NCBI GenBank assembly: GCA_014381725.1 | Contig: JACNLC010000039.1 | Span: forward strand, 1 to 49,273 | Source of the DNA: Fidelibacterota bacterium | Lineage (GTDB): Bacteria; Fidelibacterota; Marinisomatia; SCGC-AAA003-L08; JACNLC01 | Direction: 5' to 3' | Length of the DNA stretch: 49,273 bases | Part shown: one piece after another, positions 1 through 49,273 of the stretch | Position numbering within the stretch: position 1 is the stretch's first letter | How the letters are laid out: each line of letters begins with the position of its first letter | Notes under the pieces: generated by a model | What the model saw: the letters and a program-made list of their open reading frames with translations, nothing else | Databases searched by the model: none | Told to the model about the DNA's origin: nothing | Made by a program: the position numbers and the translations under genes

Positions 1-2
1 TA

Positions 3-80
3 GATTCTAAACTGAATTTTCTAAAACATATAGATTTACATACATCATTGGGCAGCAAATGTCCCGGGGATAGTTTGTGA
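3..80 (+). CDS. Possible C-terminal end of an Amidase_2/PGRP-like protein (partial)
   Basis: An open frame enters from the left edge and stops with TGA at 78-80, giving 25 residues. The last residues, DLHTSLGSKCPGDSL, resemble the C-terminal 'HRD...CPGD' segment of Amidase_2 (peptidoglycan-recognition-type N-acetylmuramoyl-L-alanine amidase) domains, where the cysteine ligates zinc. The frame is too short to be sure and no upstream sequence is available. If it is real, the gene ends about 70 bases before the attC-like right end at 152-158, so it would be the cargo of the preceding cassette. Confidence 0.3.
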   Translation, partial: DSKLNFLKHIDLHTSLGSKCPGDSL

Positions 81-89
81 GAAATATTT

Positions 90-158
90 CAAATTTGGTT
101 ATACGGCTGTTTGGGCGGGATATACAATTTCGCCCAAGCGGGATAATCATGGTTAGGC
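90..158 (+). other. Degenerate attC-like site ending in a GTTAGGC core
   Basis: The right core GTTAGGC (152-158) is identical to the right core of the clear attC at 846-916, and the next gene's leader starts straight after it. Upstream is a strong hairpin made of TTTGGGCG (109-116 region) and CGCCCAAG (131-138 region). I cannot find a convincing left core (RYYYAAC), so only the right half is well supported. The following cassette ends in CCGCCTAAC near 844-852, complementary to the CGG-extended right core here, as expected for a cassette that circularises. Confidence 0.45.
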
Positions 159-168
159 GGTTTTTGAA

Positions 169-205
169 TGTCCTTTAATCGTCTAACTTTAATAATCAAA
201 GGACA
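169..205 (+). promoter_or_regulatory. Leader hairpin upstream of the cassette 1 gene
   Basis: TGTCCTTT (169-176) and AAAGGACA (198-205) form a perfect 8-bp stem with a 21-base loop in the leader between the attC right core and the ribosome-binding site. Nearly the same leader precedes the - strand gene at 26060-26731 (26750-26786), where one stem pair is G-C on one arm and wobble-compatible on the other. The shared structure suggests a conserved 5' UTR element or a cassette-borne recombination or expression signal. Its function is unknown. Confidence 0.5.
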
Positions 206-226
206 AAATGAAAAGGAGTTACTACG

Positions 227-835
227 ATGAAAAAAGTAGTTACAATAATGGTAGTATTGATGGTTTGTTCAATGGCTTTTGCCCAATCTGGTCTTAATGC
301 TATTGGTGGAATAAACTATTCAACAGTTGCAGGTGACGATGTTGAAAATGCTGATAATTTGTTAGGGTTCAGGTTTGGTGTTGAAAAAACCTTGACAAAT
401 GGTCTCATTGCTGGTGCAATATATTCACAGCGTGGATTTTCCGATAGTGAATCTGATGAATACGGTGAGTACTCATACGATAATGAAATAACCCTTAACT
501 ATCTGGCCGGGTATGTTCTAAAACCATTCCCAATTCAGACAGGGGTTGATATTTTGGCGGGTGCTGAATTAGGATATTTCTTAAATGGAAAGGTTAAAAC
601 TGAATTCTGCTATGATGGCGATTGTGAAAGTGACACGGAAGATATTGATGGCGATGATTGGGAGGATGAAGATTCAAATAAAATAGATTATGGTATTGTT
701 GTTGGTGGTAGATATGCTATAAACCAACAAATATCATTAGTTGGTACATATTTCTTTGGCTTGGCTAATCTTGATGACGATGATTTTGAAATGAAAAATC
801 GTAGTTTCCAAATTAATGTGAGTTATGGTTTCTAA
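227..835 (+). CDS. Secreted outer-membrane beta-barrel protein (OmpA-barrel/porin-family-like)
   Basis: The 202-residue product has a clear Sec signal peptide (lysines, hydrophobic core, AFA then QS, cleavage near residue 20). The mature part alternates short amphipathic strands with acidic loops rich in Asp and Glu (around residues 127-150), and ends in SFQINVSYGF, a terminal aromatic strand typical of outer-membrane barrels. Strand content and length fit an eight-stranded barrel of the 'outer membrane protein beta-barrel' type common in FCB bacteria. AAGGAG at 213-218 lies 8 bases before the ATG and fixes the start. Two cysteines in the acidic loop (DGDCES and nearby) could pair. The gene is cassette cargo. 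Specific function is unknown. Confidence 0.7.
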   Translation: MKKVVTIMVVLMVCSMAFAQSGLNAIGGINYSTVAGDDVENADNLLGFRFGVEKTLTNGLIAGAIYSQRGFSDSESDEYGEYSYDNEITLNYLAGYVLKPFPIQTGVDILAGAELGYFLNGKVKTEFCYDGDCESDTEDIDGDDWEDEDSNKIDYGIVVGGRYAINQQISLVGTYFFGLANLDDDDFEMKNRSFQINVSYGF

Positions 836-845
836 ACAAAACACC

Positions 846-916
846 GCCTAACACTGTATATACTGCACAAAACCGCAGTATATCATTAATCGTGTTGCAG
901 TATATGCGGGTTAGGC
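846..916 (+). other. attC recombination site (71 bp, clear)
   Basis: Left core GCCTAAC (846-852, fits RYYYAAC) and right core GTTAGGC (910-916, fits GTTRRRY) are perfect inverted repeats. Inside them, TATACTGCA (859-867) pairs perfectly with TGCAGTATA (896-904). The outer and inner stems are separated by 6 and 5 unpaired bases, matching the unpaired central spacer of folded attC sites, and the 28-base terminal loop contains a partial copy of the inner arm. The site starts 10 bases after one gene's stop and is followed by the leader of the next gene. This is the geometry of an integron attC. Confidence 0.85.
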
Positions 917-1590
917 ATCTTTAAAATGTCTGACATTAATCAAGAACAAGCAAAAGGAAAAACCAAGATGAAACGATTAATAATGAGTTTAGTCTCAATA
1001 ATTGTGCTTTTTAGCACCGTTCAAGCGGGGCTGTTTAATTCAAGTTTTAAAATTGGAAATCCAGTTTCTTCGTATCAGGTGATACTTGGAGAAAGGAGCT
1101 TACAAGATAAAATCATAATCCCAGTAGTTGGTATGGGTTATTTTGGCTTCTTAAACAAACAAGATGGAAGTGATAATGATTACGATTTTAGCGTAAAATT
1201 ATTACTTCCAAGTGTCGGAGTTCGAATGTTAGATAATAAAGTTGGAAGTTTAAATTCTTATTATTTAGGAGAACTGTTTTTAATTATCCCATTCGTTAGT
1301 GGGTCTGAACTGTCTAGTTCTGAAGAAGAAGATATTAAAGATGGTTTAGACCTTTTTGGTTTAAAAGTTGGTTACGGTGTTGAAAACTATTTTTCAGAAT
1401 CTTTTTCAATAGGTGGGGAGATAAGTTTAAATTGGATTTATCTTTCTATTGATGCAGAAGCATATGATTATGACTATGAGACCGGCACAGAAACAATTGA
1501 TAAATATGATCTCATTACAACTCTTGGAGCAACATTAGTCCAAATAACATTCAGTTATTACTTTAATTAATCGTTCAAAAGATGCCTTAC
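911..1590 (+). mobile_element. Integron-type gene cassette 2 (end degenerate)
   Basis: The segment starts TTAGGCATCTT (911-921) and, 10 bases after its gene's stop, contains AAGATGCCTTAC (1579-1590). That is the reverse complement of GTTAGGCATCTT apart from one base, so the two ends match like an excisable cassette. A proper right core is not seen between 1591 and the end of nadB at 1654. The attC here is therefore truncated or decayed, and this is the edge of the cassette patch. The cargo is the gene at 968-1570. Confidence 0.5.
968..1570 (+). CDS. Secreted envelope protein, probable outer-membrane beta-barrel
   Basis: The 200-residue product starts MKRLIMSLVSIIVLFSTVQAG, a signal peptide with likely cleavage after VQA. 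The mature protein has alternating hydrophobic strands and polar or acidic turns and ends TLVQITFSYYFN, an aromatic C-terminal strand of outer-membrane-barrel type. An in-frame ATG 42 bases earlier (926) exists but lies inside the cassette leader. That leader's AATGTC also occurs in the other cassette leaders, and the 14 extra residues would bury the signal peptide, so 968 is preferred; AAAAGGAAAA just upstream can serve as a weak ribosome-binding site. No family recognised. Confidence 0.6.
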   Translation: MKRLIMSLVSIIVLFSTVQAGLFNSSFKIGNPVSSYQVILGERSLQDKIIIPVVGMGYFGFLNKQDGSDNDYDFSVKLLLPSVGVRMLDNKVGSLNSYYLGELFLIIPFVSGSELSSSEEEDIKDGLDLFGLKVGYGVENYFSESFSIGGEISLNWIYLSIDAEAYDYDYETGTETIDKYDLITTLGATLVQITFSYYFN

Positions 1591-1653
1591 CCCGCAGAAT
1601 GCGAGTCCGGATATTTCGTTCGATGGGGCAGTCGCTTTGCTCCTGCTCCATCA

Positions 1654-3195
1654 TCAATTTTTTAGATAATGTGTTCCTCGGCTTTCGCGGGCTTCAATTG
1701 TAGCATCAATAACTGCAATTGCAGTTTGGATTCCGTTGCGAAGCCCAATAATATCGTCAGTTAATTTTGCTTTTTGGTAGAACTGTTCAAATTCTGTCTG
1801 TAAATGGCGGAGGATTGTTTTCGCTCTTAACATTCTTGGTCTCGTGCGTACCAACCCAACATAATTCCACATTGTGTTTTTTATAGTTAACCAATCTTGT
1901 GTAATTAAAGCGGGGTCAATTTCTTTTTGTTCGAGTTTCCATGGTTCAATTTCTGGGAAATATGTGTCATTTTCTTTTTCGATTGCTGCATCTTTGCCTG
2001 CAATTACTCCCCAAACCAATGATTCTAAAAGAGATGTGCTTGCTAGTCTGTTTGCTCCGTGAACTCCTGTGCAAGAAACTTCACCAACAGCATAAAGTCG
2101 TTTTAGAGATGTTCGCCCTATTAGGTTTACGCCTACACCGCCACAACTGTAATGGGCTGATGGAACAACAGGGATTTTTTCTTTGGTTATATCAATTCCA
2201 ATATCTAAACAATGTTGGTAAATTCCCGGAAAACGATTTTTTAACCAACTTGTATTTTTATTAGAGATGTCTAAATAAACGCATGGATGGTTAGAGTCCA
2301 TCATCGACTGGTGAATCCCGCGAGCTACAACATCTCTTGGGGCAAGCGCGCCCAGTCTGTGGATGTGTTTCATAAACTCATTCTCTTTGGAATCAATTAA
2401 TTTTGCTCCCTCTCCTCTTAATGCTTCCGATATTAAAAATCTACCAGAGGCATGATATAGTGTAGTTGGATGAAATTGAATATATTGCAGATTAAAACAT
2501 CTAGCTCCTGCACGCCAAGCCATCGCAATTCCGTCTCCACGAGATTCTTTAGGATTAGAGGTATGGAGATAAATTTGTCCCAATCCCCCGGTTGCCAAAA
2601 TCGTTTTGGATGCAAAAATTGGAAAAATATCACAAGTATCATTGTTTAAAACCATTACTCCAAAACAAGCCGGTTTTTTGTAAATGTCCCGGCAATCTTT
2701 GGAGTGGTGCGATAATGTAAGTAAATCTATCGCAGTGTGTTTTGTAAGGACTTTAATGTTTTTATGGGAAATTATTTCTTTAATAATAGATTCTTGTATC
2801 GTCTTACCTGTTTGGTCTTTGCTGTGAATAATTCTCGGCTCGGAGTGTGCCGCTTCTGCCGTAAGATCTAAATATTTTTCGTCAGTTTTGTCAAAATCAA
2901 CATTTAAACGATTGAGTAAAACATCTTCTACTAGTTTTGGTCCTTGTTCGCACAGCAAATTAACAGCCGGCTTCCAGCAATGACCTGCTCCGGCAATTAT
3001 TATGTCTTTTTCTAACTTTTTAGGCGAATCTGTTAATCCTTTATAAACAATTCCTCCCTGAGCATAAGGAGTGCTACCGCTCATTAAATCTGGCATTTTG
3101 GTGATTAAGATAACTTGCTTGCCTTCGTCTGCGGCAGTTATTGCGGAAACAGCTCCAGCTAACCCGGAGCCAATTACTAAAATATCTGTTTTCAT
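1654..3195 (-). CDS. nadB: L-aspartate oxidase
   Basis: This flavoenzyme oxidises L-aspartate to iminoaspartate, the first step of de novo NAD synthesis, using oxygen or fumarate. The 513-residue length fits the family. The FAD-binding GSGLAGA is at residues 9-15, STPYAQGGI at 41-49, the IIHSKDQTG segment at 122-130, IQFHPTTLY at 239-247, the active-site HYSCGG near 348-353, and the second FAD motif TGVHGANRLAS at 376-386, followed by the C-terminal helical domain of the succinate dehydrogenase/fumarate reductase superfamily. Its ATG overlaps the nadC stop by 4 bases, so it is the last gene of a nadA-nadC-nadB operon. No defects seen. Confidence 0.96.
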   Translation of the reverse strand: MKTDILVIGSGLAGAVSAITAADEGKQVILITKMPDLMSGSTPYAQGGIVYKGLTDSPKKLEKDIIIAGAGHCWKPAVNLLCEQGPKLVEDVLLNRLNVDFDKTDEKYLDLTAEAAHSEPRIIHSKDQTGKTIQESIIKEIISHKNIKVLTKHTAIDLLTLSHHSKDCRDIYKKPACFGVMVLNNDTCDIFPIFASKTILATGGLGQIYLHTSNPKESRGDGIAMAWRAGARCFNLQYIQFHPTTLYHASGRFLISEALRGEGAKLIDSKENEFMKHIHRLGALAPRDVVARGIHQSMMDSNHPCVYLDISNKNTSWLKNRFPGIYQHCLDIGIDITKEKIPVVPSAHYSCGGVGVNLIGRTSLKRLYAVGEVSCTGVHGANRLASTSLLESLVWGVIAGKDAAIEKENDTYFPEIEPWKLEQKEIDPALITQDWLTIKNTMWNYVGLVRTRPRMLRAKTILRHLQTEFEQFYQKAKLTDDIIGLRNGIQTAIAVIDATIEARESRGTHYLKN

Positions 3196-4058
3196 TTAGA
3201 GATAAACTCCAAGCGAATATCCATACCCCTTGCGCTGTGAGTCAACGCACCAATAGAAACAGCATTAATTCCCGTTTCCAAATAGCACGCTAGCGTTTGC
3301 AGATTAATTCCTCCTGACGATTCTATGAAAATTTTATTTCCGTTGGTGTAATTACGAATTATACTGACTGCTTCTTTTGTGGTTTCTGGCGACATATTGT
3401 CCAAAAGAAAGCCGTCCACGCCAGCTTTAAGTCCTTCTTTAATTTGTTCAATTGTGTCAACTTCGAGTTCTACGGGCAAATCAAATTCTTGTTGTTTGCT
3501 TAACAATATTGCTTTTTCTACGCTTCCTGCAGATTGAAGGTGGTTGTCTTTTATTAAAATTCCAGATGATAGGTTTAAACGATGGTTAAATCCTCCTCCG
3601 GCTGTAACCGCATATTTTTCAAACATTCTAAGCCCCGGGGTGGTTTTTCTTGTATCTAAAATTTTAACAGGATGTCCTTCGGCAATTTTGGTATATTTCC
3701 TCGTTAATGTGGCAATTCCACATAATCTTTGAATCAGATTTAGCACAGTTCTTTCTCTTGATAATATTTCTGATGAAGGTCCTTTTACTGTCGCAATTTT
3801 TTGTCCTTTACTCAATTTTTCACCATCAGAAACAAACATTTCTGTTTCGCATTTTTTGCTAAATGAAAACGGGATTACATATTCGCCTGAAAAAACCATT
3901 TCTTCTACTGCTTGAAATTCAGCTACAGAACAACTATCGCTAGGCACGGTTGAAATCGTTGTAATGTCTCCTTTTGGAATATCCTCCTCTAAAAATTGTT
4001 GTATTTTCCCGCGAACATATTCCTCTGAAAGTGTTTTATATTGAGTGTATTCTATCAA
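3192..4058 (-). CDS. nadC: Nicotinate-nucleotide pyrophosphorylase (carboxylating; quinolinate phosphoribosyltransferase)
   Basis: The enzyme converts quinolinate and PRPP to nicotinate mononucleotide with loss of CO2. At 288 residues it is full length. Visible motifs are RERTVLNLIQRLCGIAT (101-117), DTRKTTPG (135-142), GGGFNHR (154-160) with the arginine and histidine that bind quinolinate, KDNH (170-173), ELEVDT, and SSGGINLQT near the C-terminus for phosphate binding. It overlaps nadA (4055-4058) and nadB (3192-3195) by 4 bases each, which implies translational coupling. A single copy with this gene order fits a complete aspartate-to-NaMN pathway. Confidence 0.96.
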   Translation of the reverse strand: MIEYTQYKTLSEEYVRGKIQQFLEEDIPKGDITTISTVPSDSCSVAEFQAVEEMVFSGEYVIPFSFSKKCETEMFVSDGEKLSKGQKIATVKGPSSEILSRERTVLNLIQRLCGIATLTRKYTKIAEGHPVKILDTRKTTPGLRMFEKYAVTAGGGFNHRLNLSSGILIKDNHLQSAGSVEKAILLSKQQEFDLPVELEVDTIEQIKEGLKAGVDGFLLDNMSPETTKEAVSIIRNYTNGNKIFIESSGGINLQTLACYLETGINAVSIGALTHSARGMDIRLEFISK

Positions 4059-4975
4059 CTTAAATCCAACATTTTTTGAAGTGGTTTTAGTGCTTTTAGT
4101 CTGAGGTTTTCGTCCATTTTTATTTCAGGAGTCAGTGTTTCTAGTGCCATTACCATTTTTTCTAATGTGTTTAGTTTCATGTGTGGACAAATATTGCAAG
4201 CACATCCATCGGTGCTTGGGGCTGGAATAAAATTTTTTTTAGGAGAAATTTTCTTCATTTGATGAATTACTCCCGGTTCAGTTGCTACAATAAATGTCTC
4301 AGAACTGTCTTGTGAGGAAAATTTTATAATTCCTGTTGTTGAGCCAATATAGTCTGCGCGATTAAGTATTGCTTCTGGGCATTCGGGGTGTGCCAATATT
4401 TTTGATTTTTGGTGGCGTTCTTTTAGTTTTACAATTTCCTTTTCTGAAAATATTTCGTGCACTTGGCAAGAACCGTTCCAGAGCTTCATGTTTTTATTAA
4501 GTTTTTTATTCAAATACGAACCGAGATATTTATCAGGTGCAAAAATAAGCTCTTGATCTTTTGGAAAACTATTAACAATTTTCTCAGCGTTAGATGATGT
4601 GCAAATTACATCAGATAATGCTTTAGTTTCTGCTGAACAGTTGATATAAGAAATCACTTTATGGTCAGAATGCTTTTTGCACCATTCTCTAAAGATGTCT
4701 GGTTTTGCACTATCCGCAAGAGAACATCCAGCTTCAATGTCTGGAATTAAAACTGTTTTGGAAGGATTTAGAATCTTTGCTGTTTCTGCCATAAAATGAA
4801 CACCACAAAACAGAATTACATCTGCGTCTGTTTTTTGTGCTTTTTGTGCAAGAGCCAAACTATCACCCATAAAATCAGCTACATCTTGAATATCGTCATC
4901 TTGATAAAAATGCGCAAGAATAACAGCATTTCGCTCTTTTTTTAACAAAACCAGTTTTTTAAATAAATCTTCCAC
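4055..4975 (-). CDS. nadA: Quinolinate synthase A ([4Fe-4S] enzyme)
   Basis: The enzyme condenses iminoaspartate with dihydroxyacetone phosphate to quinolinate at an oxygen-sensitive 4Fe-4S cluster. The 306-residue protein has the three internal repeats of the family. Cluster cysteines are expected at C84 (AGCSLAD), C170 (NGSCQVHE) and one of C258/C260/C263 in DGCACNICPHM. HFYQ at 22-25 is the N-terminal substrate-binding segment. The start is a GTG: the frame is closed by a stop three codons upstream, so no ATG alternative exists and the ribosome-binding site is weak. It is the first gene of the NAD operon. The 122-base gap before it probably holds the promoter, but no clear hexamers are visible. 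Confidence 0.95.
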   Translation of the reverse strand: MEDLFKKLVLLKKERNAVILAHFYQDDDIQDVADFMGDSLALAQKAQKTDADVILFCGVHFMAETAKILNPSKTVLIPDIEAGCSLADSAKPDIFREWCKKHSDHKVISYINCSAETKALSDVICTSSNAEKIVNSFPKDQELIFAPDKYLGSYLNKKLNKNMKLWNGSCQVHEIFSEKEIVKLKERHQKSKILAHPECPEAILNRADYIGSTTGIIKFSSQDSSETFIVATEPGVIHQMKKISPKKNFIPAPSTDGCACNICPHMKLNTLEKMVMALETLTPEIKMDENLRLKALKPLQKMLDLS

Positions 4976-5097
4976 GGGTGTAATTTACATGTTTTCGGGT
5001 TTGCTTAAAAAGAAGAGTGTTTGGGTATTTTAACAAGACTTTGATAATTGTTATTTAATGTAGTTGTACTTCTTTCTTGACTAATGGTTTTGTAAGA

Positions 5098-5712
5098 TTA
5101 TTTCAATTCTTTTGCAATAATATCTAGGTCTCGTTTTTTTGGGCTTTTGGCTTCTCTTTTAGGATATCCAACAGGAATTACTGCCATAAATTCACCATCG
5201 GGTTCTCCCAAAAAATCCAGTATTTCTTTCTTGATTAAAAACAATATTCCTAGCCAAACAGTTCCTAATCCCAGAGAATTTGCTGCAATCATCAGGTTTT
5301 CAACGGCGGCTGATGAATTTTGGATTTCCATTGTTCTAAAAAAATCATGGGCTTTCTCTTGCGATATTTTGAACATTTTTTGTCCATTATTAACCAGTTC
5401 TCCGGTATTTGTTACTGCAATAACTATTGATGCAGAAGAGATGCTTCTTGATGACATCCGCAAAAGCGCTGACGATGTACGGGGAAGGTCGCCTGCAGTT
5501 TTGTTTATCAAATCTACTAGATCTTTTTTCTTTTCCCCTTTAATTATAATAAATCTCCAGGATTGTGAATTGTGAGCAGAGGGTGCTTGGTTTGCTGCTT
5601 GCAAAATCGTGTGTATAAGATCTTTATCAACTGGTTTGTCGTCATAATTTCTAATACTATGACGAGTAAAAATAGATTCTAGTGTTTCATTTTTGTGTTC
5701 TGAATTAATCAT
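5098..5712 (-). CDS. FMN-dependent nitroreductase-family protein
   Basis: The 204-residue protein has the nitroreductase fold markers: SIRNYDDKPV near residue 20 (FMN phosphate-binding Arg-x-[FY]), APSAHNSQSWRF (about 43-54, FMN contacts), and AAVENLMIAANSLGLGTVWLG (about 134-154), the dimer-interface helix and flavin-binding turn. Such enzymes use NAD(P)H to reduce nitro compounds, quinones or flavins; the natural substrate cannot be read from sequence. It stands alone between the nad operon and the yggS-gyrA operon on the same strand. TTATGAT-rich sequence upstream is unremarkable. An insertion around residues 88-110 (Ser-rich) is typical of the fused-lid subfamilies. Confidence 0.85.
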   Translation of the reverse strand: MINSEHKNETLESIFTRHSIRNYDDKPVDKDLIHTILQAANQAPSAHNSQSWRFIIIKGEKKKDLVDLINKTAGDLPRTSSALLRMSSRSISSASIVIAVTNTGELVNNGQKMFKISQEKAHDFFRTMEIQNSSAAVENLMIAANSLGLGTVWLGILFLIKKEILDFLGEPDGEFMAVIPVGYPKREAKSPKKRDLDIIAKELK

Positions 5713-5796
5713 TTCTCTCCCTTATGATTTCCGGAATTATTTTTCCTGTCGCAATTTCTATATGATTTAACATGAAGGGTGTATCATACTTTATGG

Positions 5797-6237
5797 TTAT
5801 AAACAATTTATTAATTTCCCTTTGATGTTTTTAAACCCTATTGCTTTGGCTAAAATTGTAATATTACAAAGAAATCCTGCTGGATATTCTGCACTCCCTG
5901 GCACTTGCCTGTTGCCAAAACAGGTTGCAACAACATGTTTTTTGCTTCTTTTGTAAAGATGTGATAAGTCGGTAAAATCAACTTTTAACTCTTTCTGAAC
6001 ACCAATGATTGGATTATGTCCAGTCTTATTAATGTGATCAGATACAGTTATTATTTCTTCGTTTTTTAACAGTTCGGATTTGGTAATGTCATAAACCGTA
6101 ATGGTTTTGGATTGTTTTCTTATTGTTTTTAGAATGTTGATAACTTTGTGTACATCTTCAGGGTCAACAACAAAACCGTCTGGTAAAATGTTTGATTCGC
6201 TTTGATCAAAAAGTTGTTTTGTGATTATTGCGTTCAT
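5797..6237 (-). CDS. Small protein with a purine-nucleoside-phosphorylase-like motif
   Basis: The 146-residue protein is not clearly assigned. Residues about 63-80, ITVSDHINKTGHNPIIG, closely resemble the SDHIN-TG-NP-G signature of type-I purine nucleoside phosphorylases, and the following VDFTDLSHLY is like the PNP 'RFPDMSDAY'. The later stretch GSAEYPAGFLCNITILAKAIG may correspond to the PNP segment around 'ETPAE...GADAVGMST'. Classic PNPs are about 270 residues with an N-terminal phosphate-binding half, which is absent here. It could be a minimal or decayed PNP-fold protein or a distinct family. It overlaps yggS by 4 bases and so is translated with yggS and gyrA. Confidence 0.5.
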   Translation of the reverse strand: MNAIITKQLFDQSESNILPDGFVVDPEDVHKVINILKTIRKQSKTITVYDITKSELLKNEEIITVSDHINKTGHNPIIGVQKELKVDFTDLSHLYKRSKKHVVATCFGNRQVPGSAEYPAGFLCNITILAKAIGFKNIKGKLINCL

Positions 6238-6932
6238 TTTCTTGAACCAAAAAGTGCTGTGCCAATACGAGTGTGTGTCGCGCCCTCTTCGATCGCAATT
6301 TCAAAGTCTCCCGACATTCCCATTGATAGGCTCGTGCAACTTTTTATTCCATGTGATATAACATTGTCTCTGATTTTCCTCGTATCGGCAAAGGTCTTTG
6401 AAAGTACCTTTTTGTATTTGGTGAATGGTGCTATAACCATAACTCCCTCAAGCACAATATTTTTAAGTTCACTAATTTGCAAACAAACATCTATTGCTTC
6501 GTCTCTCGAAGCACCAAATTTTGCAGGATCGTCTCCAGTGTTTACTTGAAAAAATATTCTTTGTGTTGTTTTGTGGTTTTTAGCAGCCAAATCGATCTTT
6601 TTCGCTAGTTTCAAAGAATCAACCGTTTCTATTATATCATATAGCTTAACTGCCTTTTTTGCCTTGTTGCTTTGGAGGTGTCCGATTAAATGAAGTTCTG
6701 TGTTTTTTCTATATGGATAATGCTCAATTTTCTGTTCTGTTTCTTGTATTCTGCTTTCCCCAAGAACTGTAAATCCTGATTCATAAGCAGAAATCATTGC
6801 GCTAACAGGAAACGATTTCGTTACTGCAACAATTGTAATATCTTTCGCTTTTCTGTTTGCCTTTTCAGAAGAAACCGCTATCCGTTTATAAATATCCTCA
6901 GCTACTTTTTTCTGTATTATTCCACCAATCAT
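6234..6932 (-). CDS. yggS: YggS/PROSC-family pyridoxal-phosphate homeostasis protein
   Basis: The 232-residue PLP-binding TIM-barrel protein buffers pyridoxal 5'-phosphate and affects amino-acid metabolism. VAVTKSFP near residue 38 carries the PLP lysine; [34 protein letters not shown] and [13 protein letters not shown] are all family signatures, the last binding the PLP phosphate. Length matches the family. The gene lies between gyrA (4-base overlap, 6929-6932) and the small PNP-like gene (4-base overlap). Its coupling to gyrA looks like local operon stacking rather than a functional link. Confidence 0.93.
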
Positions 6933-9430
6933 GCATTTTCCGGATTATTGTTTTCTCCATCTTGCTCTATTTCAATTTCCTCGTCTTCTGATTCGTCGTT
7001 CTTCTCCATAACTCTAGTAATTGAAGAAATGCTTGAGCCTTCATCTAGTCTTAGTAAACGAACTCCTTGTGTGTTTCTACCGATTGTTCTAATATCTTTT
7101 ACAGATTGCCTAATCATAACTCCATGGTCTGTAATTATCATTAAATCGTCTGTGTCCACAACTTCCAGCATAGCAACCATTTTGCCAACCTTATCTGTTG
7201 TTTTTACCGTTATCACACCTTTTCCGCCCCTGTTTTGAATTCGATATTCTAAAACGCTTGTTCTTTTTCCGTAACCTTTATTTGTGGCAACAAGTATGGC
7301 TCCTTCTCTTTTTACTATTATCATTCCAACAACATGGTCTTCTGGTGAGCTTAGTGTAATTCCTTTTACACCCATTGTTTTTCTGCCAGTGGAGCGAACT
7401 CCGTTTTCGTTAAATCTTATTGATTTTCCGTTACTTGTACCAAGGATTATGTCTTGCGCTCCGTCGGTGACTTTTGCTTCTATAAGTTCGTCGCCTTCTC
7501 TAATTTCTATAGCAAATATTCCACCTTTTCGTGGACGGCTGTATTGAGAAAGTGCTGTTCGTTTTATTATACCGTTTTTTGTGGCCATTACGATAAAATC
7601 TGTTTCGTTAAAATCTTTAACAGAAACAAATGCTTTTACTTTCTCTCCGGTCTCACATCCAATTAAATTAACAACTGCTCTGCCCCTTGATGCCCTTCCT
7701 GCGACTGGTATTTCGTGCACTTTTAACCAATAGCATTTTCCTTTGTTTGAGAAAAACAAAATATAGTTGTGTGTTGAGGCAATAAATAGATGTTCTACAA
7801 AATCGTCATCCTTTGCGTGAGCTCCTTTCATTCCTCTTCCGCCTCGTCTTTGTCTGCGCCAATTAGCAGAAGGTAGTCTTTTTATAAATCCGCTGTGTGT
7901 AATTGTTATGACCATGTCTTCGTCTGCAATCATATCTTCGATACTCAAATTTCCTGATCCCTCAACAATTTGAGTTAATCTTTCATCGCCATAATGTTTT
8001 TGAATTTCTTCTAGTTCTTCCCTCATTATAGAGCTTTGAAGATCATGGCTTCCTAAAATCGTTTTCAGTTTTTCAATTAGTTGCAACAGTTCTTTGTATT
8101 CTATAACTATTTTATCTGTTTCAAGAGATGTTAATTTTTGTAGTCGCATTTCTAAAATAGCTTTAGTTTGCTTCTCTGATAATTCGAACCTTTCTATAAG
8201 AGCTAATTGTGCTTCTGTAGGATTTTTTGATGCTTTTATTATGCTAATGACTTCATCTATATTGTCAAGGGCAATTTTTAAGCCTTCTAATATATGTGCT
8301 CTATCTTCAGCTTCGTTTAGCTCAAATTGTGTTCGTCGAATTATAACATCTCTGCGAAAATTCAAAAAATGAACTAACACTTCTTTTATGTTCATAACCT
8401 TAGGTACACCGTCAACTAATGCTAACATTATAACACCGTAAGAGTCTTGTAGTTGAGAGTGTTTAAATAAGTTGTTGAGCACCACATCTGCGATTGCGTC
8501 TCTTTTAACTTCTATTACAATTCTAATTCCGTCTTTGTCAGATTCGTCACGAATATCGGAAATGCCTTCAATTTTTTTATTTCTAGCGGCATCTGCTATT
8601 TTTTCTATGAGGTTTGACTTATTAACTTGATATGGAATTTCATTTATTATAATGCTTTCTCTACCCTTTTGATTTTCTTCAATCCTTGCTCTTGCTCGCA
8701 TTACAATTCTGCCGCGACCTTTTGTATAGGCGTCTTTTATTCCGTCGGTACCAAGAATTATTCCGCCAGTTGGGAAGTCTGGCCCTTTAATGTGATTGGA
8801 TATTAGTTCTTCAATTGTTGTGTCGGGATTGTTAATTAGAGCAACTAGCCCCGTCAGTAATTCGTTTAGGTTGTGTGGTGGAATTTTTGTAGCCATTCCG
8901 ACCGCAATCCCGTCGGCGCCATTCATTAATAGATTTGGAATTACAGAAGGAAGAACAGCTGGTTCTTTTAGTGTTTCGTCAAAATTTGCATTCCAATTTA
9001 CTGTGTCTTTTTCAAGGTCTTTCATCATTTCAGAAGACACCTTGGCCATCCGGGCTTCTGTGTAACGCATCGCTGCCGCCTTGTCTCCATCAATTGATCC
9101 GAAGTTCCCCTGCCCATCCATTAACGGATAGCGTAAAGACCACGGCTGTGCCATTCTTGCAAGGGCGTCGTAAACAGAAGAGTCTCCGTGTGGGTGGTAT
9201 TTACCTAAAACTTCACCGACAATTCTTGCACATTTTTTGTGTTTTCTGTTCCAGTTAGCTCCAAGTTCTGATGTTCCGTACAAAACTCTTCGGTGAACAG
9301 GCTTGAGTCCATCTCGAACATCTGGAAGAGCCCTACTGACTATTACAGACATTGAGTAATTAAGATAAGACTCGTGCATTTCTTCGACTATGTCGCGATC
9401 TTGTGTTATTCCTCCAACGATATCTACCAT
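6929..9430 (-). CDS. gyrA: DNA gyrase subunit A
   Basis: This is the DNA breakage-reunion subunit of gyrase, a GyrA2GyrB2 complex that introduces negative supercoils. The 833-residue protein has the winged-helix region with catalytic Tyr123 in [10 protein letters not shown], preceded by [15 protein letters not shown] (79-93); Ser84 and Asp88 keep the residues associated with quinolone binding. The C-terminal beta-pinwheel carries the GyrA-box [12 protein letters not shown], which distinguishes gyrase from topoisomerase IV ParC. The tail after about residue 810 is strongly acidic (Glu/Asp/Asn-rich), as in many GyrA proteins. It starts 18 bases downstream of gyrB. Confidence 0.98.
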
Positions 9431-9448
9431 TTCAATTCCTTTTAATTT

Positions 9449-11672
<2,224 letters not shown>

Positions 11673-11688
<16 letters not shown>

Positions 11689-12755
11689 CTTAAATCCTTG
11701 TCTAGGTGAAAATATGTTACCTTGTTGCTTTCCGACGCAATTAATTTTCCTGCTTGGCTATCGGTTGTTGTAATAAAAACTTGATTGTGTTTTGATGCCA
11801 TTTTTAATATTGCAATACTTCTTCTTTTGTCTAGCTTTGCGAACAGGTCGTCCATTAACACGACTGGTGTGATGGTTGTTTTCTCTTTTATTAGTTTTGC
11901 TTCTGCTAGTTTTAGAGCAGAAAGAAGTATTTTCTTTTCTCCATGGGAGCCAAAATCTTTTAGCGACTTGTTTTTGTAGATAAACTTTAGCTTGTCAGTG
12001 TGGGGGCCAAACAATGCTCTTTTGACTTCTTTTTCCTTTTTGCTCATTTTTTTTAGCATTCCAATAAATTCTTCTTCGCTTTTGGTTGATGAGCTTATAA
12101 ATTGAATTTCTGCATGTGTCTTTGGTTCTAACTCTTCCCATACGCTATTAAATTTTTTTTGTAAAAGAAGAGTGTATTGATTTCTCTTTTCCCATATTTT
12201 TGTACCATATATTGCCATTTGATGGTTCCATGCTTCAAGTTGTTTTTCATCATTATAAAAAAGTGTTTCTCTTTTTTGTCTTAAAGCTTTTGTATATTGC
12301 TGTAAAATATATAAATAATTTTTATCTATAACCGAAAAAAGTTTGTTGATGTAGTTCCTTCGTGCTTGCGGGTGTCCTGAAATAATGTCAGCATCTTCTG
12401 GGGACATTATTACAACAGGGAAAACACCAACTAGGTCGGAAATTCGTTCTATCTGTTTGTCGTTTATTTTAATTCTCTTTTGCCCTTTGAAAATATTATA
12501 GGTGATTTTAGTTTTCTGGTTATTGCTTGTAGTAATTTCAGAAGCTAAGGAAAAACTGTTTTTGCCTTGCTTTATTACATTTTGCTTCGCACCAGGTCGA
12601 AAGCTCTTCGACAATGACAACATGTGTATAGCTTCTAAAATTGTTGTTTTTCCTTTTCCATTTTCCCCAAAAATAAGATTGACATTTTTCGTAAAATCAC
12701 AGTCAAGCTTGTCAAAAATTCTCATATTTGACAAGCTAATTCTAACTATTTGCAT
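11673..12755 (-). CDS. recF: DNA replication and repair protein RecF
   Basis: This SMC-like ATPase loads RecA at single-strand gaps with RecO and RecR. The 360-residue length is typical. Walker A is FGENGKGKTTILEAI (29-43), with the ABC-type signature region in GSHGEKKILLSALKLAEA and Walker B VVLMDDLFAKLDKRR near residue 300, followed by the D-loop and QVFITTTD. It starts 10 bases after dnaN and overlaps dciA, so dnaN-recF-dciA-gyrB-gyrA reads as one transcription unit. No anomalies. Confidence 0.96.
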
Positions 12756-12765
12756 TATTGGTGGA

Positions 12766-13881
12766 TTAATCGCCCAGTCTGATGGGCATCAATAAAGTAA
12801 TTAACTCTTCGTCTTTTTTGTTTTCTATGGGTAGAATTATTCCTGCTGTTACTGATGATTTCAGTTTTATTTGTAATTCTTCACTTTTTTGATGGTTTAA
12901 TACTTCCTTCAAATATTGAGCATTATATCCGATGCTAATTTTTTCTTCTTCATAAGTACATGGTATTGTTTCGTTTCCTGTTGTTATGTTTTCAGGATCT
13001 TCTGTAGTAATAAGGATGGTATTTTTTTCCACATTTAAGGTTATCTGCTTTGTAGAGCGGTTAGAAAAAATCGATACTCTTTTTACCGAGTGTAGTAACT
13101 CTTCTTTGTTTACAACTATTTTTTTGTTGTTCTCTTTTGGAATTACACTTTCATAATCAGGAAAGCGTTCTTTTATAATTCTTGAAGAAATGGTTGTTCC
13201 GTTTAAAGAAACTTGAATATTATTTTCTCCAACAATAAGGGTTACTTCTTTTTCTTTATCTAGCTGTGGACGGATAAGTGAAAGAAATTTTGCAGGAATA
13301 ATTACAGACCCTGTTTGTCCTTTGATTTTGGCATTGTTCTTTTGAATTTTAACTAAACGGTGCCCATCTGTTGCTACTGCTCCTATCGAGTTGTCTTCTA
13401 TCTGAAACAAAACTCCTTGAAGCGCTGGTTTCATTTCGTCTCTGCTCACAGCATAATATGTATTGTCTATGATATCCGAAAGTTCTTCTGCTTGTAGTGT
13501 TGTTTCTTTTGGTTTTTCAACTGCTGGAATGCTAGGAAACTCTTCTGGAGGTTTGCCCATTATAGTGTATTGACCATATTCGCTAATAATTTTTACTTTT
13601 CCTATATCGCTAATGTCAAATTCCAAGGTTCCATCGGGCATTTCGTTAGTTATTTCTAAAATAGATTTTATAGGAATTGCGATTTTTCCGTCTGTTGATT
13701 TTTCAATACTTAGATTTTGAATCAGCGCTATCTCAAGGTCTGTTGTTCTTACGGTTAGGGAGTCTTTCTTTGTTTCAAATAAAGCACAGCTCAAAATTGG
13801 AAGAGTTAACCTTGAAGGAATTACTTTGTTAGATTTTTGGAGTAAGTTTTGAAGCGCCGATTTTTCTATCGAAAATTTCAT
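12766..13881 (-). CDS. dnaN: DNA polymerase III beta sliding clamp
   Basis: The ring-shaped processivity clamp is 371 residues with three repeated clamp domains. The N-terminus MKFSIEKSALQNLLQKSNKVI, the central PALQGVLFQIEDNSIGAVATDGHRL and the C-terminal LITLLMPIRL are standard; the last is the protein's C-terminal 'MP-R' signature near the hydrophobic client-binding cleft. AAGGAC about 8 bases upstream supports the ATG. It is the first gene of the replication/gyrase block and directly borders the AT-rich gap with a DnaA box. dnaA, usually its upstream neighbour, is absent from the window. Confidence 0.97.
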   Translation of the reverse strand: MKFSIEKSALQNLLQKSNKVIPSRLTLPILSCALFETKKDSLTVRTTDLEIALIQNLSIEKSTDGKIAIPIKSILEITNEMPDGTLEFDISDIGKVKIISEYGQYTIMGKPPEEFPSIPAVEKPKETTLQAEELSDIIDNTYYAVSRDEMKPALQGVLFQIEDNSIGAVATDGHRLVKIQKNNAKIKGQTGSVIIPAKFLSLIRPQLDKEKEVTLIVGENNIQVSLNGTTISSRIIKERFPDYESVIPKENNKKIVVNKEELLHSVKRVSIFSNRSTKQITLNVEKNTILITTEDPENITTGNETIPCTYEEEKISIGYNAQYLKEVLNHQKSEELQIKLKSSVTAGIILPIENKKDEELITLLMPIRLGD

Positions 13882-14175
13882 TATTAATGTCCTTAAATTT
13901 TAAGTTCTATTTGTAAAAATTTGTCCTTTTTATGCAAAATAACAGCTATGTAAATTACGAAAAAGATGTGAATTTAGATACTAAATAATATAACATAGTT
14001 TTATAGATATAAGTTATTTTTATTTTGTAAGTAGAATAGCGTTGATAATTAATTCACAACAATAAAAAGACCTTTAAAACACAACTAAACAAGCAAATGA
14101 CTTAAACCTCTTGTTTATGTGGATAAAACCATCCGCCACCTTAATAAGGCAAAAAAAACACCATCTAACTTTACA
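13882..14175. other. AT-rich intergenic region with a DnaA box; candidate oriC or replication boundary
   Basis: This 294-base gap sits between dnaN and the SurA-like gene. It contains one perfect DnaA box, TGTGGATAA at 14118-14126 (TTATCCACA on the - strand), and a very AT-rich tract (about 13975-14060) that could serve as an unwinding element. Weaker relatives of the box occur at about 13966 (TGTGAATTT) and 14050 (TAATTCACA). Base composition changes across it: to the left the + strand is G/T-rich at codon third positions, to the right A/C-rich. With dnaN, recF and gyrB adjacent this fits a replication origin, but one box is thin evidence and the skew polarity is unusual. Confidence 0.45.
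14118..14126 (-). promoter_or_regulatory. Perfect DnaA box
   Basis: TTATCCACA on the - strand matches the strict DnaA 9-mer consensus exactly. It lies in the only AT-rich gap beside dnaN. A 9-mer can occur by chance in 49 kb of AT-rich DNA, so its weight comes from position. Confidence 0.5.
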
Positions 14176-15462
14176 TTACTGAAAAACTTTAATATAAATC
14201 CCCATTTTTAATTCACTAATTTTTTCAGAAAACAATTTTTGAGCCTTGTGTTGCAATGCTAAATTTTCTATATAACTCCAAGAATTTTCTAAAGATGGCA
14301 TAGTGCTTTCTGAACGACCATAAATAAAAGCCAACATAAAACTCCCCCTATCAGACTCAAAGGGGTAGGACACAGAAGAATCCGACAAATATTCAATATT
14401 ATCTAAGATATATTTTGGAATATGAGAATCAACCACCCTGTCATAAATCCCCGACAAATTTTTATGCATGTTTGAATAATGGATTGCAAGAGAATCAAAA
14501 GAAGACGAATGTTCTTTTACATAATTATAGACTGAGCGAATTTCATCAAGGGCAACATTTTTGTCGTTTTCAGTCGGGGTAATAGTTCTTAATATATGCC
14601 TTACGCTAATTTTTTCACCCTGTCGATCCATCAACTGAACAACATGATAACCAAAAGGCGACTCAAAAGGAGAGCTTATTTCATCTTTGCCCAGTTCAAA
14701 CGCAACCTCTTCAAACTCTTTAACCAACAACCCACGCCGTATATAGCCAAGCTCTCCCCCAACAGAAGCAGAGCCAGGATCGTCAGAATATTTATTCGCA
14801 AGAATTGAAAAATCAACACCGGACTGCAAAGAATCTATAATTGCCAAGAGAAAATTAAGCGAGTTTTGTTTTGCCGCAACCCCCGGCAAAATAGGAATTT
14901 CTATTAAACTATAATTTACTGTTGCTGGGCTGGGAGGTAAAGAGTCTTGGTATTCATTATAAAATGTGGCAACCTCTGGGCGTGTAATGCCTATCTGTTG
15001 CATGAATTTTTGCTGATATTTTTCAAACAAGAGATTTTTATATACATCATCGCGAGATTCGTTTTTGAACTGACGAATAGACTTGCCAATTGCTCCTTCA
15101 AGCAACTCTTCAGAACCAATCTCAGCAACCAAACCACCAACATACCGATCAAGCGCTGAAGAAACCTCTTCCCCAGAAACAACAACAAGAGTATCTTTTT
15201 CTGCTATTTCAAAAACAACATTCTGATTAATTAAAAACTCCAAAGCCTGCTCTGTTAGAAAGCTATACTGCTCAGAGCTAGGATCAACACCAACTCCAGA
15301 CTGTCTTGCAAGCTGTTGAGCGCTTTGTATTACATCGCTTTTTAATATTGAGTTTTCTCCGACGACCGCCAAAACCCTATCAACATTTTCTTGCAAGAAA
15401 AGAAAAGAAACTAAAAAGAACACCCCAAAAGAACGCAAAACCACCTTATTCTCCTTCCTCAA
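14176..15462 (-). CDS. surA: SurA-like periplasmic peptidyl-prolyl isomerase/chaperone
   Basis: The 428-residue protein has an N-terminal hydrophobic export signal (about 8-24) followed by the SurA N-domain start VDRVLAVVGENSILKSDV. A parvulin domain spans about 170-275 with NYSLIEI, ANKYSDDPGSASVGGELGYI, FEEVAFELGKDEISSPFESPFGYHVVQL, all diagnostic. A second, weaker parvulin-like segment begins at VRHILRTITP. It would help fold outer-membrane proteins in the periplasm. The start overlaps the neighbouring PpiC-type gene by 17 bases. Coding-strand third positions are G/T-rich, unlike dnaN next door. Confidence 0.85.
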   Translation of the reverse strand: MRKENKVVLRSFGVFFLVSFLFLQENVDRVLAVVGENSILKSDVIQSAQQLARQSGVGVDPSSEQYSFLTEQALEFLINQNVVFEIAEKDTLVVVSGEEVSSALDRYVGGLVAEIGSEELLEGAIGKSIRQFKNESRDDVYKNLLFEKYQQKFMQQIGITRPEVATFYNEYQDSLPPSPATVNYSLIEIPILPGVAAKQNSLNFLLAIIDSLQSGVDFSILANKYSDDPGSASVGGELGYIRRGLLVKEFEEVAFELGKDEISSPFESPFGYHVVQLMDRQGEKISVRHILRTITPTENDKNVALDEIRSVYNYVKEHSSSFDSLAIHYSNMHKNLSGIYDRVVDSHIPKYILDNIEYLSDSSVSYPFESDRGSFMLAFIYGRSESTMPSLENSWSYIENLALQHKAQKLFSEKISELKMGIYIKVFQ

Positions 15463-17134
15463 AAATTGAATTATTAATAGTTACACCGTACCTTTTCTTT
15501 AGACTCATAAACGCATCATTAATATCTTGCTCTTTTTTAATATCACGAAGCTTGGCGCTAATGTTTTCATATACAGAAGCAAGAGGAACATAACGATCTT
15601 TCAACAGCTCAATGGGCATAACAATTGACCATGTTCTGTTTAAATTTTTGAAAGGCTTACAGAATTCAAACAAACCCAGCTCGAAAGCCTTCCTTCCAAC
15701 CTTGTTGTAGCGCCCCTTTGGAAACGGCCCAACAATACCGCCGTTTTCTGGGTTTGTCAAGCTATTATTTTTAGCGAGCACATCAAAACTACCCCCAAGC
15801 TCAAGCAAACCATATAAGCTATCCGCAACAGACTGTGTTTCTACCTTTATTTCTCGTATTACTACCTCGTCACCCTTGTAATATTTATCGCCTTTATTTT
15901 TATCATAATAAGACACAACATCAGAACTGTCAGGTGTATTCACGGAGGATTCTATATGTTCAACAAACGAAACCTGAAGCGCCTTGTCAACATATTTATT
16001 ATATTCGCTCTGGACAAAAGGATCTTCAAACAGCCCCAAATCAAGACCGTTGTCTAAAATAAGACGCTGGAGAATAATAGTTTTAAACAAACCCTGTAGT
16101 TCTTCAACAGAAGAAATGTTAGGCCGCTGAGCATATGAAAACCGAATCAGCCAATCGGCAAACCATTTTGGACCATAGCCCTTTCCGTTAATAGAGCAAA
16201 TAACAGGAGAACCTACAACATTGTTTAGACCCGAGGATAATTGCGTTCTTCCCGAGACATGGTTACTATTAGATTTTAACTCATCAAAAACAGAGAAAAC
16301 CACCCCATCATTAAAAACCACATGATTATCTTTAAGAACAGATGTTTCATACTGGTTTATTGCAGATGGAATATCTTCTGAAACAAACTTTTTACAATTG
16401 ATATATGAAGCTCTGCCATAATAGATAGAATCTAAAACAGAGAAGACAGAAGGTCTTTCGCCATCAACAAAAACGAGATGATACCCATATTTTGTTAAAA
16501 CGGGGTCAGACAATTTATGAACTTCAGAATTAAACACAGCACTTTGGAAGGGCTCTTCAAATTGCCCCCAACGAAACCAACCCAAGGCACCACCGCCACT
16601 TTTTGCACCAGGGTCATCAGAATGCTCCTCTACTAGCAGGTCAAAATCAACACCGCTCAAAAACAAATTTTTTATTTCAACAGCTTTTTCAAGAGCGTCC
16701 TCCTTTGTCAAAGAAAAATCCCCAGGAAGCTTGCATCCAGAAAACCCCAAAAGAATATGCTTCACTAAACGCTCTTTTTTTAAGTGTTGTTTTGCAGAAA
16801 CGAGCAAGTTTTCGGGAATTAAGGGCGCAACAGCAACAACATCATAAGCTTCATCAATAATTAGTTTGTTTTTTTTATTTATAGCGTCACGGCGAACTTT
16901 AGGGTTGTTGCTAAGACCAACACTGGCTGCCTCTAAAGAAAATACTTTTTGTGAGAGAAACTCGTCAACCATCTGTGTTTTTTTTAAACTATCAGCACTA
17001 TCCCAAGTAGATTTTTGGAAATCTAAATAAAAATCAGATTCAAAAAACTTTTCACCGCTCACACTAACAACAACATCATTTGCGAGGCTAAAAGAAACCA
17101 AAAACGCAAACACGATACTAAAAGATAAATTCAT
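15446..17134 (-). CDS. Periplasmic parvulin-type peptidyl-prolyl isomerase (PpiC/PrsA/PpiD-like)
   Basis: The 562-residue protein has a signal peptide (MNLSFSIVFAFLVSFSLA, cleavage near residue 19). A first parvulin domain covers about 118-225: LVKHILLGF, VEEHSDDPGAKSGGGALGWF, FQSAVFNSEVHKLSDPVLTKYGYHLVFVD. A second parvulin-like domain covers about 400-500: VVIREIKVET, LAKNNSLTNPENGGIVGPFPKG. Catalytic-type histidine is present in the first domain and less clear in the second. It lies 13 bases after mfd and overlaps the SurA-like gene, so the two chaperones form a tandem pair that probably acts on envelope proteins. Confidence 0.82.
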   Translation of the reverse strand: MNLSFSIVFAFLVSFSLANDVVVSVSGEKFFESDFYLDFQKSTWDSADSLKKTQMVDEFLSQKVFSLEAASVGLSNNPKVRRDAINKKNKLIIDEAYDVVAVAPLIPENLLVSAKQHLKKERLVKHILLGFSGCKLPGDFSLTKEDALEKAVEIKNLFLSGVDFDLLVEEHSDDPGAKSGGGALGWFRWGQFEEPFQSAVFNSEVHKLSDPVLTKYGYHLVFVDGERPSVFSVLDSIYYGRASYINCKKFVSEDIPSAINQYETSVLKDNHVVFNDGVVFSVFDELKSNSNHVSGRTQLSSGLNNVVGSPVICSINGKGYGPKWFADWLIRFSYAQRPNISSVEELQGLFKTIILQRLILDNGLDLGLFEDPFVQSEYNKYVDKALQVSFVEHIESSVNTPDSSDVVSYYDKNKGDKYYKGDEVVIREIKVETQSVADSLYGLLELGGSFDVLAKNNSLTNPENGGIVGPFPKGRYNKVGRKAFELGLFEFCKPFKNLNRTWSIVMPIELLKDRYVPLASVYENISAKLRDIKKEQDINDAFMSLKKRYGVTINNSIFEEGE

Positions 17135-17147
17135 GTTATTTCCTCAA

Positions 17148-20100
17148 TTATTTGTTCAATTTTAAGATAGATAATTTATTCAAGATGTTAGACATTATAG
17201 TAGAAATATCTTTTCTATTTACATTACCAATAATGAGCTCAATACTTTTACTGCCCGTTCTTTTAAACCAGTGTTTTTGATATAGCTTGACAGGCTCATC
17301 CCCAACGAGCTTTACAAAATCAACCATATCAAACAAAACCTTGTCTTCCTCAAAAATAACATGCAAGTTGGTGTTTTTTACAGCAACACCAGAAACCCCA
17401 GCCTTGCTGAAACCAATTTTTACAAGAGCAGAGAATAGAAGATTTTTTACTGAAGAAGGAACAGCACCAAACCTGTTTTCGAGTTCATACTCAATTTTGT
17501 CTAGTTCTTTACTATTTCCTGCCACAGCAATTTTCCTGTAAAACGACAGTCTGACAGTTTCGTTTGAGACATAATCGTCTGGAATAATATTTTCTAAAAA
17601 CAGAGAAACACTTACATCTTCAACAGGAATAGCCCTCTCTTTATTGTCTTGAGATTGAGGAAAGTTTTTTATAAGCGCCTCCTTAACAAAACGAGAATAG
17701 AGTTCAATCCCAACCCTGCCAGCACCACCGCTTTGCTTGTAACCAAACAAAGAACCAGCCCCGCGTATTTCTAGATCCATCATAGAAACGCTGTAACCTG
17801 ACCCAAGCGCGGCATTTTGCTCAATTGTTTTTAGCCGTTTAAATGCCTTTTTACTAAGCTTTATTGCAGGAGGGACAAGAAGGTACGCAAATGCTTGCCG
17901 ATTACTTCTTCCAACCCTTCCTCGAATTTGATAAAGCTGAGACAAGCCAAGCAAATGAGCCCGGCTTACAATAATTGTATTAGCATTCGGGATATCAAGT
18001 CCGGTTTCAATAATCGACGAACATACTAGCACATCAATTTCCCCACTTAAAAAACTAGCCATGGTTCTTTCTAGTAATTTTGAACACATTTGGCCATGAG
18101 CTTTGGCAACAGACAGCAACGGAAACATTGTTTGAATTCTGTCAACATCAAAATCTATAGATGCGATGTTGTTGTTGACAAAAAACACCTGCCCCCCTCG
18201 ATTTGTTTCATATTCGATTGCCTTGTAAATAAGTTTTTTGTCGGAATAAGCAACTGAAGTGGAAATTGGTTTTCTTGCGAGCGGAGGGGTAGACAGAGCA
18301 GAAATGCTTCTTATCCCAGAAACAGCCATGTGCAAAGTGCGAGGAATCGGGGTTGCTGACATTGTTAAAAAATCAGCAGAAGGTATTAATGATGGGATTT
18401 TTTCTTTTTGTTTCACGCCAAAACGATGTTCTTCATCAACAATCAATAAACCGGTGTTATTAAAAGAGATGTCGCCAAACAAGATAGAGTGTGTGCCAAT
18501 CAGAACATCCACTTTTCCGTTAGAATAATTTTGTAAAACTTCTTTTCGTTTAGACACGGTTTTAAAACGAGAGACCATGCCAACGTTAACAGAAAAATCA
18601 TTAAGGCGAGAACTGAAAGAAGCAAAAAGCTGGCTAGCCAAAACAGTAGTTGGTGCAAGAACAAGAACCTGTTTTCCAGAACAAACAACCCTAAAAGCAG
18701 AGCGAATAGCCATTTCGGTTTTCCCGAAACCGACATCTCCACACAGCAAACGATTCATGGGAGACGAGCTAGACAAATCCTTAGAAATTTCGTTCCAAGC
18801 TGTTTCTTGATCCTCTGTATCTTGAAAGGGGAAGTCTCCAATAAACAGACTCTCAAGCTCAGGGTCACCAACTACAGGTTCTTTTGTAGTTGACTCCCTG
18901 GCAGCATAAGACATTACAATTTCCTCAACAAAATCTTCAGCAGACCCCTTTGCTTGAGCGCGTCTTTTTCTCCAATTCCCCGGGCGCGCCAAAGAATCAA
19001 GACAAATTCCAGATTCGTGTGCTGATGCATAAAAAGACAATAAATCTAAACGATCAATAGAAACCGATACTTTTGAAAACTCCTCATATTCTATTTCAAC
19101 GAACTCTTGTTTAACCCCATTGTTTTCACAAAAAGAGACTCCAAGATATTTGCCTATTCCGTGGTGTTGGTGTACAACATAATCACCGGTTTCAATAATA
19201 GACAAATCAAAAAAGTTCTTTTTAGGAACAGGGTTTTTTTTGTCAAAAACCTTCCTTCCAACAAACCAATCTGGCACAATATAGTTTTGCGAAGAATCAA
19301 CGAAACCAACAGAAAACAAAGAAGATTCAACATAAGAAAGGTTAGGTTTTGTCTTATATAAAGAAACAAACTCTCGATGATCTATAACCCCGTAATCAAA
19401 AATAAAACTGGCATTTTGGCAATCTTGTGAACCAATAAAAATACTATTTTCATCTACAATTTGAACAAACAAAAAATCATCACCTGTTTTTTCGGCCAAA
19501 GAGAACAATCCAGTTTCTTTATTGATTGCAGCGATAGAAAAAGTGGGAGCCGAAGGACCGGTTAACTGAGAGTCAACATCAAAAAAATATAGCGACACTT
19601 GATCTTCCAAAAAATTTACCCTTACAGGGCGCCCGTTACCGCAAGGGAAAACATCAACAATCCCACCCCTTGTGGTATAAGTGTTTTCAGAAACCACAAC
19701 AGAAGTCCTTTCGTATCCTGCGCCATGGAGCCATGAACACATGTTTTCAAACACTAAAGAGTTATCAACAACAAGAGGTTCAACAGAAGGATGAGAAAGC
19801 AACTTCTTGTGGAACACCGCAGTGCTCGTCAACAAACAACGAACCTTCTCAGGAAACGCACGAAACAAAGACAAAGAAGAGTTTAGAATTTTTATATTAT
19901 CATCATGGAAACCATCTAACGACAACCTATCGTTTTCTTTGGAATCTGGGAAAAACAAGCCGAAGTTATTATTCCAAGACAAACCAAGGTGATCGTTTAC
20001 CATACCCAATAAATCGGTTTCTGCAATAACAACAACAGGCTTAGAAACTAAATCTAAAACCAAAGGCAAAGCACCCAAATGAAAGCCGGAGATGTTCAGC

Positions 20101-20183
20101 CCCAACTCGCCAAGTGAACACTCCTTTAAAAGAGTAACTAACTGTGCGTTTTCTAATAGACTAAATTGTTTCACGGGAAACAA
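17148..20183 (-). CDS. mfd: Transcription-repair coupling factor Mfd
   Basis: This DNA translocase removes stalled RNA polymerase and recruits UvrA. At 1011 residues it is somewhat shorter than the usual 1100-1180. The UvrB-like N-terminal half is followed by the RNAP-interaction domain GDYVVHQHHGIGKYLGVSF, then RecG-like helicase motifs: Walker A GDVGFGKTEMA, VDEEHRFGVKQKE (DEEH box), MSATPIPRTLHM, ETGLDIPNANTII and QIRGRVGRS, and a C-terminal TRCF domain. The start is TTG directly after the mnmG stop (TAATTG), which suggests reinitiation; no ATG lies nearby. The start codon sits inside a parS-like palindrome. Confidence 0.95.
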   Translation of the reverse strand: MFPVKQFSLLENAQLVTLLKECSLGELGLNISGFHLGALPLVLDLVSKPVVVIAETDLLGMVNDHLGLSWNNNFGLFFPDSKENDRLSLDGFHDDNIKILNSSLSLFRAFPEKVRCLLTSTAVFHKKLLSHPSVEPLVVDNSLVFENMCSWLHGAGYERTSVVVSENTYTTRGGIVDVFPCGNGRPVRVNFLEDQVSLYFFDVDSQLTGPSAPTFSIAAINKETGLFSLAEKTGDDFLFVQIVDENSIFIGSQDCQNASFIFDYGVIDHREFVSLYKTKPNLSYVESSLFSVGFVDSSQNYIVPDWFVGRKVFDKKNPVPKKNFFDLSIIETGDYVVHQHHGIGKYLGVSFCENNGVKQEFVEIEYEEFSKVSVSIDRLDLLSFYASAHESGICLDSLARPGNWRKRRAQAKGSAEDFVEEIVMSYAARESTTKEPVVGDPELESLFIGDFPFQDTEDQETAWNEISKDLSSSSPMNRLLCGDVGFGKTEMAIRSAFRVVCSGKQVLVLAPTTVLASQLFASFSSRLNDFSVNVGMVSRFKTVSKRKEVLQNYSNGKVDVLIGTHSILFGDISFNNTGLLIVDEEHRFGVKQKEKIPSLIPSADFLTMSATPIPRTLHMAVSGIRSISALSTPPLARKPISTSVAYSDKKLIYKAIEYETNRGGQVFFVNNNIASIDFDVDRIQTMFPLLSVAKAHGQMCSKLLERTMASFLSGEIDVLVCSSIIETGLDIPNANTIIVSRAHLLGLSQLYQIRGRVGRSNRQAFAYLLVPPAIKLSKKAFKRLKTIEQNAALGSGYSVSMMDLEIRGAGSLFGYKQSGGAGRVGIELYSRFVKEALIKNFPQSQDNKERAIPVEDVSVSLFLENIIPDDYVSNETVRLSFYRKIAVAGNSKELDKIEYELENRFGAVPSSVKNLLFSALVKIGFSKAGVSGVAVKNTNLHVIFEEDKVLFDMVDFVKLVGDEPVKLYQKHWFKRTGSKSIELIIGNVNRKDISTIMSNILNKLSILKLNK

Positions 20184-20184
20184 T
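20165..20184. promoter_or_regulatory. parS-like ParB-binding site
   Basis: A 20-base near-perfect palindrome has the core TGTTTCACGGGAAACA (20167-20182), differing from the bacterial parS consensus TGTTTCACGTGAAACA at one position; on the - strand it reads TGTTTCCCGTGAAACA. The ATT/AAT flanks extend the symmetry. It overlaps the mnmG/mfd junction, about 6 kb from the candidate origin. ParB-parS sites cluster near origins, which fits. A half-site at about 18411 is not counted. Confidence 0.6.
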
Positions 20185-21995
20185 TATGCCTTCAACATGA
20201 TAGACAACATAGCAATGTCAGACGGTGTAACTCCGGCAATTCTTGATGCCTGCCCTAGCGTTTCGGGACACACTTTGATTAGTTTTTCACGAGACTCATT
20301 AGAGAGATTTTTGACCAACGAAAAATCGAAGCCTTCAGGGATAAGAACCCCCTCAATGTTTTGTAATTGTTCAGACCGCCTTCTCTCTTGGTCAACATAC
20401 CCTTTATATTTAATGTCGGTTTCTGCAGTGAAGATAGAATTTGCTGAAAACTCATTAAGAACAGGTGCAACAGACAAAAGAGATTGAATACTATTGTTGG
20501 GGTTTAATAGATAATTATCTAATCGAATTTTTTCTTCATCAACCACAAGTTTTGTTGTAGATAAAAAAGATTTTATTTTTTCAACCTCGTTTAGAAACGA
20601 GCCAACACTTGACATTTGTTTATCTGATAAAAGACCAAACCTATGCCCAAATAGAGACAGGCGCCTAGTTGCTGTGTCGGGCCTCAGCGACAAACGATAT
20701 TCTGCCCTAGAGGTAAACATTCTATAAGGTTCGTCAATAGTTTTAGTAATTAAGTCATCTATTAGCACCCCAATATATGCCTCAGATCTTTTGAGAACAA
20801 AAGGCTCACGCTCTTGAACCAGTAGCACAGCATTTATCCCAGCAATTAACCCTTGAGCCGCCGCCTCTTCGTATCCAGAAGTGCCATTAATTTGACCAGC
20901 AAAAAACAAACCCCTTATATTCTTGGTTTCTAGTGTTGCTCGAAGCTGAGAAGGAAAAAAGTAATCATACTCTATTGCGTATCCTGGACGAATCAGCTCG
21001 ACGCTCTGAAGCGCAGGGATTTCCCTTAATGCTTCGAGTTGAACATCTTCAGGAAGGCTTGTCGAAAAGCCATTGACATATATTTGATTGGAGCCCAGCC
21101 ACTCCGGTTCTAAGAAAAGTTGGTGACTGTTTCTGTCAGCAAACCGAACCAGCTTATCTTCAATGCTCGGACAATAGCGTGGACCAATCCCCTTGATTTG
21201 GCCAGAGAACAAAGCTGATTTGTGAATCGAGTTGTTGATAACGCTGTGGACATTTTGGTTTGTGTCGACGAGATGGCACATCACCTGCGGAGGGTTGAAA
21301 TGTTTATCTGTTCTAAAAGAAAAAGGCACAGGTGTATCGTCACCAAGAGCTGGTTTGCATAAATCTAGATTAACAGAATCCATTAACAATCTGGGAGGGG
21401 TTCCTGTTTTTAAACGACCAATTTTAAACCCAAAACTGTCAAAAGTTGACGACAACCCAGTAGATGGTCTTTCGCCAAAACGACCAGCTGGAAAGGAATT
21501 ATTACCAATATGAACAATTCCATTCAAAAATGTACCAGTTGTAATAATTAAGGCAGAACAGTGAACTTTCTCACCACTTTTTAGCAAAACAGAGGATATT
21601 CTATAGTTGTCAACAGAGAAATCAACAATCTCGTCCTCGACAACACTAATGTATTTCTGTTGTCTAATTGATTTTTTGATAGAGTTTGAATAAAGAATTT
21701 TATCAATTTGTGCACGAGGGCTCCATACAGCGCGCCCTTTTGACTTGTTTAGCATTTTAAATTGAATTCCGGAAACATCGGCCGCAACCCCCATTTCACC
21801 ACCAAGAGCATCAATTTCTTTTACTAAATGCCCTTTTGCCAGACCGCCAATAGCAGGATTGCAAGAAGCTCGCGCAATTGATTCAATATTTTGTGTTACT
21901 AAAAGGACTTTCTTGCCCATCCTTGCAATAGACAGTGATGCCTCTACTCCAGCATGGCCGCCACCCACAACAACAATTGGTAAACTGTTACTCAT
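20184..21995 (-). CDS. mnmG: tRNA 5-carboxymethylaminomethyluridine modification enzyme MnmG (GidA)
   Basis: The FAD-dependent partner of MnmE modifies U34 of tRNAs reading NNA/NNG codons. The 603-residue protein has PIVVVGGGHAGVEASLS near the N-terminus (FAD), CNPAIGGLAKGHLVKEIDALGG (folate/FAD contacts), RGRAVWSPRAQID-like segment, PRYCPSIEDK, GLFFAGQINGTSGYEEAAAQG and TSRAEYRLSLR, all family signatures. The ATG at 21995 overlaps the mnmE stop (ATGA), 4 codons inside a longer possible frame, so this start is chosen for coupling and for the family N-terminus. Confidence 0.96.
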   Translation of the reverse strand: MSNSLPIVVVGGGHAGVEASLSIARMGKKVLLVTQNIESIARASCNPAIGGLAKGHLVKEIDALGGEMGVAADVSGIQFKMLNKSKGRAVWSPRAQIDKILYSNSIKKSIRQQKYISVVEDEIVDFSVDNYRISSVLLKSGEKVHCSALIITTGTFLNGIVHIGNNSFPAGRFGERPSTGLSSTFDSFGFKIGRLKTGTPPRLLMDSVNLDLCKPALGDDTPVPFSFRTDKHFNPPQVMCHLVDTNQNVHSVINNSIHKSALFSGQIKGIGPRYCPSIEDKLVRFADRNSHQLFLEPEWLGSNQIYVNGFSTSLPEDVQLEALREIPALQSVELIRPGYAIEYDYFFPSQLRATLETKNIRGLFFAGQINGTSGYEEAAAQGLIAGINAVLLVQEREPFVLKRSEAYIGVLIDDLITKTIDEPYRMFTSRAEYRLSLRPDTATRRLSLFGHRFGLLSDKQMSSVGSFLNEVEKIKSFLSTTKLVVDEEKIRLDNYLLNPNNSIQSLLSVAPVLNEFSANSIFTAETDIKYKGYVDQERRRSEQLQNIEGVLIPEGFDFSLVKNLSNESREKLIKVCPETLGQASRIAGVTPSDIAMLSIMLKA

Positions 21996-23338
21996 TTTCC
22001 AACACAAAAAGATTTAAAAATATTTTCTATAATATCCTTAGAAGAAACCTCGCCAATAATTTCTTCTAATATCAACACAAAAGAACGAAGCGAAGAAGCA
22101 ACAATATCTATTGAAAAGTTGTTGCTAACCAAATCAATTACACCAGATAATAGATCGTCAGCTTTCTCTATAGAAATGCGTTGTCGGCTAGTTGTTAGGA
22201 TTGGATTGTTCTCTGAATTATTTACAAAAGAATCGCTTAGTGCTGTGGATATACTTGTTAATAACTTATTAAACCCAATGTCTTTTTTAGAGGAGGTATA
22301 AGATATTTTGTTTGAGGGCAATTTTGTAGGGTGTAGGTCTTCTTTTGTTTTAACAAAAATTACTTTTTCAGGATTAATCTTAATATGAAGCCTATCAAAC
22401 ACATCAACAGGATCTTTGTCATCAACAAACAATACAATATCAGCAAGATCAATCTCAGATATTGTCTTTTTAATTCCTAACGACTCCAAATAATCTTCTG
22501 TTTCCCAAACACCAGCTGTATCTATTAGGCAAACAGGGAAACCATCTAAATTAAACCAAGCTTCTATAGTATCGCGAGTTGTTCCTGGAACCGAAGAAAC
22601 AATTGCTCTTTCATGGCCAAGTATGTTGTTGAAAAGATTAGACTTACCAGTGTTTGGCAGACCAAACAAAACAACGCGAACGCCACCCGATATAACTTTG
22701 CCCAAAACTGCTGTTTTAAGGGATGATTTCAAATTATCTGATACAATGTTCAATGTTTCTAAAATACGACCTTTTGATGTAATTGTAATTTCTTCTTCTG
22801 AAAAGTCCATTTCATGCTCTACAAGTGAAAGAAGATCTAGTGCTTGTTGTTTTAAGCTCGAAATATTATCAGACAGTAGCCCAGATAAATTTGTTAAATT
22901 AGCAGAAACCCCAAGTTCTGTTTTAGAAGATATTAAAGCAGAAACCGCTTCAGCTTGGACTAAATCCATTTTGCCGTTCATAAATGCTCGAAATGTAAAT
23001 TCCCCTGGCGTTGCTTGACGCGCTCCTCTAGAATACAAATCGTTGAGGATTAGTTTAGAAACAACATCCCCACCGTGGCAGGATATTTCAGCAACATCTT
23101 CTCCTGTATAGCTATTAGGAGCCATAAAATATGTTATTAAACAATTATCTAAAATATCACCAGAGGAATGTGAATAAACAGGTGTATAAGTGGCATATCT
23201 AGGAACTAACTTCTTCCCGTTTGTCAAATCAGAAAGCAGTGTTTTCAAACTCTTTCCAGACAATCGAATGACAGCAATAGCTCCTTCTCCTGGTGGAGTA
23301 GCAAGTGCGGTGATAGTATCATTACGATACGAAGACAT
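21992..23338 (-). CDS. mnmE: tRNA modification GTPase MnmE (TrmE)
   Basis: The protein forms a heterocomplex with MnmG for U34 modification. About 448 residues. N-terminal tetrahydrofolate-binding domain with DTITALATPPGEGAIAVIR, helical domain, then an inserted G domain: GLPNTGKSNLFN (G1), TTRDT (G2), DTAGVWETED (G3) and VKTKED in place of the usual NKxD (G4). The C-terminal FCVGK contains the catalytic cysteine of the C-x-GK signature. A TTG two codons upstream (23344) is an alternative start touching the yidC stop; ATG at 23338 is preferred. Confidence 0.95.
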   Translation of the reverse strand: MSSYRNDTITALATPPGEGAIAVIRLSGKSLKTLLSDLTNGKKLVPRYATYTPVYSHSSGDILDNCLITYFMAPNSYTGEDVAEISCHGGDVVSKLILNDLYSRGARQATPGEFTFRAFMNGKMDLVQAEAVSALISSKTELGVSANLTNLSGLLSDNISSLKQQALDLLSLVEHEMDFSEEEITITSKGRILETLNIVSDNLKSSLKTAVLGKVISGGVRVVLFGLPNTGKSNLFNNILGHERAIVSSVPGTTRDTIEAWFNLDGFPVCLIDTAGVWETEDYLESLGIKKTISEIDLADIVLFVDDKDPVDVFDRLHIKINPEKVIFVKTKEDLHPTKLPSNKISYTSSKKDIGFNKLLTSISTALSDSFVNNSENNPILTTSRQRISIEKADDLLSGVIDLVSNNFSIDIVASSLRSFVLILEEIIGEVSSKDIIENIFKSFCVGK

Positions 23339-23344
23339 AGACAA

Positions 23345-25048
23345 TTATTCTTTGGAGAGCTGAGCCTTAACAGAGCGTTGTTGTAAAATATTCAGGACAT
23401 TTGAAACAGCATAATACAAATTCAAACCCGAAGGGAAAGAGTTGAACAAAAGAAAGAAAAACCCTGTCATCATATACATCATTGGTTTTTGAGATTTGTC
23501 CATAGAGGCAGACGATATTTTTTGTTGAAGAAACATGGTCGTTCCCATAATTATTGGTAAAATGGCAACATGGCTTCCATAAATAGGAATATTAAAAGGA
23601 AGTGAAAATATTGCATCAGGACTGGATAAATCTGTTATCCAAAAAATGAACGGCTCACCACGAAACTCAATTGTGTTTCTAAAAACTACAAACAAAGCAA
23701 ACAACAACGGCATTTGAACCAGCATTGGCAAACAACCACCTAGCGGGTTCACTCCGTGTTTCTTATATAAAGCCATTACTTCTTGGTTCATTTTTTGAGG
23801 ATTGCTTTTTAGCTTTTTTTGAACGGCCTTAACTTGTGGCTGAATTAATTGCATTTTCTGAGTTGACCTTGCGCTTTTCTTCATTAAAGGACCGGTAACA
23901 ATGCGTATTAAAAGAGCGAACACAATCAAGACAACGCCATAATTAATAACTATAGCATTAAAAGGGTTGTGTAGAAATGTCAACAATTTAAGAACCAACT
24001 TACTTATTGGACGAATAAACGAAAAACCCCAATTCATAGCATCTTCTATTGTTGTTCCTGTTGCCCTTAGTTTATCAATTTGTTGTGGACCCAAGTAAAT
24101 CTGAGAAGCAATTTCGTTTACACCAACCCCATATCCAACAGACGCAGTATAAATAGGAGTTGCTTCGCGATCTCCAAAATGTACATTATCGGCGGACATA
24201 GTTGCATAATCACCAGATTCTGATGGCAAAATAGCAGCAATAAAATACTTATTTTTTATAGCAACCCATTCAGTGTTGCCTTGATACACCTCTCTTTTCA
24301 GGTGTTCATCTTTTGAAAGGGAAATTTTTTCTATCTCTTCAGCTTGGCTTATTGTAGCGGCACCGTTTTGGATGTCTTCATTTTCCATACGCTCTGTTGG
24401 AGAAAGGCCACCAGACCAAATCAATTCGAATGTTTTTCGATAGGTGTTTTCAAATCCGTTTAATAGATATAAATGATCAGAAGAATACGAATTACCATAG
24501 ATTGTCAATCGTTTTTCAATTGATATGCCAGAGTCGTTTCTATACGAGAAAATAAAAGTTGTTTCTTCATCACCAGATAAATGAATTTCAGAACCATCAT
24601 CATAAGTAACATCAAAAACACCAGAAAAGTTTTCATATTCTTTAGTGTCTTTATCAAACATTGATAAACAGGGCCGGCACTCATTTTCTTGTACATTTAA
24701 CAAAGACACATTTATTGTATCTACAAAATCTCCGTAGGCATTATAAGAACCAGAAAAATTATTAAGACTAAATTTTGTAAAAGAACCACCAGAAACATTT
24801 GAAATTTCAGCAACAAATAAATCAGTATAGATAGTAATAAGCTTTTCTTCGCCCTCTTCCGAAACAGGTGTTTTGACCACCCGCTCTTCAAACACCTGTT
24901 CTTTAATAATCGGTGGTTTCTTGATCTCTACGGTTTCTTCAGCTACCGGTTGCGGAGGAGCAACAGGCGGAGCAAACCACATAAAATACACAACCATTAC
25001 GAGTGCTGACAAAACGATAGCTAGAAGATTTCTTTGAACTGTATTCAT
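23345..25048 (-). CDS. yidC: Membrane protein insertase YidC
   Basis: The inserter of inner-membrane proteins works alone or with SecYEG. About 567 residues, the Gram-negative long form. The N-terminal transmembrane helix NLLAIVLSALVMVVYFMW is followed by a proline-rich linker, a large periplasmic beta-super-sandwich domain (about 60-340), and the conserved C-terminal five-helix core with KSARSTQKMQLIQPQVKAVQ, NPLGGCLPMLVQMPLLFALF and FPSGLNLYYAVSNVLNILQQ. The start is ATG 25048, one base after the yidD stop; a longer in-frame extension upstream lies inside yidD and is rejected. Confidence 0.95.
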   Translation of the reverse strand: MNTVQRNLLAIVLSALVMVVYFMWFAPPVAPPQPVAEETVEIKKPPIIKEQVFEERVVKTPVSEEGEEKLITIYTDLFVAEISNVSGGSFTKFSLNNFSGSYNAYGDFVDTINVSLLNVQENECRPCLSMFDKDTKEYENFSGVFDVTYDDGSEIHLSGDEETTFIFSYRNDSGISIEKRLTIYGNSYSSDHLYLLNGFENTYRKTFELIWSGGLSPTERMENEDIQNGAATISQAEEIEKISLSKDEHLKREVYQGNTEWVAIKNKYFIAAILPSESGDYATMSADNVHFGDREATPIYTASVGYGVGVNEIASQIYLGPQQIDKLRATGTTIEDAMNWGFSFIRPISKLVLKLLTFLHNPFNAIVINYGVVLIVFALLIRIVTGPLMKKSARSTQKMQLIQPQVKAVQKKLKSNPQKMNQEVMALYKKHGVNPLGGCLPMLVQMPLLFALFVVFRNTIEFRGEPFIFWITDLSSPDAIFSLPFNIPIYGSHVAILPIIMGTTMFLQQKISSASMDKSQKPMMYMMTGFFFLLFNSFPSGLNLYYAVSNVLNILQQRSVKAQLSKE

Positions 25049-25049
25049 A

Positions 25050-25283
25050 TTATTTAACTGGATCCCAACCACTTGATTTTGAAAAAGGATGACAGCGGAG
25101 AATCCTTTTAACTCCGCCAAAAAAACCACGAAACGGACCGTGCATTTTCACAGAATCTATCATATATTGAGAGCAAGAGGGTGAGAACCTGCAAGATGGC
25201 TGTAAAACAACACTTATTGTATGCTGATAAATTTTAACAATAAATATAATTATGTTAACTATTAGTTTATTTAAGATTCTCAT
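25050..25283 (-). CDS. yidD: Membrane protein insertion efficiency factor YidD
   Basis: The 77-residue amphipathic, membrane-associated helper of YidC. KIYQHTISVVLQPSCRFSPSCSQYMIDSVKMHG is the family core with its three conserved cysteines and the PSCRF-PSCS-Y pattern, followed by RILRCHPFSKSSGWDPV. The N-terminal amphipathic helix is Ile/Leu-rich. ATG at 25283 overlaps the rnpA end by 17 bases; a further upstream ATG at 25313 is possible but would add 10 non-family residues. Position between rnpA and yidC is the standard order. Confidence 0.93.
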   Translation of the reverse strand: MRILNKLIVNIIIFIVKIYQHTISVVLQPSCRFSPSCSQYMIDSVKMHGPFRGFFGGVKRILRCHPFSKSSGWDPVK

Positions 25284-25569
25284 AAAAAACTTTAAAGCTA
25301 TTCTCAACATCACTAAATGTAATTTTAGTTTTATTAGGCCTTAGGATTATTGTCCAGCAAGAACCTAAACTTCTATATTTTTCAAACAAAGAGCGACACC
25401 GTCTCTTAAAGAGGGCTCTGTGATAAGCGTTCCCATATTTACGAGAAACAATAAATCCAATTTTTGGACAATCTGTTTTTCTGTAACGAAACAACAAATC
25501 CCCGATAATCAGGGATTTTGCTTTGGGATAAATGCTCCTAAATTCCAAAGAAGAGAGTGCGTGCTTCAA
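25267..25569 (-). CDS. rnpA: Ribonuclease P protein component
   Basis: This is the basic protein subunit of RNase P, which matures tRNA 5' ends with the rnpB RNA. 100 residues, rich in Lys and Arg. KIGFIVSRKYGNAYHRALFKRRCRSLFEKY contains the RNR-type basic helix of the family. The start is TTG immediately after the rpmH stop; the family N-terminus LSSLEFRSIYPKAK supports it. Neighbours rpmH and yidD give the classic rpmH-rnpA-yidD-yidC-mnmE-mnmG order. Confidence 0.93.
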   Translation of the reverse strand: MKHALSSLEFRSIYPKAKSLIIGDLLFRYRKTDCPKIGFIVSRKYGNAYHRALFKRRCRSLFEKYRSLGSCWTIILRPNKTKITFSDVENSFKVFYENLK

Positions 25570-25704
25570 CTAAGCAGACAACACCCTTCTGCCTTTGGCT
25601 CGTCTTCTTGCCAAGATAGCGCGACCGGATTTAGTGCCCATACGCTTCAAAAAGCCGTGCTTATTTTTTCTTTTTCTATTACTGTTTTTGATTTTAAGTT
25701 TCAT
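25570..25704 (-). CDS. rpmH: Large ribosomal subunit protein bL34
   Basis: A 44-residue, highly basic ribosomal protein. [16 protein letters not shown] (residues 8-23) and [16 protein letters not shown] match bL34 closely; the usual N-terminal MKRTFQP is replaced by MKLKIKN. The ATG is at 25702-25704 and the TAG stop is adjacent to the rnpA TTG. It heads the leftward rpmH-mnmG gene string; a possible promoter lies 36-64 bases upstream. Confidence 0.95.
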
Positions 25705-26059
25705 AACATACCTATTTTATGATTCAAATTTAGCCTCGTATATTAAAGCAATTTATATGAACAGTAAAAGAAATATTTGTTTTACTCCAAAAACAAAATA
25801 AACAGAGCAATTACGATTTGCATAGCTAGCTAAAGCGTAAGGTAATAAGATGTATTAACACTGCTTGCTGAAATAATCTCGATACGTGGGCGGGATTGAT
25901 TGAATAGTTAGGTGTACTTCACCAAGGAACCAGCCACCCCACCGTTCGCCCAAACACACAGCATTCTTTCACAATACGCAAAATCATTTAGACCAAATTC
26001 TAAATTTTCTTATAATCACTAATTGCTTCTAAATTATATATACCTAATTGCTCCTTGCT
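25705..26059. other. Long intergenic region with a possible rpmH promoter and an attC-like remnant
   Basis: 355 bases without a gene. The left part holds the candidate rpmH promoter. The middle (25881-25960) has TGGGCG (25887-25892) pairing with CGCCCA (25947-25952), and inside it GTTAGGT (25907-25913), which fits the GTTRRRY core; the GTTTGGGCG string on the - strand recurs in the hairpin near 109. I read this as a decayed end of the cassette patch to its right. No tRNA-like or CRISPR-like structure is seen. Confidence 0.35.
25740..25768 (-). promoter_or_regulatory. Possible sigma-70-type promoter of rpmH
   Basis: On the - strand TTTACT (25763-25768) and TAATAT (25740-25745) are separated by exactly 17 bases and lie 36 bases upstream of the rpmH ATG. 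Each hexamer matches consensus at 4 of 6 positions. In DNA this AT-rich such matches are common, so the position is the main support. Confidence 0.3.
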
Positions 26060-26731
26060 TTAAAAATTGCATGTAAGCATTAAATTTGCACCATCTCGGT
26101 TTGGTGTAATCTTCATTCCAAGGCTAGGTTTTCCAGTGTAAATAAAATTATACCACTTTTGATTATATTTTTTTACCTCGTTTGAAGCATCTACCAATTC
26201 CAAAACAGAAAGGGCTACTAGGCCAGCCATACAGAAATAAAACCCTACATTAGGTTCTGTTCTATAATACCTGTATCCATTACGCCTGCCAGCATAATGC
26301 TCATCAATACCAACAGTATTAGCAAAAACTATAGAACCAATTTTTAGACCAGTAAACACTAATCCCCTGCTCCAATTGCCAGCATAAGCGTGCCCAGTAC
26401 TTGGTAGCAAAAAGGACAAAACTACGGCAGTAGCCGGGCTTTTCTTTAGGTTTTTATACATAAACAATTTTTGAGAGTCTGATGTATATAAAGATTGTGT
26501 TTGTGGAGGCTTAACCGTTTCTTTGGAAAATTTAATAATATCACGGTAATTATATGACATGATTGATCCACAGGTTAATTCAATTTTCACATAGTCATTT
26601 GGCACATTTTCAACAATCACACCCTTTATAATATCACTATTTTTTAGGTGAATAACATCGACTCTTTCCAGTCCAAAAGCTAAAGAAACAACTGCTAACA
26701 AGATTATAGTTCGAAGTATTTTAGATTTCAT
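26060..26731 (-). CDS. Secreted/outer-membrane-associated protein with an N-terminal small beta domain and hydrophobic C-terminal half
   Basis: The 223-residue protein has a signal peptide (KILRTIILLAVVSLAFG). Next comes RVDVIHLKNSDIIKGVIVEN followed by YVKIEL and a SIMSYNYRDIIKFSKE stretch, a small Sm-like/SH3-like beta domain seen before membrane modules in FCB proteins. The second half has LPSTGHAYAGNWSRGLVF and hydrophobic segments (about residues 106-190), resembling DUF5683-type modules. ATG 26731 has AGGAG 8-9 bases upstream; an upstream ATG at 26767 lies in the structured leader and is rejected. The gene carries nearly the same leader as cassette 1. Function unknown. Confidence 0.6.
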   Translation of the reverse strand: MKSKILRTIILLAVVSLAFGLERVDVIHLKNSDIIKGVIVENVPNDYVKIELTCGSIMSYNYRDIIKFSKETVKPPQTQSLYTSDSQKLFMYKNLKKSPATAVVLSFLLPSTGHAYAGNWSRGLVFTGLKIGSIVFANTVGIDEHYAGRRNGYRYYRTEPNVGFYFCMAGLVALSVLELVDASNEVKKYNQKWYNFIYTGKPSLGMKITPNRDGANLMLTCNF

Positions 26732-26749
26732 TTGACTATCTCCTAATTT

Positions 26750-26786
26750 TGCCCTTTGATTATTCAAGCTAGACGATTAAAGGACA
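26750..26786 (-). promoter_or_regulatory. Leader hairpin homologous to that of cassette 1
   Basis: On the - strand TGTCCTTT (26779-26786) pairs with AAAGGGCA (26750-26757) with one G-T wobble. The sequence, spacing and loop (TTTAATCGTCTA, TAATAATC-like) nearly repeat those at 169-205. Both sit between an attC-type right core and a ribosome-binding site. One arm change being pairing-neutral hints at selection on the structure. Confidence 0.5.
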
Positions 26787-26796
26787 TTTAAACACC

Positions 26797-26856
26797 GCTA
26801 AACGAATAAACTGTCCACCTACCCCGCCTTGGCGGCGGGTGGAGCGAGGGTTATAT
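26797..26856 (-). other. attC-like site between nuclease and secreted-protein genes
   Basis: Read on the - strand, ATATAAC (26850-26856) starts about 13 bases after the nuclease stop and GTTTAGC (26797-26803) precedes the next gene's leader, like left and right attC cores (imperfect match to each other). Between them CTCCACC-CGCC and GGCG-GGTGGA form a strong GC-rich hairpin (26813-26845). The size (60 bases) and placement fit a short attC, but the cores are divergent, and the hairpin could instead act as a terminator. Confidence 0.45.
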
Positions 26857-26868
26857 TTCAACTTCCCA

Positions 26869-27948
26869 TCACTTTGAAAACATTTTCAAGTCCGTTTTTG
26901 TGTAACCGAATAATGCAACAACATCGTGACATAATTTTACAATAGTATTTGAACTCAAATTTGCTTCAACAAATACATCTGTCCCTTCAATAATTTGAGG
27001 AACTCTTAACAACGATTCATCTTTCGTATAATATGGTCGCTTTCTTCCATGTAATGTTAGAACTTTGGTAAAATCAGACCTGTGAGTTTGGTGCAATATT
27101 TGGCTAATTCTACATAAAACATCAATCCAAAACCGCACTTCATAAGTTTGATTATTAAATTTAAACGCAGAAACCTTTTTACCAGTATAGCCCGAAGATT
27201 GTGTGTTGACCTTTCTAATTGGTTTTTTGACTTGAATTGTAATTTTGGGGAGTTCGGTCTTTTGCTTTTTTGCACCCTGTTTTTTTACAAAACGACTGGC
27301 TTCATCTATAGAAACTTTATATCCATCTTTTTCTACAATTGAAATGATTGCTTCAGGTAAACTTGGAAATGGTGGTTCTAAAACTTGTCGCCGTGCTTCA
27401 GAAACAGCATCTTCCATAGATCGTTGTTTTTGGGAAAGTGTTAAATATGTTTCTGCTTCATTTTTTGCGTTCCCAGATCGAATTTCTTCTTTTGACAAAA
27501 AAGCATAAAAAGATAATTCAATATCATCAAGTTCGTCTTTTAATAAATCAATTATCTTGAAACATTTTTGTGAAAATTCACCACCTGTTTGTGAATAATA
27601 GAACCGCCATAATTGTCCATCTGTAATAATTGAAAATGGTGCAGTATTATTCCGATTATAATCCCTTAACTGAACTTCGTGTTTTGCTAAATCAAAATCA
27701 AGTTTACCCATTGCTTTAATTTCTACAAAAACACTTGGGGTTGGCGAATTATCAAATAAAGCAACATCCACTCTTGATTTATCTTCGTTTGGAACAGTGT
27801 TAAATTCCGTTGCAACCTCTTTGGGGTTCCAAATATTCCAACCAAGTTCTTGAAGAATTCTAGAAACAAGTGAAAAACGGACATTCTCTTCATTTAAGAA
27901 ATATCCCTTTTTAATGAATTCCCGTATTTCTAATAAAATTTCATTCAT
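26869..27948 (-). CDS. PD-(D/E)XK nuclease-domain protein (HsdR N-terminal-like), standalone
   Basis: The 359-residue protein has an N-terminal fold like the type I restriction HsdR N-domain: FSLVSRILQELGW (25-37), then SRVDVALF (58-65) and VFVEIKA (73-79), giving the D61...E76-x-K78 nuclease triad. Residues about 175-245 are a charged linker. The C-terminal part (about 255-359) has FKFNNQTYEVRFWIDVLCRI, HGRKRPYYT and VFVEANLSSNTIVKLC, a domain seen attached to such nucleases. No helicase, methylase or specificity gene is adjacent. Codon third positions lack the strand bias of neighbouring genes, suggesting recent arrival. Role in defence is a guess. Confidence 0.65.
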   Translation of the reverse strand: MNEILLEIREFIKKGYFLNEENVRFSLVSRILQELGWNIWNPKEVATEFNTVPNEDKSRVDVALFDNSPTPSVFVEIKAMGKLDFDLAKHEVQLRDYNRNNTAPFSIITDGQLWRFYYSQTGGEFSQKCFKIIDLLKDELDDIELSFYAFLSKEEIRSGNAKNEAETYLTLSQKQRSMEDAVSEARRQVLEPPFPSLPEAIISIVEKDGYKVSIDEASRFVKKQGAKKQKTELPKITIQVKKPIRKVNTQSSGYTGKKVSAFKFNNQTYEVRFWIDVLCRISQILHQTHRSDFTKVLTLHGRKRPYYTKDESLLRVPQIIEGTDVFVEANLSSNTIVKLCHDVVALFGYTKTDLKMFSK

Positions 27949-28167
27949 ACTTAAATCCTTGTTCTCATATTTAATGATAAGTTTGGTCTATAATATTCAT
28001 AATAACAGTACAAAATTAGTGAAACAACAATAAAACAAACAAGAACAATTACTATCACCAAATCAAGGCCATTAGTAAATTTTATAAAATCTGACCTAAA
28101 AGTCCGATTTTAATTTTTTCATATAATTAAACACCTGTAAATTTGTATAGTAAAAGTTAATATATAA

Positions 28168-28512
28168 ATGCACGAATTATCCATAGCAAGTAGTATTATT
28201 GACAGTTTGAAAGCAAAGTTTCAAGACGAGAGACTGCAAATTACTGAAATCAATCTTCAAGTAGGTAAACTAACTTGTCTATTACCAGAATCTCTGCAAT
28301 TTTGCTTTGATAGTTTACGACAAGATAAACTTGTTAAAAATGCTACTTTAAAAATTGAAACTATTAATGGCACCGGCTTTTGCCAAGAATGTAATGAGAA
28401 ATATCCAATGGAAGCACTTTATACGGTTTGTCCTAAATGTCAGACCCCTGGGATGGAAATAGTGCAAGGCAATGAACTAAAAATTAAATCTGTAGAGGTA
28501 GAAGATGTGTGA
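28168..28512 (+). CDS. hypA: Hydrogenase/urease nickel incorporation protein HypA
   Basis: The 114-residue metallochaperone delivers nickel to the [NiFe]-hydrogenase large subunit with HypB. MHELSIA at the N-terminus supplies the Ni-binding His2, and CQECNEKY (about residue 72) with CPKCQTPG (about 91) forms the structural zinc site. It is the first of five hyp genes on the + strand; its end overlaps hypB by 8 bases. The 219-base gap upstream contains TATAAT at 28122-28127 but no good partner hexamer. Confidence 0.95.
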   Translation: MHELSIASSIIDSLKAKFQDERLQITEINLQVGKLTCLLPESLQFCFDSLRQDKLVKNATLKIETINGTGFCQECNEKYPMEALYTVCPKCQTPGMEIVQGNELKIKSVEVEDV

Positions 28513-29215
28513 TACCTGTGGATGCAATACTCCAGACAACCATTCTCACAACGAGCACGATAAACGATTATTGGAATTACACGAAGATGTAATGAGTTCT
28601 AATGAAGTATATGCTCAACAAAACCGAGAATATTTTAATAAACAAAAAATATTTACTGTTAATTTGTTAAGCTCCCCTGGTTCTGGGAAAACGACTTTGC
28701 TAGAAAAAACTATTCGTTTATTAAAAAATAGCGTTTCGGTTGCAGTTATTGAGGGCGACCAACAAACGGAACTTGATGCTGACAGAATTCGTTCTGCCGG
28801 AGCAAATGCTCTGCAAATCAACACAGGAGCAGGATGCCATCTTGACGCACATCAAATTTCACACGCTATTAAAGAAATAGAATTAGATTCCAATTCTCTT
28901 TTAATGATTGAAAATGTTGGTAATTTGGTTTGTCCGTCAATGTTCAATTTGGGCGAGCACTTTAAAGTAGTAATCCTTAGTGTAACAGAAGGCGACGACA
29001 AACCGCTAAAATATCCACACATGTTTCACGCTGCCGATATTGTGGTTTTCAATAAAACAGACTTACTTCCATATGTGGATTTTGATATAGAAAAATCACA
29101 ATCATACGCAAAACAAATAAATCCAAAAGTCATAACATTTGAACTTTCTGCTAAAACAGGAGAAGGTATGACTGATTGGATTGATTGGCTAAAACTAAAT
29201 TTAACAAACAAATAA
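28505..29215 (+). CDS. hypB: Hydrogenase nickel incorporation GTPase HypB
   Basis: This SIMIBI GTPase drives nickel insertion. 236 residues. The N-terminal MCDTCGC matches the high-affinity nickel C-x-x-CGC motif, and a short histidine-containing stretch (NHSHNEH) follows. P-loop SSPGSGKTT is at 56-64, the GAGCHLDAH metal site (Cys and His at the dimer interface) at about 106-114, and FNKTDLLPY the guanine-specificity motif. Overlap with hypA implies coupling. Confidence 0.96.
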   Translation: MCDTCGCNTPDNHSHNEHDKRLLELHEDVMSSNEVYAQQNREYFNKQKIFTVNLLSSPGSGKTTLLEKTIRLLKNSVSVAVIEGDQQTELDADRIRSAGANALQINTGAGCHLDAHQISHAIKEIELDSNSLLMIENVGNLVCPSMFNLGEHFKVVILSVTEGDDKPLKYPHMFHAADIVVFNKTDLLPYVDFDIEKSQSYAKQINPKVITFELSAKTGEGMTDWIDWLKLNLTNK

Positions 29216-29272
29216 TACTATTTTCGTGTAACGATGGGTAGAGCCGAAATTAGTGGTTAAAAAGGAGGAAAT

Positions 29273-29530
29273 ATGTGCTTAGCAATTCCTGGGAAAGTCA
29301 TAGAAATTTATGACGAAAATGGATTAAAAATGGGAAAAATTGACTATGCTGGAACTATAAACAAGGCGTGTTTGGAATATACTCCAGAAGCGCAAGTCGG
29401 AGAATATTGTATTGTCCATGCTGGTTTCGCAATTAGTGTACTCAATGAAGAAGAGGCAGGAAAAACATTTCAAGAATGGGACAGAATGTTGGAAGAAATC
29501 AATAAAGAAATTTCATCTGAGGAGAAGTAG
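29273..29530 (+). CDS. hypC: Hydrogenase assembly chaperone HypC
   Basis: The 85-residue chaperone carries the Fe(CN)2CO precursor with HypD to the hydrogenase large subunit. The N-terminal MCLAIPGKV contains the essential Cys2 and the family signature, and [20 protein letters not shown] is the OB-fold C-terminal strand. A strong AGGAGG-type ribosome-binding site lies just before the ATG. Followed after 4 bases by hypD. Confidence 0.96.
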
Positions 29531-29534
29531 TATT

Positions 29535-30629
29535 GTGAAATATCTAAACGAATTCAGAAATCCCGAAATAGCAAAGAAATATTTGGACAAAATCCACAAA
29601 ATCACTACAAAAGAATGGAATATTATGGAAATTTGTGGTGGTCAAACTCACTCCATAATGAAATATGGAATCCAAGAGATGTTGCCAAAAAAAGTGAATT
29701 TAGTCCACGGTCCCGGTTGCCCAGTTTGTGTAACCCCACTCGAACAATTAGACAAAGCCATTTCAATTGCCAGTCGTTCAGATGTAATTTTTACTTCATT
29801 TGGCGATATGTTGAGGGTGCCCGGTTCAGAAAAAGATTTACTCTCAGTTAAAGCTGAGGGTGGTGATGTTAGAGTAGTTTATTCTCCGCTTGGTGCGGTT
29901 CAAATTGCTCAAGAAAATCCAGACAAAGAAATTGTGTTCTTTGCGGTTGGATTTGAAACTACTGCTCCAGGAAATGCTATGGCGGTACATCAAGCAAAAA
30001 AACGGGGACTTAAAAATTTTTCTGTTTTGGTTTCACATGTTTTAGTTCCACCGGCTGTAGAAGTCATCCTGTCATCACCAATTAATAAAGTTCAGGGATT
30101 TTTGGCCGCTGGCCATGTTTGCACGGTGATGGGATATCAGGAATATATTCCTATTGCAGAAAAATATAAAGTACCATTTATTGTTACGGGATTTGAGCCG
30201 ATTGATATTATTGAAGGAATTTACCAATGCGTAAAACAATTAGAAGAAGGTAAATCCGAAGTTGTAAATCAATATAGTAGATCTGTTTCAGCAAAAGGCA
30301 ATAACAATGCACAAAACATCGTGACAGAAGTATTTGATACAAAACCAAGAAAATGGAGAGGAATTGGAGAAATACCAGGAAGTGGATTTGGGTTAACTAA
30401 ACAGTATTCAGACTTTGATGCAGAAACTAAATTCGGAGTTGAAGAATACAAAGCAGAAGAACCCGCGGAATGTATAGCTGGACTTGTTTTACAGGGTGTT
30501 AACAAACCAAATGAATGCCCGGCGTTTGGGAAATCTTGTACCCCAGAACACCCTCTTGGCGCAACAATGGTATCAACTGAAGGTGCTTGCTCTGCATATT
30601 ACCGTTATAGAAACATTAAAACCAGTTAA
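29535..30629 (+). CDS. hypD: Hydrogenase formation protein HypD
   Basis: The 4Fe-4S protein acts as scaffold for assembly of the Fe(CN)2CO unit. 364 residues from the GTG at 29535. Signature motifs: [10 protein letters not shown] (early), [11 protein letters not shown] (active-site cysteines), [32 protein letters not shown] and the C-terminal cysteine-containing [16 protein letters not shown] that holds the cluster. The GTG has GAGGAGA 9 bases upstream; longer in-frame starts would run inside hypC and are rejected. Confidence 0.95.
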
Positions 30630-30643
30630 CCCTTGGAGACAGA

Positions 30644-31699
30644 ATGAACAAAAAAATAGATTTTAACTATTCTTGCCCACTACCTATTGAGCAGTACCCA
30701 AATGTACTTTTAGCTCACGGAAGTGGTGGAAAATTAATGCACCAACTCATTGGAAAAATGTTTATAAATTCATTTGATAATCCAATGCTCAACCAACAAC
30801 ATGATGGTGCTGTTTTTGATGTTAATGGAACAAAATTAGCGTTCACAACTGATTCTTATGTTGTACAACCAATCTTTTTCCCGGGAGGAAATATTGGAAA
30901 TTTAGCTGTTAACGGAACAGTAAATGACTTAGCGATGTGTGGAGCAAAACCATTATATCTTTCCGCAGGAGTAATCTTAGAAGAGGGATTACCAATGGAA
31001 AGACTTTGGGAAATTGTTCAAACAATGAAAAATTCTGCGGAAGAAACTGGTGTTCAATTTGTAACTGGCGACACGAAAGTAGTTGACAAAGGCAAAGGAG
31101 ATAGCATTTTTATCAATACCGCAGGAATTGGAATTATAGAACATGATGTGGATATTTCTCCTTCACAAATTCAACCAGGAGATGCAGTAATTGTAAGCGG
31201 AGATATCGGCCGTCACGGTATCGCAATAATGGCAGAACGAGAAGGGCTGTCGTTCGAATCCACAATTGAAAGCGATTGTGCAGATGTATCAAAAGTTGTT
31301 ATGAAAATGTTGGATAAGCAAATAAATGTACGATGCTTAAGAGATCTTACTCGAGGAGGTCTCGCAAGCGCTTTAGTAGAAATTGCAACTTCATCAGGTT
31401 GCAATATAGCAATCAAAGAACAAGAAATTCCTGTAAATCCAGTTGTACAAGGAGCGTGTGAAATTCTAGGTTTTGATCCGATGTATGTTGCAAACGAAGG
31501 ACGATTTGTTGCGTTTGTTTCTTCAGATGATGCCAATAAAACGCTAGAAACTATGAAATCATTTTCGGTAAGTAAAAATGCGAAAGTTATCGGAAAAGTT
31601 TCTGAAATTCGAGACAAAATGGTAACTTTACAAAGTTCAATTGGGGCTACTAGAATTGTAGAAATGTTTAGTGGAGAACAGCTACCAAGGATTTGCTAA
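30644..31699 (+). CDS. hypE: Hydrogenase expression/formation protein HypE
   Basis: This AIR-synthase-fold ATPase dehydrates the carbamoyl group on its C-terminal cysteine to a thiocyanate, giving the cyanide ligands. 351 residues, with [13 protein letters not shown] near the N-terminus, ATP-site [13 protein letters not shown] and GDTKVV, and the C-terminal PRIC whose last residue is the reactive cysteine. It normally receives carbamoyl from HypF, which is not encoded in this window. Last gene of the hyp set, 14 bases after hypD. Confidence 0.96.
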
Positions 31700-31965
31700 C
31701 TATTAAGCAAGAAATAGCGATTAACAAAAATATTAACTAGACCTACATTATTGTGTTTTTAGCATGATGTTGCAAGTTTGCGAATCTAATAATTTGCAGA
31801 AAAATCAACTAACACTTAACAATAGTCATTCAATAAAATAATCTTCACAAACGAGTGATTACAATCACTTGTAGTAAATAATTCAGGACAGAGATGCATT
31901 AGGGATAGTTCTTTATCAAACTACTTGTTTGTAATGTAATACAATATCTAAATTCAATCGTTCCT
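31700..31965. other. Intergenic region after hypE
   Basis: 266 bases. A small hairpin TTGCT/AGCAA follows the hypE stop but lacks a T-tract. The rest is AT-rich and I see no gene, repeat or convincing promoter in it. Confidence 0.4.
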
Positions 31966-32700
31966 ATGCGTTTAATCATTACTATAATATGTTCTTTTCA
32001 ATTTCTATATTCTGCATTCGAGAATGCAAATATCTCATCCATGATTTTTATAGAAGATGACAAACCATCATTTACGGTATCCGCGTCCACTATTTACCCA
32101 TATCAATTAAACTATTTACAACTTACAGAGCTCGATTGTAAAATTAACTACAAGGATATTGTCTATCATCTAAAAACACAAACAACTGGAGATGAAATAT
32201 ATAAAGAAATTATTGTGCAATTTTCTACAGAAAAGAAAATAAACAACAAGTTAAGATTAGGGCTAATATTATCAAATTATCACATTCATATAAATAATTA
32301 TGGCAACTCTAATTGTTCAACAATTGGACTGACAATTAAAACAAAAATAGCAGAAAATCTAAAGACAAGAATACTAATTCCAAATTTGACAGCCCTCATA
32401 ACCGCGAAACTTTTTGAAGAAATTCCTAAAACACTTACCGTTTCTTTAATTAAAGAACTACCCAAAAATCAGAGGATTAATTACATTATAGAAAAAGATG
32501 TTTTATTTGATTTAGACCATCAGATATTTTGGACAATAGATTTGTTATCATTTATTGGAGTGCGAGTTGGGTATAAATCACTCACAAACGAAACGGTGTG
32601 GAACCTGAATTTAAAATATAATAAATATCATATAAAATTTGGAATTATTTTACACTCCGTTTTAGGAACCTCAACCGGGTTTGGCATAAGTTATGAATAG
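31966..32700 (+). CDS. Secreted, probable outer-membrane beta-barrel protein
   Basis: The 244-residue protein has a short signal peptide (LIITIICSFQFLYSA). The remainder consists of alternating amphipathic strands (KINYKDIVYHLKTQT, KLRLGLILSNYHIHIN, and similar) ending with FGIILHSVLGTSTGFGISYE, a terminal strand typical of small beta barrels. The stop overlaps the next gene's start by 8 bases, so the two are co-translated; together with the amidase downstream they look like an envelope operon. No family recognised. Confidence 0.55.
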   Translation: MRLIITIICSFQFLYSAFENANISSMIFIEDDKPSFTVSASTIYPYQLNYLQLTELDCKINYKDIVYHLKTQTTGDEIYKEIIVQFSTEKKINNKLRLGLILSNYHIHINNYGNSNCSTIGLTIKTKIAENLKTRILIPNLTALITAKLFEEIPKTLTVSLIKELPKNQRINYIIEKDVLFDLDHQIFWTIDLLSFIGVRVGYKSLTNETVWNLNLKYNKYHIKFGIILHSVLGTSTGFGISYE

Positions 32701-34186
32701 ATATGTCAAATACATCTTATTGATTTGTTTTTGTTTAACGGAAGAGGATTTTCCATTTGATCCTGAAGATGTTTCAGAAACATCTCAAGAATTTGAATTA
32801 ACAGATATTTCACAACAACCTTACAAATCAAGGATCAGATTTGTTCCAAATTCACTATCTAAAGAGTGGCATTTTCATCAATTGTTTCAACATAAAATGT
32901 TTACTGTTGGTGTACGAATTGATGAAAATAAAACTGACGACAAATTTGATATTTCTCGGTTATTTCTTAGTAAAGGTACAAAGAATTACTCGATAATTCT
33001 TGGCAGTATAAAAGCAGAATTTGGTCAAGGACTAGTATTTTCAAACGAATTTGGAAAGTTCAAAAGCTATTCGTCTATAATGCCAATTAGTAAAAACCAC
33101 GATGTTTTTAAAGCTAACCTTAACTCCAAAACGCAATCTAGCATAGAGGGAATAGCACTACAATTTGATACAAAAACATTACACAATAAAATTCTAATTA
33201 CGCAAGGCAACAGAGTTGTTGAATCAAACAATTCTAAAAACAATATTTACGCTTACTATATAAAAAAAGAACTCCAAACTTGTAACATTGGTTTTATTTT
33301 TGCTAAAGAAACAGTATCATACAAATCGACTTATCAAAACTATTATTCAGGAATATTTTCAAAACAATTTGAAAATATAAAAGTTAATGGAGAAGTTGTA
33401 TTCTCAAAATATTCTACAGCATACATAATCAACTGTAGTTCGAAAACGGAGGAATTTCACTGGCTGATACAAAAAAGACATCTTCCCACAAATTGGTCTA
33501 ATATTACAGGCATTCCTTTCACAGAATTTAAGAAGGGAAAAAACGAAAAAGGAATTTTGTTTTACTGCCAATATAAAGAAGAAAGATTAATCATTGGCGC
33601 AACAATTGATGTATTTTCAGAAATTCGAAGTGAAGAAAATTTATCAAAGAATTTCGGATATGACAAGAGAATAATGATTAGTTACAATATCAACGAATTA
33701 GTAAAGCTAGAAATTCGACATAAACAAAAGAGAACAAATAATGAACAACAAAACATACAATTTGGAGTATCACACTCATATTTTGCCCCAATATTGAAAA
33801 GGACATCAGAAGCAGTTGTAAAAATTCCACAAAATAATGGATTCATTTTCAAATATAAATTATTGGAGTATTGTCCAAATATAGAAAAAAAAGAAAAGGG
33901 TCGTTTAATTACAATATCTTTCCCGAAACTTTTCATAAAGGAATGGCGTATTACTAGCTGTATTCGTTGGTTTTCAACTGATAGCTGGGATTCTAGACTA
34001 TATGCTTATGTGCCTGGATTGAGTGGCGAATTTCCAATAAAAACATTCTATGGTAAAGGGTGGCAATCTTTTTTGAAATGTGAATATGGTTTGAGCACTC
34101 AAACAGATGTAAGTTTTCGGGGTTCCTGTGAATGGAAAAATGAACCATTGATTACATTTGCCATTCAAATGGATGTAAATTTATAA
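32693..34186 (+). CDS. Outer-membrane beta-barrel protein related to FCB 'HHH-barrel' proteins, lacking the HHH part
   Basis: The 497-residue protein has a hydrophobic N-terminal signal (KYILLICFCLTEE). Residues about 85-110, SIILGSIKAEFGQGLVFSNEF, resemble the 'GDyqv-FGqGL' segment of a family of FCB barrel proteins that usually carry helix-hairpin-helix repeats at the N-terminus, and DSRLYAYVPGLSGEFPIKTFYGKGWQ (about 443-466) resembles their 'DSRIYsYE...FYGkG' segment. No HHH is visible in the first 80 residues. Length and strand pattern fit a large barrel. Family assignment rests on recalled motifs and is tentative. Confidence 0.5.
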   Translation: MNRYVKYILLICFCLTEEDFPFDPEDVSETSQEFELTDISQQPYKSRIRFVPNSLSKEWHFHQLFQHKMFTVGVRIDENKTDDKFDISRLFLSKGTKNYSIILGSIKAEFGQGLVFSNEFGKFKSYSSIMPISKNHDVFKANLNSKTQSSIEGIALQFDTKTLHNKILITQGNRVVESNNSKNNIYAYYIKKELQTCNIGFIFAKETVSYKSTYQNYYSGIFSKQFENIKVNGEVVFSKYSTAYIINCSSKTEEFHWLIQKRHLPTNWSNITGIPFTEFKKGKNEKGILFYCQYKEERLIIGATIDVFSEIRSEENLSKNFGYDKRIMISYNINELVKLEIRHKQKRTNNEQQNIQFGVSHSYFAPILKRTSEAVVKIPQNNGFIFKYKLLEYCPNIEKKEKGRLITISFPKLFIKEWRITSCIRWFSTDSWDSRLYAYVPGLSGEFPIKTFYGKGWQSFLKCEYGLSTQTDVSFRGSCEWKNEPLITFAIQMDVNL

Positions 34187-34204
34187 AACTCAATTTTACT
34201 TTTT

Positions 34205-35686
34205 GTGAATATTAAACTCATTTATAACCTTATTTTTCTTTTTTCTGTTTTATCAGTTTCTTTATTTGCTGAGCAGAAAAAAGATCCACCAGTCGAGCGA
34301 ATTAGTTTGCACGATATTGGTGGTATAAATTACATATCAGCTTTGGAATTTGCTCAAAACCAATCCGTCCAAACACGATTTTTCGATGAAAAAAACAAAC
34401 TTGAATTGAATTTCCCAGATAATAGAATGTTACTATCTGCATATTGTTCATTTGTGTTGGTTGGAGATAATATACATCAAATATCTCGCCCTGTGATTTA
34501 TGATGGTAACGACTTTTTCATTCCTGCGAAATCATTACTACGGATTCTAAATATTACAAATTTGCCAGATGGTATTGTAGATTCATCAGAAGAATATTTT
34601 GTAATATCTGCTCCTAATTATAATATTCACAGCGTCCAAATTGAACGAAAAGCTAACGGGAGTTTAATCCGGCTGAGAACCTCTCAAGGTTTTAATTTAA
34701 ATACGATTGCAATATCATTCTCGGGTGGAGGGTGGATGAGCATAACAATACCAAGCGGGAAGATTGATTCTCTCGGCATTGTAAATTCTCTGTTACAATA
34801 CCCAATTTCACAAATTAGATGTATGCAATCATCTGAATCTGCTCAAATTTCATTTAGAACAAAATCAAAAATAGATGATTACGAAGTTTTTCAAACACCA
34901 GACGCAAGTGAAATTATTATAACACTCAGAATTGCAATGGCAGAAAATGCAAACAAAATCAAAGAGATGAGAAATAAATGGCTCTTAGACACAATTGTTA
35001 TAGATCCTGGACATGGCGGAAAAGATCCAGGGGCTATCGGATATACAGGCATCCATGAAAAAACCATAACGTTAGATATTGCAAAAAAACTTGGTAAAAA
35101 GATACGCAAAAACATGGGAGTAAAAGTAATTTATACTCGTGACGAGGATGTTTTTATTCCACTATGGAAAAGAACAAAAATTGCAAATGAATCTGGGGGA
35201 AAAGTATTTCTTAGCATTCATGTGAATTCAACAGGCGGCAATAAAAGTGCAAGAGGATTTGAAACATATTTACTTCGTCCAGGAAAAACAGAAGATGCAA
35301 TAGGAGTAGCTCAGCGAGAAAACTCAGTAATTACACTTGAAGAAGCAACCCACGAATATACAAATTTCACCGACGAAAATATTATTTTAGCAACCATGGC
35401 TCAAAGCACATTTATGAAAGAAAGCGAACATCTAGCGGAAGTCATACAAACAGAATTAGACAAAATTCTAACATCACCAAACCGAGGAGTTAAGCAAGCA
35501 GGATTTCATGTTCTTGTTGGTGCCTCAATGCCCAATGTTCTTATAGAAGTTGGTTTTTTGAGCAATAAAAAAGAATGTAAGCTGTTAGGTAAATCCAGCT
35601 ATAGAAAGAAAATTGCAGAAGCCATATATAGAGCACTAATCATTTTTAAAGATAAATACGAAAGCACAATTCTTAGTGCTGACTAA
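34205..35686 (+). CDS. amiC: N-acetylmuramoyl-L-alanine amidase (Amidase_3) with N-terminal stalk domain
   Basis: This zinc enzyme cleaves the lactyl-amide bond of peptidoglycan, usually for daughter-cell separation. 493 residues with a signal peptide (NLIFLFSVLSVSLFA). Residues about 25-125 look like a copper-amine-oxidase-like/AMIN-type wall domain. The catalytic domain starts at IVIDPGHGGKDPGA (zinc His), then GIHEKTITLD (zinc Glu), FLSIHVNS (zinc His), NVLIEVGFLSN (catalytic Glu). GTG start at 34205. Gene symbol is by domain class, not orthology. It lies 18 bases after the barrel gene and 12 before folC. Confidence 0.88.
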   Translation: MNIKLIYNLIFLFSVLSVSLFAEQKKDPPVERISLHDIGGINYISALEFAQNQSVQTRFFDEKNKLELNFPDNRMLLSAYCSFVLVGDNIHQISRPVIYDGNDFFIPAKSLLRILNITNLPDGIVDSSEEYFVISAPNYNIHSVQIERKANGSLIRLRTSQGFNLNTIAISFSGGGWMSITIPSGKIDSLGIVNSLLQYPISQIRCMQSSESAQISFRTKSKIDDYEVFQTPDASEIIITLRIAMAENANKIKEMRNKWLLDTIVIDPGHGGKDPGAIGYTGIHEKTITLDIAKKLGKKIRKNMGVKVIYTRDEDVFIPLWKRTKIANESGGKVFLSIHVNSTGGNKSARGFETYLLRPGKTEDAIGVAQRENSVITLEEATHEYTNFTDENIILATMAQSTFMKESEHLAEVIQTELDKILTSPNRGVKQAGFHVLVGASMPNVLIEVGFLSNKKECKLLGKSSYRKKIAEAIYRALIIFKDKYESTILSAD

Positions 35687-35698
35687 TACATTTTAGAA

Positions 35699-36907
35699 TT
35701 GAATAAATACGAACACTACTTATTTTCTCTTAGAAACACCGGAATAAAACTTGGATTAGAGCGCACTATTGCTTTAATGGAAGTTTGCGGAAATCCACAA
35801 CTCAAACTTCAGAGTATTCAAATTGCTGGGACAAACGGCAAAGGCTCAACAGCAGCGATGCTTTCAAGTATTTTCCAATCGGCAAATTATAAAACTGGGC
35901 TTTTTACTTCTCCACACCTTATTAGCATGAATGAAAGAATTCGCATAAACAATGCCTGTATAAGCGATAAAACAATTGAAGAATTTATAGATACCTTTAA
36001 GAAAGATTTTGAAAAAATATCTGCATCTTTTTTTGAGATTATAACAGTAATGGCATTGTGGTATTTTGCGAAAGAAAAAGTTGACATAGCAATTCTAGAA
36101 ACCGGATTAGGAGGAAGACTAGATAGCGTAACCGCCTGTAATCCATTATTAACAGTTATGACATCTATATCAAAAGATCACATGCAAATACTAGGAGACA
36201 CCTTAGAAAAAATAACAGTTGAAAAAGCTGGAGTTCTAAAACAAGGTGTTCCGTGTATTTCTTGCAGACAACTACCAGAAGTTGAAAAAGTCCTAATATC
36301 AGAAGCTCAGCGAGTTGGATCTAAAATTATCTGGGTAGAAAAACCACACAAAAACAACTATTACTCCATAGGATTAAAAGGTGAGCACCAACAATTAAAT
36401 GCATTATTGGCAAAACGCTCAGCACAAGAATTAAATTCGTTTAGAATTACTCAAAATCAAATTACTGAAGGATTAAAAAATGTTAAGTGGTTCGGACGAT
36501 TCCAGATTATTCAGGAAAATCCATTGGTTATATTTGATGTTGGGCACAACGAAGAAGGAATTTCAGCATTTTTGGACGAACTTAGAAATCAATCAATAAA
36601 AAGCAAAAGAACATTAATAATTGCCCTACAGGCAACAAAAGATATATCCGCCATTATTAATAGAATTCAAGACGGTTTTGATAAAATTATATGTACACAA
36701 ACTCAACATTACGGTTTTATGGATGCTGAAATATTATCGTCCAAATTTTCCCATGGGAGCAACACAATTATTATCCACAGCCCAGAACAAGCTATTCAGC
36801 AAACAATGAAAAATATGGATAAAAATAATACACTTGCGATAATAGGAACACATTATTTAGGAGAAGCGATTAATAGTTATTTTAAAAATTCTTTTGACAA
36901 TACATAA
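35699..36907 (+). CDS. folC: Folylpolyglutamate synthase / dihydrofolate synthase
   Basis: The 402-residue Mur-ligase-family enzyme adds glutamate to folates. TNGKGSTAAML near residue 45 is the ATP-binding P-loop, TSPHLISMNERIRIN follows as the FolC signature, LETGLGGRLDSVTA (about 131-144) and SKDHMQILGDTLEKI binding segments are present, and FDVGHNEEGI marks the C-terminal domain. The start is TTG 12 bases after the amidase stop, with no good ATG alternative. Length is typical of bacterial FolC. Confidence 0.93.
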   Translation: MNKYEHYLFSLRNTGIKLGLERTIALMEVCGNPQLKLQSIQIAGTNGKGSTAAMLSSIFQSANYKTGLFTSPHLISMNERIRINNACISDKTIEEFIDTFKKDFEKISASFFEIITVMALWYFAKEKVDIAILETGLGGRLDSVTACNPLLTVMTSISKDHMQILGDTLEKITVEKAGVLKQGVPCISCRQLPEVEKVLISEAQRVGSKIIWVEKPHKNNYYSIGLKGEHQQLNALLAKRSAQELNSFRITQNQITEGLKNVKWFGRFQIIQENPLVIFDVGHNEEGISAFLDELRNQSIKSKRTLIIALQATKDISAIINRIQDGFDKIICTQTQHYGFMDAEILSSKFSHGSNTIIIHSPEQAIQQTMKNMDKNNTLAIIGTHYLGEAINSYFKNSFDNT

Positions 36908-36928
36908 ATCTGTCATAAATTTTTCTAG

Positions 36929-36960
36929 AGGGATAACCCTCGCTTTCGCTTGTTTAACGA
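36929..36960 (+). repeat. Small ATAACCCTCGCT repeat element between folC and rho
   Basis: ATAACCCTCGCT (36933-36944) is followed after TTCGCTT by GTTTAACG (36952-36959). The same 12-mer occurs on the - strand at 26843-26854, where it forms the left end of the attC-like site. Here the two putative cores are only about 7 bases apart, as if the middle of an attC had been deleted. It may be a relic. Confidence 0.3.
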
Positions 36961-37008
36961 TTTTTTACCTGGTTAGAATGCAATCAATTGAAAATATTAA
37001 GGATCACA

Positions 37009-38256
37009 ATGGAGATTAATGAACTACAATCTTTAAAAGTTAAAGATTTACAAAAAATTGCCAAAAATATAGGTGCTATAGAATACTCTGGTTTAAGGAA
37101 ACAACATTTAATAAAACTTATTCTAGAGCAGGAAGCAAAAAAGAACGGGGCTATTTTTTCTAAGGGAGTCTTAGAAATACTCCCCGATGGATATGGATTT
37201 CTTCGTTCTCCTGGCTACAGCTATTTACCCGGGCCTGACGATATTTATGTATCACATTCGCAAATTAAACGCTTCAGATTAAGAACTGGCCACTTAATTT
37301 CAGGGCAGGTTCGCCCCCCAAAAGACAACGAACGATTTTTTGCGCTACTGAAAGTAAATACAGTTAATGGGTTGTCTCCTGAAATTAGCAAAAACAATAT
37401 AAATTTTGATAACCTAACCCCTCTTTTCCCAGAAGATAAAATTAAACTAGAGACAAGAAGCCGAGAAACTTCAACTCGTATAATAGATTTGATAGCGCCA
37501 ATAGGAAAGGGACAAAGGGGACTAATTGTTGCCCAGCCGAAAACAGGAAAAACAATTTTACTTCAAAAAATTGCAAATGCTATTTCAGAAAATAATCCAG
37601 AAATCAAATTAATTATTTTGTTAATAGATGAACGCCCGGAAGAAGTAACCGACATGGCTCGCCATGTTGAAGCAGAAGTTGTAGCATCAACTTTTGACGA
37701 ACCACCAGAAAGGCATGTAAATGTATCAAACATGGTAATTGAAAAAGCCCGTCGCTCGGTAGAAGCGGGGGAAGATGTTGTTATTCTGCTAGATTCATTA
37801 ACAAGATTGGCTCGTGCCCACAATACTGTAATTCCCCACAGCGGTAAAATACTATCAGGAGGGGTTGATGCAAATGCTTTACATCATCCAAAAAGATTTT
37901 TTGGCGCAGCAAGAAATGTTGAGGGAGGTGGCAGCTTAACAATAATTGCAACAGCGCTCGTTGATACAGGAAGCAGAATGGATGATGTTATTTTTGAAGA
38001 ATTTAAAGGAACAGGAAATATGGAACTAGTTCTCGACAGGGAACTAAGTGATAGACGCTTATATCCGTCTATTAATATTGCGAGGTCAGGAACAAGGAAA
38101 GAAGAAAAATTGTTTGGGAAAAAAGATCTTTCAAGAATTTGGTTGCTCAGAAAGTTCACAAGCGATATGAACAACATTGAAACTATGGAATTTTTACTTG
38201 ACAAATTGCAAAGAACCAAAAATAATAGAGAATTTCTAGATTCAATGAGCACATAA
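37009..38256 (+). CDS. rho: Transcription termination factor Rho
   Basis: This hexameric RNA-dependent ATPase terminates transcription. 415 residues from ATG 37009, which has AAGGA 5 bases upstream; a TTG seven codons earlier is rejected. N-terminal Rho_N helices ([18 protein letters not shown]) precede the cold-shock RNA-binding domain [16 protein letters not shown] (RNP1-type) and the ATPase domain: Walker [21 protein letters not shown], Walker B region [17 protein letters not shown], and the R-loop/Q-loop segments. Few intrinsic terminators are visible in this window, so Rho may do much of the termination. Confidence 0.97.
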
Positions 38257-38296
38257 CTTTCACTCTATATCAATATCTATGTAAAAAACCTTAAAT

Positions 38297-38989
38297 TTGG
38301 AAAAAATAACCGATAAACCACATTCTATTTTTGTCAAATTAGTTTGTAACACACCACTACAAACCACTCCGTTTGTTGCAAAGGGAGCGATTATGAAACA
38401 ATATCCTAATGAGAAATTTGTTTCGTTTATAAGCGGAGAATATAGAGGGATTTTACTTTATCCAAGGGTTCAGGTTAAAATATTGCGCAATCAACTTTGC
38501 ATATTTGCTGTAAATGAAGGAGTTGAACCAACTAAATCCTTTTTACAAAAAATGAAATCGCTTGAAATTGATGGGACAACCTATGTTTTTGCAGAGCAAA
38601 ACATCTCAGAGAATTTTAATCTTTTTGAAATAATACCAAATCAATACAAAAAATATAAATTTATCACACCATGGGTTGCTTTAAATGAAAGGCAATCAAA
38701 ACAATATGACCGTCTATTTTTCGATGAAAAGCGTGTTTATTTAAACGAAATGCTTGTTAAAAATTTATCATTTATCTGTACAGACTTAGGGAGGTCTTCC
38801 AAGGAAGAATTACAAGTTCGGTTTAGGGCTAGCTCATTAACACCTAAAATTGTTGACTATAGCAAGAACGGCTCGTTCAAAGGTTTTTTTACAACAAATG
38901 TAATTTTACCTAATTTTATTGGAATAGGGAACGGTATAGCTAAGGGGCTAGGGACAATTATAAAGTTGCAACGAACAACAACTCATTAA
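38297..38989 (+). CDS. Orphan Cas6b-like (CRISPR RNA endoribonuclease family) protein
   Basis: The 230-residue protein resembles the Cas6b family. N-terminal KGAI (29-32) corresponds to the family 'FRGAI', YPRVQVK (55-61) to 'YPLIQYK', NEGVE (74-78) to 'NEGVE', ITPWVALNERQ (123-133) to 'TPWLALNE', and the C-terminal FTTNVILPNFIGIGNGIAKG plus LGTI (198-221) to the glycine-rich RNA-binding loop with 'GxGK...GFG'. The histidines usual before 'YPLIQ' (FHNH) are absent: the only histidines are near the two termini. TTG start keeps the KGAI strand; an internal ATG at 38393 has AAGGGAG 6 bases upstream and may give a short form. No CRISPR or cas neighbour. Confidence 0.6.
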   Translation: MEKITDKPHSIFVKLVCNTPLQTTPFVAKGAIMKQYPNEKFVSFISGEYRGILLYPRVQVKILRNQLCIFAVNEGVEPTKSFLQKMKSLEIDGTTYVFAEQNISENFNLFEIIPNQYKKYKFITPWVALNERQSKQYDRLFFDEKRVYLNEMLVKNLSFICTDLGRSSKEELQVRFRASSLTPKIVDYSKNGSFKGFFTTNVILPNFIGIGNGIAKGLGTIIKLQRTTTH

Positions 38990-39079
38990 CTGCGGAAATA
39001 TCTTTTTAGACAGGTAAATAGTTCAGTAAATTTAGTGCTCGATATTTTTATAAATTTTATTAAGGAGATGATATAAGCG

Positions 39080-40297
39080 ATGAGCATCAGTTTAATAGGT
39101 CGGGCTATAAAAGAATCCGGCACTCTGAGAATCAATGAGATTGCTTCAATTCTTCGAGCTAAGGGTGAGCCATTGATTCATCTAGGCGGAGGAGAGCCTA
39201 AAAGCAAAGCTCCGATAGACGCAATTACAAATGTTTCTGGATTACTAAACTCTGGAGAAATTAGATACACGCCAGCCGACGGGACTATCCCAATGAAACA
39301 GGCAATTATCCGTTACACAGAAGAATTTTATAACAGAAAAGTGGAACCGGAAAATGTCATTGCTTCCAGCGGTGCAAAACAGGCGATTATGGTTGCACTA
39401 CAAGCTATTCTTGACCCTCAAGATGAAGTTCTTTTTCCAACACCATACTGGGTAAGTTATCCCGAGATGGTAAAATTATGTGGTGCAGTTCCGGTTGCGG
39501 TTAAACCAGAAGACGGCTCGTTCTATCCAAGAATGCAAGATATTGAACAGAATGTATCCTCTTACACAAAAGCGATTATTATTAACAGCCCCAACAACCC
39601 AACGGGAGCGATGTATTCTGAAGAATTTATTTCTAACATAGTCAAATATTGCGAGAAAAAAGGTATCTATCTCATTATGGATGATATCTATCACAGATTA
39701 ATATTTGATGGAAAAAAACCAATTAGTTGCTACGACTATGCTTCTGATCTTACTGATAATTCTAAGTTAATTGTAATTAATGGAGTGTCCAAACAGTATG
39801 CTATGACTGGTTTTAGAATTGGATGGGCTGTAGCAAACAAAAAAGTGATAGAAGTAATGGCAACAATTCAAGGACATCAAACTTCTGGTCCTTCTGTTGT
39901 AACTCAAAAAGCAGCCATAGGAGCAATAAACGGAATTCAATCACATGTTGAATCGTTGAGATTAACTTTAGAAAATAATAGAAATATTATGATGGAAAGA
40001 TTAAATGCGTTTGATGGCGTTGTTCCAACGAAACCAGATGGCACATTTTATACATTCGTGGATTTCAGTCATTATAGCAAAGATTCCTTAGAGTTGGCAA
40101 ATTTCCTTCTAGAAAAAGTGAGGGTAGTTACGGTTCCTGGGGTTGAGTTTGGATTGGAAGGATTTCTTAGACTTTCAACTTGTGGTTCAGTAAAAGATAT
40201 TACTGAAGGGATTGAGCGAATTAAATGGGCATTAGACCCGAATTCACCTAACGAACTATATATTGGAGAAAGAAAATTAGTGAGGGATTGGGTATGA
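39080..40297 (+). CDS. Class I/II PLP-dependent aminotransferase (aspartate aminotransferase-like)
   Basis: The 405-residue fold-type I enzyme interconverts amino and keto acids. GEPKSKAPIDAI near residue 36, YTPADG (74-79), SSGAKQAIMVAL (PLP phosphate), INSPNNPTGAMYSEE (about 170), and GVSKQYAMTGFRIGW with the PLP lysine in SKQYAMTG are present; the C-terminal FLRLSTCGS carries the substrate-carboxylate arginine. AAGGAG lies upstream of the ATG. It overlaps pckA by 3 bases, so aspartate/oxaloacetate exchange and oxaloacetate decarboxylation to PEP are co-expressed. Substrate aspartate is inference. Confidence 0.88.
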   Translation: MSISLIGRAIKESGTLRINEIASILRAKGEPLIHLGGGEPKSKAPIDAITNVSGLLNSGEIRYTPADGTIPMKQAIIRYTEEFYNRKVEPENVIASSGAKQAIMVALQAILDPQDEVLFPTPYWVSYPEMVKLCGAVPVAVKPEDGSFYPRMQDIEQNVSSYTKAIIINSPNNPTGAMYSEEFISNIVKYCEKKGIYLIMDDIYHRLIFDGKKPISCYDYASDLTDNSKLIVINGVSKQYAMTGFRIGWAVANKKVIEVMATIQGHQTSGPSVVTQKAAIGAINGIQSHVESLRLTLENNRNIMMERLNAFDGVVPTKPDGTFYTFVDFSHYSKDSLELANFLLEKVRVVTVPGVEFGLEGFLRLSTCGSVKDITEGIERIKWALDPNSPNELYIGERKLVRDWV

Positions 40298-41952
40298 GTA
40301 AATATTTAAAATTCGATACCCCTGCCCAAAAGCAGGCAAAAGACTTAAAAAGTGATTATGGTTTAAAAAACCACGGATTAGTTCATCTCGACAGAGTTTA
40401 CTGGAATCTGCCAAAACCAGCTCTGTACGAAGAAGCTGTTTTCCGCAATGAGGGTAAAATCACAAATGGTGGTGCGTTTTTAGTAAACACAGGTAAATGG
40501 ACAGCTAGAGCAGCAAACGAAAAATACTTTGTGAAAGAGCCATCTACAGAAGAAAAAATCAATTGGGGTGAATATAATCGCCCAATGGCACCTGAAAAAT
40601 TCAACAACATGTATGCTCGTTTGCAAGCATTCCTGCAGGGCGAAGAACTTTTTGTGCAAGATGTTTATGCGGGTGCACATCCAGATCACAGAATGGCTGT
40701 CAGAGTAATTACGGATACTGCTTGGCAAAGTATGTTTGCACGAAATATGTTTATAGCAGACACTAAGCTGGACAACTACAAATCGTTTGTTCCGGAGTTT
40801 ACAGTAATAGCATCTCCGTCATTCAAGGTTGATACTAGAATTGAAGGAACTAACAGCGAAACAGCTATTGTTATAGACTTTTCTAAACGGTTGGCGATTA
40901 TAGCAAATACCCACTATGCTGGTGAAATCAAGAAAACTATTTTCACTGTAATGAATTATTTGATGCCATTGAAAGATGTTATGTCAATGCACTGTTCTGC
41001 AAATGTTGGGAAAGATGGAAATGTAGCGTTATTCTTCGGATTAAGCGGAACTGGTAAAACGACATTATCTGCTGACCCATCTCGTAGTTTAATTGGTGAT
41101 GATGAACACGGGTGGAGCGATGATGCAGTTTTTAATTATGAAGGTGGATGTTATGCAAAAGCTATTCGACTTTCTGAAGAAGCAGAACCGGAAATTTATG
41201 CGTGCACACAAAAATTCGGCACTATTTTAGAAAATGTTGTGTTCGACCCAACATCACGACAAATAGATTTAGACGATGAACGCCGAACAGAAAACACGCG
41301 ATTATCCTACCCGTTGGAATTTATTCCAAATGCCGTCGAAGAGAAAATGGTTCGTTCACAGCCGAACAACATCATTTTCTTGACTTGCGATGCTCAGGGA
41401 GTGATGCCACCTATAGCAAAATTAGATATGGAACAAATGATGTATCATTTCATTAGTGGATATACATCAAAAGTTGCTGGGACAGAACTTGGTTTAGGAA
41501 TTGAACCAGAAATTACTTTTAGTCCCTGTTTTGGAGCCCCGTTTATGGTTCATCATCCGTTTTATTATGCTAATTTGTTGCGTGATAAAACTGAAAAAGC
41601 AAAAGCAAATGTTTGGTTGGTGAATACTGGTTGGGTTGGTGGAAAATTTGGTGTTGGGAAGCGAATTAGCATAAAACATACGAGAAATATGCTCAATGCC
41701 GCACTTGATGGCAAATTGGATAATATAGAATATCGAAAAGATAATTTATTTGGATTTGAAATACCTTTATCTTGCCCTGGTGTTCCAGATGAAGTGTTTG
41801 ATCCATCCAACGCTTGGGGAAACAAAGGTGAATATTGGATGAAATATGATGCGCTTGTAGCACGATATATTGAGAACTTTAAATTGTACGCAAGCGGAGT
41901 TCCGGATACAGTAGTAAAAGCTGGTCCAACTCGAATGAAAGAAAAAGCTTAA
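40294..41952 (+). CDS. pckA: Phosphoenolpyruvate carboxykinase (ATP)
   Basis: The enzyme converts oxaloacetate and ATP to PEP, CO2 and ADP (gluconeogenesis, or the reverse anaplerotic direction). 552 residues. Kinase-1a P-loop FGLSGTGKTTLSADP, kinase-2 GDDEHGWSDDAVFNYEGGCYAK and the upstream EGTNSETAIVIDFSK region are typical of the ATP-dependent form. ATG at 40294 overlaps the aminotransferase stop (ATGA); a TTG two codons upstream is possible. The next gene, rpmE, follows after 13 bases. Confidence 0.96.
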   Translation: MSKYLKFDTPAQKQAKDLKSDYGLKNHGLVHLDRVYWNLPKPALYEEAVFRNEGKITNGGAFLVNTGKWTARAANEKYFVKEPSTEEKINWGEYNRPMAPEKFNNMYARLQAFLQGEELFVQDVYAGAHPDHRMAVRVITDTAWQSMFARNMFIADTKLDNYKSFVPEFTVIASPSFKVDTRIEGTNSETAIVIDFSKRLAIIANTHYAGEIKKTIFTVMNYLMPLKDVMSMHCSANVGKDGNVALFFGLSGTGKTTLSADPSRSLIGDDEHGWSDDAVFNYEGGCYAKAIRLSEEAEPEIYACTQKFGTILENVVFDPTSRQIDLDDERRTENTRLSYPLEFIPNAVEEKMVRSQPNNIIFLTCDAQGVMPPIAKLDMEQMMYHFISGYTSKVAGTELGLGIEPEITFSPCFGAPFMVHHPFYYANLLRDKTEKAKANVWLVNTGWVGGKFGVGKRISIKHTRNMLNAALDGKLDNIEYRKDNLFGFEIPLSCPGVPDEVFDPSNAWGNKGEYWMKYDALVARYIENFKLYASGVPDTVVKAGPTRMKEKA

Positions 41953-41965
41953 TTAGGAGGTTATT

Positions 41966-42181
41966 ATGAAAGCAGGAATACACCCTGAATACAAACTAGG
42001 CACTGTACATTGTGCGTGCGGGAATACTTTTGAAACTCGAATGACTGTAGATGCAATAAAAGTAGAAATCTGCAACGAATGTCACCCGTATTTTACTGGA
42101 AAGCAAAATCTAATTGATACAGCGGGTCGAATTGAAAAGTATATGAAAAAATACAATCTTTCCGAAGACGATATTAAATAG
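41966..42181 (+). CDS. rpmE: Large ribosomal subunit protein bL31, zinc-binding (C+) form
   Basis: A 71-residue ribosomal protein. MKAGIHPEY starts it, and CACGNTFETR with CNECHPYFTGKQ provides the cysteines of the C+ form that bind zinc. AGGAGG 6-7 bases before the ATG is the strongest ribosome-binding site around. A hairpin-and-T-tract terminator follows the stop. Confidence 0.95.
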   Translation: MKAGIHPEYKLGTVHCACGNTFETRMTVDAIKVEICNECHPYFTGKQNLIDTAGRIEKYMKKYNLSEDDIK

Positions 42182-42198
42182 CTAAACACACAATATAT

Positions 42199-42240
42199 AA
42201 AGGCGGGTTATTCTATTTTGAATTCCGCCTTTTATTTTAT
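42199..42240 (+). terminator. Intrinsic terminator after rpmE
   Basis: AAAGGCGG (42199-42206) and CCGCCTTT (42225-42232) form an 8-bp stem with an 18-base loop, followed by TTATTTTAT. It lies 18 bases after the rpmE stop and ends the aminotransferase-pckA-rpmE unit; the next ATG begins immediately after it. Confidence 0.75.
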
Positions 42241-43215
42241 ATGAAACTAATTGTAAAAACCTTAGCGTTACTGGTTTCTAAATCGCAAATTCTTGTCGGT
42301 GGGCAAGCAGTTATCGAAGGTGTGATGATGCGTGTGCCTGGTGCCTATGCAACAGCTGTCAGAAATCCAGAAAATGAAATTCAAATTGACAGACACGAAT
42401 TTGAATCAATTGTTGAGCGAAAACCACATCTAAAAAAACCTATATTGCGTGGCATAGTTCAACTATTTGAAGCTATGAAAATTGGATTCAAAACTCTCCA
42501 ATGGTCAGCTGAAATCACATATCCTGAAGAAAAAGAAAAATCAGGAAATAAACTAACAGAAATTGCTTCGACAATTTTCGCTATTGGACTTGCAATAGGA
42601 TTGTTTTTTGTTGCTCCGATTGGCTTGACAACCTGGTTGTTCGATAAAAACAATGAACCATTTTACTTTAACATTATATCAGGGGGAGTGAGAATAGCAT
42701 TTTTTCTTATTTATTTAATTCTTATATCGCTGATGAAAGATGTTAAACGGCTATTTCAGTATCACGGAGCAGAACATCAAACGATTTATGCGTTTGAGTC
42801 TGGCAATAATTTAGAAATTTCTGAAGCGAAAAGACACCCAACACAGCATCCTCGTTGCGGAACCAGTTTCATTTTTATCCTTTTAATTGTTGCGATATTG
42901 ACATTTGCGGTCATTGATTCGTTTATGATGTTATTTGTGAAAGATATTCAAGTTTGGATGCGCTTATTGATTCATCTGCCAATGGTTCCGCTAGTTTCGG
43001 GGTTTGGATATGAAGTCCTTAAACTAACCGCAAAATACAGAAAAAATATTTTGTTCAGAATGTTTGCTATGCCGGGAATTTGGCTTCAATATATTACCAC
43101 TAAACAGCCGGACGATGAACAATTAGAAGTTGCGATTAAAGCTCTCCAAAGTGCATTTGGAGATAAAATCAAAGACCATACAGGGCAGAAATTTGTCGCA
43201 GAGGCAATTGGATGA
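42241..43215 (+). CDS. DUF1385 (YqhQ-like) membrane protein
   Basis: The 324-residue polytopic membrane protein of the DUF1385 family, often encoded next to rpmE/prfA/prmC as here. Signatures: [14 protein letters not shown] (18-31), [56 protein letters not shown]. Four or five hydrophobic segments are visible between about 105 and 270. Histidine- and cysteine-containing motifs suggest metal binding, but biochemical function is not established. The ATG directly follows the terminator with no obvious ribosome-binding site. It overlaps prfA by 4 bases. Confidence 0.88.
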
Positions 43216-44273
43216 TAAACAAAATAAAAGATGTTGTAAAGCGATATGATGAGCTCGGATTAAAACTGAGCCAGTCAGAAATTGTATCTAACAGGAAGAA
43301 GTTCACTAAGTTAGCTCGTGAACATTCTAGTTTGGAAGACCTTGTAACAATTGGCAAAATATTTATATTGAAATCTGACCAGTTAGAAGAATTTGAAGAT
43401 GTTTTAAGCGGAGACGATGAAGAGTTAAAAGAACTCGTCAAAGAAGAAATTGACGAATTGAAAGATGAGTTAGAATCTTTGGAAGAAAAATTAAAAGTTC
43501 TACTTATCCCTAAAGACCCCGATGATGACAAGAATACAATTTTAGAAATCCGAAGCGGAACCGGTGGCGAAGAAGCCGCATTATTTGGTGGTGATTTGTA
43601 TCGGATGTATATGCGATATGCCGAGAGACGAGGCTGGAAAATAGAATTGATGTCGTTGAGTGAATCAGAAAATCGCGGAGTAAAAGAAGCTGTTGTTAGC
43701 ATCATCGGAAAAGGTGCATTTGGAGATTTGAAATTTGAAAGTGGCGTTCATCGAGTGCAACGAGTTCCAGCTACAGAATCAAGCGGAAGAATTCACACTA
43801 GCGCCGCTACAGTTGCCGTTCTACCAGAAGCTGAAGATGTTGATATTGAAGTGAATGATGCTGATTTGAAAATAGACACTTACCGAGCATCCGGTGCTGG
43901 TGGCCAGCATGTAAATAAAACTGAATCTGCTATTAGAATTACACATATTCCAACTGGACTCGTTGTAACTTGTCAAGACGAAACTTCACAACACAAAAAT
44001 CGCGACAAAGCAATGAAAGTTTTACGAACACGCTTATATGAAGTTGAACAAGAACGACTCCATAAAGAAAGAGCGGATGCCAGAAAATCAATGGTTTCTA
44101 CCGGCGACAGAAGTGCAAAAATCCGGACTTACAATTATCCACAAGGGCGCGTAACCGAACATAGAATCAATCTAACTTTATATAAACTCGACAGCATTAT
44201 GGACGGCGACTTAGCCGAGATAATTGAAGCTCTAAAAATCGAGGAGCAAAAAGTTAAACTTTCGAGTGCATAA
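43212..44273 (+). CDS. prfA: Peptide chain release factor 1
   Basis: RF1 recognises UAA and UAG and triggers peptidyl-tRNA hydrolysis. 353 residues. [11 protein letters not shown]-type motif ([15 protein letters not shown]) carries the catalytic GGQ, whose glutamine is methylated by the next gene's product; [20 protein letters not shown] contains the PxT stop-codon tripeptide (PAT), the RF1 form. The coiled N-terminal region is rich in Glu and Lys. Followed 47 bases later by prmC. Confidence 0.97.
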
Positions 44274-44320
44274 TTTGAATTATGTGCAAACCTAAATCTA
44301 TTTTTCTCACTATATAGCCA

Positions 44321-45175
44321 ATGCCAAAAATCTGGAGAGTTATAGATTTAATTGATTGGGGTGTGGAATATTTCCAGTCAAAAAATATATCAAATGCACG
44401 ACTTGAAACAGAATGGTTGCTGTGCGATGTGCTAGAATGCAAAAGAATTGATTTGTATGTCCGATTTGAGCAATCGTTATCACAAACAGAATTAAGTAAA
44501 TTTAAATCATTTATTCTTCGTAGAATTAAAGGCGAACCGTTTCAGCACATTATAGGCAAAGCCCCCTTTTATGGTAGAGATTTTATCGTAAATAGGGATG
44601 TTCTTATCCCGCGACCAGAAACCGAAATTATCATTGATATCACAAAACAAAACAATATTTCTCCAAATAAAATATTAGATATTGGCACTGGAAGCGGTTG
44701 TTTGGCAATTACTTTGGCTTTAGAAAATCCAAATTCTGAAGTTATTGCCACTGATGTTTCCGAAAAGGCACTAATGATTGCTAAGGAAAATGCTCATCGA
44801 TTTAAACTCCAAAACATTAACTTTTTTCAACACAATTTTCTAAAAGAGAATTTCTCAGAAAAGTTTGATTTAATTGTTTCAAATCCACCATATATTGCAA
44901 CAGATGAAATTGAAAATCTACAACCTGAAGTCAAAGATTATGACCCAACTATTGCACTCACCGACGGCAAAGACGGACTGATATTTTATCGTAGATTTTC
45001 CGAAATGGCGAGTGTTTTAATTAACGAAAATGGAAAAATGCTTTTGGAGTTTGGTGGTAACCAACAAGTTGAAGCTGTAAGTAGCATTTTCACAAATGAC
45101 GATTTTGTGGTTAAATTTCATCGTGATTTACAAAACGAACAACGAGTAATTGAAATTTCATTCACCAATGATTAA
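44321..45175 (+). CDS. prmC: Release factor glutamine N5-methyltransferase
   Basis: SAM-dependent methyltransferase acting on the GGQ glutamine of RF1/RF2. 284 residues with an N-terminal helical domain (ARLETEWLLCDVLECKRIDLYV), GRDFIVNRDVLIPRPETE, SAM-binding ILDIGTGSGCLAITLA and the catalytic IVSNPPYIATDEI. Adjacent to its substrate gene prfA. Its end overlaps the UbiA gene by 8 bases. Confidence 0.96.
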   Translation: MPKIWRVIDLIDWGVEYFQSKNISNARLETEWLLCDVLECKRIDLYVRFEQSLSQTELSKFKSFILRRIKGEPFQHIIGKAPFYGRDFIVNRDVLIPRPETEIIIDITKQNNISPNKILDIGTGSGCLAITLALENPNSEVIATDVSEKALMIAKENAHRFKLQNINFFQHNFLKENFSEKFDLIVSNPPYIATDEIENLQPEVKDYDPTIALTDGKDGLIFYRRFSEMASVLINENGKMLLEFGGNQQVEAVSSIFTNDDFVVKFHRDLQNEQRVIEISFTND

Positions 45176-46010
45176 ACTTTTAGCGATCATAAAAATTCTG
45201 CGACCGATGAACTTAGTCTTTAGTGCATTGTCGTTAATCATTACAGCTTTTTTGATTGATAAATTACACGATGCAAAAACAATTTTATTTTCAGGTGTAG
45301 TTATCATTTCATTTGCTGGAGCTGGAAATATATTAAACGATATTTTCGATTATTCAATAGACAAAATTAATCGACCATACCGACCATTGCCATCCAAAGA
45401 GATTGCCGGAAGACTGGCTTTAATTGTTATGATTTCACTTTTTCTAATAGGAATTATTTTTTCGTTTTTGCTAGAACCACTTGCTTTAATAATTGCATTA
45501 GGAATGGTGCTTCCTTTATTAATTATCTATACTCCAATTTTGAAAAAGATACCAATTGTTGGAAATATGGCAATAGCTTCAATTCTTGGATTAGTGTTCA
45601 TATTTAGTGAAGCATCGCTAACCGGTGAAACTACAAAAATGTGGATTCCTGCATTTCTTGCATTTGGATTATCTTGGGTTAGAGAACTCGCCAAAGATAT
45701 GCAAGATATTGTCGGAGACAAACAAAACAATGTTCGCACATTTCCAGTTCGATATGGAATTTCTTTATCAGTAACTTTTTATGGTTTTCTAGCAGGATTG
45801 TTAAGTATTTTGGCTATGTTGCCAATTATGCACCATATTTACGGGTATCCATATTTTATATTGCTTATTGTTGGAGTAATTGTACCCTTAATGCTGAGCG
45901 TGTATTATTTGAAAAACCACCAAACCCCTAATGAATGTGGTAAAGTAGCATCGCTTCTAAAAATTATTACTGTTGTTGGACTAATTGTAATATTAAGCAC
46001 AGGATTTTAA
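45168..46010 (+). CDS. UbiA-family prenyltransferase (geranylgeranylglycerol-phosphate geranylgeranyltransferase-like)
   Basis: The 280-residue integral membrane protein has about eight or nine hydrophobic helices. NILNDIFDYSIDKINRPYRP is the first Asp-rich motif (N-D-x-x-D-x-x-x-D) and KDMQDIVGDKQNNVRTFP the second. The NRPYRPLPS extension and short length resemble the DGGGP synthase group found in archaea and in FCB bacteria, rather than ubiquinone UbiA. The substrate is therefore inferred. ATG 45168 is chosen over an earlier ATG at 45150 because it starts at the family N-terminus. Its stop shares a base with the next ATG (TAATG). Confidence 0.82.
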   Translation: MIKLLAIIKILRPMNLVFSALSLIITAFLIDKLHDAKTILFSGVVIISFAGAGNILNDIFDYSIDKINRPYRPLPSKEIAGRLALIVMISLFLIGIIFSFLLEPLALIIALGMVLPLLIIYTPILKKIPIVGNMAIASILGLVFIFSEASLTGETTKMWIPAFLAFGLSWVRELAKDMQDIVGDKQNNVRTFPVRYGISLSVTFYGFLAGLLSILAMLPIMHHIYGYPYFILLIVGVIVPLMLSVYYLKNHQTPNECGKVASLLKIITVVGLIVILSTGF

Positions 46011-47335
46011 TGGATAAAAAAAACAAACCAGAATTATTATCACCCGCAGGTGATTTTCAAAAAATGAAATATGCTTTAGCGTTTGGTGCAGATGCAACTT
46101 ACGCTGGAATTCCTAAATTTTCACTCCGCACGAGAGAATTAGAATTCAATAAAGACTCACTTATTAAAGCAATTGATTATTCTCACAAGTTGGATAAAAA
46201 ATTATATCTAACTATGAATATTTTTGCCCATAATACCAAAATTGATTCATTCCTCAAAGAACTTGATATAGTTGCAGAATGGAATCCCGATGGAATTATT
46301 ATGGCAGACCCAGGACTTATAAATATCGCGATAAAACGATATCCAAAATTAACTATTCATCTGTCCACACAGGCCAACGCTACTAACTGGACAGCTGTAG
46401 AATTTTGGCGTGATATGGGAGTTAAACGAATTGTTTTATCCCGCGAGCTTCGGTTAAAAGAAATTGAAGAAATTCATAAAAGAGTGCCCGATGTTGAATT
46501 GGAATCGTTTGTTCATGGAGCAATTTGTATTGCATATTCAGGGCGGTGTTTAATCACAAATTACTTGAATCATCGAGACGCCAATCAAGGGACTTGCACA
46601 AATTCGTGTAGGTGGGAATATAAACTTAGCGAAGAAGACGGTAGTCTTACAGATATTGAAAATCACCAGAAAACGAGTTTTGATAAAACTACAATCCCCC
46701 CAGATAATTTAACCGTTGAAGAGCCACAGCGAACCGGAGAAAAATATCCTATAAACGAAGACCAACACGGAACATATTTGTTTAATGCAAAGGATTTGTG
46801 TGCCGTTGAATTATTGAAAGAAATTCACAACGCAGGGGTTTGCAGTTTTAAAATTGAGGGGCGGACAAAGTCCGCATACTACACTGCAGTTACAGCGATG
46901 GCATATAGGAATGCAATTGATGATATGTGGTTAGAAAAACCGTTTAATAAGAAAAATTTAAACGATTTAATGGCACTATCTAACCGTGGTTATACAACTG
47001 GATTTTACACTAGAAATCCGCGAGAATTTGGAGAAAATTATTACGACTCGCGTTCAAAAGAATTATCTCATAAAATTGTAGGAATGCCCATTGATTATGA
47101 TAATCAGAGGAATTCACTAACTTTTGAAATTAAAAACCGTTTGGAAAAAGATACTTTAGTGGAAGTAATTACACCAACTGAACGACATTTTGTAACAGCT
47201 AATGAAATTATTAATCCAAAAGGACAACTTGTAGATGTTGCACATGGAGGTACTGGATTCTTTTCAATTCCGCTTGAAAAAGATCCTGGTGAGTTTGTTG
47301 TTTTGCGAAGAGAAATTTATGCGAGCGAGAAGTAG
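46010..47335 (+). CDS. trhP: Peptidase U32-family protein (TrhP-type tRNA/rRNA hydroxylation factor)
   Basis: The 441-residue protein has the U32 N-terminal LLSPAGDFQKMKYALAFGAD, STQANATNW, and the signature ESFVHGAICIAYSGRCLITN with NQGTCTNSCRWEY following, whose cysteines are thought to hold an iron-sulfur cluster. SFKIEGRTKSAYYTA and the C-terminal beta-barrel domain complete it. TrhP proteins act in prephenate-dependent 5-hydroxyuridine formation at tRNA U34; RlhA, a longer relative, acts on 23S rRNA, so the symbol is provisional. TAATG overlap with the UbiA gene. The TAG stop provides the first base of the attC-like site. Confidence 0.82.
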   Translation: MDKKNKPELLSPAGDFQKMKYALAFGADATYAGIPKFSLRTRELEFNKDSLIKAIDYSHKLDKKLYLTMNIFAHNTKIDSFLKELDIVAEWNPDGIIMADPGLINIAIKRYPKLTIHLSTQANATNWTAVEFWRDMGVKRIVLSRELRLKEIEEIHKRVPDVELESFVHGAICIAYSGRCLITNYLNHRDANQGTCTNSCRWEYKLSEEDGSLTDIENHQKTSFDKTTIPPDNLTVEEPQRTGEKYPINEDQHGTYLFNAKDLCAVELLKEIHNAGVCSFKIEGRTKSAYYTAVTAMAYRNAIDDMWLEKPFNKKNLNDLMALSNRGYTTGFYTRNPREFGENYYDSRSKELSHKIVGMPIDYDNQRNSLTFEIKNRLEKDTLVEVITPTERHFVTANEIINPKGQLVDVAHGGTGFFSIPLEKDPGEFVVLRREIYASEK

Positions 47336-47471
47336 TATAACGGACAGGTATATGCGTAGTTGCGGGATTTCAAGGCACTTTCGTTTCAAGTTTGCACAAA
47401 TGTTGCTTACCTGCACAAAGTTTCAATTTACCACAAAACCCCGCAATTATCGCATATACAATGTTATGGGC
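47335..47471 (-). other. Long attC-like site (137 bp)
   Basis: GTATAAC (47335-47341) and GTTATGG (47463-47469) form the outer cores. Inside, GTATATGCGTAGTTGCGGG (starting 47348) is matched by CCCGCAATTATCGCATATAC (ending 47459), a long imperfect stem with a few bulged bases, as in extrahelical-base-bearing attC sites. The loop holds about 65 bases. The size is like the Vibrio VCR class rather than the 71-bp attC at 846. It begins on the last base of the U32 gene's stop codon and ends 4 bases from the stop of the - strand lipoprotein gene. Confidence 0.65.
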
Positions 47472-48190
47472 TGGTTATTTTATCTCCTCTGAGTTTGCGA
47501 ATTTTACTTCTTGGGACTCTTTCACAATTTTCCCTTTAAGAGCAAGATATTCATTAGAAGATAAAGTTTCTACTTTTTTAATCTCCCCATTTTTGTCCAA
47601 TTCAATTTTACCATAAGTTGGACTTTCCGTTGAGTTTAATGCTAAACTCGGGTCAATAAGTGGCAAACCTTCAATTGTTGCTGATTGTTGTCCATAGATA
47701 TAAGGTATCCACCAAAATTTAGTGTAAATAACTCCATCTAATAAAGCAACGCATCCAGGTGTGCTTTCTATTGCTCTGTCAACGGCTTCTTTAATGTTAA
47801 CAGTTCCTGTCGGAAAGAAAATAATCCAATGAACCATATCTTTTCCTTCGACTCTACTTTTTCCCCTAACAAAACTTGCACCTTTTGTTAAGTCAACATT
47901 TTTTGACGAGATTAAAGTAAAATCAAGAACACGGTGAGAACAGCTACTCAGAATGAATGCTGTCAAACTTAATGCAATTAAACTAAATTTTAATTTTTTC
48001 ATAAAAAATCCTATTTATTTTTTTCTTACTCGTATGGCTTTTCAGAATCCGCCCCGTTTTATTGTGGTCGCTGGTCTCCACTTTTATACTAATTATTTTC
48101 TTGTTGTTTGTCTTAAATCTTTCAAGACGAGTCAAAAGTCGGTGGTTCTCTTGACTGTGTCATTCCGTTGTGTCGTTTTTTTAACTTGCC
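47464..48190 (-). mobile_element. Cassette-like unit with a single lipoprotein gene
   Basis: The unit lies between two long attC-like sites. Its left end GTTATGGGC (47463-47471) is the exact reverse complement of its right end GCCCATAAC (48188-48196), the matched-end signature of an excisable cassette. It holds one gene (47475-48002) read on the - strand, so that gene's stop faces the attC, the normal arrangement in integrons. About 190 bases upstream of the gene hold no other frame. Exact cleavage points are inferred. Confidence 0.55.
47475..48002 (-). CDS. Putative lipoprotein
   Basis: The 175-residue protein has a lipoprotein signal (FSLIALSLTAFILSSC, lipobox LSSC, Cys21). Residues 24-40, RVLDFTLISSKNVDLTK, and NIKEAVDRAIESTPGCVALLDGVIY (about 69-94) resemble FCB lipoproteins related to the TRL-like group, which combine a 'D-x-T-x-IS-KN' start with a 'DA-x-x-A-x-G-ALxDGV' core. 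The C-terminal 60 residues are polar and charged. It would be tethered to an envelope membrane on the periplasmic side. Function unknown. It is cassette cargo, 4 bases from the attC-like site. Confidence 0.6.
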   Translation of the reverse strand: MKKLKFSLIALSLTAFILSSCSHRVLDFTLISSKNVDLTKGASFVRGKSRVEGKDMVHWIIFFPTGTVNIKEAVDRAIESTPGCVALLDGVIYTKFWWIPYIYGQQSATIEGLPLIDPSLALNSTESPTYGKIELDKNGEIKKVETLSSNEYLALKGKIVKESQEVKFANSEEIK

Positions 48191-48335
48191 CATAACGGTT
48201 TGTATAAGAATAGTAGCCGATTGCGGAACTTAAATTTTTCAAGTAACTACTAAATTTTATGCGGGCTACAATGTTCATATTTACTACTATTTCGGCTATT
48301 ATTTTTATACTTTGTTATGTAGCGTTATACTATAT
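48003..48335. other. Gene-free stretch: cassette leader and second long attC-like site
   Basis: 333 bases. 48003-48187 is the upstream region of the lipoprotein gene, with a T-rich tract but no recognisable promoter. 48188-48320 is the attC-like site. Nothing else is seen. Confidence 0.5.
48190..48320 (-). other. Long attC-like site (131 bp)
   Basis: CCATAAC (48190-48196) and GTTATGT (48314-48320) are the outer cores. GTATAAGAATAGTAGCCGA (48202-48220) matches TCGGCTATTATTTTTATAC (48292-48310) with only a few mismatches, giving a stem of about 19 bp, and CTACTA- and GTAGCC-type sub-repeats in the loop can form further arms. It ends 15 bases from the stop of the next - strand gene at 48336. 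Architecture and size parallel the site at 47335-47471, though the sequences differ. Confidence 0.65.
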
Positions 48336-48704
48336 TCAGTTTAATTTTAATTGATATTTTCCTTTGATTTTTGATGCGTAAAAACTGCCATAAGAATCTG
48401 CTTTTTTAAATTCACTCCAAATTTTTAATGGAACATTAGAATGAATATATGTTTTTTTAGATGTCTTTATTAGTAAAAATCCAACATTTAAATCACAAGA
48501 ATAAAATTCTGCATTTTTAATCCAAGAACTTTTTGATGTGTTGCATTCTTCTGATAAATTGAATTTTGATGAGTTTATTAGTTTTAAAGCAACTTGATAA
48601 CTATCAAATTTATTTGGTAAACTGTCACACACTTGAGCATTACAAGAAGTAAAAAACAATGCTAAAAATCCTATAATTAATAATCCTTTTATTTTCTTAT
48701 TCAT
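48336..48704 (-). CDS. Putative lipoprotein
   Basis: The 122-residue protein begins MNKKIKGLLIIGFLALFFTSC, a lipoprotein signal with lipobox FTSC. The mature part has four further cysteines (NAQVCDS, EECNTS, YSCDLNV) and no recognised domain; a run LLIKTSKKTYIHSNVPLKIW suggests a small beta-rich fold. ATG 48704 is preferred over one five codons upstream (48719), which would lie within the preceding gene. It starts 4 bases after that gene's stop in the same direction, so these two share a transcript. Confidence 0.6.
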   Translation of the reverse strand: MNKKIKGLLIIGFLALFFTSCNAQVCDSLPNKFDSYQVALKLINSSKFNLSEECNTSKSSWIKNAEFYSCDLNVGFLLIKTSKKTYIHSNVPLKIWSEFKKADSYGSFYASKIKGKYQLKLN

Positions 48705-48708
48705 AATG

Positions 48709-49050
48709 CTAAAATTCACTTTGTAAGTCTTCTAATGCAGTTTCCACATCATCTGCCGCACTTTCAACATCCCAAACGTTAGATTGCCAATCTTCCCAAC
48801 TAAAATCATCAATTTCACTCTTTAAATCATCAATTTCACTTTGCACTTCATATGCATAATCTTCAATATTTGACAGTTTGTTATTAAGTTCTTCTAATTC
48901 GTATTGACAATCTTCAAATTCCGATTGTACATCGTCAAGTTCCACTTGAACACTATTAAGTTCTGATTGTAATCTATTTATTTCTTCTTGATTACAACTT
49001 ACAGTTGCAAAGGTCAAAACAAACACTATCAGATATATTTTTTTATTCAT
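48709..49050 (-). CDS. Coiled-coil lipoprotein
   Basis: The 113-residue protein has a signal peptide with lipobox TVSC (Cys19), then an almost continuous heptad pattern: residues about 22-80 repeat LQSELNSVQVELDDVQSEF-type segments, with hydrophobic and acidic alternation. It should form a long parallel coiled coil anchored by lipid, superficially like Lpp or other spacer lipoproteins, without the C-terminal lysine of Lpp. At DNA level a 17-base repeat with 21-base period occurs (48803-48819 and 48824-48840), which would let the coil grow or shrink by one three-turn unit. Function unknown. Confidence 0.6.
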   Translation of the reverse strand: MNKKIYLIVFVLTFATVSCNQEEINRLQSELNSVQVELDDVQSEFEDCQYELEELNNKLSNIEDYAYEVQSEIDDLKSEIDDFSWEDWQSNVWDVESAADDVETALEDLQSEF

Positions 49051-49060
49051 ATTCTAATTT

Positions 49061-49273
49061 TTAGTTATCTTCAAAAAGTTCTTTTAAATCGTCATTCTCA
49101 TATTCAGTGTGATGATTAATTGCTGGCAACAGCGCAATAACAATATCTCTTAAACTAATAAAGTCCTTTTCAGTATATACAATATAATCAACTGTACCTG
49201 ACTTTCGTATTTCAATTCGCAAATCAGGATAGGAAACATCATCTCCAACTCTTAATCTTAAATCAGGATATGA
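49061..49273 (-). CDS. Unrecognised protein, C-terminal 70 residues (partial)
   Basis: The frame enters from the right edge and stops with TAA at 49061-49063, 10 bases before the coiled-coil lipoprotein ATG. It contains a short internal repeat: SYPDLRLRVGDD followed 14 residues later by SYPDLRIEIRKSG, resembling repeated beta-strand motifs of some FCB small proteins. After that come VDYIVYTEKDFISLRDIVIALLPAINHH and an acidic tail. Same strand as the two lipoproteins, so probably the same multi-gene cassette. The N-terminus lies outside the window. Confidence 0.55.
   Translation of the reverse strand, partial: SYPDLRLRVGDDVSYPDLRIEIRKSGTVDYIVYTEKDFISLRDIVIALLPAINHHTEYENDDLKELFEDN

Follow-up and report, generated by a model that had tools for sequence, protein, structure and literature searches.

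In a 49,273-nt stretch of Ca. Marinimicrobia DNA (the window), we identified an orphan gene of the Cas6b family directly downstream of rho, and we use the name cas6L for the rho-linked orthologous family to which it belongs. The encoded protein is a Cas6b family member by its domains and fold, lacks the catalytic residues of that family, is linked to rho, is independent of CRISPR and is under constraint; the orphans form one clade distinct from the CRISPR-associated Cas6b of the same phylum. On our reading, held with a probability of roughly 0.6, cas6L is a domesticated Cas6b that works as an RNA-binding protein, perhaps a rewired RNase, in core RNA metabolism. Across much of a marine phylum, it seems, a lone crRNA-processing protein has been turned into a vertically inherited gene and fixed beside rho. 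We found no precedent for an orphan or domesticated Cas6 in the open-access papers searched. The features of the locus are collected in Table 1.

Table 1. Coordinates of cas6L, its sequence elements and its neighbours in the window
Feature	Position	Strand	Basis
folC-like gene, conserved neighbour	35699..36907	+	ORF and locus comparison
rho, directly upstream of cas6L, 40-nt spacer	36988..38256	+	linkage in 80/80 listed loci and in other classes
rho-cas6L spacer, here without the GGTGTAGCA hairpin element present in some marine families	38257..38296	+	spacer comparison
cas6L, orphan Cas6b-family protein, 230 aa, TTG start	38297..38989	+	Pfam domains, PDB 4z7k (sequence and fold), AlphaFold2
Residues 42-54, equivalent of the M. 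maripaludis loop with H38, N39, H40 and Y47; here VSFISGEYRGILL, no histidine	38420..38458	+	alignment
Residues 55-59, YPRVQ	38459..38473	+	alignment
Residues 209-219, glycine-rich loop GIGNGIAKGLG, kept from Cas6b	38921..38953	+	alignment
Pyridoxal-phosphate aminotransferase (aspC-like), usual downstream neighbour	39080..40297	+	ORF and locus comparison
rpmE-like ORF (ribosomal protein L31)	41966..42181	+	cluster comparison
DUF1385-like, prfA and prmC genes, conserved downstream cluster	42241..45175	+	ORFs and locus comparison

The cas6L product exceeded the curated Pfam cut-offs for both Cas6b domains (Cas6b_C, E = 8.7e-21; Cas6b_N, E = 5.7e-9), which were also matched in all 28 aligned orthologues, and it was recognized by the PADLOC Cas6 profile (E = 2.5e-34). 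By sequence it matched one solved structure in the PDB, 4z7k, which is M. maripaludis Cas6b (7.5e-18; 2.6e-39 with the family profile). An AlphaFold2 model computed with the 28 orthologues as input (pLDDT 92.5, pTM 0.88) shows two RRM-like domains; Foldseek ranked 4z7k_A first (E = 2.8e-19, TM 0.80, rmsd 2.8), followed by other Cas6 proteins. The initial annotation had described a protein resembling Cas6b along its whole length, encoded between rho and an aminotransferase gene, with no CRISPR array or cas gene in 49 kb and no active-site histidines, and each of these points held, including the superposition on a Cas6b crystal structure that it had proposed as a check. Like the M. maripaludis enzyme (4z7k/4z7l; PF17955 and PF17262), cas6L has both domains, the fold over its whole length, the YPx[VI]Q strand, the TPWxALN motif and the glycine-rich loop. 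It differs in lacking H38, H40 and Y47, in a loop shorter by two residues, in the orphan-specific residues R57, F159 and Y26, in having no CRISPR locus, in its linkage to rho, in its vertical inheritance and in the tail carried by one class.

Catalysis by M. maripaludis Cas6b requires H38, H40 and Y47 (PMC3945376). None of these residues is present in the window protein: S43 replaces H38, the multiple alignment places N39-H40 in a two-residue deletion, and L53 stands where Y47 would be. The deletion over N39-H40 was found in 46 of 46 orphans, with P, S or another non-histidine residue at position 38, and Y47 was kept in just eight of them; the histidines were also missing from the more divergent f25 group. 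The same deletion thus removed the catalytic loop in every clade member examined, a consistent absence that the initial annotation had named as support for its proposal. CRISPR-linked Cas6b proteins of the same phylum retain the catalytic HNH loop, with H38 in 7/8, H40 in 7/8 and some loop histidine in 8/8. Among other positions, F159 was conserved in all 46 orphans, and R50 and R57 in 44 each, R57 not being conserved as arginine in CRISPR Cas6b.

cas6L is set into a housekeeping cluster, rho-rpmE-DUF1385-prfA-prmC. A single-sequence search of the genome contigs returned no relatives; an alignment query returned 116, and in the best 80 of these, which belong to Ca. Marinimicrobia (Neomarinimicrobiota), rho lay immediately 5' of cas6L on the same strand in every case (80/80). 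The order in the main class is (murI)-folC-rho-cas6L-aminotransferase-(rpmE)-DUF1385-prfA-prmC. Other classes kept the rho-cas6L pair with different genes downstream (rho-cas6L-ubiA-dnaE in f23, unrelated genes in f22). In all loci read that include upstream sequence, rho was the gene immediately 5' of cas6L, and the conserved orphan context was confirmed. Families f2, f3, f5 and f6 and genome G010 have rho with no cas6L behind it, mostly with the aminotransferase gene directly next, indicating that cas6L is not essential phylum-wide; the contig of G003 ends inside rho, which leaves the absence of cas6L there unproven. The adjacency to rho may reflect genome inertia rather than function. One MAG (G171) contained two complete rho-cas6L loci, which differ in type and lie on separate contigs (L176 and L177), probably representing two strains or contamination.

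Members of the phylum Marinimicrobia abound in the oceans. The window corresponds to contig C74 of a genome of 2.18 Mb that is 98% complete, and a cas6L orthologue was detected in 61 of 100 relatives, with some absences unsure because of MAG incompleteness and contig breaks. A family-profile scan found Cas6b in 130 of 245 genomes of the phylum, mostly the cas6L orphan, with Cas6b from CRISPR loci among the weaker matches; a Cas6b match in Marinimicrobia should not be equated with a CRISPR system in annotation. No cas6L relatives were found in viral contigs. We considered whether cas6L replaces a general RNase. For RNase III the pattern was the opposite, the enzyme being present in 25/28 carriers versus 14/32 non-carriers (uncorrected for kinship), and RNase E/G was near-universal, with no complementarity. 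RNase III (PF14622) escaped detection in many streamlined genomes, f6 genomes of 93-98% completeness among them, and in f3 and f6, which share an order and class, its absence goes together with that of cas6L. Joint loss in streamlined genomes most likely explains this co-occurrence.

No CRISPR-like repeat array was found within the 49-kb window. Among the 100 relatives, cas1 was detected in five, all of them cas6L carriers and one of them the window's own genome, leaving 56 of the 61 carriers with no cas1. Effectors occurred in three of the 100 genomes (type III RAMP proteins in two, type I Cas7 in one), and cas6L shows no regular co-occurrence with cas1 or effector genes. The genome of the window has a type III-D CRISPR-Cas locus on contig C22, comprising cas1, Cas10, Cas5/Cas7, CARF proteins, its own Cas6 and an array in which GTCTTAATCCACTCGGTATGTGGAGGGGATTCTGAC recurs about 15 times, the repeats being 36-37 nt long (G000; L056 12293-13642; L156). 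This Cas6 is of a family unrelated to Cas6b (PF10040; PADLOC 4.6e-76), and cas6L itself resides at the rho locus. The genomes with true type I-B systems (G004, G105 and G106; L048, L174 and L175) encode a second, intact Cas6b beside the cas genes in addition to the orphan. The initial annotation had held that a complete CRISPR-Cas locus elsewhere, served by this enzyme, would overturn its proposal: such a locus exists, but it has a Cas6 of its own. CRISPR markers are absent from most carriers, in line with the conservation in relatives lacking CRISPR that the annotation had proposed as a check.

Three further observations concern CRISPR loci of the phylum. Some GTCTTAATCCACTCGGTATGTGGAGGGGATTCTGAC repeats of the C22 array are split by an insert (a 151-nt tandem unit). 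Several CARF-type proteins are encoded at the C22 locus, one of which (828 aa) is apparently fused to a metallo-beta-lactamase-type domain. In another genome (L047 7244-12717; G089:C18), a CRISPR-type Cas6b with a loop histidine is encoded near a Cas12a gene (identified by Pfam Cpf1 domains) where a contig ends, and a REP-associated transposase-like gene separates the two; Cas6b beside Cas12a is unusual.

In close pairs, dN/dS of cas6L was 0.03-0.23, below that of folC in every pair computable for both genes. The reading frames were intact over phylum-level divergence, and 27 columns were invariant in the 28-sequence alignment. The maximum-likelihood tree, built by a quick method with no bootstrap and with three f25 sequences on a long branch, separated rho-linked proteins from CRISPR Cas6b by a branch with SH-aLRT 97. 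cas6L distances tracked rho distances (Mantel r 0.81, 0/2000 permutations), as expected of vertical inheritance. A conserved orphan of this kind suggests a part in ordinary RNA metabolism that has not been described before. In the main class, most families have acquired a C-terminal tail ending in [FY]N[ST]xEYHKKQH, which is of low confidence in the model and probably disordered; it is missing from the window protein, from its family and from the other classes. We rejected this ending as a shared docking tag, as it was specific to the cas6L protein in 12 genomes, with one chance-like extra match. One orphan (L039; G091:C41) has a long lysine/asparagine-rich tail, the longest tails being found in f13.

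We then focused on the spacer between rho and cas6L. In several marine families it contains GTGTAG[CAT]A, of which about 6.4 kb of spacer sequence holds 20 copies and about 804 kb of other same-strand sequence holds 16. The element often caps a small hairpin whose apex, GGUG-UAG-CA (apical GGUGUAGCA), is conserved; the GGTGTAGCA hairpin element was seen in the spacers of L076-L113 and L145, and in some genomes the hairpin covers the likely ribosome-binding site. For an 8-bp stem, chosen after inspection among sequences related to each other, 73.5% of cells pair compared with 35-60% for slid versions, and the covariation score was 0.37 compared with 0.10-0.25 for slides, a value reached in 0/500 shuffles; the number of pairs was likewise higher than in slid and shuffled versions. 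RNAalifold predicted no consensus structure for the leaders. The hairpin occurs in some families only, no phylum-wide conserved spacer hairpin being found, and the element is absent from f1 (the family of the window), f4 and f13. A covariance model returned the leader as the best genome-wide match in 7/8 genomes and no further copies clearly above background across the eight; since the leaders themselves served to build it, its information lies only in the lack of other matches. If the leader is a target, this lack indicates a site in cis and not a substrate dispersed over the genome. As a lead only, the hairpin is a candidate autoregulatory or target site of cas6L in a subset of relatives.

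These observations are consistent with the following history. A Cas6b gene probably settled beside rho early in the Marinimicrobia lineage, then lost its catalytic HNH loop, and has since been passed on vertically outside CRISPR, under purifying selection. The retained two-domain fold and glycine-rich loop would still bind short RNA, either hairpin or single strand. Lacking the standard His/Tyr catalysis, the protein may only bind, or may cleave slowly by means of basic residues such as R50 and R57, which would resemble the Lys/Arg network of Sulfolobus Cas6. Its presumed role in core RNA metabolism would be functionally tied to the rho transcription unit, and the leader hairpin, as a lead, would fit a role in autoregulation or in the processing of rho-cas6L mRNA. 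It is unlikely, though worth stating, that the protein is specifically a core post-transcriptional regulator that binds GGUG-UAG-CA-type hairpins, including the rho-cas6L leader, and in this way links the Rho termination module with RNA processing or translation.

How much activity the protein retains bears on the main alternatives. That cas6L is an active endoribonuclease with a rewired Arg/Lys site, cleaving or maturing a cellular hairpin RNA and possibly its own mRNA, is doubtful but a possibility to be taken seriously. Sulfolobus Cas6 (SsoCas6) is active with no active-site histidine, using Lys25, Lys28, Lys51 and Arg231 (PMC3652601), so that histidine loss alone is not proof of activity loss in cas6L, and its basic residues could still confer nuclease activity. 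The near-invariance of the orphan-specific R50 and R57 fits such a site, as does the small-hairpin form of the leader element, which many Cas6 substrates share; the shortened active-site loop argues against it. Processing of crRNA in trans for an array elsewhere, as by an ordinary Cas6b, is very improbable and largely refuted. Many type III systems do borrow Cas6 in trans (PMC12669027), and the window's genome does contain an array within a type III-D locus, but the PF10040 protein of that locus, the lack of cas1 in most carriers, the loss of catalytic residues in every orphan and the separate intact Cas6b of the type I-B genomes all speak against this role.

Loss of the catalytic residues, together with the clean absence of the gene from several lineages, might suggest a decaying, functionless CRISPR relic carried in a conserved operon. 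The low dN/dS, the intact frames, the 27 invariant columns and the gain of a conserved lineage-specific tail motif are at odds with decay, and purifying selection refutes this reading in practice, leaving it hardly any credence. We also think it improbable that cas6L is a scaffold or protein partner, for example of Rho or RNA polymerase through its tail, with RNA binding unused. Close linkage to rho and a disordered tail with a protein-specific motif in most main-class members would fit a scaffold, but the window's family and the other classes have no tail, and the conserved part is the RNA-binding core.

Among known systems, Sulfolobus solfataricus Cas6 (Sso1437) resembles cas6L in having no active-site histidine (PMC3652601); unlike cas6L, it is CRISPR-associated and dimeric and belongs to another Cas6 subfamily, which has a Lys/Arg network of its own. 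Derivatives of CRISPR known to be exapted include type IV systems, CASTs, STAND-NTPase-linked I-E systems and CreTA repeats (PMC8730458, PMC6452270). cas6L shares with them the reuse of a Cas component outside adaptive immunity; they keep several Cas proteins or crRNAs, whereas cas6L is a lone Cas6b, seemingly turned into a chromosomal gene of a whole phylum, and has neither a guide RNA nor a further Cas protein. A domesticated cas6L would provide a natural test of whether a Cas6 is able to act more generally, as an RNA-binding regulator or an RNase.

Elsewhere in the window, an HsdR N-terminal domain protein (Pfam HSDR_N) is encoded on the minus strand at 26869-27948 with no recognisable restriction genes beside it, and two long ORFs with no Pfam match lie upstream of an amidase gene on the plus strand at 31966-34186.
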